Positions 1 to 64,000 of a stretch of DNA of 64,000 bases are shown one piece after another; positions within the stretch are counted from its first letter, which is position 1; every line of letters begins with the position of its first letter. The notes beneath the pieces were generated by a model. It was given only the letters and a program-made list of their open reading frames with translations, searched no databases and was not told the DNA's origin. The DNA is from Stigmatella aurantiaca DW4/3-1 (GTDB lineage: Bacteria; Myxococcota; Myxococcia; Myxococcales; Myxococcaceae), in contig NC_014623.1 in the NCBI RefSeq assembly GCF_000165485.1, forward strand, positions 9,504,893-9,568,892, read 5' to 3'. The translations under genes were made by a program, and so were the position numbers.

Positions 1-608
1 GACTCCCCCGTGTTCGCCTCCACCGAGAACGACACGTTCCCGCTCTGGTCCGAACCGAACGCCGACGGCACCGAGATCTTCTTGATTCTCGGAATCGTGA
101 TGCTCTGCCCATCGTTCGCCGCCGCCAGGGTGATGACCACCTTGTCGTTGTTGATCGCCAGCGTCTGCTCCGTCGTCCCTTGGAACAGCAACTTGCCCGC
201 CGTGTCGCTCGCCCTCGCCGAGAACACCAGCACCTTCCCCTTGGGCAAGAAGGGGATCGTCCCCGTCCACTGGTCCGCCGACTTGAACAGGTCGAAGTTC
301 ACGTACAGCGGCGCGCTCGAGTCCTTCTCCTTCACATCGATCCGGATCGCCGCCACATCCGTGAAGGCAAACGCCTGCGCCGTGTGCGCCGAGGAGGCCG
401 AGTACGAGCGCACCTTCGACGCTCCGCTGGACGTGTAGATGTCCCCAGCCTGAATCGCGAACGACGCGCTCGTGGACTCCTCTTCCTGCTGTCCGGGCAC
501 CTCAGGAGCCTGGGAATTACAGCCTACCGAGCCAAACGTGAAGGCTGACAAAAGAAGGACTGTCTTCCTCAGCATCCGCTGCGTGCTCTTGAAGCAAAGA
601 TTGCGCAT
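1..608 (-). CDS. Secreted lipoprotein of unknown function (3' part outside window)
   Basis: I do not recognise the family. The reading frame runs off the left edge, so only the first 202 residues are visible. It starts MRNLCFKS, then a hydrophobic stretch LLLSAFTF followed by GSVGC, a plausible though not ideal lipobox with the lipidated Cys at residue 30. After a Glu/Gln/Ser linker comes a beta-rich, low-complexity-free region (residues about 45-200) resembling the adhesin or Ig-like folds of secreted myxobacterial proteins. ATG at 608 has GGAG five bases upstream; an inner ATG at 575 would give a shorter signal peptide but has a poor ribosome site. Transcribed divergently from the sigma-54 activator. 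Outer-membrane or periplasmic location is inferred from the signal only. Confidence 0.7.
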   Translation of the reverse strand, partial: MRNLCFKSTQRMLRKTVLLLSAFTFGSVGCNSQAPEVPGQQEEESTSASFAIQAGDIYTSSGASKVRSYSASSAHTAQAFAFTDVAAIRIDVKEKDSSAPLYVNFDLFKSADQWTGTIPFLPKGKVLVFSARASDTAGKLLFQGTTEQTLAINNDKVVITLAAANDGQSITIPRIKKISVPSAFGSDQSGNVSFSVEANTGE

Positions 609-774
609 ACCCGCTCCATCAGGACGCAAGTCCGCCGTGCCGCCTTACGCAGCCCTGCGAACGCGCGTCGCGTCATGACCTTGGTTGGAAAGCGAAACCC
701 GGTGGGCGGGCATCGCCGCCCTGGCCCTGAGCAACATCCAAGCCACTTCGCTGGCCTCGGAATCCCCCACCCCT

Positions 775-793
775 CAGTTCAGTTTTTGAACTG
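775..793. promoter_or_regulatory. Perfect 7-bp inverted repeat
   Basis: CAGTTCA, five-base spacer, TGAACTG. It lies about 55 bases upstream of the candidate -35 box of the activator gene, so it could be an operator or a short hairpin. No partner protein can be named. Confidence 0.35.
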
Positions 794-848
794 CTGTGCG
801 GGAAGTCCTGGGGCGGGTCGCTCGCAACCCCCTGGATCCACTGGTTTT

Positions 849-877
849 TTGCAAATGTTCAAAATTTAAACTATCAA
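849..877 (+). promoter_or_regulatory. Candidate sigma-70-type promoter of the sigma-54 activator gene
   Basis: TTGCAA at 849-854 and TATCAA at 872-877 are separated by 17 bases and sit in the only AT-rich island of the spacer. Each box matches four of six consensus bases. Transcription would start near 884, about 80 bases before the chosen ATG. Confidence 0.4.
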
Positions 878-963
878 TTCCGAAATCTAAACTTCGCGTA
901 GTCCAGAATTCCTGCCTTGCCCCGCACGGGCGGGAGTCAGGCTTTGTCTGCTTTTGGGTTTTC

Positions 964-3924
<2,961 letters not shown>

Positions 3925-4008
3925 GGCAAGTCGAGCGATCGAACAAACCCTCCCTCCGCGTCCATCGAAGGCCATGCTGTCCGCCGCCCACGGCGGTATG
4001 CTCGCCCC

Positions 4009-4977
4009 ATGAACGTGACGCGTCGGCGGTTCCTCCGCGACTCGACCCTCGCCCTGATGTCCGTGGCGGCGGGATGCCGCTCGGCCTCGGAGCCGGGCGC
4101 TCAGGCGCCCCTCTTCGTTCCCACCTCCGATCGAACCGTGGTGCGGACCCTCCAGGGAGTGCCCGCGACGGACGGCGCCGGGGTGAAGCTCACGCGCGTC
4201 ATCCACCAGCCCGCGCTGCAGAACCTGGATCCGTTCTTGATGCTCGACCGGTTCCATTCGAACGACGCCAATGCCTACATCGCTGGCTTCCCGAACCATC
4301 CCCACCGCGGCTTCGAGACCGTGACGGTGATGCTCGAGGGGCGCATGCGGCATCGCGACAGCCGGGGCAACTCGGGCCTCATCCAGGGCCGGGGCGCGCA
4401 GTGGATGACGGCGGGCCGCGGCATCATCCACTCCGAGATGCCTGAGCAAGAATCCGGGCTGATGTCTGGCTTCCAGCTGTGGATCAACCTGCCGGCCAAA
4501 GAGAAGATGTGCCCGCCGTACTACCAGGACCTCCCGCCGGAGCGGCTCGCCGAGGCGACACTCTCCTCCGTGGGGAGCCGGCTGCGCGTCATCGCCGGCA
4601 ACCCCCAGGGACTGGCGGGGCCGGTACGGGACCGCCCCACCCAGCCCACCCTGCTGACCCTCACGCTGGAAGACGACCAGCCCTTCGAGCTCGAGTTGCC
4701 CGAGGGGCACGTGGCGTTCGCGTTCGTCCACGTCGGCCAGGTCCACCTGGGGCCCGAGGCGAGGGCCTCGGCGGTGCGCGAAGGGCACATCGCGCTGCTC
4801 AGCCAGGGCAAACGCCTGCGCCTTCAGGCCCGGGACCGGCGCAGCGCGGTGCTCCTCGCCGCCGCGAAGCCGCTCCACGAGCCCATTGTCCAGCACGGTC
4901 CTTTCGTCATGAACACCGAGGCGGAGATTCACCAGGCCATCGCGGATTACCAGCGGGGAGTGCTGGACAAAGCATGA
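4009..4977 (+). CDS. Pirin family protein with Tat lipoprotein signal
   Basis: A bicupin pirin (322 aa). The N-terminal cupin has the metal-binding His pair in NHPHRGFETVT (His97, His99) and the second set in GIIHSEMP (His141, Glu143). Pirins of this type bind Fe or Ni, and some oxidise quercetin. The unusual part is the N-terminus: TRRRFLRD is a twin-arginine motif, followed by a hydrophobic segment and AAGC, a lipobox with Cys23. So the protein is predicted to fold with its metal in the cytoplasm, be exported by Tat and be lipid-anchored. Pirins are usually cytoplasmic. No clear Shine-Dalgarno sequence precedes the ATG; a small hairpin (CCGCCG/CGGCGG, 3981-3996) lies just upstream. It follows the activator gene by 84 bases but need not be its target. 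Confidence 0.9.
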   Translation: MNVTRRRFLRDSTLALMSVAAGCRSASEPGAQAPLFVPTSDRTVVRTLQGVPATDGAGVKLTRVIHQPALQNLDPFLMLDRFHSNDANAYIAGFPNHPHRGFETVTVMLEGRMRHRDSRGNSGLIQGRGAQWMTAGRGIIHSEMPEQESGLMSGFQLWINLPAKEKMCPPYYQDLPPERLAEATLSSVGSRLRVIAGNPQGLAGPVRDRPTQPTLLTLTLEDDQPFELELPEGHVAFAFVHVGQVHLGPEARASAVREGHIALLSQGKRLRLQARDRRSAVLLAAAKPLHEPIVQHGPFVMNTEAEIHQAIADYQRGVLDKA

Positions 4978-5173
4978 GCGCGGGAGACGTCCCGGGAGGG
5001 GTTGCCAAAAAACAACGGAAGACCGTCCTGGGACACCTCCGGGAGTCCTGGGATGTCAGATGCCTCGCGTACTGTGATTCCCACGTCGCCGCTTGAAAAA
5101 CAGCGGCTTCTCCCTCGATGGCCGCGCGATGCGGCCAAAGGGGTCCACGCCCTTTTCAGAGGTGTCAGCAGCC

Positions 5174-5533
5174 ATGGAACAGCGACTGGCGACCATCATC
5201 GGAGCGGCCGTACGCGCGGCCCGGCAGCGGTTGGACCTCACCCAAGCGGATGTGGCGGAGCGGGTGGGCATCGCCACGGAGGTGTATGGGCGGCTCGAGC
5301 GCGGCCACATGCTGCCCAGCGTGAAGACGCTGCGGCGCTTGTGCCTGGTGCTCAACTGCTCTTCGGACGTGTTGCTCGGCGTCACCTCGCCGGAGAAACC
5401 CGTGGAGGTGGCCGAAGACCCCCACGAGTATGGCGAGCGGCCCGAGGTCCGGCGGGTGCTGCGCACCCTGCGGCGGCTCGAACCGGCCCAGCTGAAGCTC
5501 ATCAGCCAGGTCGCGGGCGCCATTCACCGCTGA
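5174..5533 (+). CDS. XRE-family helix-turn-helix regulator
   Basis: A small (119 aa) DNA-binding protein. Residues about 8-65 form a Cro/CI-type HTH: RQRLDLTQADVAERVGI, then the recognition helix region EVYGRLERGHMLPS and the hydrophobic VKTLRRLCLVLN. The C-terminal 50 residues are charged and may mediate dimerisation. ATG 5174 is chosen because the HTH family begins within a few residues of it; the frame stays open upstream to a TTG at 5093, which would add 27 residues. The gene ends 73 bases before the desaturase, and the perfect hairpin between them could be its operator; that link is inference. Confidence 0.85.
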   Translation: MEQRLATIIGAAVRAARQRLDLTQADVAERVGIATEVYGRLERGHMLPSVKTLRRLCLVLNCSSDVLLGVTSPEKPVEVAEDPHEYGERPEVRRVLRTLRRLEPAQLKLISQVAGAIHR

Positions 5534-5567
5534 CCGCCCTGGGAGGTTCGTTTTTTCGTAACTTCTT

Positions 5568-5595
5568 GGCGCCTGAAAAGAAGCCTTCAGGCGCC
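5568..5595. promoter_or_regulatory. Perfect 10-bp hairpin immediately upstream of the desaturase start
   Basis: GGCGCCTGAA at 5568-5577, eight-base loop, TTCAGGCGCC at 5586-5595. It ends 11 bases before the ATG at 5607, over the place where the ribosome site should be. A T-run precedes it rather than follows it, so it is not a classic terminator of the XRE gene. It may be an operator or a translation-controlling RNA hairpin. Confidence 0.5.
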
Positions 5596-5606
5596 ATAAG
5601 ACGTAC

Positions 5607-6515
5607 ATGTACGGGGTGACTTCCCCTGCCGCGAAGCCGCCCCCGCTGGATGTGCCCAGCCTTGCCGTGCATGCGCTCTGGTGGGGGTGGTTCCCCACTT
5701 TTCTCACCACCTGGGGGGAACTGACGTGGGGGGGGCGGCTGGCACTGCTCGGGCTGGGGTGGGCGGTGCTGTTCTGGAATTACGCCGTGCTGCACAACCA
5801 CATGCACGTGCCCATCGCCCGGCCCCCCCTGCTCGAGGCGGTGGTGTCCCGCACGCTGGGGCTCGCGTGTGGCTTCCCCTACCGGGGCTACTACCTCCAC
5901 CACTTCAACCACCATAAATACAATGATGGGCCTGGCGACTGGGGCCAGCGCCGCCCGGGCGAGGGGGTGACGCGCTACCTCGTCCGCTCCACGCTGACGC
6001 CCTGGGTGTGGCCCTTCGAGACGTTGGCCAATGTCTGGCGGGCCGCGAAGACCCGGCGGTGGCGGCTGGAGCTGGTGCTCGACTTCGCCGTGGTGGATGG
6101 CTTTCTCGTGGGGCTCTTCTTCTGGGAGCCCGCCCAGGGGCTGGCCCTGCTGGGCCTGTGGTGGACCGGGCAGTTCTCCATCTACTGGCTCAACCTCGCC
6201 TCCCACTTCGAAACGGATTCCCGCCAGAGGGATGCGCTCGCCATCACCTCGACTTCCTGGTTTTATAATTTCTTCTTTTTCAATGCGGGGCACCACCAAG
6301 CCCACCACCTCTGGCCCCAGATGCCGTGGAGGGAACTGTCCGCTGCCACGCAGAAGCTGGCCGCCGAAGGGCGCGTTCGTCCAGCACTGCAAACCTCCCT
6401 GGCGCCCATCAATCCCTTGTGGGTGACGCGCGTGGTCCAGAGCTATGGTGCGTCGCCGTGCGCTCGGCAGACGGAGTCGACGATTACCTCCGGGACCCCA
6501 TCGGCCGATACCTGA
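5607..6515 (+). CDS. Membrane fatty acid desaturase family protein
   Basis: An integral membrane di-iron oxygenase (302 aa) of the FA_desaturase type, expected to introduce a double bond or hydroxyl into an acyl chain, or to act on a carotenoid. All three His boxes are present: HNHMH at 63-67, HHFNHH at 98-103 and HHQAHH at 229-234. Hydrophobic segments flank them (about 20-60, 145-195). The last 30 residues after IxPLWVTR are unlike the family and lie in the overlap with the following AraC gene, so the C-terminus may be of recent origin. A hairpin sits just before the start codon and no clear Shine-Dalgarno sequence is visible. Substrate specificity cannot be read from sequence. Confidence 0.88.
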   Translation: MYGVTSPAAKPPPLDVPSLAVHALWWGWFPTFLTTWGELTWGGRLALLGLGWAVLFWNYAVLHNHMHVPIARPPLLEAVVSRTLGLACGFPYRGYYLHHFNHHKYNDGPGDWGQRRPGEGVTRYLVRSTLTPWVWPFETLANVWRAAKTRRWRLELVLDFAVVDGFLVGLFFWEPAQGLALLGLWWTGQFSIYWLNLASHFETDSRQRDALAITSTSWFYNFFFFNAGHHQAHHLWPQMPWRELSAATQKLAAEGRVRPALQTSLAPINPLWVTRVVQSYGASPCARQTESTITSGTPSADT

Positions 6516-7336
6516 TTGGGGATGGCTTTCTCCACTGGTATGCCTCGGCCGGCCTCTGCGGGTTCGTGCTCTGGGGCCGCCCGGCGGAATCCCAGGCCCG
6601 GCGGCTCATTGAAGTCCTGGACGTGGAGCGGACGCCGCACGCGCCGCATGCGTCCCTGGTCGACGCCCGGTGGCTGGAGGTGCCGGACCCAACGGCCTTC
6701 GCCCTGTTCGTGAAGTACATGCAGCAACGCGAGCGGGAGTTCGCCTCGTCCGTGGTGCGGCAGGCGCTGCTCAGGCCCGAGGGGCTCGTGGGCGCCACCG
6801 TCGGCGGCTTCTACAGCCTGTTGAGCCCCTCCTATCCCAGCAAGGTGTTCACCGACGCGGCGGAGGCCATGGTCTGGCTCGGCCAACCGGAGGCTCAGTC
6901 CGCCCCACTGTTGGCCCAAATCCAGCAGCTCATCAATGAGGCCACCGGCCAGTCCCCCGTGTTGCAGGAGTTGCACCGCGTGCTGCGCCCCCGGCTGGTG
7001 AACGCCAACCTGGCGGACACGGCGCGCGAGATGGGCATGTCCGAGCGCACGCTCCAGCGCCGGCTGAAGGAGACGGGCACCTCCTTCCAGGCAGAGCTCA
7101 ACGCGGTGCAGGTGCGCACCGCGCAGACGCTGCTGATGGAGACGGACATGAAGCTGACGGCGGTGGCGGTGGAGGTTGGCTGCGCTTCGCTGCAACACTT
7201 CAGCAGCCTGTTCCGCAAGCTGGTGGGCGAGTCTCCGAGCACCTGGAGGGATCAGCACCGCCGCGCCGCTCCCGGCTCCGCGGAGGATTCCCCCTCCTTG
7301 GAGAAGGAGGAGGAGCGCGGACCGGGCCCTTCTTAG
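6458..7336 (+). CDS. AraC-family transcriptional regulator
   Basis: A regulator of about 292 aa. The N-terminal 170 residues (DPIGRYLIGDGFLHWY onward) are a conserved sensing region of the sort seen in myxobacterial AraC proteins, without recognisable cupin metal ligands. The C-terminal region, about 185-285, has the two HTH of AraC: LADTAREMGMSERTLQRRLKETGTSF and LTAVAVEVGCASLQHFSSLFRKLVG (described in parts). The GTG at 6458 is chosen because homology-like sequence begins there; the frame is open back to 6326, inside the desaturase. It overlaps the desaturase end by 58 bases, suggesting cotranscription, so membrane lipid modification is a possible target. The stop overlaps the convergent GST stop by four bases. 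Confidence 0.85.
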   Translation: MRSADGVDDYLRDPIGRYLIGDGFLHWYASAGLCGFVLWGRPAESQARRLIEVLDVERTPHAPHASLVDARWLEVPDPTAFALFVKYMQQREREFASSVVRQALLRPEGLVGATVGGFYSLLSPSYPSKVFTDAAEAMVWLGQPEAQSAPLLAQIQQLINEATGQSPVLQELHRVLRPRLVNANLADTAREMGMSERTLQRRLKETGTSFQAELNAVQVRTAQTLLMETDMKLTAVAVEVGCASLQHFSSLFRKLVGESPSTWRDQHRRAAPGSAEDSPSLEKEEERGPGPS

Positions 7337-7935
7337 GCGAAGGCCCTCTGCGCCGCGGGGCGCGACGTCACCCGCTTCAGGTATGCCTGCACGTGCGGGT
7401 ACTCCAGGCCCTGTCCCAGCCGGGTGCCCAGGGCCAGCACGGCGCCCACGACGATGTCCGCGGCGCTGAAGCGGTCTCCCACGATGTACTCGCGGCCCTT
7501 GAGACGCTCGTCGAAGATGGGACACACCACCTTGTACCGTTCCGAGGCCTTCTTGATGGCCGCGGGGTCGCGCTGCGCTTCGGGGAGGATCAGGGTGTTC
7601 AAGATGATGGTGGTGAGGCTGGGCTCCAGCTCCGTCATCGCACAGCTGATCCACTGGTAGTACTCACCGCGCTCCTTCGTGCCCAGGGCTGGAGCAAGCC
7701 CCTTGTCCGCGTACTTGTCCGCCAGGTACTGCACGATGGCCGCGGACTCGAAAAAGATGGAGCCCCCGTCGTCGAGCGCGGGGACCACGCCGAGCGGGTG
7801 GATCTTCATGTACGCCGGCTGCTTGTGCTCGCCCTTCATGACATCAATGTGCGCCAGCTCGTAGGGGACGCCCAGCTCCTCGAGAATCCAGCGGGGACGG
7901 ATGGCTCGGGTCTGCGCGCAGTAATAGAGCTTCAT
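7333..7935 (-). CDS. Glutathione S-transferase family protein
   Basis: A cytosolic GST (200 aa) with an N-terminal thioredoxin-like domain (residues 1-80: MKLYYCAQTRAIRPRWILEE, the cis-Pro region LGVVPALDDG, and FESAAIVQYLADKY, which binds the gamma-glutamyl part of glutathione) and an all-helical C-terminal domain containing the N-capping motif GDRFSAADI. It should conjugate glutathione to electrophiles or act as a glutathione-dependent isomerase. ATG 7935 has AGGGAG at good spacing; the open frame extends further but is non-homologous. It starts 14 bases after the PLD-like gene and is probably cotranscribed with it, opposite the TetR/ALDH genes, which also deal with reactive aldehydes. Confidence 0.92.
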   Translation of the reverse strand: MKLYYCAQTRAIRPRWILEELGVPYELAHIDVMKGEHKQPAYMKIHPLGVVPALDDGGSIFFESAAIVQYLADKYADKGLAPALGTKERGEYYQWISCAMTELEPSLTTIILNTLILPEAQRDPAAIKKASERYKVVCPIFDERLKGREYIVGDRFSAADIVVGAVLALGTRLGQGLEYPHVQAYLKRVTSRPAAQRAFA

Positions 7936-7949
7936 GGTCTGCTCCCTTG

Positions 7950-8558
7950 TCAGCGCCGCAGTCGCCGGGACTGTCCCAGGCGAATGGCGCCAGGCCCCTG
8001 CTTCTTGGCCGGCCCCGGACCGGAGGACAAGATCGGGTCCGGACAAACCGCCCTTAACCGGCAGCCCTGACACTCCGCGCCATCCCACACCGCCGCATAG
8101 AGCGCCGTCACGCGGTCGATGACGTCGAAGTCCTCGGTGACGAAGCCGAGCTCGAAGTTGCGCACGTCCTCGCCCTTGGCCCCCAGCCCCGCGCCGGTGA
8201 GGTTGGCGCTGCCCACGTAGGCCCAGGCCCCATCCACCACCACCGCCTTGAAGTGGACCCGCGGGCACACCTTCAACTCCAGCCCCCCTCGCACCAGCCG
8301 GGCGCGCGCGTCGAAGGCCTCACGGAAGGGCCGGCTCGGCAGCTCCGCGTGCAGCAGCCGCAGTGCCACCCCGCGCGCCGCCAAGCGGTCGAACAGCTCC
8401 AGCACCGGGGCGAACTTCCCCCCCTGTTCCACGAACATCGCCTTCACGTTCGCGGTGGCCACCCACACGGACTCCCGGGCGTGCGCCAGCTTGCCCAACA
8501 CCACTTCCCGGTAGAGCGCCCGGCCTTGGAGGAGTTCTGCCTGGAGAGGCCGCATCAT
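7950..8558 (-). CDS. Phospholipase D-like protein with a single HKD motif
   Basis: About 202 aa. It carries one PLD/nuclease catalytic motif, HFKAVVVDG...GSANLTG (His, Lys, Asp spaced as HxKx4D, then GSxN), so it would have to dimerise to make an active site, as Nuc-type nucleases do. The C-terminal part has a four-Cys cluster (CQGCRLRAVCP), possibly a metal site, followed by a basic tail. Substrate (DNA, RNA or phospholipid) is not readable. Start at 8558 (MMRPLQ) is preceded by GTGGGAT; no signal peptide is seen, so a cytoplasmic role is likely. It shares the divergent promoter region with tetR-like 8664 and precedes the GST gene by 14 bases. Confidence 0.8.
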   Translation of the reverse strand: MMRPLQAELLQGRALYREVVLGKLAHARESVWVATANVKAMFVEQGGKFAPVLELFDRLAARGVALRLLHAELPSRPFREAFDARARLVRGGLELKVCPRVHFKAVVVDGAWAYVGSANLTGAGLGAKGEDVRNFELGFVTEDFDVIDRVTALYAAVWDGAECQGCRLRAVCPDPILSSGPGPAKKQGPGAIRLGQSRRLRR

Positions 8559-8612
8559 TATCCCACATGCTCGCACAACCCCACGGGGCAGCAAATTGTC
8601 CCTTCCTGAATA

Positions 8613-8629
8613 AATGACCCAGGGTCATT
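8613..8629. promoter_or_regulatory. 17-bp perfect palindrome, candidate TetR operator
   Basis: AATGACCC-A-GGGTCATT between the divergent PLD-like and TetR genes. A TTGACA box at 8628-8633 overlaps its right edge, so binding here would block transcription of the TetR gene. Size, symmetry and position fit TetR autoregulation. Confidence 0.65.
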
Positions 8630-8657
8630 GACAAGACGGACCCTGACTCTTAGGAAG

Positions 8658-8670
8658 TGACTCATGGTCA
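8658..8670. promoter_or_regulatory. Second, imperfect operator-like copy over the tetR start codon
   Basis: TGACTCATGGTCA matches the core TGACCCAGGGTCA of the first palindrome at 11 of 13 bases and covers the ATG of the TetR gene, 45 bases downstream of the first copy (about four helical turns). Confidence 0.4.
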
Positions 8671-9344
8671 GCAAAGCGGCGGCGAAGGAGAAGCGGGTCC
8701 TGCCGTTGAGGGCGAGGCGGGACGAGGACAAGGAGGCGCGGCGCCGGCTCATCCTGGAGGCGGCGCGGGTGCTGTTCACCACCACCTCCTATGCCGAGGT
8801 GAAGATGGCGGACGTGGCGGAGAAGGCGCGGCTGGCCAAGGGGACGGTGTTCCTCTACTTCCCCACGAAGGAGGCGCTGTTCCTGGCGCTTCTGGAGGAG
8901 CTGTTGTTCGCCTGGTTCCACCGGCTGGACGGGTGGCTGGAGCAGGACACGGGGCCTTGGACGGGCGCGCGCCTGGCGGGCTGGGTGGCGGAGTCGATGG
9001 AGCACCAGGCGTCACTGCCCCGGCTGATGGGCATCCTTCAGAATGTCCTGGAGCACAACATCCCCCTGGAGCATGCGCGCGCCTTCAAGGAGCGGCTGCG
9101 CGAGACGCTGGGGCACACCGGAGCGCTGCTGGAGCAGCGGCTCCGCTTTCTGAAACCGGGTGAGGGCCCACGGCTGCTGCTGCGCCTGAATGCCCTGATG
9201 ATGGGGCTGTGGCTGATGGCGGACGAAGCCCCGGTGACGCGCGAGTTGCTGGACCTGCCCCACCTGTCCGTCCTGCGCGTGGACTTCCAGCGCGAGCTGG
9301 CGGAGTCGATGACGTTGCTGCTGCGCGGGCTCGAGACCCGCTGA
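8664..9344 (+). CDS. TetR-family repressor
   Basis: 226 aa. After a basic leader, residues about 27-75 form the TetR HTH: RRRLILEAARVLF, the helix KMADVAEKARLAKGTVFLYFPTKEAL (in pieces). The rest is helical and should bind an inducer and dimerise. AGGAAG lies seven bases before the ATG. The gene leads the two aldehyde dehydrogenase genes (gaps of 50 and 73 bases) and faces the PLD-like/GST pair; a palindrome in the shared promoter is its likely operator. The inducer may be an aldehyde or fatty acid derivative, by context only. Confidence 0.9.
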   Translation: MVSKAAAKEKRVLPLRARRDEDKEARRRLILEAARVLFTTTSYAEVKMADVAEKARLAKGTVFLYFPTKEALFLALLEELLFAWFHRLDGWLEQDTGPWTGARLAGWVAESMEHQASLPRLMGILQNVLEHNIPLEHARAFKERLRETLGHTGALLEQRLRFLKPGEGPRLLLRLNALMMGLWLMADEAPVTRELLDLPHLSVLRVDFQRELAESMTLLLRGLETR

Positions 9345-9394
9345 CCTGTCTGTCCCTTTCCCCTGTGTCCCGCGGTTCTTTCAGGAGCACTCCC

Positions 9395-10909
9395 ATGATC
9401 GAAAACGTGAAGACGGCCTCCTCCTCCCCCCAGTCCATTCCCTTTCCCATGGCGGCGCCCGCCCAGAAGGTGGCGCCGGTGCCCGAGGACTTCGTGGATC
9501 CGAAGCGGGTGCGCGCGGTCTTCGAGGCGCAACGGGCCCACCGCTGGACGATGTCGCGCACCACGGCGGCCGAGCGCATCGCCCGGCTGCGCAAGCTGAA
9601 GACGGCCATCCTGGAGCGGCGCGAGGCCCTCGCGGCCGCCATCTACGCGGACTTCCGCAAGCCGGGCACCGAGGTGGACATCTCCGAGATTCAAGCGGTG
9701 ATGGGCGAGCTGAACCACACGGTGAAGCACCTGAAGGGGTGGATGAAGCCCACGCGCGTGGGCACGCCACCGCTGCTCGCGGGCACGACGAGCCAGATCC
9801 GCCCCGAGGCCAAGGGCGTGGTGCTGATCATCTCGCCGTGGAACTACCCGTTCGCCCTGGCCATCAACCCGCTCATCGCCGCGCTGGCCGCGGGCAACTG
9901 CGTGGTCCTCAAGCCCAGCGAGAAGACGCCCCACACCGCCGCGTTCCTGGAGACGCTCATCGGGGATGTGTTCGAGGAGCGCGAGGTGACGCTGCTGCGA
10001 GGCGGCGCGGCGCTGGGCGATGCGCTGCTGGAGCAGCCCTTCGACCACTTCTTCTTCACCGGCAACCCGCGCATCGGCCAGCGGGTGATGGCGGCGGCGG
10101 CCCGGCACCTGGCCGGGGTGACGCTGGAGCTGGGCGGCAAGTCGCCGGTCATCGTCGATGCCACGGCGGACGTGAAGGCCGCGGCGGAGCGGGTGATGTG
10201 GGGCAAGTGCATCAACGCGGGGCAGACCTGCATCGCGCCGGACTACATCTTCGTCCACGCCTCCCGGGAGAAGGAGTTTCTGGAGCACGCCAAGCAGGCC
10301 CTCACGGCCTTCTACGGCGCGGAGGAGAAGGCGCGCCAAGAGAGCCCTGACTTCGCCCGGCTGGTGGACAACGGAGCATTCCGGCGCATCCAGGACCTGA
10401 TTGCCCGCTCGGTGACCGCGGGAGCGAAGCTCGAGGTGGGCGGACAGGCCGACGAGGCGGCCCGGTATGTGGCCCCCACCCTGCTCTCGGGCGTCCGGCC
10501 GGACATGGCCGTCATGGAGGAGGAGATTTTCGGCCCCGTGCTGCCCGTGATGGCGTTCCAGCAGTTGGACGAGGTGTACACGCACATCCGCGCGGGCGGC
10601 AAGCCGCTCGCCCTGTACATCTTCAGCGAGGACTCGAAGCGCATCGAGGACATCCTCCAGAACACCACCTCGGGCGGGGCGGTGGTGAACAACGTGCTCC
10701 TGCACTTCATCAACCCGAACCTGCCCTTCGGCGGCGTGGGCCTGAGCGGACTGGGCAGCTACCACGGCCACCACGGCTTCCGGACGTTCAGCCACGAGCG
10801 CTCGGTGCTGACACAGACCCTGCCCTCGGCCGCCTCGGTCTTCTTCCCGCCCTACACGGGAAAGGGCCTGAAGGGGCTTGCGGCGCGGCTGTCGCGTTGG
10901 CTTGAGTAG
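9395..10909 (+). CDS. NAD(P)-dependent aldehyde dehydrogenase, ALDH3-like (copy 1)
   Basis: Oxidises an aldehyde to the acid (504 aa). It has the class 3 fatty-aldehyde-dehydrogenase signatures: SPWNYPFALAINPLIAAL (oxyanion Asn), KPSEKTPHTAAF (cofactor binding), Glu245 in ELGGKSP and the nucleophile Cys279 in GQTCIAPD, 34 residues apart as in the family. The C-terminus ends FFPPYTGKGLKGL. ATG 9395 has AGGAG seven bases upstream, which rules out the longer open frame from 9209. A 35-residue Ser/Pro/Ala-rich leader is extra. It forms a likely operon with the TetR gene and a second copy immediately downstream, with which it shares near-identical DNA tracts. Confidence 0.94.
   Translation: MIENVKTASSSPQSIPFPMAAPAQKVAPVPEDFVDPKRVRAVFEAQRAHRWTMSRTTAAERIARLRKLKTAILERREALAAAIYADFRKPGTEVDISEIQAVMGELNHTVKHLKGWMKPTRVGTPPLLAGTTSQIRPEAKGVVLIISPWNYPFALAINPLIAALAAGNCVVLKPSEKTPHTAAFLETLIGDVFEEREVTLLRGGAALGDALLEQPFDHFFFTGNPRIGQRVMAAAARHLAGVTLELGGKSPVIVDATADVKAAAERVMWGKCINAGQTCIAPDYIFVHASREKEFLEHAKQALTAFYGAEEKARQESPDFARLVDNGAFRRIQDLIARSVTAGAKLEVGGQADEAARYVAPTLLSGVRPDMAVMEEEIFGPVLPVMAFQQLDEVYTHIRAGGKPLALYIFSEDSKRIEDILQNTTSGGAVVNNVLLHFINPNLPFGGVGLSGLGSYHGHHGFRTFSHERSVLTQTLPSAASVFFPPYTGKGLKGLAARLSRWLE
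10085..10191 (+). repeat. Near-identical tract shared with 11604-11710 (paralogous ALDH genes)
   Basis: The 107 bases encoding VMAAAARHLAGV to DVKAAAER are repeated in the second ALDH gene with two differences. A second tract, 9859-9951 versus 11378-11470, differs at three positions. Both pairs are offset by exactly 1519 bases, whereas the stretches between and around them are clearly more diverged. Confidence 0.85.
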
Positions 10910-10982
10910 CGGCGGGAATCCTCGGGAAGAGGCAGGGGCCCCCCGGCGTTGGGGGCTTCGCGAACGGAGCAGGAGGGACGCC

Positions 10983-12425
10983 ATGCGCCTCGTGGTCACG
11001 GAAGAAGCGGTGGATACCCATCAGCCGCTGCGGGAGGCTTTCGAGCGGCTTCAGTCCCGTCGCTGGGAAATGGCCCAGACGGGCGCTCCGGAACGGCTGG
11101 CCCGGCTGGCCCGGCTGAAGACGAACCTCCTGGCCCGGCGCGAGGCGCTCGCCGAGGCCATGTTCGCGGACTTCCGCAAGCCGCGCGCGGAGGTGGAGAG
11201 CACCGAGGTGCTGCCCGTGCTGCTGGAGCTGGCGCACACCGCGCGGCACCTGAAGGCGTGGATGAAACCGCGGCGGGTCGGAGCCCCCGTGCTGCTCGCG
11301 GGCACGCGCAGCGAGGTGCACTCCGAGCCCAAGGGCGTGGTGCTGGTCCTCTCGCCGTGGAATTACCCCTTCTGCTTGGCCATCAACCCGCTCATCGCCG
11401 CGCTGGCCGCGGGCAACTGCGTGATGCTCAAGCCCAGCGAGAAGACGCCCCGCACCGCCGCGTTCCTGGAAGCGCTGGTGCGCGACACCTTCGAGCCCTC
11501 CGAAGTCACGGTGGTGCAGGGCGGTCCGGACGTGGGAGACGCGCTGTTGCAGCTGCCCTTCGACCACTTCTTCTTCACGGGCGGAAGCCGCGTGGGCCAA
11601 AAGGTGATGGCGGCGGCGGCCCGGCACCTGGCCGGGGTGACGCTGGAGTTGGGCGGCAAGTCGCCGGTCATCGTCGATGCCACGGCGGACGTGAAAGCCG
11701 CGGCGGAGCGCATCATCTGGGGCAAGTTCGTCAACGCCGGGCAGACGTGTATCGCGCCGGACCACGTCTACGTGCACGCCTCGCGCGAGGAGGAGCTGCT
11801 CGCCGGGATGAAGGAGGCGCTGGAGCGCTTCTACGGCAAGACGGAGGAAGCGCGGCGGGCCAGCCCGGACCTGTGCCGGATGGTGGACGACGCGGCCTTC
11901 GCCCGGGTGCGCGGACTGCTGGACCGGACGGTGCAGGCCGGGGCGCGGCTGGTGGCCGGCGGCGGGGTGGACGCGGCGAGCCGGTACATCGCCCCCACGC
12001 TGCTCGCGGACGTGACGGCGCGCTCACCCGTGATGGAGGAGGAGATCTTCGGGCCCCTGCTCCCGGTGCTGCGCTACGAGCGGGTGGAGACGCTGGTGGA
12101 GAGCCTCCGCGCGGACGGCAAGCCCTTGGCGCTGTACCTCTTCAGCCAGGACGACGCCGCGGTGGAGTACTTGCTGAAGCGCACGAGCGCGGGGGGGACG
12201 GTGGTGAACAACGTCCTCTTGCAGGTCGCCAACCCCCACCTGCCCTTCGGGGGCGTGGGCCAGAGCGGCCTGGGCGCCTACCACGGCGAGGAAGGCTTCC
12301 GGGAGCTGAGCCACGCGCGGGCCGTGCTCTGGCAGGGCCGCGCCTCGCTCGCGCACTTCTTCTTCCCTCCCTACACCGGCAAGGCCCAGCAGCTCGCACG
12401 CCTCGCCAGCCGCATGTTCGAGTAG
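10983..12425 (+). CDS. NAD(P)-dependent aldehyde dehydrogenase, ALDH3-like (copy 2)
   Basis: 480 aa paralogue of the preceding gene without its Ser/Pro leader. Catalytic Cys256 in GQTCIAPD and Glu222 in ELGGKSP are present, as are SPWNYPF, the cofactor loop FFFTGGSRVGQ and the FFPPYTGKA end. GGAGG lies six bases before ATG 10983; the longer open frame from 10878 overlaps copy 1 and is not used. The tandem arrangement behind a TetR gene suggests one transcript with two enzymes of overlapping aldehyde range; relaxed specificity for long-chain or aromatic aldehydes is typical of the family. Confidence 0.94.
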   Translation: MRLVVTEEAVDTHQPLREAFERLQSRRWEMAQTGAPERLARLARLKTNLLARREALAEAMFADFRKPRAEVESTEVLPVLLELAHTARHLKAWMKPRRVGAPVLLAGTRSEVHSEPKGVVLVLSPWNYPFCLAINPLIAALAAGNCVMLKPSEKTPRTAAFLEALVRDTFEPSEVTVVQGGPDVGDALLQLPFDHFFFTGGSRVGQKVMAAAARHLAGVTLELGGKSPVIVDATADVKAAAERIIWGKFVNAGQTCIAPDHVYVHASREEELLAGMKEALERFYGKTEEARRASPDLCRMVDDAAFARVRGLLDRTVQAGARLVAGGGVDAASRYIAPTLLADVTARSPVMEEEIFGPLLPVLRYERVETLVESLRADGKPLALYLFSQDDAAVEYLLKRTSAGGTVVNNVLLQVANPHLPFGGVGQSGLGAYHGEEGFRELSHARAVLWQGRASLAHFFFPPYTGKAQQLARLASRMFE

Positions 12426-12459
12426 GCCTTCTGTCCTTGGCCCGGCATAGAGTTCTCCC

Positions 12460-13086
12460 GTGCTGACCCTCGATGCCCACCCCCTGCTGGACACCCTCGC
12501 CTTCACCACCACCTTGCCGGGGCCACTGTCCTCGGTGCCCTCGCCGGACTGGCTGACGGCACTGCTCAAGGCCGAGGCCCCAGCGCCCCTGGCCAGCGAT
12601 GACGCCGTGCGGGGCGCCGTGCGCGACCTGCTCCGCCACGGGGGCTATAAGCCCACTGGACGCGGCAAGCCCGCCTCGGAGTACCTCGTGCGCGCCGCGG
12701 GCGACGGGACGCTCGGCCCCATCAACGCCGTGGTGGATGTGTGCAACGCCGTCTCCCTCCACAGTGGCCTGCCCATCAGCGTGGTGGACCTGGACCGCGC
12801 CCGGGCCCCTTTCCGCATCGGCATCGCCCCAGAGGGCTCGCAATACGTCTTCAACGCCTCCGGGCAGACCATCGATCTGGCGGGGCTCTTGTGCCTCTTC
12901 GACGCGGAGGGGCCCTGCGCCAACGCGGTGAAGGATGCCCAGCGCACCAAGACGGCGGCGGACACGCGCCGCACCCTCACCGTGCTGTGGGGAACCCAGG
13001 CGCTGGGAGACCGCACGGCACGGGCCTTCGCCTGGTACCGCGAGTTGCTCGAGCGCCTGGGCGCCACGGTGGAGCCCCTTCCTTGA
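12460..13086 (+). CDS. B3/B4 tRNA-binding domain protein
   Basis: 208 aa with a free-standing B3/B4 domain, the fold found in the editing module of the phenylalanyl-tRNA synthetase beta chain. Recognisable parts are LVRAAGDGTLGPINAVVDVCNAVSLHSGLPISVVDLDR (described in halves; residues about 75-115) and the ending SxxNxRTLTVLWGTQAL-like segment. Stand-alone members are thought to bind or edit aminoacyl-tRNA, but few have been tested. GTG 12460 starts the gene 34 bases after the ALDH stop; there is only a weak ribosome site, so it may be the last gene of that transcript. Confidence 0.82.
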   Translation: MLTLDAHPLLDTLAFTTTLPGPLSSVPSPDWLTALLKAEAPAPLASDDAVRGAVRDLLRHGGYKPTGRGKPASEYLVRAAGDGTLGPINAVVDVCNAVSLHSGLPISVVDLDRARAPFRIGIAPEGSQYVFNASGQTIDLAGLLCLFDAEGPCANAVKDAQRTKTAADTRRTLTVLWGTQALGDRTARAFAWYRELLERLGATVEPLP

Positions 13087-13092
13087 GACGCC

Positions 13093-13578
13093 CTACACCC
13101 CCAGCCCCGCGCGAATCTCCGCCACCACGGCCTGTGGCCCCTGCGATACATCCACCCCCAGGGCCTCCGCTGGCTCCTCGAGCACATTGAACTGGCTGTC
13201 CAGCAGGCTGGGCGGCATGAAGTGCCCCTGGCGGCCCATCAACCGCTGGGCAATCAGCGTCTGCGGCCCCTTGAGGTACACCCACCGGACCTGCACCGGA
13301 TCCACCGAGAGCACCTGCCGGTAGCTGGCGCGCAGGGCCGAGCAGGCCAGGACCACGTTCTCGCCGCGCGCGATCGCCTCCGAGAGGAGCGCGCGCAGCT
13401 TGTCCAGCCAGGGCGCGCGATCCGCGTCGGTCAGCGGCACCCCGGCGTGCATCTTCGCGATGTTTTCGGGAGGATGGACATCGTCCCCCTCCAGGAAACG
13501 CCAGCCCAGCGCCTGAGCCAACAGGTGGCCGATGGTCGTCTTTCCTACCCCCGACACCCCCATGAGAATGACGACCAT
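13093..13578 (-). CDS. gntK: Gluconokinase
   Basis: ATP-dependent phosphorylation of D-gluconate to 6-phosphogluconate, feeding the pentose phosphate or Entner-Doudoroff routes. The 161-aa length is usual. Walker A is GVSGVGKTT near the N-terminus, followed by the family motif FLEGDDVHPPENIAKMHAG-like segment (gluconate site), the ACSALRASYR motif and HFMPPSLLDSQF, all diagnostic of GntK. Convergent with the B3/B4 gene (six bases apart). No gluconate transporter or regulator lies nearby. Confidence 0.93.
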   Translation of the reverse strand: MVVILMGVSGVGKTTIGHLLAQALGWRFLEGDDVHPPENIAKMHAGVPLTDADRAPWLDKLRALLSEAIARGENVVLACSALRASYRQVLSVDPVQVRWVYLKGPQTLIAQRLMGRQGHFMPPSLLDSQFNVLEEPAEALGVDVSQGPQAVVAEIRAGLGV

Positions 13579-13707
13579 TCGCCGCGCTCCCGTGACCCAG
13601 GCCCCGGCCCATGGTGCCTCAAGAAGCGTTCCCTTTCCAACGGCCGCCCGGCATCGCCTCGGGTCTTGTTCCTGCGTCCAAGGGGCACGCGGTACCGTGC
13701 GGGCATC

Positions 13708-14541
13708 ATGATCTGGAGGTTTCGTAACGCGAGCGTGGCCGGCTGGCGGGCCCCGTGGCTCTGTGGCGTCTTGCTGCTGGGGATGCTTCTCGGGGGCTGC
13801 CGGGATGCCAAGAAGGCCTCCGGGACTGCCCTCTTCGTCACCATCGACTTCCCGCCCACGCTGTTCATCGATCAGCTCGTCGTCTCGGGAAGCGTGGACG
13901 GCACCGGCATCGGCCCTTACGTGCTGCCCGAGCAGCCCGAGCGGCTGCTGTCGAACGGAGAGACATTCCGCATTCTCGTGCCCTCCGCGGCGAACAGCGT
14001 CCCGGCGGAGGTGACCGTCGAGGGCCTGCGCGAGAGCTCACGGGTGGCGCTGGGCACCGGCTCGGTGGAAACCCGGAAGGGCTATGAGGTGGAGCTCACC
14101 GTGAGGTTGGAGCCCGCGTCCCCGCCGGACACCACCTTCTGTGTCGACTGCCCCACGGGCTGCTGCATGAACGGCTACTGCGCCGTCTCCACCTTCCAGA
14201 CCTGCGGCACGGGCGGCATCAGCTGCACGGCGTGCAATCCGGCCACCGCGGATGCCTGCTCTCCGGATGGGTTCTGTGCGTGTGGCTCGGCCCCGGCGTG
14301 CAATCCCGTCAACGCGGACCGGTGCGACAAAGGCCGGTGCCGGTGTGGCAACAGGGACGCGTGCGGCCCCGGCCTGGAGTGCGTCTCGGGCCAGTGCGTG
14401 TGCTCGCCGGCCTCGTGCAGTGGGTGCTGCGACGGCAACACCTGCGTGGCGGGCAACCAGCGGGACCGGTGCGGCACGAACGGCGCGACCTGCAAGAACT
14501 GCGTCTTCCAGCAGTGCAAGGCCGGCGGGGTGTGCGGCTGA
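13708..14541 (+). CDS. Cysteine-rich secreted lipoprotein
   Basis: 277 aa, family not recognised. MIWRFRN is followed by a hydrophobic segment and the lipobox LLGGC (Cys about 31). Residues 40-135 form a beta-rich, Cys-free domain. From about 140 to the end there are about 30 cysteines in repeated units of the kind CxCG...CNPxxADxC, CGPGLECVSGQCVC and CCDGNTCV, resembling the Cys-rich repeats seen in myxobacterial surface proteins. Disulfide-stabilised extracellular display on the outer membrane is likely. It is convergent with the hybrid kinase gene, with seven bases between them. Confidence 0.8.
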   Translation: MIWRFRNASVAGWRAPWLCGVLLLGMLLGGCRDAKKASGTALFVTIDFPPTLFIDQLVVSGSVDGTGIGPYVLPEQPERLLSNGETFRILVPSAANSVPAEVTVEGLRESSRVALGTGSVETRKGYEVELTVRLEPASPPDTTFCVDCPTGCCMNGYCAVSTFQTCGTGGISCTACNPATADACSPDGFCACGSAPACNPVNADRCDKGRCRCGNRDACGPGLECVSGQCVCSPASCSGCCDGNTCVAGNQRDRCGTNGATCKNCVFQQCKAGGVCG

Positions 14542-14548
14542 GCACGGC

Positions 14549-17062
14549 CTACCGGCTGCGCGAGAGCACCTCGATCATCAGGCGCTGCACGTCCACCTTG
14601 TCGAAGGGCTTGTCCAGGACGCGGTGAGGGCCGTTGGCAAGGAACTCGCGCGCTCGCGGGGTAAAACCTCCGCCCGTCATGAAGATGAACCGGTGGGCGA
14701 GCGCGGGCATCCGGGTGGAGACCTCCGCGTGGAAGTCCATGCCCGTCAGCTCCGGCATCAGCAGATCGCAGAAGATGACGTCGTACTGCTCTCCGAGCAG
14801 CAGCAGGTCCAAGCCCTGAACGCCGCCGTGGGCGATGTCCACCGAGTGGTCTTCCAGCAGCCGGCCCAGCGCGGCGGCCACCTGGGGCTCGTCGTCCACG
14901 ATGAGCACCCGCATGCGCGCGGGCACCGCCATGGGGACGGGCGACGGGCTGGCCCCCGCCGTCTTCCGGGAGGGAGGCAACATCACCCGGAACACCGTCC
15001 CCTTGCCCACCGTGGACTCCACCGTGATGTCACCGCCGTGGGCGCGCACCAGGGTCAGACAGATGGACAGCCCGAGCCCCGTGCCCACCCCTTGCGGCTT
15101 GGTGGTGAAGAAGGGCTCGAAGATGCGGCTCAGGTTCTCCGGACGGATGCCGCCGCCCGTGTCCCGCACCTCCACCACCGCCCACCCGCGCTCATCCTCG
15201 AAGGTCGCCAGGCGGATCTCATGGTCTTCCACGCACCCTTCGGGGATGGCGTGCGCGGCATTGATGACGAGGTTGAGGAAGACCTGGAAGAGCTTGCCGT
15301 CGTTGCCGGTGATGGCGGGCAGCGGTCCGTACTGCTTCACCAGCCGGGCCCGGTGCTTCACCTCGCTGGTCGCCATCTGCGCCACCGAGTCCAGCACCCG
15401 GTGCAGCTCCACCTGCTCCTGGCGCTCCTCCTCCACGCGGGAGAAGGTCTTCAGCTGGCGGACGATCTGCCGCACGCGCTCGGCGCCCTCCCGGGCCTCG
15501 TCGAGCACTTGCCGCCACTCGGGCACGCGCGCCGGGTCGAACTCCGCCGGCTGCAAGGTGGCGTGGACAAACTCCAGGTTGGCGATGACGTAGGAGAGCG
15601 GGTTGTTCAGCTCGTGCGCGATGCCGGCCGACAGCGTCCCCATGGAGGCCATGCGGTCACTGAGCATCAGCCGCGCCTGCATCTGTTTGCGCTCGGTGAA
15701 GTCCCGCGCGATGGTGACGAGCGCGGGCCACCCTTCGAAGGTCATCCCCAGGGTGACGATGTCCGCCACCACCTGCTGCCCATCCTTGCGCAGCAACGTC
15801 ACGTCCTGGGAGCGCACGGAGGTCAGCCCGCTGCGCGCCTCGGAGACGTGGCGCACCAGCGCATCGTGGTCCGCGGGCAGCAGCAGCCGCTGCAAGGGCA
15901 GCCCCACGAGCCCATCCTGCCCCTCGTGCCCCAGGTAGCGCACCGCGGCCGGGTTCGCGTAGAGCACCTGCAAGTTGGCGTGGACCACCACCGGATCCGG
16001 GAACCCCTCGATGAGCAGGTGGAACCCCGCCTCGGTCCGCCGCAGCGTGGCCTCGGCGCGGGCCCGGAGCGCATCCGTGGAGCGCTGCTCCAGCGCCAGC
16101 GACAGGGCACCGGCCGCCCCCGCGAGCAAGCTGACCGCCACCGCCTCCCAGGGGCGCGCCTCCACGCAGTTGTCGAAGCCGATGAAGCCGAACACTTCCC
16201 CATGCACCCTCACCGGCAACAGCAGCACCGACAGGATGCCCAGGTTCGTCAGGCCCGCCTGGAGCTTGGGCGGCGTGTCCGACGTCAGGAACTGCAACGG
16301 CTGCCCGGCGGAGAGCAGGGCCGCTTGCTCCGGGAAGAGTTCCTCCTCCAAAGCGACCTCGGCGGGCGTTTCACTCCGCGAGGAGATGCCCGCCATGCAC
16401 CACTCGGCCTTGTGGTTGACCCGGAGGCGCCCCATCACGTCGCGGTGGGCCTCGAAGACATAGACGCGGCTGGCGCCCGAAGCCCGCCCCAGCGGCGCGA
16501 GGATGTCCTGATAGAGGTAGCCCTCGGGCTCGTGCGTCAGCAGCCGGCGCTGCACCTCCACCACGGCGGCCAGGCAGCGCTCCCGGGTGGTGACGGCATC
16601 CTGCGCCCGGCGGCGCTCGGAGATGTCCGTCAGCAGGCCCACCACCTCCCCGGCGATGGACGGCGAGCTCTGGGCGAACAGCTCCACCCAGCAGGTGCCC
16701 GTGCGCGTGAGGATCCGCACCTCCTGCCGGAGGCTCTCCTGCTCCCGGGACGCCAGCGCGCGGAGCCAGCCGCTCGCCCGCTCGCGATCCACCGGGTGCA
16801 AGGCCTCCACCAACGAGCTGCCCAGGGACGAAGCCACCTTCAGCCCGGTGAGCTCCTCCCACGAGGCGCCCAGGACGGTGAAGTGGCCGCGCGCATCCAC
16901 CTGGAAGACGGTGGCGCGCAGGTGCTTGGCCAGCAGGCGATAGCGCAGCGCGTCCGCTTCCACGTCCGAGCCCACCCGCGCCAGCGGCTTCGGGCCCTGG
17001 GATGTTCCCACGGGACCCGCCCGGGTCCCCTGCCCCGGTCCTGGCACCCACTCCTCTGCCAC
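14549..17062 (-). CDS. Hybrid sensor histidine kinase, PAS-GAF-PAS-HisKA-HATPase-REC
   Basis: A cytoplasmic hybrid kinase (837 aa; no membrane segment). Order: PAS (about 42-150), GAF (about 165-330), PAS (about 345-460), dimerisation/phosphoacceptor helix with His483 in SAGIAHELNNPLSYV, ATPase domain with the N box VFLNLVINAAHA, G1 DTGGGI, F box FEPFFTTK and G2 GTGLGL, then a C-terminal receiver (about 720-837) with Asp766 in CDLLMPELTG and Lys in LDKPF. Phosphate should pass from His483 to Asp766 and perhaps on to an unseen phosphotransfer protein. It starts with GTG behind GAGGAGG, which decides the start. The signal and output are unknown; orphan kinases like this are typical of myxobacteria. 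Confidence 0.93.
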   Translation of the reverse strand: MAEEWVPGPGQGTRAGPVGTSQGPKPLARVGSDVEADALRYRLLAKHLRATVFQVDARGHFTVLGASWEELTGLKVASSLGSSLVEALHPVDRERASGWLRALASREQESLRQEVRILTRTGTCWVELFAQSSPSIAGEVVGLLTDISERRRAQDAVTTRERCLAAVVEVQRRLLTHEPEGYLYQDILAPLGRASGASRVYVFEAHRDVMGRLRVNHKAEWCMAGISSRSETPAEVALEEELFPEQAALLSAGQPLQFLTSDTPPKLQAGLTNLGILSVLLLPVRVHGEVFGFIGFDNCVEARPWEAVAVSLLAGAAGALSLALEQRSTDALRARAEATLRRTEAGFHLLIEGFPDPVVVHANLQVLYANPAAVRYLGHEGQDGLVGLPLQRLLLPADHDALVRHVSEARSGLTSVRSQDVTLLRKDGQQVVADIVTLGMTFEGWPALVTIARDFTERKQMQARLMLSDRMASMGTLSAGIAHELNNPLSYVIANLEFVHATLQPAEFDPARVPEWRQVLDEAREGAERVRQIVRQLKTFSRVEEERQEQVELHRVLDSVAQMATSEVKHRARLVKQYGPLPAITGNDGKLFQVFLNLVINAAHAIPEGCVEDHEIRLATFEDERGWAVVEVRDTGGGIRPENLSRIFEPFFTTKPQGVGTGLGLSICLTLVRAHGGDITVESTVGKGTVFRVMLPPSRKTAGASPSPVPMAVPARMRVLIVDDEPQVAAALGRLLEDHSVDIAHGGVQGLDLLLLGEQYDVIFCDLLMPELTGMDFHAEVSTRMPALAHRFIFMTGGGFTPRAREFLANGPHRVLDKPFDKVDVQRLMIEVLSRSR

Positions 17063-17458
17063 TGCGCCTCCTCACGTCCGGCGGGGACGGTATGGCCAGG
17101 AGCCCCCCTGGCCGCCACTGAGGTTCACGATGCCCGTCCATCCTCCAGCGGCCTTGCCTCAAGGCCAGGATAAAGACCCATGGTGTGTAAAAGTCAACCG
17201 CTGCTGGAACAGTACCTTGCCCGACGGCCCAGATGCTGTTCCCACGCCCCCTCTCTTGCCCCTCATACCGGTAATCGAGCGCCTGCTCGTCCGTCTGACT
17301 ACTAATGGGACGAGAAAACAGGCGCCCCCTTCTGCCGGAGTGTCTCCACTCGGACATCCTCGCACACCGCCCCTGAGACCTCAGTCTTAGAGGACTGTTC
17401 GATGCGCTTTGCCTCCTTACTTTCTGCTTCCCCTCTGAATCGTCTGGAGTCTCCGCTC
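17063..17458. other. Divergent intergenic region with inverted repeats
   Basis: Between two divergent kinase genes. Two perfect 7-bp inverted repeats lie close to the hybrid-kinase start: GGCCAGG/CCTGGCC at 17094-17113 and GGCCTTG/CAAGGCC at 17150-17166. A minus-strand promoter-like pair lies just beyond them. Nearer the other gene there is TGAGACCTCA at about 17372. No gene is seen. Confidence 0.5.
17169..17197 (-). promoter_or_regulatory. Candidate promoter of the hybrid kinase gene
   Basis: On the minus strand TTGACT (17197-17192) is followed after 17 bases by TTTATC (17174-17169), in an AT-rich stretch. The -35 box matches five of six bases, the -10 box only three. The transcript would carry both inverted repeats in its leader. 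Confidence 0.35.
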
Positions 17459-18724
17459 ATGAAGACCGCGCCGTTGCCCAGGAATGAGGAGGCACGCCTG
17501 GAGGCCCTGGCCTCGCATGGCATTCTCGATACCCCTCCAGAACAGGGCTTCGATGACCTGGCGCGGCTGGCCTCCCTGCTCTGCGGGACCCCCGTGGCCC
17601 TGGTGTCCCTGCTGGACCAGGGCCGGCAATGGTTCAAGGCCCGCGTCGGGGTGGATGCGGCCGAGACGCACCGGGATCTCGCCTTCTGCGCCCATGCCAT
17701 TCTTCAGGACGAGCTCTTCGTGGTGCCCGACGCGCACCTGGACGAGCGCTTCCAGGACAACCCGCTTGTCACGGGAGAGCCCCATGTCCGCTTTTACGCG
17801 GGCACCCCTCTCAAAACGGCGAACGGGCTCAACCTGGGAACCTTGTGTGTCATTGACCATGTCCCCCGCGAGCTGAAGCCCGAGCAGACCGAGGCGCTGC
17901 GCCTGCTGGGCCGCCAGGTGGAGTCCCAGCTCCAGCTTCGCCTGCGCGCGCAAGAGCTGGCGCGGCGCGAGGCCGAGAGCCGCTCTCAGCGGGACGCGCT
18001 CGCGCGGATGCAGCGCCACAAGGATGAGCTGCTGCAACTGGTCGCCCGGGACTTGCAGGCGCCGCTGGGCGCCATCCAGACCCACGCGGCGCTCATGCAG
18101 GTGCGACCCCAGATTCCCGACGACGCCCGGGGGGCCGCCCGCGACATCCGCGAGACGGTCGAGGGCGTCCAGCGGTTGGTGGGCAACCTGCTGGAGGCCA
18201 GCCGCGACGACTCGCCGCTGGTGCCCCGGCTGACCGAGTTCGACGTCACCGCGCTGATGGCCGAGGTGGCGCGGGACTTCTCGATGCGCACGCACGGCAC
18301 CCACCGCCAGTTCACCCACGGCGTGCGGGTAACGGAGCGGCGGATCACCGCGGACAGGGACCTGGTGCGGCGCGCGCTGGAGAACCTGCTGGACAACTCG
18401 TTCCGCTTCACGGCGCTGGGCAGCGGCAAGGTGGCGCTGGAGGTGACGCAGCCGGAGCTGGGGCTGCTGGAGGTGCGCATCCGCGATGAGGGCCCGGGCA
18501 TCCCCTCCAACGCCCGGCCCTATGTCTTCGAGACCCAGTTGCCCGAGGGTGTGCCCAGCGCCGCACGCGCCCGGGCCAGCAACAGCCTGGGGCTGGCCTT
18601 CAGCCGGCGGGCCATCGAGGCCCACGGCGGATGGATCTGGGTGGAGGACAACCAGCCCAAGGGCATCCTCTTCTGCCTGCGGCTCCCGGTGAGGCCCGGC
18701 GACAAGCAGGCCCTGGCCTCTTAA
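17459..18724 (+). CDS. GAF-domain histidine-kinase-like protein lacking the phospho-histidine
   Basis: 421 aa: GAF (about 15-160, with AHAILQDELFVVPDA and FYAGTPLKTANG typical of myxobacterial GAF kinases), a coiled linker, HisKA-like helices and an ATPase-like domain. The phosphoacceptor motif reads LVARDLQAP: Arg197 stands where SHEL/AHDL kinases have His. The G2 box is also changed (ASNSLGLAF instead of GxGLGL), while the N box LLDNSFRFT and G1 box DEGPGIP remain. It is therefore probably not an autokinase; it may be a partner or decoy for another kinase. ATG 17459 starts the conserved sequence; ATG 17402 with AGAGGA would add 19 residues. Its stop overlaps the convergent HDAC-like stop by four bases. 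Confidence 0.88.
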   Translation: MKTAPLPRNEEARLEALASHGILDTPPEQGFDDLARLASLLCGTPVALVSLLDQGRQWFKARVGVDAAETHRDLAFCAHAILQDELFVVPDAHLDERFQDNPLVTGEPHVRFYAGTPLKTANGLNLGTLCVIDHVPRELKPEQTEALRLLGRQVESQLQLRLRAQELARREAESRSQRDALARMQRHKDELLQLVARDLQAPLGAIQTHAALMQVRPQIPDDARGAARDIRETVEGVQRLVGNLLEASRDDSPLVPRLTEFDVTALMAEVARDFSMRTHGTHRQFTHGVRVTERRITADRDLVRRALENLLDNSFRFTALGSGKVALEVTQPELGLLEVRIRDEGPGIPSNARPYVFETQLPEGVPSAARARASNSLGLAFSRRAIEAHGGWIWVEDNQPKGILFCLRLPVRPGDKQALAS

Positions 18725-20184
18725 CCGCAGCGGGCCTGGGCCCCTGCGGGCGGGAGGGACTCCGCGGGAGGCAAGGACACGCCCCGCAGCCCGAGCCGCT
18801 GGGCCATGAAGCGCAGCATCTCCAGCGCCTCGCGGGCCCCCTCGCCGCCCACCACCAGAGGGCTGAGGAGCTTGTCGACGCACAGGACATCGGCGCCCTC
18901 CACCCGCTGGCGCCTCAGGACACAGTCCATCAACACGTGCTCCCGCCCCTGGGCGTGCCCCAGGAGTTGGAGGCGCTCGCCCGCCGCCGAGACATCCACG
19001 GCCACCCGGGGCTGGCCATAGCCCAGACGCTCCAGGGACGGCCCCACGCCGGAACGGAACAGCACGTACTCCAGCGACTGCGCGGTGTAGTGGCCCAGCA
19101 ACCGGGGACTGCCCGGGTGCGTGTAACCCAGCGCGCCCTCCAGATCCTCCAGGGTGATGGCCTCCCAGGCCTGGGGCCTCTCGAGGGCCTTCAACGGGGA
19201 GCGGTGCCGCGCGAGCATGCCGAGCGGATCAAACCGCCCATGGATCGGCTCGTGCCCGCGCCCATTGAGGACCAGCACCGAGCCTGCGAACACCTTCCAG
19301 GCCTCCGCATGGTAGCCGCCCCCGGGCACCCACACGGAGGGCACCCGGTGAAGCGCGCGCGCCACGGCGGCATCCCTTCGTCGAGCGCCCTTCAGGCTGA
19401 GCCCGAGGAGCCCGAAACGGTCGCCCCGCAGCACATCACCTCCGGCGATGACGAAGGCCAGCGCCACCCGGGGCATGCGCTCCAGCAGCGCCTCCAGCGC
19501 CGCGAGGTACTCGGCATCCCCACAGCCGCGGTCCAGCAACACCTCGTCCGCGCCGGGCACGAGCCCCCAATCACTGCCGGAGAGCGAGCCCACCCACACC
19601 TGGGCATCCCCCTCGAGGCACGCGGCGGTGCCATCCGCGGGATGGGCATCCAGGTCGAGCACCCCCACCGGGCCGTCGAAGCCCTCGTGGCGCAAGGTGG
19701 CGATCGCCACGGCGATGTCATTGAGCACGCAGAAACCGCCGCCGTGATCCGGCGCGGCGTGGTGGAAGCCTCCCGCCATGTTGACGGCGGGCCGCTGGGT
19801 GGAGAGGGCCCACCGGGCGGCTTCCAGCGTCCCGCCGCAGATCCGCCTCACCGTGTCCAGCACGGTGTCCACCGGCACCTCGGAGGGATCCACGGCGAAG
19901 ATGCTCGCGAGCGTCTCGGGTTCCTCCAGCGCCTCCAGGTAGGCCGCGTCATGCACGCGGGCCAGTTGCGCATAGGACACCGGCCGGGGGCGGTGAATGT
20001 CCTCGGCCTGGATGATCCCCCTCTCCACCAGGTATCCGGTGGTGAAGTCCACCTGGCGCGGCTCCAGCCCTTGCTGGGCCTCGAGACAGCCGAACGGAAG
20101 CCGGTAGGGCTCGTCATAGAAGATGGGCACGCGCGCCTTGTCCAGACGCAGCCGCTTCTTCCAATCCAGCAGCCAGGCTCTCAT
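18721..20184 (-). CDS. Histone deacetylase-superfamily protein
   Basis: 487 aa. The N-terminal 310 residues follow the class IV/acetoin-utilisation branch of zinc deacetylases: FYDEPYRLPFG, the active-site pair HH in GGFHHAAPDHGGGF, the zinc Asp/His in VLDLDAHPADGT, a later Asp in GGDVLRGDRFG and the Tyr of GGGYH. These enzymes remove acetyl groups from lysine or polyamine-type substrates. About 150 C-terminal residues, starting near LGYTHPGSPRLL, have no family I recognise and may be a regulatory domain. The basic histone-tail-like protein encoded 136 bases upstream on the same strand is a conceivable substrate, by proximity only. Confidence 0.88.
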   Translation of the reverse strand: MRAWLLDWKKRLRLDKARVPIFYDEPYRLPFGCLEAQQGLEPRQVDFTTGYLVERGIIQAEDIHRPRPVSYAQLARVHDAAYLEALEEPETLASIFAVDPSEVPVDTVLDTVRRICGGTLEAARWALSTQRPAVNMAGGFHHAAPDHGGGFCVLNDIAVAIATLRHEGFDGPVGVLDLDAHPADGTAACLEGDAQVWVGSLSGSDWGLVPGADEVLLDRGCGDAEYLAALEALLERMPRVALAFVIAGGDVLRGDRFGLLGLSLKGARRRDAAVARALHRVPSVWVPGGGYHAEAWKVFAGSVLVLNGRGHEPIHGRFDPLGMLARHRSPLKALERPQAWEAITLEDLEGALGYTHPGSPRLLGHYTAQSLEYVLFRSGVGPSLERLGYGQPRVAVDVSAAGERLQLLGHAQGREHVLMDCVLRRQRVEGADVLCVDKLLSPLVVGGEGAREALEMLRFMAQRLGLRGVSLPPAESLPPAGAQARCG

Positions 20185-20320
20185 CGCTAAGAGAACCCTA
20201 CGCCCGGAGGGCGCGGGGCGGGTGGACTTTCCACGCCCCGCGGCTCACGCACCGCCCATCGCCCACGCCGCGCTGCGTTACGGGCCACGGGCCTTCTGGG
20301 GCGGACCAAGGGTTCTCCTC

Positions 20321-20662
20321 TCAGCGCTTGCGCTTCGCGGCCGAGCGCTTCGCGGCCGTGGAACGCTGGAGGGTCTTGCGTTTGCGCGTCGCCGCGGCCT
20401 TCTTCGCGGCGGCCGAGCGCTGGGCCTGCGTGCGGCCAGCCTGGCTCCGCTTGCCTCCCCGGCGCGACGCCTGGTGCGTCTCAGGCTTTCCGTAACCGGA
20501 ACCACCGGGCTTCTCGCCCCCATGCGACTCGGCGTTCACCGTGGCCCAAGCCCGGCGCTTGGCTTCCTTTTCATCGGTCCCGCGCTCGGTGTAGCCCTCG
20601 GCGATGTGCTCCGCGCGCCGCTTCTGCTTGTCGGTGTACTTGCTCTTGTCCCCACGAGGCAT
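20321..20662 (-). CDS. Small basic protein with plasmid-stabilisation-like N-terminus and histone-like tail
   Basis: 113 aa. The first 60 residues (MPRGDKSKYTDKQKRRAEHI, then EGYTERGTDEKEAKRRAWATVN) match a small family often labelled plasmid stabilisation protein, function unproven. The C-terminal half is Lys/Arg/Ala-rich (AAAKKAAATRKRK, STAAKRSAAKRKR), like histone H1 tails, and is likely to bind nucleic acid non-specifically. AAGGAGG lies five bases before ATG 20662. Upstream of the HDAC-like gene on the same strand, with a 136-base gap in which I see nothing. Confidence 0.82.
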   Translation of the reverse strand: MPRGDKSKYTDKQKRRAEHIAEGYTERGTDEKEAKRRAWATVNAESHGGEKPGGSGYGKPETHQASRRGGKRSQAGRTQAQRSAAAKKAAATRKRKTLQRSTAAKRSAAKRKR

Positions 20663-20767
20663 TGCGCCCTCCTTGTCACCCCATCAAGGTCTGCATCCGA
20701 GGGACAGATGAGGAGTGGGGGAACGGGCCATGACGGCGCCCCGAGCCGCCCCACCGGACACCCCGCG

Positions 20768-21529
20768 TCAGGCGGGGTCCGGAGGCATCTCTTCAGGCCC
20801 GCTCGCGCCCTTGCGCACCTCGTCCCGCAGGGCGGGGCTGGTGCGCTTCGCGCCGCGCACCAGCAGCACCGTCAGCAGCGCCCAGGCAAGCCCCATCATC
20901 CACCCCCCGATGATGTCCGTGAGGTAGTGCACGCCCAGGTACACCCGCGTCAGCCCGACCAGGAAGCTCAACAGCACCGCCATGCCCAACACATAGGCCT
21001 TGAGCCTGCTGCGCTCGGTGAGCTCCGACAGGAGGGCCCCCAGGGTGAGGTACACGATGGCCGACAGCATCGCGTGCCCGCTGGGAAAACTCGGCGCGAA
21101 CGCCTCGGCGAGGTGGGGCACCACCGAGGGCCGCGGCCGGGCGAAGAAGTGTTTGAGCAGGGAGTTCACCAAGGCTCCGCCCACCGTGGACCCGGCCACG
21201 AGCAGCAGGGAGCGGAAGCGGCGGATGAGCATGAGAAAGCCACACACCCCCACCGTGATGAGCGCCAGCACCGTGCCGCTCCCGAGCGACGTCACATCCC
21301 GGGCCGCCGCCAGCAGCCACTTGGGCCCCACGGGAATCCGCGGGTCATCCGTCCGCCGCAGCGAGCGGACCACGGTCTCGTCGAAGGATTGCGTCTCGCG
21401 CTCCACGACTTCATCCGCCAGCACCGCGAACCCCAGGCAGCAGACCCCGATAACGGCCACGAGCCCCAAAAGGCGCAGCCGCCCCGGCCCCTTCAGCAGG
21501 GCCATCCATTCTCCCCATCGACGTCGCAT
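20768..21529 (-). CDS. PAP2-family membrane phosphatase
   Basis: 253 aa integral membrane protein of the phosphatidic acid phosphatase type 2 / undecaprenyl-diphosphatase superfamily. The three catalytic motifs are present: KHFFARPRP (about 129-137), PSFPSGHA (about 150-157) and VYLGVHYLTDIIGG (about 197-210). Around five to six hydrophobic segments are visible, with the active site on the periplasmic face as in the family. Substrate could be phosphatidate, phosphatidylglycerophosphate or undecaprenyl diphosphate. It is 105 bases upstream of the basic protein gene on the same strand. Confidence 0.92.
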   Translation of the reverse strand: MRRRWGEWMALLKGPGRLRLLGLVAVIGVCCLGFAVLADEVVERETQSFDETVVRSLRRTDDPRIPVGPKWLLAAARDVTSLGSGTVLALITVGVCGFLMLIRRFRSLLLVAGSTVGGALVNSLLKHFFARPRPSVVPHLAEAFAPSFPSGHAMLSAIVYLTLGALLSELTERSRLKAYVLGMAVLLSFLVGLTRVYLGVHYLTDIIGGWMMGLAWALLTVLLVRGAKRTSPALRDEVRKGASGPEEMPPDPA

Positions 21530-21639
21530 GGAGCCCCCACCCTATGCATTTCCCCCCGTCTCGCGACAGCCATGCCGAGGCTGCCGCCAGGAAGTGCACA
21601 AACCCGCCGCGGCCCCCCCGCGTCCGCCGGCTGGCACCG

Positions 21640-21876
21640 CTAGATGCGGATGCGGTCCCGCCCCGCACTGCCGAGCACGGCGCCCGTCACACAAAAGAAG
21701 TGAATGATGATGCCGGGAAACACCAGCGCCAGGTAACCGATGCCGGTGAAGATGAACCAGAGCAACGCGCCCCAGAATTGCCCTTTGTAGAGCTGGCCCA
21801 GACCCGGCATGAAGAAGGACAACACTCCAGCGACAACAGGGTTGAAACGGCGCTCTTGGACCAGTTCATAGTTCAT
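21640..21876 (-). CDS. Small TM2-like membrane protein
   Basis: 78 aa. Two hydrophobic segments flank a short turn: VVAGVLSFFMPGLGQLYKGQ, then ALLWFIFTGIGYLALVFPG. The PGLGQLYKG motif is characteristic of TM2-type small membrane proteins, whose function is generally unknown. GGAGG lies five bases before the ATG at 21876, which rules out the longer open frame reaching 22068. Divergent from the TTG-start aldehyde dehydrogenase. Confidence 0.82.
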   Translation of the reverse strand: MNYELVQERRFNPVVAGVLSFFMPGLGQLYKGQFWGALLWFIFTGIGYLALVFPGIIIHFFCVTGAVLGSAGRDRIRI

Positions 21877-22088
21877 TAGAGCCTCCGGACAGCGAACAAG
21901 GCAGCGCCTGCGAGCCGCAGCGTAATCCGGCCAGCCACCGATGGGGAATTCACCCCCCCCAAGCAATGACTTCCATTCTGCTACAGGGCTGTAGACAGCC
22001 ACCCGGCCGTGCGGGGCTGAACCCTTGATGCGAGCGCCGGTTGTCCTGGCGCAACAGGCTGCTATCACTGCCTACAGGAGGAACACAC

Positions 22089-23495
22089 TTGGCCATCGCC
22101 ACCATCGAGCCGACGACCGGCACCACCCTGCGGACCTTCCAAGCGCTCTCCCCGGAGGAGACCGAAGCGCGATTGCATCTCGCCGAGGAGACGTTCCGCA
22201 CATACCGCCACACCCCCTTCGCCGACCGCAAGCGCTGGCTGGCCCGGGCCGCCGAGTTCCTGGACTCGGAGGCCGCCACCTTCGGGCGCATCATGACCCA
22301 GGAGATGGGCAAGCCCTTCGAGGCCGCCAAGGCCGAGTCCCAGAAGTGTGCCCAGGCGTGCCGTTATTATGTCGAGCACGGCGAGGCCTATCTGCGTGAC
22401 GAGCCCATCGACACGGGCAAGGACCGCAGCTACGTGCGCTACGAGCCATTGGGGCCCGTGCTGGCCATCATGCCGTGGAACTTCCCCTTCTGGCAGGTCA
22501 TCCGCTTCGCCGCCCCGGCGCTGATCGCTGGCAACGTGGGATTGCTCAAACACGCACACAACGTGCCGCAGTGCGCGCTGGCGCTGGAGGACCTCTTCCT
22601 GCGGGCGGGTTTCCCCCGGGGGGCGTTCCAAAACCTGTTCATCGAAACGCGAGACATCGAGCGCGTCATCGAAGACACGCGCGTGAAAGCAGTCACCCTG
22701 ACAGGCAGCGAAGGGGCCGGCCGGGCGGTCGGGGCCCAGGCAGGCAAGGCGCTCAAGAAGGTGGTGCTCGAGCTGGGCGGCAGTGATCCGTTCATCGTCA
22801 TGCCGAGCGCGAAGCTGGAGGAGGCCGTGGAGACGGCGGTGAAGGCGCGGCTCATCAACAACGGCCAGTCCTGCATCGCCGCCAAGCGCTTCATCGTCCA
22901 CGACGCCATCTATCCGGAGTTCGAGCGGCGCTTCGTGGAGCGCATGGGCCGCGTGAAGGTGGGCGACCCCATGGAGCCGCAGACGGAGGTGGGGCCCCTG
23001 GCGACCGAGGGCATCCGCCAGGGCCTGCACGCCCAGGTGGAGAAGAGCCTCGCGGCGGGCGCGAAGGCGCCGGTGGGCGGCAAGCTGCCCACGGGCGCGG
23101 GGTATTACTACCCGCCCACCGTGCTCACGGACGTGCCTGATGCGTCTCCCGCCGCCCGCGAGGAGCTGTTCGGACCGGTGGCGGTCCTCTTCCGGGCGAA
23201 GGACGTGGAGCACGCCATCGCGCTGGCCAACGATACCCCCTACGGCCTGGGCGCGAGCGTCTGGACGCGGGAGGAGGCAGAGGCCCAGCGGTTCATCGCG
23301 GGCATCGAAACGGGCATGGTGTTCGTCAACGCGATGGTGGCCTCGGACGCGCGGCTGCCCTTTGGCGGGGTGAAGAACTCGGGCCATGGGCGCGAACTGG
23401 CGCTGCACGGCCTGCGCGAGTTCCTCAACGCGAAGACGGTCCGCATCAGCGCGGGCGCCCTCCCCCCTCCCACCGAGGCCTCCGCCAACGAGTAG
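22089..23495 (+). CDS. NAD(P)-dependent aldehyde dehydrogenase, succinate-semialdehyde type
   Basis: 468 aa, class of short bacterial SSADH/YneI-like enzymes. It has [22 protein letters not shown], the Glu in ELGGSDPF, catalytic Cys in [12 protein letters not shown] and the ending [22 protein letters not shown] (given in parts). This class oxidises succinate semialdehyde and related short aldehydes. The start is a TTG at 22089: AGGAGGAA lies seven bases upstream, and family similarity begins at IATIEPTTG. Open frame exists upstream to 22041 but lacks a ribosome site. It is unrelated in class to the tandem ALDH pair at 9.4-12.4 kb. Confidence 0.92.
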
Positions 23496-23663
23496 GCCGC
23501 CCTGGCCCGCTCCGGGGCTCGCCTGGATCCCCAGCAGAGGAGCCGCCACGATCCCAACTGATGGCGGCGATGGCCCCGGCAGGGGCTGGAACGGCGGGCA
23601 GGAGGCGCCCGGGCGAAAAGTGCGTTAGGGAGGAGCCCTCTGTCCTCCCGAGTGGGTCACCCG

Positions 23664-24638
23664 ATGAACGTCCCCGCCTCGTCCCGCCGCTTCCAGATCT
23701 TCAGCTACGCCGTGCTCGCCTACACGTTGGCCGTGGTGTTGTGGGGCGCCTTCGTGCGCGCCACGGGCTCGGGGGCGGGCTGTGGGGACCACTGGCCCCA
23801 GTGCAACGGCGTGGTGGTGCCGCGCGAGCCCACCGTGGCCACGCTCATCGAGTACACCCACCGGGTCACCAGCGGGCTGGCGCTGATCCTGGCCGGGGTG
23901 CTGTGCGTCTGGGGCCTGCGGGCCCACGCCAAGGGCCACCCGGTGCGCGGCGCGGCCGTGCTGTCGCTCGTCTTCATGCTGACGGAGGCCGCCGTCGGCG
24001 CGGGAATCGTCCTCCTGAAATACGTGGCGGACAACCCCTCCATCGCGCGGGCGTATTGGATGGCGCTCCACCTCATCAACACCTTCCTGCTCGTGGGCGC
24101 CCAGGCGCTCACGGCGTGGTGGGCCGGGGGACGCTCACGGTGGGTGATGCGCGGCCAGGGGTTGGCCGGAGCGCTGGTGGGCGTGGGCATCGCGGGGCTG
24201 CTGCTCCTGGGGGTGACGGGGGCCATCGCCGCGCTGGGGGACACGCTCTTTCCGGCCACGAGTTTCACGGAAGGTTTGCAGCAAGACATGTCCGAGACGG
24301 CGCACATCCTGTTGAGGCTGCGCGTGCTGCACCCGCTGCTGGCGGTGGGGCTGGGCGCGCTGCTGGTGGGGGTGGGCAACGTGCTGGCCCGGCTGCGGCC
24401 CTCGGAGAGCGTGAAACGCTCGGCCTCGCAGCTGACCGTGCTGTATGCGCTTCAACTGGGCGCGGGGCTCACCAACCTGGTGCTGCTGGCCCCGGTGTGG
24501 ATGCAGCTCGTCCACCTGCTGCTCGCGGACCTGGTGTGGATCGCCTTGCTGCGGCTGAGCGTGGCGGCGCTCTCGGAGGACGCGCCCCGGGCCGCGCTGC
24601 GCCCAAGCCCCGAGGCGATCGCCGCCCCCTCGAAGTAG
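23664..24638 (+). CDS. ctaA: Heme A synthase (COX15/CtaA)
   Basis: 324 aa polytopic membrane protein that oxidises heme O to heme A for aa3-type cytochrome oxidase. Eight hydrophobic segments are visible and the four conserved heme-ligand histidines are in EYTHRVTSG, MALHLINTF, RVLHPLLA and QLVHLLLAD. The first periplasmic loop has the GSGAGCGDHWPQCNG motif with the Cys pair typical of many CtaA proteins. ATG 23664 is used; a GTG at 23652 would add four residues. No cytochrome oxidase genes are adjacent in the window, which is unusual but not rare. Confidence 0.9.
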   Translation: MNVPASSRRFQIFSYAVLAYTLAVVLWGAFVRATGSGAGCGDHWPQCNGVVVPREPTVATLIEYTHRVTSGLALILAGVLCVWGLRAHAKGHPVRGAAVLSLVFMLTEAAVGAGIVLLKYVADNPSIARAYWMALHLINTFLLVGAQALTAWWAGGRSRWVMRGQGLAGALVGVGIAGLLLLGVTGAIAALGDTLFPATSFTEGLQQDMSETAHILLRLRVLHPLLAVGLGALLVGVGNVLARLRPSESVKRSASQLTVLYALQLGAGLTNLVLLAPVWMQLVHLLLADLVWIALLRLSVAALSEDAPRAALRPSPEAIAAPSK

Positions 24639-24710
24639 CGCGGATCGAGTTCCGGACACCCGGAGCCGAAAAACGGTGCTTTCACCGCCACGCCGGTACA
24701 GGCTCCGCGC

Positions 24711-26132
24711 ATGCAACCAGGCTTCGGACGTGACCTGACGACCGGCAGCATTCCCAGGCACATGATTGCGTTCTCCCTGCCGATGCTCCTGGGCAGCTTC
24801 CTCCAGACGGCCTACAGCTTCGTCAATGCCATCTGGGTGGGCCAGTACCTGGGCACCTCCGCGCTCGCCGCGGTGACGGTGAGCTTCCCCATCGTCTTCG
24901 TCCTGTTCGCCATCGGCATGGGCCTCACGATGGCGACCAACATCCTGGTGTCTCAGAGCTTCGGCGCGCGGCGCATGGACGAGCTGCGCAAGGTCGTGGA
25001 CAGCTCCACCGTGCTCATCGGCTCCCTGGGGATCGTCTTCACTGTTCTGGGAGAGCTCTTCGCCCCCCGGGTGCTGCGCGCCATGGACACGCCCCCGGAG
25101 ATCCTCGAGGCCTCCACCCACTACCTCCGGATCTTCCTGCTCTCGTTGCCCCTGGGCTTTGGCCTCTTCCTGACGCGAAGCCTGCTCCAAGGGGTGGGCG
25201 ACTCGAAAACACCGCTCTACTTCCAGCTGGGCTCCGTGCTCTTCGCCGCGGCGCTGGATCCCGTGCTGATGTTCGGCTGGCTGGGGTTCCCGCGGCTCGG
25301 CCTGAATGGCACCGCGTGGTCCACCGTGGTCTCGCAAATCCTGGCGTTCTCCGCGCTGATCCTCTACCTGCGCGCCAAGAAGGTCCCCGTCGCGCCCTCC
25401 TGGCCCCGGTTCAACCACCTGGGCCCCATCACCTGGAAGACGCTGCGCATCGGCCTGCCCTCCGCCGTTCAACAATCGCTCGTCTCCATCGGCATGGTCT
25501 TCGTCACCGGCATCGTCAATGGCTTTGGCGAGGTCGCGACGGCCGCGTTCGGGGCCGCCTCGCGCATCGATCAGATCGCCTTCCTGCCCGCCGTGACCTT
25601 CGGCATGGCCATCTCCACCCTGGCCGGCCAGAACATCGGGGCCGGCCGCCTGGACCGGGTCCGGGAGATCTTCATCTGGGGCTGCCTGTTCAGCGGCGGC
25701 ATCACGCTGATCATCACCGCGGTGACCGTGTCGATTCCTGGCGCGCTCCTGAGAATCTTCGTCACGGACGCCACCGTCATCGAGCCGGGCATCGCCTACC
25801 TGCGCACCGTCGGCGCCTGCTACCTCTTCTTCGCCCTCGTCTTCGTCAGCAACGGCATCATCAACGGCGCGGGACACACGCTGACCACCACGGTGATTTC
25901 CCTCATCAGCCTGTGGGTCATCCGCGTCCCGGGCGCCTATTGGCTGTCGCGGCGCATGGAGAGCGTGAAAGGTGTCTGGTATGCCATTGCGCTCAGCTTC
26001 GCCGTGTCGCTGGCCGCCAGCATGGCCTACTACGTGTCGGGCCGGTGGAAGCGCCCGGCCGGGAAAAAGCCGCCCGGCCCCCCGGCACCCGATGTCACCG
26101 AGACCTTTGGCCACAGCACCGGAGAGGCCTAG
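24711..26132 (+). CDS. MATE-family multidrug efflux transporter
   Basis: 473 aa with 12 hydrophobic segments in two halves. The family pattern is clear: DLTTGSIPRHMIAFSLPMLLG at the N-terminus, GARRMDELRKVV between segments 2 and 3, and FGAASRIDQIAFLPAVTFGMA with AGQNIGAGRLDRV in the second half. These transporters export cationic drugs or metabolites in exchange for Na+ or H+. The C-terminal tail is Pro/Lys-rich. It follows ctaA by 72 bases; no ribosome site stands out before ATG 24711. Substrate unknown. Confidence 0.92.
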   Translation: MQPGFGRDLTTGSIPRHMIAFSLPMLLGSFLQTAYSFVNAIWVGQYLGTSALAAVTVSFPIVFVLFAIGMGLTMATNILVSQSFGARRMDELRKVVDSSTVLIGSLGIVFTVLGELFAPRVLRAMDTPPEILEASTHYLRIFLLSLPLGFGLFLTRSLLQGVGDSKTPLYFQLGSVLFAAALDPVLMFGWLGFPRLGLNGTAWSTVVSQILAFSALILYLRAKKVPVAPSWPRFNHLGPITWKTLRIGLPSAVQQSLVSIGMVFVTGIVNGFGEVATAAFGAASRIDQIAFLPAVTFGMAISTLAGQNIGAGRLDRVREIFIWGCLFSGGITLIITAVTVSIPGALLRIFVTDATVIEPGIAYLRTVGACYLFFALVFVSNGIINGAGHTLTTTVISLISLWVIRVPGAYWLSRRMESVKGVWYAIALSFAVSLAASMAYYVSGRWKRPAGKKPPGPPAPDVTETFGHSTGEA

Positions 26133-26182
26133 CGCCCACAGCAGCCCCTCCCGCGCCCCTCCGCCCAACAGAGAGGGATTTC

Positions 26183-26230
26183 ATGGATAAGTTCAATAGA
26201 GACGGGTTTTGCTGCCCTCTCAGGCAGTAG
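26183..26230 (+). CDS. Possible 15-residue micro-ORF
   Basis: ATG 26183 to TAG 26230 encodes MDKFNRDGFCCPLRQ and is preceded by AGAGAGGGA at normal spacing. It lies 50 bases after the MATE gene, in the lower-GC start of a hairpin-rich spacer. There is no known homologue, and it may be chance. Confidence 0.2.
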   Translation: MDKFNRDGFCCPLRQ

Positions 26231-26530
26231 CCTTAAAACTTTCCGTCTGGTTTCCTAGCGGGTAGCAAAGCGTTGCAAAAGAACGGGCGCAATCTGTGTC
26301 AGCAGTTGCGGATCTCTTACGACCAGCATTAGGCTCTGAAATGAGACGCAATCTCGGAGGTGGGGTCCACCCGACTGGGCCTCTCCCCGAGCCAAACGTC
26401 TCGTGAAGCGAGGGTGGACGGGTGTCTCCCGGCCACCTGGCGCTTCCAGGTGGGGTGGGTAGCGGGCAGCGGGCCTGCCTCTCTGCACTCTCGGGGGATG
26501 GTGCAGAGGGGGGCCCGCTGTGGGTGTTCC
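26231..26530. other. Hairpin-rich spacer between MATE and MscS genes
   Basis: No gene of normal size. The left part (to about 26350) is less GC-rich than its surroundings. The right part contains several perfect inverted repeats: GTCCACCC at 26365-26372 with GGGTGGAC at 26412-26419, CCACCTGG/CCAGGTGG at 26433-26453, and a long hairpin at 26468-26519. It may hold a structured RNA in addition to the mscS terminator. Confidence 0.5.
26468..26519 (-). terminator. Long hairpin after the mscS-like gene
   Basis: AGCGGGCC (26468-26475) pairs with GGCCCGCT (26512-26519), CTCTGCAC (26481-26488) with GTGCAGAG (26501-26508), and three further pairs join the two, leaving a two-base bulge and a 12-base loop. 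It begins 11 bases beyond the stop codon of the minus-strand channel gene. There is no U-tract. Confidence 0.55.
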
Positions 26531-27799
26531 TCATTCGCTGGAGCCGACCGGGCGGGCGTGGGCGCCGCGTCCGGGCGAGGAAGCGCTCACCCCCAGTGGC
26601 AGCACCGGTTCTCCCGCCGGTGCCAGGTGGCTCGCCTCGGCGCGCAGCAGGGGCAGGCCGTGCGGCTGCGCCTGAAGAAAGGTGATGAGCTTCTCGCGCA
26701 CCAGGCACCGCAGGTCGAACGCCTTGCTCGCATCCGAGGCGCTGACCAGGGCCCGCAGCTTCATGGTGCGCTCGGTGCACTCCGTCACTTGCAACGCGTG
26801 CACCTTGCCATCCCAGAGCCCCTGGGACTCGTTCTGCACGATGCGCTGGAGTTCCGCGCGCACCGCCGCCACGTTGGTGCGGAAGTCCACATACAGCTCC
26901 GCCGTGCCCAGGATGTCGGGCGACACCTTGCTCCAGTTCTGGAAAGGCTTCTCCAGGAAGTGGGTCATGGGGACGATCAGCCGCCGCAAGTCCCACACCT
27001 TCACCACCACGTAGGTGAGGGTGATCTCCTCCACCCAGCCCCACTCGTTCTCCACGATGACGGTGTCGCCGATGCGGATCGGCTGGGTGATGGACAGCTG
27101 GATGCCGGCCAGCAGCGTGGAGATGGACTTCTGCGCCGCCAGGCCGATGACGAGGCCCGCGATGCCCGCCGAGGCCAACAGCGACACCCCCACGTTGCGC
27201 ACCGCCTCGAACTGCAACAACAGCAGCGAGCCCGCCACCAGCACCACGGTGACCTCGATGATGTGGCGCATGACCACCAGCTGCGTGCGCAGCCCCCGGA
27301 TGCGCCCCACCTCCGCGCCGGTCGCCGTGCGGCTGGTCACCTTCTGCTCCACGAAGCGGGCGGCCAGCCGCACGAAGCTCATCAGGAACCACGCCAGGGC
27401 GATGATGATGATCGACCGCGCCCCCACATCCACCACATGCTGGACCGAGACAGGCAGGCCCAGCAGGCGCGAGCCCGAAGCCACCAGGACCGCGAACACG
27501 GGATAGCGCAGGGGGCCTCGCCCCGCCGTCACCAGCTGATCATCCCAGCCCGACTGCGTCAGCCCCGCGGCACGCACGCTCACGCGCAGCAACAACCCTT
27601 CCAGCATGCGCCCCACCAACACGCTGCCCGCCAGGAGCAGCCCCAGCCCCAGCGCTTGCCACAGTTCCACTTCCCAGACGGGCCGGTTGAGCAGGAACTC
27701 CGGGAGCCGCTGCCGCAGTGCGGGCCCTCCTTCCGCCTCGAGCGCCAACACGGGCGTGGACGGCAGCACCAACACGAGGACGGCGAGGCGGCGGAACAT
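26531..27799 (-). CDS. MscS-family mechanosensitive channel
   Basis: 422 aa. A signal-like N-terminus (MFRRLAVLVLVL) is followed by several membrane segments; the last (about 205-235: LLASAGIAGLVIGLAAQKSI) is the Gly/Ala-rich pore helix TM3 of MscS, followed by the beta domain with the conserved IRIGDTVIVENEWGWVEEI and LIVPMTHFLEKPFQNW. The channel opens under membrane tension or conducts small ions. The C-terminal tail (about 40 residues) is Pro/Ser/Arg-rich and family-atypical. ATG 27799 has AGGAG nine bases upstream. An AT-rich island with TATATA at 27835-27840 lies just upstream and probably contains the promoter. Confidence 0.92.
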   Translation of the reverse strand: MFRRLAVLVLVLPSTPVLALEAEGGPALRQRLPEFLLNRPVWEVELWQALGLGLLLAGSVLVGRMLEGLLLRVSVRAAGLTQSGWDDQLVTAGRGPLRYPVFAVLVASGSRLLGLPVSVQHVVDVGARSIIIIALAWFLMSFVRLAARFVEQKVTSRTATGAEVGRIRGLRTQLVVMRHIIEVTVVLVAGSLLLLQFEAVRNVGVSLLASAGIAGLVIGLAAQKSISTLLAGIQLSITQPIRIGDTVIVENEWGWVEEITLTYVVVKVWDLRRLIVPMTHFLEKPFQNWSKVSPDILGTAELYVDFRTNVAAVRAELQRIVQNESQGLWDGKVHALQVTECTERTMKLRALVSASDASKAFDLRCLVREKLITFLQAQPHGLPLLRAEASHLAPAGEPVLPLGVSASSPGRGAHARPVGSSE

Positions 27800-28004
27800 G
27801 GTCGGGGGCTCCTGACACCGGGGCCTTGCGGCCTATATAGTTTGACCTCAAATATACCAAAGGACTCTCGTCCGCTGTCCACCCACCTGAGAACAAGCCC
27901 TCAGGCAGGCGTGTGACAGCCCTGGTGTCTTAAATCAGGGAGTTTCCGGACGCATCCCGGGCCGAGGAGGGGTTCAATGGTATCAGCTCATCGCGAGTCC
28001 CCGC

Positions 28005-30680
28005 GTGTCCCTGCCTTTACCGCCACTGCTCCCGCCCCGTTCTGCCCCAGGGCCCGCCCGCCCCGGGCAGCGGCTCGCGGGCGAGGCCACGCCCACACCC
28101 CGGCGCTTCACCGGGCTGACCCCAGCCATGGTGCTGGTCATCTGCCTGCTGCTGACGGCCGCCTCCACGGCGCTCTTCTCGCTGACGACCCGAGCAGGAG
28201 ATCGCACCCGGTTCGAGAACATCACCCGGACGGTCCAGGAGCGGATCGCCTCCCACCTCAACGCGGACGAGGCCCTGCTGCGAGGGACCGCGGGCTTGTT
28301 CTCCGCCAGTGAGCACGTCACCCACGAGGAGTTCCGCATCTATGTCGAGCGGCTGGACCTGAAGCGGTACGGCCCCGGCATTCACGAGATCGGCTTCAGC
28401 CAGCGCATCCCCGCGGCGCGAAAGGACCTCGCCGTGGCCACCCAGAGAGACCTGGGCTTCTCCACCTTCCGCCTCTGGCCGGACACGCCGCCCCGCGACG
28501 AGTACCACGCCATCACCTACCTGGAGCCCGCGGGCATTCGCTCCCCGGAGGCGATGGGGTTCGACATGTTCACCGAGCCCATCCGGCGGGCCGCGATGGA
28601 GCGGGCCTGGCAGACGGGGGCCCCGGCCCTCTCGGGCAAGGTCATGCTCGGACAGGAAGCAGCGGCCAGCGGCCAGGAGGGCTTCGTGATGTACGTCCCC
28701 GTGTACGAGGGGCATTCGCTTCCGGAGACCGCGCAGAAGCGCTGGCAGTTGCTGGAAGGGTTCGTCTACAGCCCTTTCTCCGCCACCCCCCTGTTCTCGG
28801 GGCTGTTCACCCCGCTCCTCCAGACCCGTATCACCTTCCGCCTCTACGACGGGCAGGAGCCGAAACCCGAGGCCTTGCTGTATGACTCGAGCGCCTCCTT
28901 GGAGAAGACCCATGCCCGGCCGGTCTTCACCTCCTCCTCCCAGCTCGAGGTGGCGGGCCGCCCCTGGACCCTCGTCTTCTTCTCCCAGCCTGACTTCGAG
29001 CAGTCGCTGATGGCCACCTGGGTCCCCAGCGTGGGAGGAATTGGAACGCTGATGAGCCTGCTGGTGTTCGCCTTCGCGCGCTCTCAGCAGAATGCCCGGA
29101 AGCGCGCGGAGGACAACGAGGCGGAGCGAGCCTGGCTGCTGTCGCGCGAGCGGCTGGCGCGGGCCGAGACCGAGGCCCAGCGCACCCACTTGCAGGACAT
29201 CTTCATGCAGGCCCCGGCGATCATCGCCATCCTGGGCGGGCCTCAACACGTTTTTGAGTTCGCCAACACCGCCTGCCAGAAGGTGCTGGGCCACCGCGAG
29301 CTGCTGGGCAAGCCGATCCACGAGGCGGTGCCAGACCTGAAACAGCACGGCCCGGCCCTCCTCGACAAGGCGTACCACACGGGCAAAGCCCTCTCCGGCC
29401 GAGAGGTGTGCCTGCCCTTGCGCTACACGCTGGGGGGACGCATCGAGGAGCGGTACTGGGACTTCTTCTTCCAGCCCCGCCGCATGCCGGACGGCGCGGT
29501 GGATGGAATGATGGTGTTCGCCTTCGAGGTGACCGACCAGCTCCAGGCCCGCCAGGAGGTGGAGCTCAGCCGAGAGGAGGCCCGGCGCAGCGCCGCCCAG
29601 CTCCAGGCCATCACCGACACGCTGCCCGCGCTCGTGGCCTACCTGGATCTGGCGGAGCGCTACCGCTTCGCGAACCGGGCCTATGAGAGCTGGTTCGGGG
29701 TGAAGCCCGAGGAGGTCCTGGGCAAGACGGCGGCGGAGTTCGTCGGACCGGAGGCCTACGAGGGGGTGAAGGAGAAGCTCCAGCAAGCCCTCTCGGGCGA
29801 GACCATCCGGTATGAGGTGGAGTTGCAGGTCCGGGGCGGCCGGAAGATCTACATGCAGTCCAACTACCTGCCGGACCGGGATGCCCAGGGCCACGTGCGG
29901 GGCATCGTGGTGCTCGCCCATGACCTCACGGAGCGAAGGAAAGAGGAGGAGATTGTCCGCAACGCCGTGCGCCTGCGCGACGAATTCCTATCGGTCGCCA
30001 GCCACGAACTGAAGACCCCGCTCACACCGCTGAGCCTGAAGCTCCAGGCGCTCGCCCGTGCGGTGGAGCACGAGCCCGAGACGCCGTTCACCCAGAAGGT
30101 CCGCTCGCACGTGGAGGCAGGGCGCAAGCAGCTCAACCGGCTGTCGGTCCTCATCGGGGACTTGCTGGATGTGTCGCGGATCAGCTCTGGCCAGATGCGG
30201 CTGCGCTGGGAGCCCGTGGACTTCGCGGTGCTGGTCCGGGAGGTGGTGGCGCGGCTGGAGCCCGAGGCTCTCCGGGCCGAGTCTCCCCTGAACGTCGAGG
30301 CGCCTGGGAGCCTCATGGGGAGCACGGACCGGCTGCGCTTCGAGCAGGTGGTGGAAAACCTGCTGACGAACGCCATCAAGTACGGCGCGGGCAAATCCAT
30401 CCAGCTCGTGCTGAAAGAGGAGGCGGGAGGGGTGGTGCTCCGGGTGAAAGACCACGGCATCGGCATCGCGCCCGAGCACCAGGCGCGCATCTTCGAGCGG
30501 TTCGAGCGCGCCGTTTCGGAGCGCAACTACGGTGGCCTGGGTCTGGGGCTCTACATCACCCGCACCATCGTGGAGTTGCTGGGCGGCACCATCCGCGTGC
30601 AGAGCGAGCCCGGTCAGGGCGCGGCCTTCACCGTGGACCTGCCCCGCGAGCCGCCCTCGGGCACGGCCCCCCTCAGCTGA
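28005..30680 (+). CDS. CHASE-domain sensor histidine kinase with two PAS domains
   Basis: About 891 aa, membrane-bound. TM1 at about 42-60, extracytoplasmic CHASE domain (about 75-300; FENITRTVQERI, GIHEIGFSQRIP, YLEPAG), TM2 at about 338-358, PAS (about 395-515), PAS (about 540-650), HisKA with His667 in SVASHELKTPLTPL, and an ATPase domain with N box LLTNAIKYG, G1 DHGIGI, F box FERFERA and G2 GLGLGLYI. CHASE domains bind small ligands outside the membrane. The start is uncertain: GTG 28005 opens the frame but has no good ribosome site, while the strong AGGAGGGG site upstream serves an ATG at 27977 in another frame. No response regulator is adjacent. Confidence 0.88.
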   Translation: MSLPLPPLLPPRSAPGPARPGQRLAGEATPTPRRFTGLTPAMVLVICLLLTAASTALFSLTTRAGDRTRFENITRTVQERIASHLNADEALLRGTAGLFSASEHVTHEEFRIYVERLDLKRYGPGIHEIGFSQRIPAARKDLAVATQRDLGFSTFRLWPDTPPRDEYHAITYLEPAGIRSPEAMGFDMFTEPIRRAAMERAWQTGAPALSGKVMLGQEAAASGQEGFVMYVPVYEGHSLPETAQKRWQLLEGFVYSPFSATPLFSGLFTPLLQTRITFRLYDGQEPKPEALLYDSSASLEKTHARPVFTSSSQLEVAGRPWTLVFFSQPDFEQSLMATWVPSVGGIGTLMSLLVFAFARSQQNARKRAEDNEAERAWLLSRERLARAETEAQRTHLQDIFMQAPAIIAILGGPQHVFEFANTACQKVLGHRELLGKPIHEAVPDLKQHGPALLDKAYHTGKALSGREVCLPLRYTLGGRIEERYWDFFFQPRRMPDGAVDGMMVFAFEVTDQLQARQEVELSREEARRSAAQLQAITDTLPALVAYLDLAERYRFANRAYESWFGVKPEEVLGKTAAEFVGPEAYEGVKEKLQQALSGETIRYEVELQVRGGRKIYMQSNYLPDRDAQGHVRGIVVLAHDLTERRKEEEIVRNAVRLRDEFLSVASHELKTPLTPLSLKLQALARAVEHEPETPFTQKVRSHVEAGRKQLNRLSVLIGDLLDVSRISSGQMRLRWEPVDFAVLVREVVARLEPEALRAESPLNVEAPGSLMGSTDRLRFEQVVENLLTNAIKYGAGKSIQLVLKEEAGGVVLRVKDHGIGIAPEHQARIFERFERAVSERNYGGLGLGLYITRTIVELLGGTIRVQSEPGQGAAFTVDLPREPPSGTAPLS

Positions 30681-30873
30681 GCTCACTGCCTCCGGACGCC
30701 AGGGGCTTCGGCCGGAAGAGCGCGCACGCGTGCACCGGCTGCGGGGGGTATTTTTGCGGCAACAGCGGGCACAGGATGAACGTCGAGGTCTTCGACTGCA
30801 CGTACCGCGGCGGCGCGGCACAGCGATGGCAGAGGCTGGTGGGAAACGGCAACACGGCGGGCGGGGTCTCCAT
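30673..30873 (-). CDS. Cys-rich small protein, possible zinc ribbon
   Basis: 66 aa: starts METPPAVLPFPTS; has a CHRC knuckle near residue 15 and two later cysteines in ILCPLLP and HACALFRP, about the pattern of a degenerate zinc ribbon. Pro-rich throughout (KYPPQPV). I have no function for it. GGGAG lies five bases before ATG 30873, and the start is 23 bases after the stop of the Ser/Thr kinase gene on the same strand, so it is probably the last gene of that operon. Its end overlaps the convergent CHASE kinase by eight bases. Confidence 0.7.
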   Translation of the reverse strand: METPPAVLPFPTSLCHRCAAPPRYVQSKTSTFILCPLLPQKYPPQPVHACALFRPKPLASGGSELS

Positions 30874-30896
30874 GTGCTCCCCTTCTCTTTCTGGAA

Positions 30897-31916
30897 TCAG
30901 GGAGCACCGGATCCGGCGGGCACGGAGCGGCCCTGAGCGGCGGTGGACAGGACCCACGGCCACAGGTCCTTCAACGCCCCGCGCAGGGCCGAGGCACTCG
31001 GGAAGCGGGCCTGGGGCGGCTTGGCCAGCAGCGTGAGGATGACGCGCTCGAAAGCCTCGGGCAGGTGCGGACAGAGGGTGCGCGGCGGCGCGGGTGCCTG
31101 TTGCACCTGGAGAAACATGAGCGGCACGGGCTGGGGATGGCGGAAGGGAAGCTGACCGGTGACCAGTTCGTAGGCCACCACCCCCAGCGAATACAGGTCG
31201 GTGGCCGCCGAGGCTGGAGGCGTGCCCATCACTTGCTCCGGGGCCATGTACTCGGGCGTGCCCATCACCGTGCCCTGGGTCGTGCTGCTGTCCACATGGG
31301 CGCTCTTGGCGAGCCCGAAGTCCATCAGCTTGAGGATCCCCGTCGGGGTGATGAAGAGGTTGGGCGACTTCACGTCCCGGTGCAGCACCCCGTGCGCATG
31401 CGCATGCTCCAGGGCACACGTGGCGTGGGTGAGCCAGCGCAGGGCCTCGGCGAGGCTGGGGCGCCGCGACGCAATCAGCCGCTTCAGGTCCATCCCCTCG
31501 AGCAGTTCCACCACGAGGAAGTGCCGCTGCCCATCCAGCCCCACGTCGAGGACTCGGGCGATGTTCGGATGCTCCAGGACACGCACATGGTCCACTTCCT
31601 TCCGGAAGCGCGTCACCAACTCCGTGTCATCGACGGAGGCCATCAGCAGCTTGAGCGCCACCTGCGCGCCGGTCCGCAGGTCCGTGGCCGCATGCACCGT
31701 CGAGGTCCCTCCCGCCCCCAGCCACCGCTCCACGCGGTAGCGCCCCGCGATCACCTGCCCGGGCATCGGGCCCCGCGCCCCCGGCGTCACCGGGGGATGG
31801 GGGGTCACCTGCCCCTGAAGGAGCGTCCCCGTCGGAGCCCGGACCGCCAATTGGGTCTGGGCCTCGGGGTTTCCCAGGTAGCTCAGGCCTCCCGCATCAT
31901 CATCACCCTCCTGCAC
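30897..31916 (-). CDS. Eukaryotic-like serine/threonine protein kinase
   Basis: 339 aa soluble kinase. A 55-residue leader precedes a complete kinase domain (about 58-310): Gly loop LGAGGTSTVHAA, Lys in VALKLL, Glu in FRKEVDHV, catalytic loop HRDVKSPN, DFGLAK, activation segment with TQGTVMGTPEYMAPEQ. No transmembrane or sensor domain is attached, so input must come from a partner. GTG 31916 has GGAGG five bases upstream. It starts 16 bases after the ODP/MBL gene and is followed by the Cys-rich microprotein gene, giving a three-gene operon. Confidence 0.94.
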   Translation of the reverse strand: MQEGDDDAGGLSYLGNPEAQTQLAVRAPTGTLLQGQVTPHPPVTPGARGPMPGQVIAGRYRVERWLGAGGTSTVHAATDLRTGAQVALKLLMASVDDTELVTRFRKEVDHVRVLEHPNIARVLDVGLDGQRHFLVVELLEGMDLKRLIASRRPSLAEALRWLTHATCALEHAHAHGVLHRDVKSPNLFITPTGILKLMDFGLAKSAHVDSSTTQGTVMGTPEYMAPEQVMGTPPASAATDLYSLGVVAYELVTGQLPFRHPQPVPLMFLQVQQAPAPPRTLCPHLPEAFERVILTLLAKPPQARFPSASALRGALKDLWPWVLSTAAQGRSVPAGSGAP

Positions 31917-31932
31917 GTGAGCCTCCGCTGGG

Positions 31933-33075
31933 TCAGCTGTTGATCAGGGACACACTGCCCGGCGCCACGCTCCCTTCGATGTCGATGTGGGGGGTGGGCA
32001 GATTGTACTCGGCGGCGGCGCTCGTCGCCTCGACGATGATGGGGCCGGAGATCTCCGGTGGCTCGCCCTGGCAGAGCAGCTCCACGACGTGCTCCAGGGT
32101 CCATTTGCCCATCCGGTTCACCTTCAGCCGCTGGCCCTCGAAGACCGCCGTGTCCGACAGCTCCTGGCTGGTCGAGAGCTTCGCCTCCACGGAAGCGCCG
32201 AGGTAGCCCCGCGCGAGCGACACCACCCGGTCCACCACGGAGTTCCATGCCTGCAGGTGGGAGCGGTCCTGGGCCTCGTCCATGATGTCCAGGCCCACCC
32301 GCAGCCGCTCCATGCGCTCCAGGAACTGCGCGACGAGGGGGCCTCGCACCACGCGCCCGTGCTGGGGCGCGATGATCTCCACCGCGGGCTGGAGCTTGCG
32401 AATGGCCGCCACGGCGCGCATCAGGGCCGCGTTCACCGGCATGTAGATCTGATGGAAGGCGCGGACGCCCGTCCAGTCCGACTCCTGGGCCCACAGGTCC
32501 TGGGCCTTCGCCTCGGTGAGGCCGCCGAACAGGTCCCCCGAGAAGAGCACCCGGGTCTGGGGGTCATAGAGCATCACCGCCCCGCGGAAGTGGCAGAACG
32601 GGGAGGGCACTGGAATCAGCCGGTGGCCGGTGGGGATGTTGAGCCCTTGCGTGAACTTCTCGGTGGCGATGAAGCGCCCGCGCGGCAGGTTGAAGTGGAC
32701 GATGAGCCGCCAGGTGTCCTCCGAGCAGATGATGCCCGCGCGGGGAGAATAGCGCGCCGAGATGATGGCCGCCGAGGAGCCGACGTCCGGATCCTGGTGG
32801 TTGATGAACATGGCCGACAGGCGCTCCATCCCCCCAATCAGCCCCGACACCTTGGTGTGGATGGTGGAGAAGTCACTGCTGGAGCCCGGATCCACGAGCA
32901 GGTTGAACTCGTTGGCCTTCTGCGTCTTGGCGTCGATGCCCCGGAAGCGCCTCAAGTACGGGTTGGCATGGAAGATGCTGCCGGGCTCACGCTTGCCCAC
33001 CCAGAAGGTCTCGGCGGCAATCTCGATGGGAACCAGGCGCAAGTCCTGGTTGGGCTGGGAAGGCGTGCTGGTCAT
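31933..33075 (-). CDS. Metallo-beta-lactamase-fold protein with ODP-type di-iron site
   Basis: 380 aa. The first 250 residues are the MBL domain of the flavodiiron/ODP branch, which binds O2 or NO at a di-iron centre. All ligand positions are present: HQDPD (His93, Asp95, Asp97), His162 in PFCHF, Asp181 in SGDLFGG and His239 in APQHGR; Glu of the usual HxExD is replaced by Asp. There is no flavodoxin domain, so electron transfer would need another protein; a sensory role is as likely as a reductase role. The last 130 residues form a separate region of unknown fold (about 270-380). ATG 33075 is the natural start; open frame to 33342 is unlike the family. First gene of the kinase operon. Confidence 0.88.
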   Translation of the reverse strand: MTSTPSQPNQDLRLVPIEIAAETFWVGKREPGSIFHANPYLRRFRGIDAKTQKANEFNLLVDPGSSSDFSTIHTKVSGLIGGMERLSAMFINHQDPDVGSSAAIISARYSPRAGIICSEDTWRLIVHFNLPRGRFIATEKFTQGLNIPTGHRLIPVPSPFCHFRGAVMLYDPQTRVLFSGDLFGGLTEAKAQDLWAQESDWTGVRAFHQIYMPVNAALMRAVAAIRKLQPAVEIIAPQHGRVVRGPLVAQFLERMERLRVGLDIMDEAQDRSHLQAWNSVVDRVVSLARGYLGASVEAKLSTSQELSDTAVFEGQRLKVNRMGKWTLEHVVELLCQGEPPEISGPIIVEATSAAAEYNLPTPHIDIEGSVAPGSVSLINS

Positions 33076-33167
33076 CGCGGACTCGGAAGAGAGGGCTGTT
33101 CGCGTATAGCGCACTGAGCATGCTACCAAAGGACCTTCTGTTGTTTCCCCCTCCGAGGTCGAGGCGC

Positions 33168-33547
33168 ATGGCCGCCCAGAGTCAAACCGAGCCGCGAGGC
33201 GCGTTCCGCCAGGTCCTCCACGCAGGCAATCACACTTTTCATGCCGCCCCCCCGCTCCCCCCGGGGGACACCGCCTCCGCATGGCCTTGGACCGCGTCGA
33301 GACGCAGGTGGAGCGCGACGACTCGCGCGAGCGGCAAGGCACCTACGTCCTGCACGCGAAGCTCGCCTTCCACGGGGACCTGCCCCCCCAGGACACGCAG
33401 AAGCTGCACGACGCGGTCGCGCGGTGCCCCATCCACCAGTTGATGACCTCGGCGACCATCGACGTGGTGACGGCCCCGCTCGACCCCAGCGAGGCTGGGA
33501 CGGCTGGGTCACCGGGCGCGAGGAGACCCTTGTTCCAGGAAGCTTGA
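33168..33547 (+). pseudogene. OsmC-family gene with internal deletion and frame change
   Basis: The first 38 codons from ATG 33168 (AQSQTEPRGAFRQVLHAGNHTFHA) match the N-terminus of OsmC/Ohr-like redox proteins. A second frame starting at 33281 (MALDRVETQVERDDSRERQG to RCPIHQLMTSATIDVVT) matches the C-terminal half, including the second catalytic Cys. What should lie between (the helix around the first Cys, about 30-35 residues) is missing and the reading frame shifts near 33265-33280. The protein cannot form the two-Cys peroxidase site. Family assignment is from sequence pattern; a short start at 33281 could still make an 88-residue fragment. Confidence 0.7.
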
Positions 33548-33597
33548 GCAGCAGCCGTGCAAGCTTCCCAGGCGATGGAGGGCATCCACCGCCTGGG
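33538..33597. terminator. Tandem hairpins between convergent genes
   Basis: Hairpin A: GGAAGCTTG (33538-33546) with CAAGCTTCC (33560-33568). Hairpin B: CCCAGGCG-A-TGGA with TCCA-C-CGCCTGGG (33567-33597), 12 pairs with one A-C mismatch and a five-base loop. B ends ten bases before the infC stop; A overlaps the stop of the OsmC remnant. No U-tract on either strand. Probably a bidirectional terminator. Confidence 0.6.
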
Positions 33598-33607
33598 GGC
33601 GCTGAAC

Positions 33608-34279
33608 TCAGGGAGCGGCGGGCTGCTCGTCCTGCGGCGCGGCCACAGGGGCGCTTTCGGCCGCTGGCTTGCCCGCCGCCTGGGCACGCTTGGCGGTCAC
33701 GGCGGCCTGCTTCACCAGCTCGCGGGCCCGCTGAGCCACCTTGGCGGTGGGCGCGAGGATCATGAACATCAGGCGCCCTTCCATCCGAGGAGGCTGCTCC
33801 ACCACCCCCACGTCCTTCAGGTCCTGCGCCACGTCGTTCAGGATGACGGTGCCCTGCTCACGGTGGGTGATTTCCCGGCCCCGGAACTGGATGACGACTT
33901 TCGCCTTGTTCCCTTCTTCCAGGAACCGGCGCATGTTGCGGACCTTGAACTCGTAGTCGTGCTCTTCCGTCTTCGGCCGGAGCTTCACTTCCTTGAGCTG
34001 AATGACGACCTGCGCACGCTTCGATTCCGCGGCCTTCTTCTTCTCCTCGTACTTGAACTTGCCATAGTCCATGAGCTTGCAGACCGGCGGGCTGGCCATG
34101 GGGCTGATCTCGACCAGATCGAGCCCTTCGGTCCGGGCCCGTTCCAGTGCGGCCTCAATGGGCATGACGCCGAGCTGCCCGCCATCGGCTCCCACCACGC
34201 GGACCTCGCGGGCACGGATACGGCGGTTGGTTCTCTGGTCACGGCTCCCGCCGCGGCTGCTTCTCTGTTCGCGAATGAT
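33608..34279 (-). CDS. infC: Translation initiation factor IF-3, with ATC start and long C-terminal tail
   Basis: IF-3 binds the 30S subunit and checks initiator tRNA-AUG pairing. N domain: NRRIRAREVRVVGADGGQLGV, then SPPVCKLMDYGKFKYEEKKK at the linker; C domain: VKLRPKTEEHDYEFKVRN to MEGRLMFMILAP. After about residue 175 a tail of some 45 residues rich in Ala, Lys and Gln follows, absent from E. coli IF-3 but known from Myxococcus Dsg. The frame extends past a GTG at 34198 through essential N-terminal sequence, to ATC 34279 and ATT 34276; AGAGGAG lies six bases before the ATC. No AUG is available. Rare start codons in infC are the basis of autoregulation. rpmI and rplT do not follow it here. 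Confidence 0.93.
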   Translation of the reverse strand: MIREQRSSRGGSRDQRTNRRIRAREVRVVGADGGQLGVMPIEAALERARTEGLDLVEISPMASPPVCKLMDYGKFKYEEKKKAAESKRAQVVIQLKEVKLRPKTEEHDYEFKVRNMRRFLEEGNKAKVVIQFRGREITHREQGTVILNDVAQDLKDVGVVEQPPRMEGRLMFMILAPTAKVAQRARELVKQAAVTAKRAQAAGKPAAESAPVAAPQDEQPAAP

Positions 34280-34554
34280 GTGAGGCTCCTCTGGAGTGGG
34301 AATCCAACGGTTCCAAGGTAATGCCCGTCCCCTGCTCCTGCCAGGGACTCTACCCCCTCGCCCGCACCACGCCCTAGCGCCCGTTTCGGGCTTTCATCGA
34401 ACCCCCTTTCCCCTGTTTTTTCCGAGACAGGCGTCCGATGGTTCGCCTGCCCGCGCCCGCCTCCCTCAGAGGAGGCTCACCGTCGGGGAAGCAATATCTT
34501 CCTCTACTGTCGCGCCGGTGGCGCTTGCCACGTGCACCGTGAACCTTTCACAAC

Positions 34555-37500
34555 GTGAGAATTTATTCCGGCACGCGCGTGGGAAAACTTCTCCTTGGCA
34601 CGCTCCTGGCGATGGGAGTGCCCCTCCCCCGGACAGCGCGGGGCGCCGAACCGGAGCGGTGTCCGTCCCGTTTGCCGGGCTGGACCAACATCGCGCCCGA
34701 AGCGCGAATCACCCCGTCCTCGGCCTACACCGACGCCCAAGGCGTCACCCAGGGGGGATGCCAGGCCGTGGACGGGCTCATCGGCCTGGATGGCCGGGGC
34801 GAGTGGGTCTCCCACTGGGAAGTGAATCCGTGGATCACCCTGGAGTGGGACACCCCTCGGACCATTCACGCCATCGACCTGTATGACCGCGTGAACACTT
34901 GGCCCAACCTGAACGCTGGCATCCTGAGGTTCAGCGACAACACGGCGCTGGAGGTCACCGGAATTCCCACCGGCGGGGCCCTCAAATCCATCACGTTCGC
35001 GCCCAAGACGGTGACGTGGGTGAAGTTTGAATCCACGGGCGGTAGCGGCAACCTCAATGGCCTGTCGGAGATCGTGGTCAGCGAAGTGCCGTCCCCCACG
35101 CGCGGCCATGCCCGAAGTGAGCAGGTCAACCTGGTCTTCTGGCCCGGCACCCGCCTGACCTCCAGCACCCCCTTCAACGTGGGGACGCGCCAGCTCAGCA
35201 CCAAGTTCGGCGAAGACCCGAACAATTACCATGACTTTCCCAACGGCGCGTGGCTCCAGCTCGACCTGGGTGCTGGCAATGCGCAGCACGTCAACAAGGT
35301 GCGCCTGCGGTTTGGCACCGCCAGCACCGTCGCCACGGCCTACAAGATTTGGGTCGGCAACGATCCAGAGCTCGCGGACGCCACGCTGGCCGCCGACGTG
35401 AGCAACAACACCCGGCAGATCGTCTCCCAGCGGTTCACGCCCATCCGCGGACGCTTCGTGCGGGTACAGGTGTTCAATACCGCCCCGGGCTCCCAACCCG
35501 TGCGGGTGGATGGATTGTCGGTCTACTCGATCGATCCGAAGCCGGTGACGCGGCACTACCCGGTCAACGAGCGCGGCGCTGGCAAGGCGAAGCTCGAGCC
35601 CCTGCGGGGGTGGGGCTGGTACCACGCGGCGCGCAAGGCGAACAACCTCCTCTCCGATGACCCGGTGACCGTCGCACCGGACGACCGCGACGACAGCAAC
35701 ACCCCGCTCGATCTCGCTTACGAAGGCGCGGCGTTCCGCGTCGAGTTGGATGACACCTACACCCTGGAGAAAATGATCCTCGGCTTTGGCCGTCTCCCAC
35801 CCACGCCCGCGGAGCTCCAGGTCGAGCTGTCCGTCGATGACATTCACTACCACACGGTCTTCAACGGCACCGTCCCCCCGGGGCACGCGCCGGTCCTGAC
35901 ATGGTCCACGGCCGGCGGTCAGGGCGATGCCAAATATGTCCGTGTCACCTTTCCCAGGACGGCCGCGCCCCACAACGTGCAGGTGCTGTCCCGCCTGGAG
36001 CTGTACGGCCTGCCCGTCGCCTCCCCGGCCATCCTCCCCGGCGAGGCGCCGGAGGGCTCGCTCCCGGTGGGCACCCTCGATGTCCCCTTCGGCGGCTACC
36101 TCAGCGCCGCGATCTACGACTCCCAGGGCAAGCTGGTCCGGACCCTGAAGAACCGAGAACCCGTGGCCAAGGGCCAGAACCGTCCGCTCTACTGGAATGG
36201 ACGGGACGATTTCGATCACGAACTGCCGCCGGGCCCGTATCAGTGGAAGGCCGCCGTCAGCAAGGTGTCTTCCCGGGACGATGGGAGCGTGGGCAACACG
36301 GGCAATCCCTCTCATGGCCTGACCCATGCGCCGTATCACGCGGCGGCGCTGGCGTACGATGCCGCAGGTTATCTTTACACGGCCAGCTCCTGGGAAGAGC
36401 CGGAGATGGACTTGCGCCGCTACAAACCCAATGGCACGCCGGATTGGGCCTTGTCGGGCAAGCTCAACACCGCCGTGGCCACCGACGGCCAGTTTGTCTA
36501 TGTGGCGCAGTGGAAAGAGCAGGATGGCCTCATGGCCAACGTCATCCGCCGCCACCGTGCCAGCGACGGCGCCCCCAAGGGCTTCACCGGTACGGCCGAT
36601 GGCACGATCCTCATCAATCCCCCCGCGGCCAACCCCAAGCCCGAGAGCCAGCGCAGGGCCACGGCGGACCAGACCCGTTGGTACGTGGGCATCAATGGCC
36701 TGGCCGCCGATGCCACCCGTCTCTGGGTGAGCAACTACCGGATGAACCGCGTCGAATGCTACGACAAGGCTTCGGGCGTACTCTGCGGCTCCTTCGCCGT
36801 GCGCCAGCCGCTCGGCATCGCGGCCGGTGCCGACGGGTTCATCTGGGTCGCCCACGAGGGCAGCCGTGTCACCCGGTTCCGCGCGTCGATGCCGCGAGAT
36901 CCTTCCTGGGGAAAACCCGTGGGCGGCCTCTCCGGACTGGCCGACCCCTATGCCCTCTCCCTGGGCCTCGGCGGCCAGCGGCTGTTCCTGACCGAGCTCG
37001 GCACCGGGAGCGTGCTGGAGTACAGCACCGCCCTGGGCCAGCGGCTCGCCACCCATGGCAGGCAGGCCCAGCCTGGACCGATGCAGCCGGATCATTTCCG
37101 CCTGGGCGACCGTGCCGGTATCGCCGTGGATGAGCAGGGCCGGTACGTCGTCGCGGACACCGGCAACCACCGCCTTCAATGGTTCTACGCCAACGGCACC
37201 CTGCGGCGCTCGATGAGCAGTGAGTTCATCTCCGCCCCGTTCGTCGACGAGACCGGCGAAAGCCCTCACTTCGTCCTCAGCGGCCCCCGCCAATACGCGG
37301 TCGATCTGGCCACCGGGGCGTGGCAATACACGCACAACTGGACGCCCACCGACAACGCGTTCTTCGATGCGGTCTCCAAGCGGCGCCGGCTCCAGGTGGG
37401 AACCCACCAGGGCAGTCCCCTCTACCGGGACTTCCTCTTCTATACCTCCGATGGCTTCCGGGGAGGCGTGACCGTCTACTTGCTCGAACCGGGTGACACC

Positions 37501-38370
37501 GGGATGCGCCGCGCCGCGAGCATTGGCTCGGGCTGGACCGGCGCCGAGGACAACACGCTCCCAGGAAACCGGTGCTTCCAATGGATCGACTCCTCCGCGG
37601 ATGGCGTGGTCGATCCCCTGTCCGAGGTCACCTTCCCAGACGACTGCGTCAGCGGCGACATGAACGTCTGGGTCAGCGAGACCGGAGACCTGTGGCTGTC
37701 ACAGACTTCGCCTGGCGAAGGGGCGGTCATCATCCCCCTTCAAGGCTTCGACGCGCATTTCAATCCAATCTACGGCTTCGCCGCCCGGACGTCCGTTCTG
37801 CCACTCGACACCTCACCCACGAATTACCGCGCGGCGCTGATCCGTTCGATCCCCCACAGCAGGCAATTCCTCACCCTCGGCTCGACGGCACAGAGTGACC
37901 AGGCCCGCGGCACCACGGGCTTTGGCAGCGGCCGCGTCGCCACGCTTCACCACCCCGATGGCTCGGAGAAGGTGCGCGTCAACCTCCCGGATGAGTGGAA
38001 GGCTTTCACCATCGCCGCGGATGGCGAGTACTGGTACACGGGCCACTCCCGCGATGACCAGCACTGGATTCACATGTATGACGAGGATGGGTTGCTCATC
38101 GCGACGATGCGTCCCGGTGCGCCCAGCCGCTGGGGCGCCGGTTGGATGGACCACTCCGCGTCCATGACGGCCCGGAAAGAACCTGGCACCTCCACCCACT
38201 ATGTCTACGCCGAGGATGTCTTCTGGGGCCGGATGATCCGCTACGCCACGGTGGTCCATCCTGGCGACGTGAGCCGAGGCAGCGGCCACTTCACGTGGCC
38301 GGCCTGGCAGGCGGAATCTGCCCGGGCGGAGCTGCGAGAGGCCCCCTCGCTTGGCCGGTCCCCCCCCTGA
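34555..38370 (+). CDS. Large secreted protein with discoidin-like domains and a beta-propeller
   Basis: 1271 aa, exported: the N-terminus RVGKLLLGTLLAMGVPLPRTARG is a signal peptide. Residues about 40-180 look like an F5/8C (discoidin) carbohydrate-binding domain (NIAPEARITPSSAYTD, WITLEWDTPRTIHAIDLYD); two further beta-sandwich repeats follow (about 190-330 and 370-490). A FlgD-like segment (YDSQGKLVRTL, YWNGRDDFDHELPPG) leads into NHL/SBBP-type propeller repeats (about 590-900; AYDAAGYLYTASSW, NGLAADATRLWVSNY, GIAVDEQGRYVVADTGNHRLQWF). The last 350 residues continue as beta repeats. The role may be surface polysaccharide binding or predation; unknown. GTG 34555 has no visible Shine-Dalgarno sequence but is required for the signal peptide. 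Confidence 0.8.
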   Translation: MRIYSGTRVGKLLLGTLLAMGVPLPRTARGAEPERCPSRLPGWTNIAPEARITPSSAYTDAQGVTQGGCQAVDGLIGLDGRGEWVSHWEVNPWITLEWDTPRTIHAIDLYDRVNTWPNLNAGILRFSDNTALEVTGIPTGGALKSITFAPKTVTWVKFESTGGSGNLNGLSEIVVSEVPSPTRGHARSEQVNLVFWPGTRLTSSTPFNVGTRQLSTKFGEDPNNYHDFPNGAWLQLDLGAGNAQHVNKVRLRFGTASTVATAYKIWVGNDPELADATLAADVSNNTRQIVSQRFTPIRGRFVRVQVFNTAPGSQPVRVDGLSVYSIDPKPVTRHYPVNERGAGKAKLEPLRGWGWYHAARKANNLLSDDPVTVAPDDRDDSNTPLDLAYEGAAFRVELDDTYTLEKMILGFGRLPPTPAELQVELSVDDIHYHTVFNGTVPPGHAPVLTWSTAGGQGDAKYVRVTFPRTAAPHNVQVLSRLELYGLPVASPAILPGEAPEGSLPVGTLDVPFGGYLSAAIYDSQGKLVRTLKNREPVAKGQNRPLYWNGRDDFDHELPPGPYQWKAAVSKVSSRDDGSVGNTGNPSHGLTHAPYHAAALAYDAAGYLYTASSWEEPEMDLRRYKPNGTPDWALSGKLNTAVATDGQFVYVAQWKEQDGLMANVIRRHRASDGAPKGFTGTADGTILINPPAANPKPESQRRATADQTRWYVGINGLAADATRLWVSNYRMNRVECYDKASGVLCGSFAVRQPLGIAAGADGFIWVAHEGSRVTRFRASMPRDPSWGKPVGGLSGLADPYALSLGLGGQRLFLTELGTGSVLEYSTALGQRLATHGRQAQPGPMQPDHFRLGDRAGIAVDEQGRYVVADTGNHRLQWFYANGTLRRSMSSEFISAPFVDETGESPHFVLSGPRQYAVDLATGAWQYTHNWTPTDNAFFDAVSKRRRLQVGTHQGSPLYRDFLFYTSDGFRGGVTVYLLEPGDTGMRRAASIGSGWTGAEDNTLPGNRCFQWIDSSADGVVDPLSEVTFPDDCVSGDMNVWVSETGDLWLSQTSPGEGAVIIPLQGFDAHFNPIYGFAARTSVLPLDTSPTNYRAALIRSIPHSRQFLTLGSTAQSDQARGTTGFGSGRVATLHHPDGSEKVRVNLPDEWKAFTIAADGEYWYTGHSRDDQHWIHMYDEDGLLIATMRPGAPSRWGAGWMDHSASMTARKEPGTSTHYVYAEDVFWGRMIRYATVVHPGDVSRGSGHFTWPAWQAESARAELREAPSLGRSPP

Positions 38371-38610
38371 TTCGCGCCCGGACTGCTTCAGGAGGGGTTC
38401 TCGAAAGCCCACACGGCGGGCCGCGCGGATCCGAACGGCCTGCCCGTGATGTGGATTCCACCCAAGGCGTGGGCCAGTGGCCAGAAGCGCCTCCGGACCG
38501 CTGCCTGTTCTTTACAAAGCGCGGTGAACGGGCGCACGATTCAAGTCCCTCTCTCTCTCTTTTCTTCGCTGCGGCCGTGAGTGGGGGGCTGTGCCTGGCG
38601 TGGAGGTCGC

Positions 38611-41409
38611 ATGAAAGCCAGGAGCACGGCGTTTCGCCGTGACGTTTGGAGTGTCGTTGCCGCCGTGGGATTGCTCGTGGGCCTGCTGGCGGGCCATGAG
38701 GTGTCCGCGCAGACCTATACCCTCTTCGAAAGCGGGCAGGTCCGGCCTCTCGCCCTCTCTCCGAGTGGCGGGTTTCTCTTCGCCGTCAACACCCCGGACA
38801 ACCGCCTCGAGGTCTTCAAGGTTGCTTCCAGCGGCCTGACCCACCTCAGTTCGATTCCCGTGGGGCTGGAGCCCGTCGCGGTCGCGGCGCGAAGTGACAC
38901 CGAGGTCTGGGTCGTCAATCACCTGTCCGACAGCGTGAGCGTCGTGCAACTCCCCTCCGGCGGAGGAGGGGGGGTGGTGATTCGGACCCTGCTCGTCGGC
39001 GACGAGCCGCGCGACATCGTCTTCGCCGGACCTGGCAAGCACCGGGCTTTCATCACCGCCGCCCACCGTGGCCAGAACGTCCCGTTCGATCCGCAGTTCA
39101 CCACGCCGGGCATCGGCCGCGCCGACGTCTGGGTCTTCAATGCCAATGCCCTGGGCTCCTCGTTGGGGGGGGATCCGGTGTCCATCCTCACCCTCTTCAG
39201 CGACACCCCCCGCGCGCTCGCGGCAACGCCCGATGGCTCGCGCGTTTATGCCGCGGCGTTCCATTCGGGCAACCGCACCACCATCATCCACGAGAGCCTC
39301 GTGCCCAACGGGGGCGAAGCGGCCGGAGGCATTCCGGGCCCCAACACCAACTTCGCGGGCGTGCCGGCGCCAGAGACCGGCGTCCTCGTGAAGTTCAACG
39401 GGCAGGACTGGCTTGACTCGCTGGGCCGTTCTTGGACGAGCCAAGTGAAGTTCTCGCTGCCGGACAAGGACGTGTTCGTCATCGACGCCATGTCCAACCC
39501 TCCGGCGCCACTGGCCGGGACGGCCGGTTTCTACTCCGGCGTGGGCACCATCCTGTTCAACATGGCCGTCAACCCGGTGAGCGGCAAGGTGTACGTGAGC
39601 AACACCGAGGCCCGGAACGACCTGCGGTTCGAGGGCCCGGGCCTCTTTGCCGGTACCAGCTTGCGCGGGCACCTGCACGAGAGCCGCATCAGCGTGCTGA
39701 GCGCCTCGGGGGCCGCCCCCCGGCACCTCAACAAGCACATCAACTACGGCGTCTGCTGCGCCGCCCTTCCCAATGCGGAGAACGAGAAGAGCCTCGCGCA
39801 ACCGCTCGGCATGGCGGTGACCGCCAACGGCGCCACCCTGTATGTGGCCGCCTTCGGCTCATCGAAGATTGGCGTCTATTCCACCGCGGCGCTCGAGGCC
39901 GACACCTTCGTGCCCAGCACGGCGAACCAGATCCTCCTGAGCGGCGGAGGCCCCACCGGCATGGTGTTGGATGAGACGCATGGACGCCTGTACGTGCTGA
40001 CGCGCTTCGACAACGCCCTCTCCGTCGTCAACACCGCCACGAAGCAGGAGATCGCCCACCTGCCGATGTACAACCCCGAGCCGGCGAGCGTGGTGGCGGG
40101 ACGTCCGTTTCTCTATGACGCGCGCAAGAGCTCGAGCCATGGCGACTCGTCCTGCGCGAGCTGTCACATCTTCGGCGACTTCGACAGCCTGGACTGGAAC
40201 CTCGGCAACCCGGATGCCGCCTACACGCTCAATCAGAACCCCATCGTCCCGGGGCTTCCCGAATTCGGCAGCGATCCCACCTTCGGTCAGGATCCCAACT
40301 TCCACCCGCTGAAGGGCCCTCTGGCCACCCAGAGCCTGCGTGGCATGGCGAACCATGGGCCCATGCACTGGCGCGGCGACCGCACTGGCGGGAACAGCGC
40401 GCCGAGCGCCCAGCCGGACAGCGGCGCCTTCGACGAGGCCGCGGCCTTCTCGAAGTTCAACCCGGCGTTCATGGATCTGCTGGGGCGGAACGCTCAGCTC
40501 TCCCCCACGGAGATGCAGCAGTTCTCGGACTTCATCCTGAAGATCGTCTACCCGCCCAACCCCGTCCGGAAGCTGGACAACTCGCTCACACCCCGGCAAC
40601 AGGCGGGCCGCGACTTCTTCGTCAATACGACGAGCTTCTTCCATGGCCCGTGCGAGTCCTGCCACCGGATCGATCCCAACGCCAACCCCAGCGCGGGCCC
40701 CTTCAAGGGCTTCTTCGGAACCGACGGCCGCTCGGCGTTCGTCGGCACGGCCGTCTTTCCCAAGACCCCCCACCTGCGCAACCTGTACCAGAAGATCGGG
40801 ATGTTCGGCGTGAACTACCCCTTTGGCTTCCTGCCCCCCGATCCCTTCCTCGGAGATCAGGTGCGCGGCTTCGGGTTCAACAGCGACGGCTCGCTCGACA
40901 CGATGCTGCGGTTCAACAGCGGCTTCGACTTCCACCCGGTCTTCAACTCGGTGGGCATCCCAGACACCCCCGAGGGTTACCAGGCCAAGCTGGACATGGG
41001 GGAGTACCTGCTGGCCTTCGAGAGCAACCTGGCGCCCATCGTCGGACAGCAGGTGACACTCACCTCCCTCAACTCGCTCGTGGCGGGTCCCCGCATTGAT
41101 CTCCTGGTGGCGCGGGCCAATGCGGGTGAGTGCGAGCTGGTGGCCAAGGGGCACATGTCTCAGACCGAGGTGGGCTACCTCTACGTGGGCGGTGGGAACT
41201 TCAAGCGCGACCGGCAGGCCCACTCCCTCGTCACCGATGCGGGCCTCCGGCTGCTGGTCACCACGGGCGCCGGGGCGCTGACCTACACCTGTGTGCCGCC
41301 AGGCTCGGGCCAGCGCATCGGCATCGACCGCGATCTCAATGGAACCCTCGATGGGGATGAAGGGGCTGCGAAATACTCGCCAGGACCTCCCATGCCAATC
41401 CAAGGATAG
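38611..41409 (+). CDS. Secreted YVTN-propeller / di-heme cytochrome c peroxidase-like fusion
   Basis: 932 aa. A signal peptide (AAVGLLVGLLAG...VSAQ) is followed by a YVTN-type beta-propeller (about 35-490; LALSPSGGFLFAVNTPDNRLEVFKV, PRALAATPDGSRVYAA in parts). From about 500 to 900 there is a domain with two c-type heme sites, CASCH at 515-519 and CESCH at 681-685, in the arrangement of MauG/di-heme peroxidases (second site followed by TPHLRNLYQKIGMFG). It should be matured by the cytochrome c system in the periplasm and may oxidise a protein or small substrate. GGAGG precedes ATG 38611 by five bases. It follows the 1271-aa propeller gene in the same direction, 240 bases apart, in which I see no further gene. 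Confidence 0.87.
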   Translation: MKARSTAFRRDVWSVVAAVGLLVGLLAGHEVSAQTYTLFESGQVRPLALSPSGGFLFAVNTPDNRLEVFKVASSGLTHLSSIPVGLEPVAVAARSDTEVWVVNHLSDSVSVVQLPSGGGGGVVIRTLLVGDEPRDIVFAGPGKHRAFITAAHRGQNVPFDPQFTTPGIGRADVWVFNANALGSSLGGDPVSILTLFSDTPRALAATPDGSRVYAAAFHSGNRTTIIHESLVPNGGEAAGGIPGPNTNFAGVPAPETGVLVKFNGQDWLDSLGRSWTSQVKFSLPDKDVFVIDAMSNPPAPLAGTAGFYSGVGTILFNMAVNPVSGKVYVSNTEARNDLRFEGPGLFAGTSLRGHLHESRISVLSASGAAPRHLNKHINYGVCCAALPNAENEKSLAQPLGMAVTANGATLYVAAFGSSKIGVYSTAALEADTFVPSTANQILLSGGGPTGMVLDETHGRLYVLTRFDNALSVVNTATKQEIAHLPMYNPEPASVVAGRPFLYDARKSSSHGDSSCASCHIFGDFDSLDWNLGNPDAAYTLNQNPIVPGLPEFGSDPTFGQDPNFHPLKGPLATQSLRGMANHGPMHWRGDRTGGNSAPSAQPDSGAFDEAAAFSKFNPAFMDLLGRNAQLSPTEMQQFSDFILKIVYPPNPVRKLDNSLTPRQQAGRDFFVNTTSFFHGPCESCHRIDPNANPSAGPFKGFFGTDGRSAFVGTAVFPKTPHLRNLYQKIGMFGVNYPFGFLPPDPFLGDQVRGFGFNSDGSLDTMLRFNSGFDFHPVFNSVGIPDTPEGYQAKLDMGEYLLAFESNLAPIVGQQVTLTSLNSLVAGPRIDLLVARANAGECELVAKGHMSQTEVGYLYVGGGNFKRDRQAHSLVTDAGLRLLVTTGAGALTYTCVPPGSGQRIGIDRDLNGTLDGDEGAAKYSPGPPMPIQG

Positions 41410-41512
41410 GGAGTTGTCACATCGAACATTGATTTTGATATGAGCGCATTGAATTCAGAACTTGCCGCAGCACTCGGTCTGCACGCGGAGTGGTTGGCTT
41501 CAGGAGGTCAGC

Positions 41513-41956
41513 GTGGACAGCAACTTCTTCAGCATGGCGAAGCTTCATGGCGCCAACCTGGCGTCCACGTCGCTCGTTCATGCCAACCTTGTCAAAGCTC
41601 GGCTCTCTAAAGCCAACCTGGATCACGCGACACTCCAGGGCGCTGCCCTCATCCAGGCGATGGCGCTTCGAGCCAGTTTCTACGAGGCGGACCTTCGTGG
41701 AGTGGATTTTCAAGGTGCGGACCTTCGAGGGGCCTACCTCGTCCATTCCAATCTAGAATCCTCCGTGCTGCGAGGCGCTCATCTGGAAGGTGCTGTTCTT
41801 CATGGGGCGAGGCTCACTGGGGCCGACCTGCGCGGTGCGACGGGCGTGCAGGCTGTCCAAGTCTCCTGGATTCAACTGGGCCATGAGGGAGCACCCATTC
41901 GACTGGAGGGAGAAGCACTCCACTCCTGGTTGGCTCAGGCTGCATCGGTGGGGTAG
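41513..41956 (+). CDS. Pentapeptide-repeat protein, possibly frameshifted near its start
   Basis: 147 aa as annotated, almost entirely A(N/D)LxX-type pentapeptides (about 19 units, e.g. ANLAS, ARLSK, ANLDH, ADLRG, AHLEG), which fold as a right-handed quadrilateral beta-helix. Some relatives mimic DNA, but this one cannot be assigned. GTG 41513 has AGGAGG five bases upstream. However, a different frame from ATG 41440 encodes SELAAALGLHAEWLASGGQRGQQL, typical of the N-terminus of myxobacterial pentapeptide proteins, and the two frames join if one base is removed near 41530-41545. So the gene may be a broken longer one; the AGGAGG may be just the Gly-Gly codons of that sequence. Codon use is less GC-rich than neighbours. 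Confidence 0.65.
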   Translation: MDSNFFSMAKLHGANLASTSLVHANLVKARLSKANLDHATLQGAALIQAMALRASFYEADLRGVDFQGADLRGAYLVHSNLESSVLRGAHLEGAVLHGARLTGADLRGATGVQAVQVSWIQLGHEGAPIRLEGEALHSWLAQAASVG

Positions 41957-41961
41957 CCCGC

Positions 41962-44181
41962 TCAGGGCATCTTCCCGTAGGCGCGTTCCAGGAGTTCGTC
42001 ATTGCGGAGGGGGCTGGCCTTGGCCTCCTCCACGTCCAGCCCCTCGCCGTGGCCTCGCCCCTTGCCCTCGAACACAATCTCCGCGCCGTCGAAGGAGGCT
42101 GTGTGGGGGCAGGACGGGAGCTTCAGCGCTGAACGAAGCACCTCGCACGGTCTCGTCTCGGCCGTGTCGAACGTCTCTCCTGCCTCCTGGGTGGCCCGGA
42201 CGAAGAGCACCCGCCCCCTGTCGAAGCGCAAGGAAGCCAGCCTGGGACCGAGCAGCGCCTCCACCCGCACGCGGGCCCGGCGCTCACGCCAGGGGTCTTC
42301 TCCTCCCTGGGAGAAGGCCAGCCATTCTTTCCAGCGCAGCGCGGGCAAGCCCAGCGCCTGCTCCTCCTCGGGTTTGATTCGCACCGTGCCGAGAAAGGCC
42401 TGGCAGTGCGTGGTGTCGCAGAGAGGCCGCCCTCCATGCCGGCTCTGGGCATGCCGCTCGTTGTGCGCCACCACCCGCGCGAGCGCCACCCGCGCCTCGC
42501 CCCGGAGCGCGGCGTCCTCCGCCGCCACCACCCCCGCGGTGTACTGGAGCCGCGTGGTGCGGAAGAGAAAGTCCGAGCCCCTCCGGGCCCTGCGCTCCCG
42601 CTCGGTCGTGGGAACGTCCGGAGGAGGCCGGTACGCAGGCGGCGCGGAGAAGGTGAAGATGCCCGCGTAGTCCCTCCCCTCCGGTGGCAACCCCGGCGCC
42701 CGCACGCGCCAGGGGCTCCCCAGGCACACCGCGGGCCCTCGCGCCACCCGCTCCCCAAGCCGCGAGAACCCCGGGGGCACCGCGTGGGGAATCCCCTCCT
42801 CCACCGAGAACCCCGCGCCTGGGCATCCCACCTCCACCTCGGACGGCTGCACCAGCCCCAACACCTGCACCTGGGCCCGCTCCAGCCCACCCTTCCGGCG
42901 CACCCGCGCCAGGAGCTTCGGCACCTCGTCCGCGAAGCTTCGCGGCATCCTTCCAGGCCGCATCACCACCGCGATCGCGTCCGCGTCCACCGCGACAATC
43001 CATCCATATTGGGGCCGGCTGGCCGCGTCCCTCACGGTGCCTGTCTTGGTGGCCACCCCCGCATAGGCCGCCGAAGCCGGCAGCTCCGACAAGGTCCCTC
43101 GCGCCGCATTGTCCTTCATCGCCTCGATGAGTTCCGGGCGCGCCTCGGCCAGCAACCGGTAGGCTTGCGCCAACCCCCACGGGGACAGCGCCAGCGTCGA
43201 GCGCAAGCCCGTGGCATCCGCCATGTCCGTGGGCGTGCCCGTCAGCCCCACCGCCTTCAGCACCTCCCCCCAGGGGCCGAAGTCCGCCGGAACGCCTCCC
43301 CTCGCGTACCAGTCCAGAAAGTAGCCGTTGCAGGAGCGCAGCAGCGCCGTGCGCCCATCCACCTTCTTGGGCAAGTCACTGCCGCAGGCCCATTCCTGTA
43401 CGTTTGGACGCGCCGGCAGCAGCGGGGGCGGCCCCGCGCTCCCGGCCAGGATGAAGGGCTTGAGCGTGGAGCCGTAAGGAACAGCGCGCCGGGCATTTCC
43501 CTCCGCGAGCAGCACTTCTCCGGAATGCCGGCTCACGACCACCGCGGCCTCCTCCACCGCCTTCACCTCCACGCCCGCAAGCTCATCGATGGACAGCGGC
43601 GTGGCCCAGCGCGCCCCGTCCTGGCACTGGCGCAACCGGGCGGAGAGCGCCCTGGGAAAGCCCTGGCTCTCTCCGAGGATGCGCGCCAGGGCCCTTCGCG
43701 CCGTGGCAGTATCCACCTGGGGCCAACGCGCCAGCTCCGCGGCCGCGCGGGTCAGCGACTGGTAGGGCCCTTCACGCCACTCGGCCAGCTCGCCGCTCGT
43801 CCACACCGCGAAGGCCTCGTGGAAGAGCCGGTCCTCGGAGGCCGCCGGGCAGGCCCACCACAGGAGCTGGTGTGCCAGTTCGTGCCGCAGCGCCACCCGC
43901 AGGCGCGCCTCCAGCACCCCCGGCGTGCCCTGCCGCAACTCCACGAGGCCGGGCCTCCCTTGCGCATTGCGCTCCGGCGGCAGGGCGGCCCCCCGCTGGA
44001 GGCGAATGGGCGGCGGGTCCCGCGGAGGACGGCCGCCTGCCTCGGCCACATACCGTGTCTCCAACGCGTCCCAGGACGCAGCCGCCTCGGCGCGCAGTGC
44101 GTCCTCGGGCGTCACGTCTCCCTGGGTGAGGAACCGCGGGGTGGCCGCCAGCAAGGCAACCGTCACAGCGGCCCACCCCAT
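41962..44181 (-). CDS. DUF2300/YfaQ-like protein: HELAH, penicillin-binding-protein motifs and SpoIID-like C-terminus
   Basis: 739 aa, secreted (signal WAAVTVALLAATP). Three parts are visible. N-terminal (about 30-190): a gluzincin-like HELAH at 100-104 with downstream Glu in FHEAFAVW. Middle (about 200-430): the serine transpeptidase triad S238-T-L-K241, S283-C-N285 and K379-T-G381 in the right order and spacing. C-terminal (about 540-739): a SpoIID-like region (VVAAEDAALRGEARVALARVVAHN in parts, CDTTHCQAFLG, GRGHGEGLDVEEA), the fold of amidase activators and lytic transglycosylases. DUF2300 is my reading from operon context and motif order; longer than E. coli YfaQ. It starts four bases after the A2M stop, so it is part of the yfa-type operon. 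Whether it cuts or cross-links peptidoglycan is unknown. Confidence 0.8.
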   Translation of the reverse strand: MGWAAVTVALLAATPRFLTQGDVTPEDALRAEAAASWDALETRYVAEAGGRPPRDPPPIRLQRGAALPPERNAQGRPGLVELRQGTPGVLEARLRVALRHELAHQLLWWACPAASEDRLFHEAFAVWTSGELAEWREGPYQSLTRAAAELARWPQVDTATARRALARILGESQGFPRALSARLRQCQDGARWATPLSIDELAGVEVKAVEEAAVVVSRHSGEVLLAEGNARRAVPYGSTLKPFILAGSAGPPPLLPARPNVQEWACGSDLPKKVDGRTALLRSCNGYFLDWYARGGVPADFGPWGEVLKAVGLTGTPTDMADATGLRSTLALSPWGLAQAYRLLAEARPELIEAMKDNAARGTLSELPASAAYAGVATKTGTVRDAASRPQYGWIVAVDADAIAVVMRPGRMPRSFADEVPKLLARVRRKGGLERAQVQVLGLVQPSEVEVGCPGAGFSVEEGIPHAVPPGFSRLGERVARGPAVCLGSPWRVRAPGLPPEGRDYAGIFTFSAPPAYRPPPDVPTTERERRARRGSDFLFRTTRLQYTAGVVAAEDAALRGEARVALARVVAHNERHAQSRHGGRPLCDTTHCQAFLGTVRIKPEEEQALGLPALRWKEWLAFSQGGEDPWRERRARVRVEALLGPRLASLRFDRGRVLFVRATQEAGETFDTAETRPCEVLRSALKLPSCPHTASFDGAEIVFEGKGRGHGEGLDVEEAKASPLRNDELLERAYGKMP

Positions 44182-44185
44182 CGCG

Positions 44186-47100
44186 CTACCAGTCGCCTCG
44201 CGGCTTCTCCGAGGGCTTCACCGCCAGCACATCCGCCTTCGTGCGTCCGCGAATGCTCGTGACGTACATGTCCTCGATGGTGGCGGGCGGCGCGGTGAAG
44301 GAGCCCGCGAACTGGGCCCTCATCACGTAACCCACCGAGCGCGGGTTGTCGCTCCACCACGCCGGCTCCTCGAAGAAGAACGTCGCCCGCTCCGGGGTCA
44401 GCACCCGCCGCTTGAGCGCCTCGGGGGCCAGGTTCAGCGCGTGGGGCGCGCCCCGGAATTCCTTGTCCTCGATGAGCGGGACGAAGCCGGCCGGCACCGC
44501 GTCCTCCACCACGTAGTACGCCGAGCGGGACTTGTTGTCCCCGCGCGCATCGATGAGCAGCTCGACGAAGACTTCCTCGCCCTGCGCCACCTGCTCCCCC
44601 GCGGCCAGGGGCACCTTGCCGTCGGCGCGAAGCACCCAGTACCGGCGCTCGATGCTCATCCCCGCCTGCACAGGCTGCACGTCCGGCAGCGGCGTCTGCG
44701 CCGTGGCCCGCAGCGTGGCCACCCCCTCGAAGGCCCCCACGTTGACCGAGCGCGTGCCCGGCTCCAGCGTGGCCACCAGCCCCATGCCCCTGGGCACGAA
44801 GCTCACCACCTTCTGCGTCCCCTTCACCTCCGGAGGCGCCAGCTTCTTGAAGCTCTTCGCATCCCGCTCGATGAGCCACAGGGAGTGCAGCAGCGCCGTG
44901 CTCCGGTCAAAGGTGGACAGGTCCGGCTGGCTGAGCTGCTCCAGCAACCGCCGGCGCGCCTTGTCCACGTCCAGCGCGCCGAAGGAGGCCGCGTGGGCCA
45001 CCACCGCCGTGAGGCCCACCCGCCGCAAGGGGTAGCGGAAGAACGCCTCATGCTCGGCCCCGGCCGCCGGGTTCATGCTCGCCAGCTGCACGTACCCCTC
45101 GTTGCTCGCCGTCACCAAGGTGTCGATGCGGGCCTTCAGCGCAGGCTCCTTCATCACCTCCGCCTTCTCCGCCGCCAGCACCGCGAGCGCCAACGGGTAC
45201 AGGTCTCCCGCCGTCGCCCGCTCCACCAGGGCCCGCACCCGCGCCGCCTGGCGGGGCCCGTACATCCGCGCCAGCACGTAGGCCCGCGTCGCGTCGTACT
45301 CGAAGGGCAGATCCTCCTGCGCTTCCAGCCAGCGCGCCGCCTCCGTCAGCCGCGCGTCATTGCCATCCACCAGCCCCGCCTCCACCGCGTAGGCCAGCCC
45401 ATCCAAGGCAATGAGCGTCATGGGCAAGCTCGGCTCGCTGTAGCCCGCGAACCAGGTGAACCCACCGCCCTTCACCGCCAGCGCGAGGATGCGCGCGGTA
45501 CCCTGCACGGAGCGGCTGCGCGCCTCGGCCAGCAGCGCCTGGCTGTCCGTGTCCAGCCTCGTCAGCATGTCCACCTTCTTGAGCGTCTGGAACAGCGCCA
45601 CGTTGGGCACCGTGGTGGAGACGAGCTGCTCCAGGCAGCCATACGGGTAGGTGAGCAGCTCGCGCACGTTGCTGAGCGCCGCGTCCACCACCGAGGGCTG
45701 GAGCACCAACTCCACGTTGGCCAGCGTGGCCGAGCCCGCCGCGGGCAGCGCCAGCTCACCACCCGACCAGGCGGACACCTTCACCGGCTCCTCCAGCACC
45801 GCGGGCCGCACTGCCAGGGCGCGCCGGTCTCGCAGCGGCTCCTTGCCCCCCGTCACGTCCACCGCCAGCTCGGCCGAGCCCGCGCTGTTGGCCTTGAGCG
45901 GCAGGGCAATCACCTGCTCGCCGCCCTGGGGCAGCTCCACCTGCTGCTCCTGCGTCTTGGCCTGGAGCACGCCCGCGGACGCCAGCCGCACGTTCAGCGA
46001 CTGGCTGCCCTTGGCGTCTTGTCCCGAGGACAGGCGCACCGAGGCGAGCGCCTCGTCCCCCGCGCGGAGGAACTGCGGCAGCGCCGCGTACAGGTTGAGG
46101 CCGCCCCGCGTGGCGAACTCCGCGGTGCCCTCGCCGAAGCGGCCCGAGGTGTCCGCCGCCACCGCCGTCACCACCCACAGCGTCTGGTTCGAGGGCAGCC
46201 GGAAGCGCACCGTGGCGCGCCCCTCCCGGTCCGTCACCACGTTCGGCTGCCAGAACGCCGTGTCGCGATCCTGGTCCTTCGGCTTGCGGCTCGGCGGCTT
46301 GATGGAGGCGAACGCGTGGTCCGGCAACCCCGCCATCTTCCGCGCCAGCGCCTCGCCATAGCCGTAGCCCTGAAACTCGGCGGAATAGAAGTTGGAGACG
46401 TTGTTGCGCGCCGGTGGGTAGAAGAAGTCCAGCACCTTCGGGCGGAACTCGCTCTGGATGGCGTACACCGCCTTGTCCACCACGCCCACCGAGAGCTGCG
46501 TGGCCAATCCGTTGCCCTCATGGTCGGTGACCCGCACGTCGATGACCTGCTCCGTCAGCGGGGCGGCCTCGGCGCGCCGGGGCTCCAGCTTCACCGTGAG
46601 CGTCCGCTCGGCCGGGACGATGCGGTAGGCCACCGTGCGCTCCTCCCAGCGGCCCGTGGCCGTGGGGTACGCCACCGAGACGTACACCGCGCTGCCATAG
46701 CGCTTCTCCACCGAAAAGGCGTGCTGCAGCGTGAGCCCCTTCTGGGTCAGCAGCTGCGTGCCGTACAGGCCCGCCCCCGTGAAGGTGAGCCACACCGGCC
46801 CCTCGTTGCGTCCGCCTGGGCCCCACCCGTCTGGAAAGAGGCCCACGAGCTGCGCCGAGTCTCCCGGCGACAGGGCCCCCGAGAGCGAGGCCAGCGTCAG
46901 GTTGGCCACCCGGGTCACCGGCTCGTCGCTGCCGCCAATGACGAGCAGGGACTCCTCGCCCGACCAGGACTTGCCGCGCTTGTCCTGCACCGTCACCCGC
47001 GCCAGCACCGTCCCCACCTCCGCCGTGGGGACCTTCTGCCGGTGGACACCATCCGCCCCCGTGGTGAAGGGGTGCTTGCCCAGGCTCTTCTCCGAGCCGT

Positions 47101-48898
47101 CCGCCTTGCGCAACACGAACTCCACCTCGCCGGACGTGGCCCCATAGGGCTTGCCCGACAGCGTGGTGGCCCGGATCGACAGCACCGCCTCGGCCCCCTT
47201 CTTCTCCAGCTTGGAGGAGAAGCTCGCCACGCCCAGCACCTCCACCTCCGAGAGGAAGAAGGGCACCGTGGCGTTGGCGAACGTCGCCTGGTCATCCCGC
47301 GCCCGCACCGTGAGCGAGTACTTGTAGGGCAGCCGCTCCTCGCCCGCCGCCAGCGGGGGCACCTCGATTTCAATCTGGGCCTCGCCCGCCGCGCTGAACT
47401 CGGCGGCGCTTGCCCACGGGTCTTCGCCCACCTCGCGCGCGGCCACCGAGGAGAACAGGCGCTCGGGCACGCTGAGCTTGCCCTCGGTGCTGGAGGCGGT
47501 GCCATACGTCACCGCGCTGCCCGCCCCGCCCTTGCCCGCGTCATCCACCCACGCGGGCGCGTCCACCAGCGTGCGGTAGAGGAACACCTCGTAGCGCGCC
47601 CCCGCGGGCACGCCACCCGCGTAGCGCCGCGCCTTCACCGTGGCCTTCAGCGCCGCGCCCGGGACGATGTTCTCCTGCTCCGGCGTCACCTCCAGATAGA
47701 AGGTGGGCTTCACGTAGTCCTGCACGCGCGCCTCGCCCTGGTGCGCATGGTCCTCCACCGAGGCCGTCACCCGCAGCACGCCCGTGCCCAGGTCGCCCGG
47801 TACCTGCATCTGCCCGTAGAAGCTGCCGAACTCATCCACCGCCGTGCGCGTGGCCACCTCGCGGCCCTCGGCGGAGACCAGCTTCACCGCCACCTCTTTC
47901 TTCCGGGGGGTGAGCAACCGCGCCAGGAAGGTGTCTGGCTGTCGGACCAGTCCGCGGAACTTCACCGTGTCGCCCGGCTTGTAGATGGGCCGGTCGCTGT
48001 AGATGAAGACATCCGGCGCCACCGCGAGCGCGGAGTAGAAGTCCGTGTCCACCAGCGCCGTGTCCCCGTCCACCGTGGCGGTGGCCAGCAGGCGCGGCTC
48101 GCTCACCGCGAGCGTCACCTCGCCCCGCTCATCCGTCTTGCCCGAGACGCCCTGGCCGGAGGGCAGGTACACCTGCACCTGCGCCCCCGGGCGCGGCTTC
48201 TGGTCCCGGCCCGCCACGCGCACCAGCACCTGCCCATCGGTCTGCTTGAGCTGCACGGTCAGGTCCGAGACGACGAGCACCACCTGGCCCTCCACCCGCC
48301 CCTGGACGAGCTGGAGGAGGTAGGTGCCCGCGGGCAGCGGCGCGAGCATGACCCGGCGCTCCTGGAAACCGCCGCCCGACCACGAGGAGAACCCGGGGAC
48401 GCTGAAGTCCGCGCCCGTGCCCCCCAGGTCCAGGTTGAGCCACTGGCTGCGCGCCACGGTGAAGCCCGCGGGCACGCCCACGAGCTTGTCCGGGCCCTCC
48501 ACCATCTGGTTGAGCGACGGCGCGGTGTCCTCGGCGCCCCGCTGGGGGAGCGCTGGGGAGACGGTGTCCCGGAACTCCGGGCTGAAGGAATAGAGCAAAT
48601 AGGTGCTGGGCAGGCGCACGGCATTGAGGCCGCGGCTGAGCGCTCGCCCGGGGTTCTTCAACACGGGCGGGACCTGGTACGCGCGGCGCAAGTCGCCCTG
48701 CGCGCGGATGAAGGCGTCCAAGGTGTCCGGCTTGAGCACCCGCAGCTCCACCGGCCCCTTGCTGGAGAACGCCACGTCCACCGCCACCGTCTCCTGGGTG
48801 CCATAGGCCCGCGGCACGGTGATGTAGAGCGGCTTGGCCGCCGCCACGCCCGCCACCGCCAACGCCGCCAGCACCGTCCAACGCATGGAGTTCCTCAT
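44186..48898 (-). CDS. Bacterial alpha-2-macroglobulin (YfaS type)
   Basis: 1570 aa periplasmic protease trap. After the signal (MRWTVLAALAVAGVAAA) come macroglobulin beta domains, with DVFIYSDRPIYKPGDTVKFRGLVR (given whole family hallmark in parts), an A2M domain with DRDTAFWQPNVVTDREGRATVRF-like segment, and the thioester domain with the reactive motif CLEQ (Cys1088 in YPYGCLEQ), followed by alpha-toroid repeats. Proteases that cut the bait region would be covalently trapped. There is no lipobox, unlike YfhM-type A2M. ATG overlaps the previous stop (ATGA) so translation is coupled to the YfaA-like gene. Bacterial A2Ms usually sit next to PBP1C; here a PBP-motif protein follows directly. Confidence 0.95.
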   Translation of the reverse strand: MRNSMRWTVLAALAVAGVAAAKPLYITVPRAYGTQETVAVDVAFSSKGPVELRVLKPDTLDAFIRAQGDLRRAYQVPPVLKNPGRALSRGLNAVRLPSTYLLYSFSPEFRDTVSPALPQRGAEDTAPSLNQMVEGPDKLVGVPAGFTVARSQWLNLDLGGTGADFSVPGFSSWSGGGFQERRVMLAPLPAGTYLLQLVQGRVEGQVVLVVSDLTVQLKQTDGQVLVRVAGRDQKPRPGAQVQVYLPSGQGVSGKTDERGEVTLAVSEPRLLATATVDGDTALVDTDFYSALAVAPDVFIYSDRPIYKPGDTVKFRGLVRQPDTFLARLLTPRKKEVAVKLVSAEGREVATRTAVDEFGSFYGQMQVPGDLGTGVLRVTASVEDHAHQGEARVQDYVKPTFYLEVTPEQENIVPGAALKATVKARRYAGGVPAGARYEVFLYRTLVDAPAWVDDAGKGGAGSAVTYGTASSTEGKLSVPERLFSSVAAREVGEDPWASAAEFSAAGEAQIEIEVPPLAAGEERLPYKYSLTVRARDDQATFANATVPFFLSEVEVLGVASFSSKLEKKGAEAVLSIRATTLSGKPYGATSGEVEFVLRKADGSEKSLGKHPFTTGADGVHRQKVPTAEVGTVLARVTVQDKRGKSWSGEESLLVIGGSDEPVTRVANLTLASLSGALSPGDSAQLVGLFPDGWGPGGRNEGPVWLTFTGAGLYGTQLLTQKGLTLQHAFSVEKRYGSAVYVSVAYPTATGRWEERTVAYRIVPAERTLTVKLEPRRAEAAPLTEQVIDVRVTDHEGNGLATQLSVGVVDKAVYAIQSEFRPKVLDFFYPPARNNVSNFYSAEFQGYGYGEALARKMAGLPDHAFASIKPPSRKPKDQDRDTAFWQPNVVTDREGRATVRFRLPSNQTLWVVTAVAADTSGRFGEGTAEFATRGGLNLYAALPQFLRAGDEALASVRLSSGQDAKGSQSLNVRLASAGVLQAKTQEQQVELPQGGEQVIALPLKANSAGSAELAVDVTGGKEPLRDRRALAVRPAVLEEPVKVSAWSGGELALPAAGSATLANVELVLQPSVVDAALSNVRELLTYPYGCLEQLVSTTVPNVALFQTLKKVDMLTRLDTDSQALLAEARSRSVQGTARILALAVKGGGFTWFAGYSEPSLPMTLIALDGLAYAVEAGLVDGNDARLTEAARWLEAQEDLPFEYDATRAYVLARMYGPRQAARVRALVERATAGDLYPLALAVLAAEKAEVMKEPALKARIDTLVTASNEGYVQLASMNPAAGAEHEAFFRYPLRRVGLTAVVAHAASFGALDVDKARRRLLEQLSQPDLSTFDRSTALLHSLWLIERDAKSFKKLAPPEVKGTQKVVSFVPRGMGLVATLEPGTRSVNVGAFEGVATLRATAQTPLPDVQPVQAGMSIERRYWVLRADGKVPLAAGEQVAQGEEVFVELLIDARGDNKSRSAYYVVEDAVPAGFVPLIEDKEFRGAPHALNLAPEALKRRVLTPERATFFFEEPAWWSDNPRSVGYVMRAQFAGSFTAPPATIEDMYVTSIRGRTKADVLAVKPSEKPRGDW

Positions 48899-50499
48899 GA
48901 ACCGAACCCTCCGGGAACCAATGAATCGCCCTTCACCGTGCCACGCAATCCCACGAACGGCAGCGTCTCGAGGTCGCGCCGGGCGGCTTCGATCTCCGGC
49001 GGCGCCGACTTCGGCACCGGCGCCTTGCGCCCCAGCCGCTGCTCCGACCAGTACCCATCCATCGCGAGCTGCCCCAGCAGCGGCCCGGTGTTCACCCCGA
49101 GCGTCATCGAGCCGGGCGCGCGCAGGCCCGCAACCACGGGGCCCGCGGCGTTGAGCAGGTTGGGGCTCTGGCCCTCACAGGCGTTCTGCAGGCGCTGGAG
49201 CACCTCCAACGAGGAGGACAGCACCCGGTGGCTGCACAGCGTGGAGTGGAACAACTTGTTGCCCCCATTGAAGATGCGCTCCAGCGCGGGCGCATCCTCG
49301 GTGCGCCCCCACAACAGGGCGAACTCGTGGTTCAGCGCCGCGTCTCCCCGGGGCGTCCACACCAGCGCCACCTGGCGCGTGAGCACCGCGCCCGCATCCT
49401 CCCCCTTCCAGTACGCCTGCACCTTCGAGGCCTCCAGTGTCTCGGGCAGCTTGAGCTGGAGCGCCAGCAGCACGGGGGTCTCCGCGGGGATGAGCTTCAG
49501 CAGCTCATCGGACAGCGGCGCCGTGTCCAGACGGACCTCGTCCGCGAGCGGTCCGGAGATGCCCCGGGCCACCAGCCGGGAGCCCTCGGCGGCGAAGTGC
49601 AGCCGCGTCTCCTGCTTCAGCCCCAGGGCGTGCGAGAGCAGCGCGAGTTCGCGTCCCAGGTGCTCGTGGTGGAAGCCCACCTCCAGGTCCACGCCCTTGG
49701 ACGCCTCCAGCTCGGGCACCTCCGCGCACAGGCCGCGCAGCACCATCGCGGGCTGGCGCGCCAGGACCAGCCGGTCCCCGGACCGGCCGGCATACAGGGA
49801 CTGCTCGGCCACGAGCCAGCGAGAGATCTGGAAGCCCCCCTCGGGGACCTTGATGGCCGAACTGGCACCAGCCGGGCACGCGCCCGCGGTGAAGCCTCCC
49901 CGGTGGGCCACCTGCTCCATGGCCTCGAAGGCCCCCACGGCGCCCGCGGGGGCGCCGGGGACGATGAAGGCGGGGGCGGTGGAATCCTCGGGGCCCACGA
50001 ACCACTGCACCCGGAAGGGCACGTCCAGGAGCTTGCCCGCCACCAGGTCAAACACTTCCTCCCGGAAGGAGGCCTTCAAATCCGCTCCCGTGGTGCCAAA
50101 GAAGGCGGCCCAGGAGCTGGCGAAGCCCTGGCCGAGCGGCTTCTTCATCTGCTCCTGGAGCCAGGTGTTGGCCAGGAGCACCTGGCGCACCCGGGCGGGC
50201 GCGTACACGTCCACCCAGACGGCGGGCGCGCCCTGCTCCGACACGTCCTCCAAGGGCGTGGGGGCGGGCGGCTCGGGCATGCCCTCCACCGTGGCCCCGG
50301 CGCTGGGGGGGCCCGAGGGCCGCGAGGGCGGCACCGCGAGGGGTGCCCCCCCCTGCGAGTCCGCGCCCCGGCGGCCGAGGATGAAGGCCCCCACCACCAG
50401 GGCGGTCACCACGATGGTGCCCACACCGATGAGGACCCACTTGAGGATGCCCGGCTTCGGCGGCGGCGCGCCGGGAGGCGGGGGAGAGACAGCGGTCAT
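48895..50499 (-). CDS. DUF2138/YfaA-like protein
   Basis: 534 aa. An N-terminal Pro-rich cytoplasmic stretch (MTAVSPPPPGAPPPKPGI), one membrane anchor (WVLIGVGTIVVTALVVGAFIL) and a large periplasmic domain. I know this family only by its association with YfaS/T/P/Q; no enzyme motif is visible. The start at 50499 overlaps the previous stop in ATGA, and the stop overlaps the A2M start in the same way. The annotated frame extends upstream to 50562 but lies inside the previous gene. A role as scaffold or substrate-presentation partner of the macroglobulin is inference. Confidence 0.82.
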   Translation of the reverse strand: MTAVSPPPPGAPPPKPGILKWVLIGVGTIVVTALVVGAFILGRRGADSQGGAPLAVPPSRPSGPPSAGATVEGMPEPPAPTPLEDVSEQGAPAVWVDVYAPARVRQVLLANTWLQEQMKKPLGQGFASSWAAFFGTTGADLKASFREEVFDLVAGKLLDVPFRVQWFVGPEDSTAPAFIVPGAPAGAVGAFEAMEQVAHRGGFTAGACPAGASSAIKVPEGGFQISRWLVAEQSLYAGRSGDRLVLARQPAMVLRGLCAEVPELEASKGVDLEVGFHHEHLGRELALLSHALGLKQETRLHFAAEGSRLVARGISGPLADEVRLDTAPLSDELLKLIPAETPVLLALQLKLPETLEASKVQAYWKGEDAGAVLTRQVALVWTPRGDAALNHEFALLWGRTEDAPALERIFNGGNKLFHSTLCSHRVLSSSLEVLQRLQNACEGQSPNLLNAAGPVVAGLRAPGSMTLGVNTGPLLGQLAMDGYWSEQRLGRKAPVPKSAPPEIEAARRDLETLPFVGLRGTVKGDSLVPGGFGS

Positions 50500-51113
50500 G
50501 GCATCCACTCCTTGAAGCGGAAGAAGCCGAGGAAGGCAGTGTTCTGGGGCACGGGGCGCCACTCGATGGGCGCCTCCGTGGCGAGCGTGTGCAGCACGCC
50601 GGTGCGCACGGCGGCGCCCTTCTCGCCCGGGTGATAGACCACACGGGCGGGCGCGTGCGCCTTGTCCTCCGGGCGCACCACCAGCATGAGGTGGAAGACG
50701 GGACCCGCCTCCTGCTCCTGGCGGAAGGCGACCAGGTCCCCCGTGCGCAGCGCCTCGAAGGCGGCCTCATCGCGGCCCAGGGGCAGAAAGTTGCGCGTCA
50801 GCAGCGTCTCCGCGTCCGCGAACTCCGAGGGCTGGCCGCGGACATCGCTCCACAGCGGCCGGGCGAGCCGCTCGGGATAGAAGCGCCGGTGCGCGGCGCG
50901 GTAGGCAAAGCGCACCAGGCCCGCGCAGTCGCGCTGGTCCGGGTGCCACGCGGGATCCTCCTGCTGGAGTTGCGCGAGCGCCACCTGGGCCAGCTCACGC
51001 CGCAGGAGCACGTCCCGGGCCTCGCGCGGGCCGGACACGGCGGGCGCACCCGGAGCGGTGGGAGCCTGGGGCCCAGCGCCCGCGAGCACGAGGATGAGGG
51101 ACAGGACACGCAT
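50496..51113 (-). CDS. DUF1175/YfaT-like secreted protein, NlpC/P60-type fold
   Basis: 205 aa. A short signal sequence (MRVLSLILVLAGAGPQ) then a single domain with the NlpC/P60 Cys motif QRDCAGLVRFAYR (about 60-72), GDLVAF and the His in VFHLMLVV. These would be the catalytic Cys and His of a peptidase or amidase acting on peptidoglycan peptides, if active; in YfaT proteins activity is not established. Coupled by ATGA overlap to the YfaA-like gene and 21 bases downstream of the YfaP-like gene. Confidence 0.82.
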   Translation of the reverse strand: MRVLSLILVLAGAGPQAPTAPGAPAVSGPREARDVLLRRELAQVALAQLQQEDPAWHPDQRDCAGLVRFAYRAAHRRFYPERLARPLWSDVRGQPSEFADAETLLTRNFLPLGRDEAAFEALRTGDLVAFRQEQEAGPVFHLMLVVRPEDKAHAPARVVYHPGEKGAAVRTGVLHTLATEAPIEWRPVPQNTAFLGFFRFKEWMP

Positions 51114-51134
51114 GGAGCGGAGGCCAGAAGGGGC

Positions 51135-52064
51135 TCAGTCCCCGCCCTCGTACTCCCCGCCCTCGTCCCCGCCGCCCTCGCCCCCGGTGCTGATCGCCTG
51201 GGCGGTCTCCTCCAGGTTCTTGGGCCAGGAGGGGTGCGCGGGCTTCGGGTCCTGCGAGGGCACGTACACCTCCGCCTGGTTGTCCCCGAGGATGTTGATC
51301 CACGCCAGCACGCGGGTGGTGCCCGGGGTGGCCAGGGGGATGCGCACCATGCGGCGCACCTCGCCGGGCGTGCCCTCGAAGAGGGCCAGGTTGAGCGTGG
51401 CCACCGTGTGGGCCTTGTCGCCGCTGGGCCAGTAGTTGGTGGCCACCAGGTAAACGCCCTTGGGCGGCGCCCGGTGGATATAAAGGTAGGGGCCGTAGGC
51501 GGGCTGGTCGAAGTCCCCGCCCTGCTCGTTGAGGAAGAACGTGCCGCCGCTGGGGCTGGCGGTGTCCGCCCAGTACACGTGCGCCATCTTGGTGCCGTCG
51601 AGCCGCGGGCCCGTGTCCGGCGCGGAGGAGACGCTCTCCTTCGTGGGCTCGTAGACGTGAAGGTCCGTGTACACCCCTTCCGTGTCGCTGGTGAGGATGA
51701 CCTTCAAGGGCACGGGGGGAATCTGCGCGTAGGCCGTCACCTGGGCGCGCTCGGTGCCCGCCTTGTTCGTGGCCATCACGGTGACGATGTTCTTGCCGCT
51801 GGCGGCGGGGAACTTGCGGCTGAAGCGCCCACCGTAGGTGCGCATCAGGTAGCGGTCTCCGTTGATGGAGACGACCACCGGATCCACGGTGGTGTCACTG
51901 ATGGACCCCTCCACGAGCATCATCCGGTCCACCGTCCAGCCGCCCGTGGGCGCGGTGAGGGTGACCTTGGCGGGCTGGGTGCCCTTGCCGATGGGAACCC
52001 CTTGCTGGCGCGGATGTGCCGGGGGCGTCTGGGTCAGAAGGAGGGCCAGGAAGGCAGTCAGCAT
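51135..52064 (-). CDS. DUF2135/YfaP-like secreted protein
   Basis: 309 aa, first gene of the operon. A signal-like N-terminus (MLTAFLALLLTQTPPA) precedes an Ig-like bridging domain (about 35-125, KVTLTAPTGGW, YGGRFSRKF) and the DUF2135 beta-sandwich (about 130-265) with LTSDTEGVYTDLHVYEP, AHVYWADTASPSGGTF and VYLVATNYWPSG. It ends in an acidic Gly/Glu/Asp tail (GGEGGGDEGGEYEGGD). The role is unknown; its presence with A2M, DUF1175, DUF2138 and DUF2300 partners identifies the yfa locus. It begins 49 bases beyond the stop of the upstream kinase gene on the same strand. Confidence 0.85.
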   Translation of the reverse strand: MLTAFLALLLTQTPPAHPRQQGVPIGKGTQPAKVTLTAPTGGWTVDRMMLVEGSISDTTVDPVVVSINGDRYLMRTYGGRFSRKFPAASGKNIVTVMATNKAGTERAQVTAYAQIPPVPLKVILTSDTEGVYTDLHVYEPTKESVSSAPDTGPRLDGTKMAHVYWADTASPSGGTFFLNEQGGDFDQPAYGPYLYIHRAPPKGVYLVATNYWPSGDKAHTVATLNLALFEGTPGEVRRMVRIPLATPGTTRVLAWINILGDNQAEVYVPSQDPKPAHPSWPKNLEETAQAISTGGEGGGDEGGEYEGGD

Positions 52065-52112
52065 GGGAGAGCCGTCTGGGGGCGCAATGGGTCCCCCGAA
52101 GCATTGACGGGG

Positions 52113-54881
52113 TCACAGCGTGCGGCAGTGGGGGCCTGATTTCAAGCCGCCCTCGCACGCGGAGGTGCTGGGGGGGTCTTCCCGCTCCAGGGGGAGGCTG
52201 AAACAGAACGTCGAACCCTCTCCCGGGACGCTCTCCAGCCAGATGTGGCCGCCATGGGCCTCGATGATTTGCCAGCTCAGGTGCAGGCCCATGCCCACGA
52301 CGCCCACATACCCGGGCGCCCCAGAGGGAAGCGGCTCATAGAGGGGCTCGAAGACGTGGGGCTGGCGATCGGGGGGAATGCCGGGCCCATGGTCGCTCAC
52401 GGACACCAAGGCCCGGTTGCCCTCGCACGAGAGCCGGACCTCGATGGGCCCCGAGGGGGGGGAGTAGCGGATGGCGTTCTCCAGCAGGTGCGCCACCACC
52501 TCCCCCATGCGCTGATGGTCCGCGTCGACGATGGTGGGCTCGCCAGTCTCCAGGTAGATGGGGTTCTCCGTCGTCCGCGAGAGGCTCTTGACCCGCTCCG
52601 TGACGAGGGCCTTCAGGTCGAGCCGGTCCCGCTCCAGCTTCGGAAGCCCGGGCGCCATCCAGACGGCGGTGAACAGGTGCTCCACCAGGCGGGCCAGCCG
52701 CCGGGTGCTGCGGGCAATCGCCGCGAGCCCCTTCTGCTGCCGCATGGAGCCCTCCTCCATGCGCGAGAGGATGTCCGCCCAGGTCTGGATGGTGGTGACG
52801 GGGGTGCGCAGCTCATGGGCCGCCGCCGTCATGAACTCCTCGCGCAGCCGCAGCGCCTCGCGCACCTCCTGGAACAGGCGCGCCTTCTCGATGGCCACGG
52901 CGAACAGTTGGCCCACGGTGGTGTGGAACTCCAGCTCGCGCGAGGAGAACGTGCGCGGGGTGTTGGTGAAGCAGGTCATCACCCCCACCAGGTGGCCCCG
53001 GGAGTGCAAGGGAACCGACACCAGGCTGCGGAAGCCTTCTCCCGTGGCCATCGAATGGCTGAGCGACGGCGGATCCTTCTCCACCAGGATGTCTTCAATC
53101 ACCTGGAGCTTCTCTTCCCGGGCGGCCTGGGCCGTGAGGCTGGGCGCCTCGAAGGACAGCTCCCGGCAGCGCTCGCGGACCGCCTTCGACAATCCGTGGG
53201 AGACCAGCAGGGTGAGCTGCCGTTGCCCGGGCCGGACCAGCCACAGGCCGACCGCATCCGTGCCGAGCGCGTGGAGGCTCTGCTCGCTCGCCACGTGGGC
53301 GATGCGCTCGAGTTCCACCTCCCGGACCAGGGCCTGGCCAATGCGGGCCAGGGCGCGCTCCCGGTCGAGCAGCCGGCTCCGCTCCTCTTCGTCCTTCTTG
53401 CGCCCGGTGATGTCGTGGATGACGGTCTCCCCGAGGATGATCTTCCCCGAGGCATCCTTCACGGGGGCGCCGTTGACGCTGAGCAGGCGCTCCTCGCCCG
53501 AAAGGTCCACCATGCGCATCTCCACATCCGTGAAGGTCTCCCCGCTCAACGCCCGATAGAGGGGCAGTTCCGCGAGCGTCATGGGGTGCCCATCGGAGCG
53601 CCGGAGGTGGTAGCGCCGCAGGTACTCGGTCAGCGGCAGGTCCAGTGAGGAGTCGCCCTCGATGCCGAGCAGCCGCAGCCCCGCGAGGTTGGCATCACAC
53701 AGAACCCCCCCGGGGCTGGCCAGGAAGATGGCATCGGGCACGCTGGCGATGATGGCCCGGAGCTGGCTGGCATGGTGCTCGGCCTCCGCCCGCAGCGCGT
53801 CCACCTCCCGCTGGCGCTGGGCCATCTGCTCGGCCATCTGATTGAACGCCATCCCGAGATCCTCTAGCTCGTCCCCCGTCCGGATGCGGACGCGCTGCTC
53901 CAGCGCCCCCTTGCCCAGGGCATGGGCCAGGATCTGCAACCGCCGCACCGGCCGGGAATGGAGGCGGGACAGCCCCACGGCGATGCAACCACTGAGCAAC
54001 AGGATGCCCCCGAACGCCAACAGCTTCGTGCGCAGCCCCGCGTAGAGGGATGCCAGCGCGCTGTCCCGGGAGGACGCCACGCCCACCACCCAAGGGTGCC
54101 GGGGCGTGGACACGAACGCGCCCAGCGAGAGCTCCTGGGTGAGGGGATGAACGAACCGGTCGAGGCTCACCGGGACCCCCGCGAGCACCTCCTGAAGTGG
54201 CTTCCAAGAGGCGAAGGCGAGGCTCTGCTCGGTCGAGAGGTGGGGGTAGCCAGTGTGAAAGGCCAGCCGTCCCCGGGAGTCCATCAACATGATGTCCTGG
54301 CCGGACTGGAGCCACGCCGTCTGGTAGCGCTGGGCCATCTGCTCCGTCTGCATCACGACGTTGACCACCCCGATGGCCTGGCCGTGCGCGTCGCGGATGG
54401 GCACGGAGACAATCATGCCGGCGCTCAAGGGCCTGCGAAGCAGGAGCACCTCGGAGACGACGGGGGCGTTGGTGGCCATCACCTGCTGGAAATACGGGCG
54501 ATCATCAATCCGAAGCCTGGGCTCGGAGGGAACATCGAGATCCCCCCACCCCCGGTTGAGGCCGCTGGCGTCATAGACGCCGATGGCGTCGTACCGGGGA
54601 AGGTGCCGGGCAAGCCGTTGCAAGTGCCCATCCAACACGGGCGTGTCCAGGGTGCGCACGAGGGGATCATTGGCGAGGGCCCAGCCAAGCTCGACGGCCG
54701 CATCCAGGGAGTCCGCCACCTGCACGGCCACGGCCTGAGCAGTCAGCCCCTGCGCATTCAGCAGGGCTTGCTGGGTACGCCGCAGGTTCAGAACGAAATC
54801 CGCGCACAACAGCACCAACACCGGCAACAAGACGGCGGCGAAGGCAAGCAAGAGCTTTCGGTGGATGGGCAGGCGAGGCAT
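52113..54881 (-). CDS. Membrane sensor histidine kinase, dCACHE-HAMP-PAS-GAF-HisKA-HATPase
   Basis: 922 aa. TM1 (about 8-32), double-CACHE extracytoplasmic domain (about 35-280; DDRPYFQQVMATNAPVVSEV), TM2 (about 283-305), HAMP (about 307-365), PAS (about 375-490), GAF (about 515-660), HisKA with His689 in TAAAHELRTPVTTI, and ATPase with N box LLENAIRYSPP, G1 DHGPGI and a modified G2 VVGMGLHLSW. It likely senses a small metabolite outside the cell. It precedes the yfa operon by 48 bases on the same strand and could be cotranscribed with it. Start: ATG 54881 is placed by the membrane segment; no strong ribosome site is visible. Confidence 0.9.
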   Translation of the reverse strand: MPRLPIHRKLLLAFAAVLLPVLVLLCADFVLNLRRTQQALLNAQGLTAQAVAVQVADSLDAAVELGWALANDPLVRTLDTPVLDGHLQRLARHLPRYDAIGVYDASGLNRGWGDLDVPSEPRLRIDDRPYFQQVMATNAPVVSEVLLLRRPLSAGMIVSVPIRDAHGQAIGVVNVVMQTEQMAQRYQTAWLQSGQDIMLMDSRGRLAFHTGYPHLSTEQSLAFASWKPLQEVLAGVPVSLDRFVHPLTQELSLGAFVSTPRHPWVVGVASSRDSALASLYAGLRTKLLAFGGILLLSGCIAVGLSRLHSRPVRRLQILAHALGKGALEQRVRIRTGDELEDLGMAFNQMAEQMAQRQREVDALRAEAEHHASQLRAIIASVPDAIFLASPGGVLCDANLAGLRLLGIEGDSSLDLPLTEYLRRYHLRRSDGHPMTLAELPLYRALSGETFTDVEMRMVDLSGEERLLSVNGAPVKDASGKIILGETVIHDITGRKKDEEERSRLLDRERALARIGQALVREVELERIAHVASEQSLHALGTDAVGLWLVRPGQRQLTLLVSHGLSKAVRERCRELSFEAPSLTAQAAREEKLQVIEDILVEKDPPSLSHSMATGEGFRSLVSVPLHSRGHLVGVMTCFTNTPRTFSSRELEFHTTVGQLFAVAIEKARLFQEVREALRLREEFMTAAAHELRTPVTTIQTWADILSRMEEGSMRQQKGLAAIARSTRRLARLVEHLFTAVWMAPGLPKLERDRLDLKALVTERVKSLSRTTENPIYLETGEPTIVDADHQRMGEVVAHLLENAIRYSPPSGPIEVRLSCEGNRALVSVSDHGPGIPPDRQPHVFEPLYEPLPSGAPGYVGVVGMGLHLSWQIIEAHGGHIWLESVPGEGSTFCFSLPLEREDPPSTSACEGGLKSGPHCRTL

Positions 54882-55011
54882 GGCCGTGCTGACAGTGTGA
54901 ACATCCTCCTCAAAAGGGCGTGTTCCACGCCTCCGGCCTGGCCCTCCCTGGCAGGGTATGCCGGTAGCCAGGCGTTCGAGGCCCCCTTGTGCCTGCCCGG
55001 GGCCGCCCGTG

Positions 55012-55554
55012 CTACTTCTCCGGACGCAGCGGCTCGAATACCCGGAGCGTCCAGAGCGAGCCTGTGTCGAAGCCCGTGAGCCCCTGGGGGTTGAAGAGGC
55101 TCGCACTCGTCGCGAATCCCCCCACGTAGGCCGCGGGGAACTCCGTCAGCCGCAGGGCGCAGTGGGCGAACACGACCCCCGGGCGCGGCACCGTGTTGCT
55201 CACCATGGTGCACCGCCCAAGCGCGGTGAAGAGCCCTTCGGGCAACTCAAAGCGCACGTAGAACTCCGCCTGGGAGCCCTCGGCGAAGGTGCGGTCCTCG
55301 ATGCGCACGCACGCCAGCGCCGTCCCCACCCGTGCTGGGCCCTCGTGGGCCAGCCGGACCGTGTCCGCGTCCGTCCGCGCCACATACAGGCTCGCCGGCA
55401 GCCGCACGTTCACCGGGAACGGCGCGCTGTCGCAACCCTTCACATCCACGGCCTGAGGATCTTCTCGCGAACGGAATTGATACACCACTTCTCCAGCGAG
55501 CATGGGAGCGGGCAGGGCCAATACCATCGGGACGAGACACTGAACCCAGCGCAT
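55012..55554 (-). CDS. Secreted protein of unknown function
   Basis: 180 aa, family not recognised. Signal peptide MRWVQCLVPMVLALPAPMLAG, mature start near EVVYQF. The mature domain is beta-rich, with four cysteines (GCDSAPF, ACVRIED, GRCTMVS, AHCALRL) that can make two disulfides. AAGGAG lies seven bases before ATG 55554. It is upstream of the dCACHE kinase on the same strand, about 130 bases apart; perhaps a periplasmic partner, by position only. Confidence 0.7.
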   Translation of the reverse strand: MRWVQCLVPMVLALPAPMLAGEVVYQFRSREDPQAVDVKGCDSAPFPVNVRLPASLYVARTDADTVRLAHEGPARVGTALACVRIEDRTFAEGSQAEFYVRFELPEGLFTALGRCTMVSNTVPRPGVVFAHCALRLTEFPAAYVGGFATSASLFNPQGLTGFDTGSLWTLRVFEPLRPEK

Positions 55555-55717
55555 GGCGGCACTCCTTGACGGCTCACACTTGAAATACAACACGGGGGCC
55601 GTGGACCGGTATCCGTCGGGAGAGCTGCTGCTGCCCCCCAGTTCCTTGACCGCGGAGCCCCTCTGGAAGGACTGGAGCCTGCGGGGCGAGGTGGAAGTGG
55701 GCGCCTTCCAAGGCTAA
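55553..55717 (+). pseudogene. Possible gene remnant or small ORF
   Basis: A 54-codon frame (LKYNTGAVDRYPSGELLLPPSS, then WKDWSLRGEVEVGAF) opposite and upstream of the secreted-protein gene. Codon bias looks like coding DNA and it reads like the C-terminal end of a larger protein. No family recognised. Confidence 0.2.
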
Positions 55718-56367
55718 TGCCAGGAGAAGTCATACGCGCTGTCGAGCGCGCCCGTGGCCCGGCCCTGGACCTGGGCGGTCTGGGCTCCCGCCTCCAGCAG
55801 CAGGCCCCGGAGGATGCCCTCGTGGTAGGCGTGGGGCAGGAAATCGTTCTTGATGACGAAGCGGCCCGTGCCCCCTGAACCCACCTGGGTGCACGTCAAG
55901 GTCCGCTCCCCATAGCTCACCGCGGCGCGGTAGCTGGAGGGCAGCTGGCCGAGGATGCGTTTCATGCTGCCCCCCGCGAGCAGCAACATCGTCTTGCCGG
56001 CCATGGAGGACAGGAAGTCCCTCGAGGATTGCTCGCCAATCCACCGCAGCGTCTCCTCGCACCCCCCAAGCTGCGGGCCCACGTGCGCCGCCGCGGCCAG
56101 GCACAGCCGCAGGAAGCTGGCCACCGGGTAGCTGAAGAAGTCCACGTGCTTGCGCTCTCCCGTGGCCTCCCGGCACCGGCGTGCCAGCTCCTCTCCGGCC
56201 AACTTCCGCACCGCCTCCAGCGTGCCGGTGAAGAACATTCCCCGCGCCGTGTCCTCCGGCGTGGAGAGGGTGATGTTGTGCTCGAGGTGCCGCTCTGTGT
56301 TGAGCGGTACGCCCGTCCGCACGTCCTGGGTCTGAACCACCACCTGAACCGCCGCCTCGACCCCCAT
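55714..56367 (-). CDS. DUF2378 family protein (myxobacterial paralogous family)
   Basis: 217 aa, soluble. Family features: the opening of a sensor-like domain with FFTGTLEAVRKLAGEEL, FFSYPVASFLRLCLAAAAHV, the GEQSSRDFLSSMAGKTMLLLAGG motif and YRAAVSYGERTLTCTQVG. Known to me only from myxobacteria, in many copies; no biochemical role established. GGAGG lies just upstream of ATG 56367. It follows the KAS III-like gene by 35 bases on the same strand. The fold resembles heme/NO-binding V4R-like domains in overall layout, but I see no ligand residue to support that. Confidence 0.85.
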   Translation of the reverse strand: MGVEAAVQVVVQTQDVRTGVPLNTERHLEHNITLSTPEDTARGMFFTGTLEAVRKLAGEELARRCREATGERKHVDFFSYPVASFLRLCLAAAAHVGPQLGGCEETLRWIGEQSSRDFLSSMAGKTMLLLAGGSMKRILGQLPSSYRAAVSYGERTLTCTQVGSGGTGRFVIKNDFLPHAYHEGILRGLLLEAGAQTAQVQGRATGALDSAYDFSWH

Positions 56368-56402
56368 GGGGCCCTCCTTGCGGGCGAGCTGCCCGCTCCC
56401 AA

Positions 56403-57515
56403 TCACAGCCGTATCAGTTGTGCTCCGTAATGCACGTTGGCCCCGACCGCGGCCACCAGCACCAGGTCTCCGCTGCCCAGGCGTACCCGGCCCGCCTCCA
56501 GATCCTCTGCCAGCAAGATGAGCATCCCGGCCGCGGACGTGTTGCCGTACCGGTCTACATTGATGGCGACAGCGTCCGAGGGCAAGCCGTACTCCTGGAT
56601 GAAGCGCTCCATCAGCCGTTTGTTGGGCTGATGAAAGTAATAGCGCCGCACCTCCGCGCGCAGCTCGGGCCGCTGCGAGAGGACGCCCTCGATGCACTGG
56701 CCCATGTAGCGCGGATAACTCGCGGCCACCTGGAGCCCATCCACCACGTAGGCCAGATCCGCCGGGCGTGTCCGGCCCTGGTGGGGCATCCGCATCCCCC
56801 CGCCTCCCCGGCGCAGCACGAGCGTGCCGGGGGCATTGCCAGACAGGCTCGCCAGAATGCCTGTCTCCTCCTCGCCCTCCGCGCGCAGCACCACCGCGCC
56901 CGCCCCATCGCCAAAGACATACGCGGACAGATAGGCATTGAGCGGCTTGAGGCCCGGGCCCGGGCTCACCTCGTCCGTGTAGACCTGGCGGTTGAGCTGG
57001 GGCGACAACAGCGTGGAGGCCACCACCGCCACCGTCCGGAAGCGGCCCCCTTCCATCATCTTCCATACCAGGTCGATGACATAGGGCGTGCCGCCGCACC
57101 CATCGTCCACCCCCAGGGCGAAGGCGTCCTCGCGGCACCCCAGGCGCTGGTGCACCCCCATGGCGTCGTGGCTGAAGTTCAGCTCGTCCGGCGTGCACGT
57201 GATGAGAAACAGCGCATCCAGCTCCCTCGCCTCCAGCCCCGCCTGTGCCAGCGCGCGGCGCAGCGCCACCTCGCACATGTCCGTGTTGGAGGCCGGGTAG
57301 ATGGGCAGGTCATCCTCCGGCGGGGGCACCGCCGTGCCCTCCTCGCCGAGCTCCCACAGGTAGCGCCGCTCGACAATCCCCGTCTTCTCCAGGATGCGCC
57401 CGGCGGACCAGCCCGGAAACGCCTGGGCGATGCGCTCGTTGCTGATGACCCGGGACGGCACGAACGCCCCCGCCCCCACGATGCAAACCCCTCCCGTGCT
57501 CGTTTCCCGCCTCAT
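56403..57515 (-). CDS. 3-oxoacyl-ACP synthase III-like enzyme
   Basis: 370 aa thiolase-fold enzyme of the FabH/KAS III group, condensing an acyl-CoA starter with malonyl-ACP or transferring an acyl group. The catalytic triad is complete: Cys140 in DDGCGGTPY, His295 in YYFHQPNKRLME and Asn325 in RYGNTSAAG. Features not found in housekeeping FabH are an insert around RGGGGMRMPHQGRTR and the motif SPGPGLKPL. It is not in a fab operon; together with DUF2378 and an opposing MFS exporter it may serve a specialised lipid or secondary metabolite. CerJ-like acyltransferase activity is an alternative. Confidence 0.88.
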   Translation of the reverse strand: MRRETSTGGVCIVGAGAFVPSRVISNERIAQAFPGWSAGRILEKTGIVERRYLWELGEEGTAVPPPEDDLPIYPASNTDMCEVALRRALAQAGLEARELDALFLITCTPDELNFSHDAMGVHQRLGCREDAFALGVDDGCGGTPYVIDLVWKMMEGGRFRTVAVVASTLLSPQLNRQVYTDEVSPGPGLKPLNAYLSAYVFGDGAGAVVLRAEGEEETGILASLSGNAPGTLVLRRGGGGMRMPHQGRTRPADLAYVVDGLQVAASYPRYMGQCIEGVLSQRPELRAEVRRYYFHQPNKRLMERFIQEYGLPSDAVAINVDRYGNTSAAGMLILLAEDLEAGRVRLGSGDLVLVAAVGANVHYGAQLIRL

Positions 57516-57687
57516 GGTCCGGACTCCCCCTATCCGTACTTTGAGCCGCAGAGATCCTGAAGCCTTCCCCTCCTTGAATTCCGGAAGGGGGGGGCTGGAT
57601 CAATTCGTTTTTCCGGAGCGTTCAGTTCTGGCGCACGAAGACTCAAGAATGAAACACCCGGGGGCGCCGCCCGTGCGGTACTCACCG

Positions 57688-57715
57688 GAGTGCCCTCCAC
57701 CCCAGGAGGGCACTC
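57688..57715. promoter_or_regulatory. Perfect 11-bp inverted repeat upstream of the MFS gene
   Basis: GAGTGCCCTCC (57688-57698), six-base loop, GGAGGGCACTC (57705-57715), 67 bases before the GTG of the MFS gene and between it and the divergent KAS III gene. A repressor operator or leader hairpin. The remaining spacer, 57516-57687, shows nothing else clear. Confidence 0.5.
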
Positions 57716-57782
57716 GGCGGAAAATGCCCCGTCGCGAGGCCAACGATGGGGCCTCGGCATCTGGGCCAGGAGGGGAGGGACA

Positions 57783-59057
57783 GTGTCCGGCAAGGGGCAG
57801 GACGAAGGCGGGCTGCGGGCGCAACGCACGTTGTGGGCGGATCCGGGCTGGCGCCGCTGGGTGCTGGCCTCGCTCTTCCCCCGGCTGGGCGGGGCGATGA
57901 TGCCCTTCGCGCTGCTGCTGGTGGGCGAGGCGGCCCTGGGCTCCTTCGCCTCGGGCGCGTGGATGACGAGCGCCTATGCGGTGGGGGCCGCCGTGGCCTC
58001 GCCCTTCCGGGGACGGCAGATGGACCGCAGCCCCCTGCCAGGCGCCCTGCGCACCCCGCTGCTCATGCAGGCCCTGCTGTGTGGGGCGATGGCCCTGGCC
58101 GGCGCGGCGCGGGCACCCCTGCCCGTGCTGCTCCTCCTCTCCCTGCTGCTGGGCGTGGTGCCCGCGGGCCTCGCCGGTGCCTACCGCGCCCTGCTGCCCT
58201 CGCTGCTGTCTCCGCATCAGATGGCGCCGGCCTTCGCCATCGACGCGGTGCTCATCGAGGTGGCGTGGATGGGCGGCCCTCCCCTCGTGGGGGCCCTGGC
58301 CCTCGTGCACCCGGGGCTCTCCCTGGCGGCCATCGGCGCCGGCGCCCTGGTGACGCTGGGGGCCAACCGCTGGCTGCCCGCCCGCGCGCCGCCCCCCTCC
58401 TCCACCCTGCCCGGAGACAAGGTGTCGCTGCGGCCCATGCTGCGGGGCATGCCCCTGCTCGTCTACGTGAGCGTGGTGGCCTGCGGCGTGAGTTGGGGCG
58501 CGGTGGACACGGCCCTGCCCCCCCGGCTGGTGGAGATGGGCTCGCGCGCGGAGCTGTGGGGCGGCCTCTCCGCCCTGCTGTCCGTCACGAGCGCTCTGGG
58601 GGGATTGATTCACGCCAGCCTCCTGCGGCCCGCCTCCGCCGCGCGCGCCCTCTGGAGGGCCCTGGTCTTCCAGGCGCTCTGGGGGGGACTCCTGCTGCCC
58701 ACCGTGTGGATGAACAGCTTCCTGGGACTGGGAGGATGGCTGGCGGCCGCCGGGCTCTTCCTGGCCCCGCTGGTGGGACTTCTCACCTACCTGCTTCAAC
58801 AGTCGCTGCCCGCGGACCGGCAGGCCGAGGGCTTCGCGCTGTACGGCGCGTGTTGGGCGCTCGGCATCGGCGCGGGCAGCGCGCTCACGGCCCTGCTCCT
58901 CCACCATGCCAGCGCCCGAATGGCGCTCGTCCCCACGGGAATCGTCCCCCTCATGACGGCCGTGGCCGTGGCGCTGATGGCACGCGCCCTGAGACCTGGA
59001 AGGCTCAGGAAAGACTCGGAAGTGGCTCAGACCCGGGACGTCGGCGGGGAGCCATAG
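57783..59057 (+). CDS. MFS transporter
   Basis: 424 aa with about 12 hydrophobic segments. The A-motif-like loop after segment 2 is FRGRQMDRSP, as in YfcJ/YcaD-type sugar or drug exporters. GTG 57783 has GGAGGG at the right distance; the frame extends upstream to 57690 without homologous sequence. It is divergent from the KAS III gene and shares a spacer with an 11-bp inverted repeat, so co-regulation is plausible. The substrate is unknown. Its 3' end overlaps the small minus-strand gene by 31 bases. Confidence 0.88.
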   Translation: MSGKGQDEGGLRAQRTLWADPGWRRWVLASLFPRLGGAMMPFALLLVGEAALGSFASGAWMTSAYAVGAAVASPFRGRQMDRSPLPGALRTPLLMQALLCGAMALAGAARAPLPVLLLLSLLLGVVPAGLAGAYRALLPSLLSPHQMAPAFAIDAVLIEVAWMGGPPLVGALALVHPGLSLAAIGAGALVTLGANRWLPARAPPPSSTLPGDKVSLRPMLRGMPLLVYVSVVACGVSWGAVDTALPPRLVEMGSRAELWGGLSALLSVTSALGGLIHASLLRPASAARALWRALVFQALWGGLLLPTVWMNSFLGLGGWLAAAGLFLAPLVGLLTYLLQQSLPADRQAEGFALYGACWALGIGAGSALTALLLHHASARMALVPTGIVPLMTAVAVALMARALRPGRLRKDSEVAQTRDVGGEP

Positions 59058-59221
59058 CACAGCAGCTCCTCGGCGATTTCCTGCGCCGCCGTGGCCCGGG
59101 CGGACACCGCTTGCAGACGCAGCCACGCCTCCTGGCTGCCGTCCAACGCCTCACGGGCCTGGAGCAGTTCCAACTGGGTCACCATGAGCAATGTCGACAG
59201 CCGCAGAGACTCCAGTTGCAT
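59027..59221 (-). CDS. Small hypothetical protein
   Basis: 64 aa from ATG 59221: MQLESLRLSTLLMVTQLELL, then AQEIAEELLCYGSPPTSRV. A single amphipathic helix of about 50 residues is suggested, with no membrane segment. GGAGG lies close before the ATG. It overlaps the convergent MFS 3' end. No family recognised, but coding potential is reasonable. Confidence 0.5.
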   Translation of the reverse strand: MQLESLRLSTLLMVTQLELLQAREALDGSQEAWLRLQAVSARATAAQEIAEELLCYGSPPTSRV

Positions 59222-59420
59222 CGCCTCCTCCCTTCGAGGGTGCTGAAACCTATCTAGCACTCCCCCCTGTCATCGGGAAGGGACTATCCCGCCAAAACGG
59301 TAATACCGGTCAAAACAGGACAGAAAAACTGCCCGCTGGCCGCAAGCGGCGGAGCCATCTATCTTGGGCCCTTCCACCGCGCCCGGGCTTCCTCCCCCCC
59401 GGCCTGGCGGTGCCGGTGCC

Positions 59421-60194
59421 ATGGGCTACGTCCACATCCTTCGCGACTTCTCTTCCCCCCAGGAAGGCTTCACGCGCACGGTGCGCATCTACACCCCCGA
59501 AGGCTACGACGCGCAGGGCGAGCACCTGTATCCGGTGCTCTACATGCACGACGGGCAGAACGTCTTCGCCCACCCGGAGTCCGCGCTGTTCGATACGTGG
59601 TGTGCCAACCACACGCTGGAGTCGCTGGTGTACGGGGGGCACGTGGAGCCGTGGCTCATCGTCGCGGTGGACTCGGGCGCGGGCCGGATGCAGGAGTACT
59701 CGCCGTGGGGCGAGCCGCACCGGAACGGGCAGACGCGGGGCGAGCTGTATGGGCGCTTCCTGGTGGAGCAGCTCAAGCCCTACGTGGACCGCGTCTACCG
59801 AACGCGGCCCGGCTCGGAGTGGACGGGCGCGGCGGGCTCTTCGCTGGGAGGGCTCATCTCGCTGTACCTCGGGTGGAAGTACCCGGAGGTGTTCGGGCGC
59901 ATCGGCGCGTTCTCCCCCTCGGTCATGTGGAACCGGGGCCGGCTCTTCGAGCAGTGGAACGCCCACCCGCGCCGCTGGACGCGCATCTACCTGGATGCGG
60001 GCAGCACGGAGAGCATCGTCCCGGGCGGCGAGCTGCTCGACTACGGCGGCTCGGCGCGCCACTTCTACGAGCACCTCAAGCGCCTGGGCTACGCGGACCA
60101 CGAGCTGACGCTCGTGCTGGAGCCGGGCGGCGAGCACCACGAGAGTGCCTGGCAGCGGCGGCTGCCCGCGGCGCTGCACTGGCTGCTGAGCTGA
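59421..60194 (+). CDS. Esterase D-like alpha/beta hydrolase
   Basis: 257 aa, cytoplasmic. Carries the YPVLYMHDGQNVF segment, the nucleophile elbow GSSLGG (Ser about 134), Asp in YLDAGSTES and a late His in EPGGEHHESAW, the usual Ser-Asp-His triad. Family members hydrolyse esters of sugars, iron siderophores or feruloyl groups. ATG 59421 is the first start supported by family sequence; the frame is open to 59364. It is convergent with the ATP-grasp gene, four bases apart. Confidence 0.87.
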   Translation: MGYVHILRDFSSPQEGFTRTVRIYTPEGYDAQGEHLYPVLYMHDGQNVFAHPESALFDTWCANHTLESLVYGGHVEPWLIVAVDSGAGRMQEYSPWGEPHRNGQTRGELYGRFLVEQLKPYVDRVYRTRPGSEWTGAAGSSLGGLISLYLGWKYPEVFGRIGAFSPSVMWNRGRLFEQWNAHPRRWTRIYLDAGSTESIVPGGELLDYGGSARHFYEHLKRLGYADHELTLVLEPGGEHHESAWQRRLPAALHWLLS

Positions 60195-60197
60195 GGC

Positions 60198-61364
60198 TCA
60201 GGCCGGGGTCTGGATGAAGCGGATGTCCTCGCGCAGCGCCGCGAGCTCCACGTGGCGCGTGAGGTACATCTCGCTGCCCATGGCGGCGTGGTAGACGGAC
60301 GGCAGCGCCGGGTTGTGGAGCACCAGCGAGGGCCCGAGCCGCTTCAACACCTCGTCGTGGGAGTGGCGGTACGCGCGGCCCGCGCGCCGGGCGATGTGGC
60401 ACACGTGGAACTTCGGGGTGTAGCGGAAGTCTCCCACCGGATCGCCCGTGGCGATGCGCGCCCAGAGCCGGTACACGTCAACCTCACAGGCGTAGTTCAT
60501 CATGTCCGTCATGAAGCCGCCGGGAGGGCGCAGGTTGGCCTCCAGCGCGACGAAGCGGCCATCGGGCAACCGGAAGAACTCCAGGTGGAACCAGCGTCCG
60601 CGCAGGCCCAGCGCGGCCACCGCCTTGCGGCCCAGCCCATCGAGCGCGGGCGGAATCTCCTTGAGGCTCCAGAAGGAGATGTCGCGCTTCTCCGTCACCA
60701 CCTCCATCACCCCGTCGCTGTACTCGTGGCTGAGGGCAAAGAGGATGCGGCCCTCATGGTCCACCAGCCCGTCGTAGGTGACGATGGTGCCCTTGACGAA
60801 GGCCTGCGCCACGTAGGCCGTGGGCAGGGGCACGGCGAGCGCCTGCTCCACCTCGACATCGCTGCTGACCTTGAAGGTGTGGGCCGCCCCCACGCCCACG
60901 TCGGGCTTGAGCACCAACGGGTAGCCCACGCGCCCGGCCAGCGCCTTCACCTGGGCCGCGTCCTTCACCAGTTCCAGTTCCGGATGGGGCACGCCCGCCT
61001 GCCGGAACACCTCGGCCATGCCCGACTTGGTGCGCAGGCGCTGAATGTCCGAGGGCATGAGGCCCGGCACCTGGAAGTCCTCGCGCAGCCGGGCCTCCAC
61101 CTCCAGCCACGACTCGTTGAGCGACTCGATGCGGTGGATGCGCCCGTGGCGCCACGTCAGGTAACCGGTGGCGCGCAACAGGGCGTCATAGTTGTGGAGG
61201 CTGGGCGTGAAGAAGTACTCGCGGATGGACTCGCGCAGTTCCTGGCGGAGCGCATCGAAGGGCGCGTCTCCAACCGCCACGACGTTGACCCCCCGCTCGC
61301 GCAGGGCCGTGATGAAGTGAAAGTACTGAGGTGGGAAGTGGGGCGAGATGAAGACGAAGTTCAT
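60198..61364 (-). CDS. ATP-grasp domain protein
   Basis: 388 aa. N-terminal alpha/beta domain (MNFVFISPHFPPQYFHFITALRE, residues 1-100) followed by an ATP-grasp fold: the lysine in YPLVLKPDVGVGAAHTFKV (about 140-155), acidic residues in EGRILFALSHEY, and the metal-binding HLEFFRLPDGRFVALEANLRPPGG. Such enzymes ligate an amine to a carboxylate through an acyl phosphate, in peptide or cofactor synthesis. The substrate cannot be inferred. ATG 61364 is used because the conserved N-terminus starts there; a longer open frame reaches 61988 on this strand but lies opposite the AAA ATPase gene. Confidence 0.9.
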   Translation of the reverse strand: MNFVFISPHFPPQYFHFITALRERGVNVVAVGDAPFDALRQELRESIREYFFTPSLHNYDALLRATGYLTWRHGRIHRIESLNESWLEVEARLREDFQVPGLMPSDIQRLRTKSGMAEVFRQAGVPHPELELVKDAAQVKALAGRVGYPLVLKPDVGVGAAHTFKVSSDVEVEQALAVPLPTAYVAQAFVKGTIVTYDGLVDHEGRILFALSHEYSDGVMEVVTEKRDISFWSLKEIPPALDGLGRKAVAALGLRGRWFHLEFFRLPDGRFVALEANLRPPGGFMTDMMNYACEVDVYRLWARIATGDPVGDFRYTPKFHVCHIARRAGRAYRHSHDEVLKRLGPSLVLHNPALPSVYHAAMGSEMYLTRHVELAALREDIRFIQTPA

Positions 61365-61665
61365 GGCGGCCAGGGAGGCGGCTCCCAGGGCCACCGACCA
61401 TAGCGCGGGATTCGGGGCTTCCCACTTCCTTGCGCGACATGTGCATAAAGGTAGGACATCTTCCCGCCAGGACCACGAAGCACCACCGGACATCGACGTT
61501 CCCGCATCGCGGGGCCGCCCCCAGGACGAGGCGCCCACGGCATCGATGCGCCTCAAGAACCGGAGACGCTTTTCTGGTCCCATGGACGAGGGGATTGCTG
61601 GGCTTGCCAACGCTGGCTTGCCGGAGCCATATGCCGGATCTGGTAGCACTGCGAAAAGGACGCCC
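61365..61665. other. Intergenic region before the AAA/TOPRIM module
   Basis: 301 bases between the divergent ATP-grasp and AAA genes. I see no gene, terminator or attachment-site-like repeat. The right half is less GC-rich, matching the genes that follow. Confidence 0.4.
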
Positions 61666-63039
61666 ATGCTGACCCGCTTGAAGGTCGAAGGCTTCAAAAG
61701 CCTGCTAGACGTCGACATCCACTTTGGGCCGTTCACGTGCATCGCCGGAATGAATGCCGTCGGGAAGTCCAATCTGTTCGATGCCATCCGGTTCCTGCAC
61801 CTGCTGACCCGGCATCCCATCATGGAGGCAGTCAAGCTCCTGCGGGAAACGAAAGGCCGTTCGTCCGACCCCCGTTCACTGTTCACGGCATTCGAAGACT
61901 TCCGCTCGCCGGAAATGCGCTTCACCGCGGAGATGATTGTCGCACGCGAAGCAGAGGATGAACTGGGCGTCACGGGCAAAGCCGCCATCTCGACGCTTCA
62001 ATATACCCTCGCCTTCCAACTTTCGGCGGAGGACGATGGCCGCCTTGAACTCCTCCACGAGTCGCTCAAACCCATCAAAGTTTCAGAGTCAAGCAAGAAC
62101 CTCGGTTTCGAGACATCGAAAGACTTCAGAGATTCAGCCATTCAAGGAGTCAGGAGAGGCGGCGCGTTCATCGACACCGCACCTGAAACGAGGGAAATAA
62201 CGGTTCACCAAGAGGGCCATGGAGGGCGCAAGATTCCTGCCCCCAAATCTTCCAGAACGGTCGTAGGCGGCAGCGCTTCTAGCGACTTTCCCACGGTCCT
62301 GGCAGCACACCGCGAGATGGAGTCTTGGCACACCCTTCTCCTGGAACCCTCCGCCATGCGTGCCCCCTCCATCTATGGCGACTCACGCTTTATCGATCAG
62401 CGCGGCGCCAACCTGCCTGCCACCCTTCAACGTCTGGCCCGGCTTGAGAAAACTCCTGGAAAAACCTATGCGCAGCTCGCCAACAAGCTGGCTCATCTCT
62501 TGGAAGACGTCCGGGAGCTGCGCGTACGGGACGATCCCAAAACGGAGACCCTCACCGTCGAACTGCGCGGCAGGGACGATGTCTTCCATCCCGCCAGAGC
62601 GCTCTCGGACGGCACCCTGAGATTCCTCATCCTTGCCACCCTTGCCTTGGATCCAGAGACGCGGGGGGTCATATGCTTGGAAGAGCCTGAGAACGGCATC
62701 CATCCAGACCGAATCCCTGCCATGGTCAGCCTCTTGAGGGATATTGCTGTCGATCCCACGGGCGCTATCGGCCAAGACAACCCCTTGCGCCAAGTCATTG
62801 TCAACACGCACTCACCCATTGTCTTTGAGAGCATCGACAGCAATGAACTTGTCTTCCTGGAATCCGTGGAGGCCATCCGAGGCGACGCACGGGGCAAAGT
62901 GACGATCCCCCACATTCCCGGAGGCTCGTGGCGGCACCGGCTCTCTGAGAAATCCGCAAAACTCGCTCCGGGCAAGCTTTACCCCTACCTAGGCAAGCAA
63001 GGCTCGTTCGACTTCATCACAGAGCCGCCAAAGCCATGA
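61666..63039 (+). CDS. OLD/RloA-like AAA ATPase (COG4637-like)
   Basis: 457 aa SMC/ABC-type ATPase. Walker A is GMNAVGKSN (28-36), after the typical N-terminus LTRLKVEGFKSLLDVDIHFGP; the signature-like ALSDGTLRFLIL precedes Walker B ICLEEPENGIHP at 336-347, and a His switch lies in VNTHSPIVFE. The middle (about 90-270) is a less conserved insert. No nuclease domain is fused; the next gene supplies a TOPRIM-like one. AAGGA lies six bases before ATG 61666; the frame is open to 61348 without homology. GC content is visibly lower than in neighbouring genes, with codons such as TTA, ATA and AAA in use, suggesting acquisition by transfer. Confidence 0.87.
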   Translation: MLTRLKVEGFKSLLDVDIHFGPFTCIAGMNAVGKSNLFDAIRFLHLLTRHPIMEAVKLLRETKGRSSDPRSLFTAFEDFRSPEMRFTAEMIVAREAEDELGVTGKAAISTLQYTLAFQLSAEDDGRLELLHESLKPIKVSESSKNLGFETSKDFRDSAIQGVRRGGAFIDTAPETREITVHQEGHGGRKIPAPKSSRTVVGGSASSDFPTVLAAHREMESWHTLLLEPSAMRAPSIYGDSRFIDQRGANLPATLQRLARLEKTPGKTYAQLANKLAHLLEDVRELRVRDDPKTETLTVELRGRDDVFHPARALSDGTLRFLILATLALDPETRGVICLEEPENGIHPDRIPAMVSLLRDIAVDPTGAIGQDNPLRQVIVNTHSPIVFESIDSNELVFLESVEAIRGDARGKVTIPHIPGGSWRHRLSEKSAKLAPGKLYPYLGKQGSFDFITEPPKP

Positions 63040-63695
63040 GCATGTTAAACTATACTCTCGTTGCTGACGGCCCCAGTGACCGCTGCTTGATGCATGTGAT
63101 CAACTGGGCGCTCGCCAGAACGAGCCCATCCAACAGCACGCTGTTGATTAACAGCCACTTCGCCGACTACCGTGAAGCTCCCGCCGAACCCCGTGGACTG
63201 TCTGAAAGAATCGAACGGGCTGTTCAGGACTATCCCTGCGATATCTTATTTGTGCACCGCGATGACGAAGGCGAGTCACCTGGGCATCGCCGCAAGGAAA
63301 TTGCCGACGCAACACAGTCTCTGGAACTTCCGGCCCTGATCTGCATCATCCCGGTTCGCATGACGGAGGCATGGCTTCTCTTCGACGAAGCCGCTATCCG
63401 GCTCGCGGCGGGAAACCCTCACGGCACCGCAGCGCTCAAGCTTCCCTCGCTCCGCCGCCTGGAGCGTGAACCCGACCCCAAGGAAATCCTCCACAATGCC
63501 CTCGAGGTGGCCTCGGAAACCACCGGCCGCCGCCTGAAGCAGTTTCAACGCGACCTCCCCAAACTGGTGCAACGTGTTGCAGAGCTGATCGAGGACTTCT
63601 CTCCCTTGGAAAGCCTCCCAGCGTTCAGCTCATTTTACGGTGACCTCACCACCGAACTGGCTGCGCATGTCCTATCGCGCAGCGCAGACAAATAG
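63036..63695 (+). CDS. TOPRIM-like DUF4276/RloB-type protein
   Basis: 219 aa. Its N-terminus LVADGPSD (Asp11, Gly12, Asp15) corresponds to the TOPRIM ExG-type motif with Asp in place of Glu, and DILFVHRDDE (Asp69, Asp76, Asp77, Glu78) to the DxD metal site. PVRMTEAWLLFDEAA is typical of DUF4276/RloB-like proteins. A metal-dependent nuclease is the likely role. ATGA overlap with the AAA gene gives translational coupling, and the pair resembles ATPase-TOPRIM two-gene defence units such as RloA/RloB. It uses lower-GC codons (TTA, TAT, AAA). The assignment is by pattern; a non-nucleolytic role is possible. Confidence 0.78.
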   Translation: MSMLNYTLVADGPSDRCLMHVINWALARTSPSNSTLLINSHFADYREAPAEPRGLSERIERAVQDYPCDILFVHRDDEGESPGHRRKEIADATQSLELPALICIIPVRMTEAWLLFDEAAIRLAAGNPHGTAALKLPSLRRLEREPDPKEILHNALEVASETTGRRLKQFQRDLPKLVQRVAELIEDFSPLESLPAFSSFYGDLTTELAAHVLSRSADK

Positions 63696-63727
63696 AGGCC
63701 CAACCTTGTCCCCTAGAGCAAGAACGC

Positions 63728-64000
63728 TCAGCTCTTGGTGAGCGGCCGGTAGCGGATGCGGTGCGGCTCCAGCGCCTCGGGGCCCAGGCGCTTCTTCTTG
63801 TCCGCCTCGTAGTCCTCGAAGTTGCCCTCGAAGAAGAACGCCTTGCTGTCGCCCTCGAACGCCAGGATGTGCGTGGCGATGCGGTCCAGGAACCAGCGGT
63901 CGTGGCTGATCACCACCGCGCACCCGGCGAAGCTCAAGAGCGCGTCCTCCAGGCTGCGCAGCGTCTCCACGTCCAGGTCGTTCGTCGGCTCGTCCAGGAG
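63728..64000 (-). CDS. ettA: Energy-dependent translational throttle protein EttA, C-terminal part
   Basis: The gene enters from the right edge; 90 residues of its end are visible. They include the second Walker B and D loop, [18 protein letters not shown], the His switch in [33 protein letters not shown] and the ending [12 protein letters not shown], which match the EttA branch of ABC-F proteins rather than Uup or antibiotic-resistance ABC-Fs. EttA binds the ribosomal E site and senses the ATP/ADP ratio. It runs toward the TOPRIM gene, with 32 bases between stops. Confidence 0.92.

Follow-up and report, generated by a model that had tools for sequence, protein, structure and literature searches.

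The 64,000-nucleotide stretch of Stigmatella aurantiaca DW4/3-1 DNA analysed here (the window) carries on its minus strand a five-gene operon of the mag/yfa type that includes an alpha-2-macroglobulin (A2M), whose human relative is an immune protein. The first gene (positions 51135..52064) encodes a DUF2135 (YfaP-like) protein, and is followed by genes for a DUF1175, NlpC/P60-like homologue of MagC (50496..51113; E = 1.2e-7 against PDB 7bk8), for a protein in the MagB/YfaA position whose sequence has an N-terminal hydrophobic stretch (48895..50499), and for the A2M itself (44186..48898; 1570 amino acids), which occupies the MagD/YfaS position. This A2M bears a CLEQ thioester motif (CxEQ; 45626..45637), unlike the thioester-less A2Ms of type II. 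Within the subset of available A2Ms that was compared, from which loci L173–L176 were left out, CxEQ is present in all 17 sequences from outside the enterobacteria (the window, 14 loci of Myxococcota or Bdellovibrionota, and two of Acidobacteria) and absent from the Citrobacter A2M. Homology of the gene in the MagB/YfaA position to YfaA was considered and rejected, the comparison being no better than shuffles. A histidine kinase gene lies directly upstream, and a close homologue of it (E ≤ 1e-20) accompanies just one further operon (L066). A PADLOC search with the five operon proteins returned no match at E ≤ 0.01.

The last gene of the operon (41962..44181), the positional equivalent of yfaQ/magE, starts with an ATG at 44181 and encodes a protein of 739 amino acids, in which the reading frame, a 33-row alignment and a predicted structure delineate three modules in the order HExxH, transpeptidase, SpoIID. 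Judged from its sequence, the hydrophobic N-terminus (residues 1–18; 44128..44181) is a probable Sec signal peptide, and the product is probably periplasmic; model confidence is below 50 at residues 1–11. The metallopeptidase-like module (residues 20–188; 43618..44124) contains HELAH at residues 100–104 (43870..43884) and a candidate third zinc ligand, E122 (43816..43818). The compact PBP-type transpeptidase module (residues 207–432; 42886..43563) contains the SxxK, SxN and KTG motifs as S238TLK241 (43459..43470), S283CN285 (43327..43335) and K379TG381 (43039..43047). The SpoIID lytic-transglycosylase-like module (residues 435–737; 41971..42879) includes E555 (42517..42519), the residues H582, C588, H592 and C593 (42403..42438), and the C-terminal SpoIID motif GHGEG (42040..42054). 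The original prediction had named HELAH, STLK, SCN, KTG, CDTTHCQ (residues 588–594) and GRGHGEG (708–714), and each of these lies where it was placed.

Relatives of the protein were aligned in 33 rows, comprising the window protein and 32 homologues from Myxococcota and Bdellovibrionota (27–79% identity to the window protein) that were drawn from 43 loci (L043–L085), with 16 weak matches (L086–L101) excluded. Throughout this alignment, H100, E101, H104 and E122 of the first module, S238, K241, S283, C284, N285, K379 and G381 of the second, and E555, H582, C588, H592, C593 and Q594 of the third are identical in every row, including the Ser238 and Lys379 whose conservation had been proposed as a check. 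The three transpeptidase motifs are close together (45 and 96 residues) and occur in order in all rows, with position 380 being T in 31 rows and S in two, and position 382 being T in 32 and S in one. GHGxG is present in 32 of 33 rows, and the remaining row (L079) ends upstream of the motif position. Pairwise dN/dS values (NG86) against three close relatives are approximately 0.10, 0.18 and 0.19. The possibility that the motifs arose by chance was rejected, given this invariance and the transpeptidase fold of the model.

The expected A2M neighbour is likewise conserved: it adjoins the gene at 39 of the 43 loci, and all five genes occur in order at 32 of the 43, although these loci are not all independent because two of them (L067 and L080) are contigs from one strain. 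The distribution of the protein in Bdellovibrionota is sparse, with 14 of 114 drawn genomes matching; a full-length copy is present in a single genome (G199), and the other 13 match weakly and through the C-terminal part only.

The AF2 model of the protein (pLDDT 87.9, pTM 0.76) shows a serine-transpeptidase fold, as had been anticipated, and we regard this assignment for residues 207–432 as virtually certain at the level of predicted structure. In the VIA comparison the module aligns with Helicobacter pylori PBP2 at Z 20.9 (3.0–3.3 Å over 220 residues), with other PBP rows tied, and a Foldseek search of the model matched PBP1b (1.5e-7), with class D beta-lactamases also in the list. By its motifs and its model, the module is of compact PBP type with an intact SxxK/SxN/KTG triad. 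The transpeptidase region of the window protein scores 11.9 bits against PF00905, short of the gathering score of 22.1; nine of 15 transpeptidase regions match that model at E ≤ 1 (best 2e-4), as do six of the 33 whole proteins (best 0.021). Among PDB chains searched by sequence, the best E for the region is 0.081, and the whole window protein gives no match. The sequence link to PBPs runs instead through acidobacterial homologues: L095, L097 and L101 exceed the PF00905 gathering score, and profile comparisons of the window-family region with these three transpeptidases yield E values of 1e-10 to 7.7e-21. In these comparisons, and in those for SpoIID, 15 shuffles each gave far weaker scores, and mismatched module pairs remained at background. 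A joint HMM recovers Escherichia coli MrcB (25.1 bits) and FtsI (20.6), with DacA at 0.4 and unrelated controls below 0, in a test set that included no class D enzyme. A DacA-type carboxypeptidase identity was rejected since the HMM misses DacA, the counterpoint being the class D beta-lactamases in the fold list. When the window-family profile alone was searched against its own genome, it returned the gene itself, one match at E = 7.3, and nothing else.

The third module can be assigned to SpoIID with great confidence. Foldseek of the model matched the SpoIID structure 4rwr (2.2e-5), SpoIID crystal chains were matched by sequence (E = 4.7e-5) and aligned to 5i1t and 4rwr, and profiles of the region match the SpoIID parts of three acidobacterial proteins at 1.8e-14 to 6e-17. 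PF08486 is matched by 30 of the 33 members at E ≤ 1; the window protein scores 15.2 bits against a gathering score of 23, which the relative L083 exceeds with 25.9. The catalytic Glu and zinc-ligand residues of SpoIID have been defined for Clostridioides difficile in the portion of that work drawn on here (PMC6221140). E555 aligns with the catalytic Glu (E101), and H582, C588, H592 and C593 with the four zinc-ligand positions. The catalytic Glu, the four zinc positions and GHGxG are thus common to the window module and SpoIID, a sporulation lytic transglycosylase; unlike SpoIID, the window module is fused to transpeptidase and HExxH modules and is encoded in an operon with an A2M.

HELAH, which the original prediction had located correctly, is more than a stray motif, since a further, metallopeptidase-like module is built around it. 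It is likely that residues 20–188 form a metallopeptidase-like module, and in the model this looks like a gluzincin metallopeptidase (HExxH...E), with weaker support than for the other two modules. The gluzincin pattern of HExxH plus a downstream Glu (E122) is present in 33 of 33 rows. The VIA comparison gives Z 9.4 (3.5 Å over 159 residues) against collagenase H, and most other listed rows are zinc aminopeptidases; M1 aminopeptidases and collagenase H are gluzincins. Foldseek of the module yields a best E of 0.41, below significance, and the best PDB chain found by sequence is at 0.61. Profiles of the module match the HExxH ends of acidobacterial proteins (8.1e-5, 8.6e-6 and 0.0025; 1.5e-4 for L095 in another run), whereas comparison with YfaQ gave no match in two profile runs (0.65 and 0.75) and none with the HMM. 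Homology of the HExxH ends is therefore claimed for Acidobacteria only.

Some Acidobacteria encode the same three modules, mostly beside an A2M and with HExxH at the opposite end of the chain. At L173 and L174, which were absent from HMM building (L095, L097 and L101 having been used for it), the order is DUF1175, A2M, and then a single protein reading transpeptidase-SpoIID-HExxH. An A2M (HMM, E ≤ 1e-3) neighbours three of four three-module loci, a count that excludes L095, L097 and L101, compared with none of 12 loci without the transpeptidase (Fisher p = 0.007); these 16 regions from 15 genomes were picked among top matches rather than at random, and a more distant A2M would be missed because three of the 12 stretches are short (L177, 10.9 kb; L180, 5.2 kb; L188, 15 kb). 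At L097 and L101 an A2M adjoins the gene, and L095 lies near a contig end. At L175 the modules are fused, the KTG motif was not found, and the A2M is about 27 kb away; at L099 and L100 the transpeptidase and SpoIID genes are adjacent, with no A2M within the available stretch. At least 116 of 119 drawn acidobacterial genomes match some part of the L095 query, mostly through single modules.

The closest described counterparts are E. coli YfaQ (b2226, DUF2300, PF10062) and Pseudomonas aeruginosa MagE (PA4488, 'Uncharacterized protein YfaQ'), whose genes follow that of the A2M, as here. The designation 'YfaQ-like' in the original prediction holds by operon position and weak homology, but not by the Pfam DUF2300 model (PF10062), which matches neither the window protein at E ≤ 1 nor anything in the whole genome at E ≤ 0.1. 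HMMs built without YfaQ detect the transpeptidase and SpoIID regions of YfaQ from E. coli (7.5e-4 and 2.2e-5) and Citrobacter (7.5e-5 and 1.3e-7), and a profile comparison with YfaQ gave 1.4e-4. The SpoIID-region profile matched YfaQ weakly, at 0.036 in one hhalign run and 0.88 (null) in the other; BLASTP of the window protein against YfaQ reached 0.044, and YfaQ matched no PDB chain by sequence. According to the sections of PMC12282094 (mSystems 2025) considered here, E. coli YfaQ has a predicted Sec signal and a transpeptidase-like half followed by a SpoIID-like one, an order shared by the window protein. The original prediction of such modules in one chain beside an A2M is borne out by the predicted structure and the sequence profiles; its statement that the combination was undescribed must yield to that account of YfaQ, and stands insofar as neither macroglobulin nor yfaS is named in the main text of that paper. 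What appears to be new is the intact set of active-site motifs, as opposed to the decayed enterobacterial triad, together with the third (HExxH) module and its shifted position. The E. coli and Citrobacter proteins keep the S and K; SCG and KTW stand in place of SCN and KTG, and neither CDTTHC nor GHGxG is present. Their HEYLH motif is at the C-terminus, in contrast to the N-terminal HExxH of the window protein, and homology between the two is undetectable.

The operon as a whole resembles magABCDEF of P. aeruginosa, in which DUF1175 (MagC), an N-terminally hydrophobic protein, the A2M and the YfaQ position follow an E. coli-like order and DUF2135 is present; the DUF1175/MagC, A2M, YfaQ-position and DUF2135 genes likewise occur together at the window locus. 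Here the DUF2135 gene is first, whereas in E. coli it is last. The window A2M has CLEQ, whereas MagD is described as lacking a thioester, and the presence of a thioester A2M within a mag-type operon is also new. The pairing of classical A2Ms with PBP1C, assumed in the original prediction, was seen in E. coli, the sole genome checked, where pbpC and yfhM are adjacent; in this type I arrangement too, a thioester A2M adjoins a protein with a PBP transpeptidase fold. Unlike PBP1C, the window protein has SpoIID and HExxH modules, and BiPBP_C and glycosyltransferase modules were not found in it. The same genome has a separate A2M and BiPBP_C pair, BiPBP_C being a marker of PBP1C; that a single genome holds two A2Ms, both of them close to a protein with the transpeptidase fold, is a further new observation.

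These observations, with the parts of the literature on which we draw (PMC5764988, PMC12663445, PMC12282094, PMC6221140, PMC10318531, PMC12828279, PMC10977779), leave about an even chance that the gene product is a periplasmic, three-module peptidoglycan remodelling partner of the thioester A2M encoded in the same operon, and a role in repair or remodelling is judged to be evenly balanced as well. The transpeptidase module would bind or re-join stem peptides, the SpoIID module would trim or release damaged glycan, and the HExxH module might process the A2M or clear protein caught by it. The operon, with its MagC-like peptidoglycan binder, could then protect and repair the wall at the points of entry of foreign hydrolases and proteases, with the window protein in the part that published work has suggested for PBP1C alongside classical type I A2Ms. 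In favour of this model are the folds and profile matches, the A2M neighbour, the match of the DUF1175 protein to MagC, the protection of P. aeruginosa by MagD against VgrG3 and, to a small extent, Tae1, and the phenotype of yfaQ deletion in E. coli. Several published observations, from sources consulted in part, count against this model: C. difficile SpoIID requires prior action of SpoIIP (PMC6221140), and DUF1175 is described as inactive; MagE was placed in the cytoplasm, with no stable binding to MagD (Zouhir 2018); and MagD gives no protection against TseH and is dispensable against B. thailandensis. So does the retention of the gene in the two enterobacterial sequences, which have lost two of three transpeptidase motifs together with the SpoIID zinc and GHG motifs. 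Deletion of E. coli yfaQ is reported to yield wider cells and to be associated by phenotype with genes of the peptidoglycan and the membrane (PMC12282094, in part); yfaS, the neighbouring A2M gene, is annotated as a pseudogene in K-12, and YfaQ may therefore act without an A2M.

That same enterobacterial decay could instead mean that the protein is a binder rather than an enzyme, with the transpeptidase and SpoIID modules anchoring the A2M complex to D-Ala-D-Ala stems and glycan ends of the peptidoglycan so as to place the trap at wall openings, and catalysis being a relic. The DUF1175 protein of the operon, a family described as inactive and peptidoglycan-binding in the portions consulted (the title of a FEBS Lett 2021 report on MagC refers to interaction with peptidoglycan), fits such a role, but the catalytic residues and zinc ligands are identical in all 33 rows (GHG in 32, with one row truncated), which exceeds what binding needs, and we consider this explanation possible but rather doubtful. 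It is unlikely that the protein is principally an A2M maturation factor, in which HExxH is the working part that clips or processes the A2M and the wall modules are anchors. The invariant HExxH residues and the fold rows of gluzincin type would suit this, as would the extra, larger MagD forms that accompany magE deletion in P. aeruginosa; Zouhir et al., in the part of their account drawn on, read these forms as uncleaved signal peptide, and MagE has been proposed as a signal-peptide-cleavage or chaperone factor. The non-significant Foldseek result for the module and the undetectable homology of the enterobacterial HEYLH argue otherwise. BlaR1-type sensor domains are class D-like, and the class D beta-lactamases among the Foldseek matches, the close spacing of the motifs and the upstream histidine kinase could point to an envelope-stress sensor that detects beta-lactams or fragments of peptidoglycan through its compact transpeptidase module. 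This we hold to be very improbable, as the kinase neighbour recurs at just one further operon (L066), the transpeptidase HMM ranks PBPs over DacA (with class D enzymes absent from the test), and the protein shows no signalling domain.

If the remodelling-partner reading is extended to the family, many bacterial A2M systems, with or without a thioester, might be two-part wall-defence units that combine a protease trap with a wall re-joining enzyme of their own: PBP1C in one branch and, in the other, a single-chain enzyme that cuts, re-joins and clears, whose intact form occurs in Myxococcota and some Acidobacteriota and whose version in Enterobacteriaceae has decayed. We offer this generalization tentatively; if true, it would explain the protection that the mag operon affords against peptidoglycan-cutting T6SS toxins. 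The shared transpeptidase-fold partner joins the two known bacterial A2M arrangements, and the occurrence of a MagE/YfaQ version with intact active sites in harmless, genetically tractable myxobacteria opens the way to direct tests. The three predicted modules beside an A2M suggest a defence system with the capacity for wall repair or remodelling.

The gene for the 739-residue protein (41962-44181, minus strand) closes an operon-like run on the minus strand that encodes, in order, a DUF2135 protein (51135-52064), a DUF1175 protein (50496-51113), a protein that has a hydrophobic stretch at its N-terminus (48895-50499) and an alpha-2-macroglobulin (A2M; 44186-48898) with a CLEQ thioester. Two junctions show ATGA overlaps, and the three-module gene begins a few bases past the A2M stop. 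All motifs claimed by the original prediction are present, each at the residue given, and the motif residues do not vary across 33 aligned rows (the window protein and 32 relatives), except that T380 is serine in two rows, T382 is serine in one, and one row stops short of GHGxG. The observation is confirmed. A histidine-kinase-like ORF (52113-55106) immediately precedes the operon, likewise on the minus strand, and a close homologue adjoins just one other operon (locus L066). One genome (G029) carries, some 5 kb away from the intact gene, a partial second copy in which the SpoIID end is matched in two pieces (C1:4686974-4687680), and a possibly mislabelled record titled Comamonas sp. KCTC 72670 (L047) contains an operon of myxobacterial type at 67% identity.

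The transpeptidase region (207-432) scores 11.9 bits with Pfam alone, under the 22.1 threshold. The AF2 model of the protein (pLDDT 87.9) aligns with PBP transpeptidase domains over 220 residues (Z 20.9, 3.0-3.3 Å), and the top Foldseek match is E. coli PBP1b (1.5e-7). A scan with the window family matched an acidobacterial protein (L097) that Pfam names Transpeptidase at 1.1e-22. Profile comparison with three acidobacterial transpeptidases gave E-values of 1e-10, 1.3e-16 and 7.7e-21 (scores 57.7, 90.0 and 113.3; shuffle controls, 15 each, at most 7.7), and a separate comparison with acidobacterial L095 gave 3.4e-8. A joint HMM of the window family and the acidobacterial group, scored over 19 proteins, gave 25.1 bits for E. 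coli MrcB, 20.6 for FtsI, 11.0 for PbpC, 10.5 for MrcA, 8.1 for MrdA and 17.8 for the window genome's own PBP bearing BiPBP_C, a marker of the classical A2M partner PBP1C; DacA reached just 0.4, and the unrelated proteins listed fell below 0.

For the SpoIID module (435-737), the scan matched clostridial loci directly; L086, the one of these that was tested, is assigned to SpoIID by Pfam at 2e-30. Against crystal structures, the region's profile retrieved three SpoIID chains (4.7e-5 to 6.2e-5). E555 corresponds to the catalytic glutamate E101 described for C. difficile SpoIID, and H582, C588, H592 and C593 to its zinc ligands H134, C140, H145 and C146 (PMC6221140).

In the HExxH module (20-188), HELAH and E122 are invariant. 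The domain model (pLDDT 89.9) best matches collagenase H among zinc peptidases (Z 9.4, 159 residues, 3.5 Å), followed mostly by M1-type aminopeptidases, and Foldseek with this model returned no significant E-value (best 0.41), giving moderate support for a predicted resemblance to zinc peptidases. HExxH comes first in the Myxococcota rows and in the two Bdellovibrionota relatives. It comes last in Acidobacteria, where the three modules are fused in one chain at five loci (L095, L173, L174, L175, L176) and split over two adjacent genes in L097 and L101. The N-terminal version of the window protein and the C-terminal acidobacterial one are related (E 8.1e-5, 8.6e-6 and 0.0025; scores 25.4, 30.8 and 17.2; shuffle controls at most 7.3), and the module has therefore swapped ends. 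Sequence and structure prediction together establish the module composition of the window protein. In two further acidobacterial loci (L099, L100) a transpeptidase gene adjoins a SpoIID gene, with no A2M or HExxH match within the stretch around them; this is possibly an older pair.

The original reading of transpeptidase-like and glycan-cutting-like modules coupled to an A2M proved largely right, given the fold, the profiles and an A2M adjoining the gene in 39 of 43 loci (L043-L085). The five genes are complete and in order in 32 of these 43, and the run is cut at the locus end in seven more. No A2M was seen at four loci (L080, L082, L083, L084): the gene abuts the locus edge at L080 and L083, and in the Myxococcaceae loci L082 (7296-8783) and L084 (9827-10864) the SpoIID module alone is kept, with no A2M operon within the stretch examined. 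In Acidobacteria, A2M and DUF1175 genes are adjacent in 3 of 4 loci with the fused chain and in 0 of 12 without the transpeptidase (Fisher p 0.007, for 16 non-random regions taken from top matches, three of the 12 stretches being short). In the four acidobacterial genomes that encode the chain (G275, G225, G254, G307) there is an A2M and no BiPBP_C match; the window genome has two A2Ms, and roughly 2.2 kb separate the end of the second from a BiPBP_C match.

CxEQ occurs in 17 of 17 A2Ms examined (window, Myxococcota, Bdellovibrionota and Acidobacteria) and is missing from the Citrobacter A2M of a yfa-type operon. The window A2M differs from the mag-type A2Ms described as thioester-less 'type II' (PMC5764988), and, judged by motif in this sample of 17 plus Citrobacter, the type I/type II split does not track operon type. 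The DUF1175 protein matches 7bk8, the structure entry of P. aeruginosa MagC, which is described as NlpC/P60-like and as interacting with peptidoglycan. Although the family has been called inactive in print, the cysteine of DCA and the histidine of HxM are invariant in the 10 sequences of an alignment.

The claim that this combination had no description must be cut back: E. coli YfaQ has been assigned transpeptidase-like and SpoIID-like halves, and its deletion yields wider cells (PMC12282094, mSystems 2025). The main text of that paper does not contain 'macroglobulin', and among the best-ranked open-licence papers of our literature search none connects a transpeptidase-SpoIID protein with an A2M. 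Because yfaS, next to yfaQ in K-12, is annotated as a pseudogene, an A2M may play no part in the deletion phenotype. PA4488 (magE) is listed as YfaQ (PMC10977779).

That the window protein is a wall-binding pseudo-enzyme is a distinctly weaker possibility than the reading favoured below. E. coli and Citrobacter YfaQ, which carry GSLWK/GSVWK, SCG and KTW and have neither CDTTHC nor GHGxG, are on sequence grounds a decayed form; HMMs built without them still find both modules in them (transpeptidase, 7.5e-4 and 7.5e-5; SpoIID, 2.2e-5 and 1.3e-7, respectively). A role in A2M maturation is improbable, and a sensor function is very unlikely. MagE has been proposed to aid signal-peptide cleavage and called cytoplasmic (PMC5764988). 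E. coli YfaQ has a predicted Sec signal (PMC12282094). MagD is reported to protect against VgrG3, to a limited degree against Tae1 and not against TseH, and to be dispensable against B. thailandensis, its protective mechanism being left open by the authors (PMC12663445). The most likely single reading, which we hold at about even confidence and for which we infer location, catalysis and role, is that the window protein would act as an exported partner of the A2M that remodels or repairs peptidoglycan.
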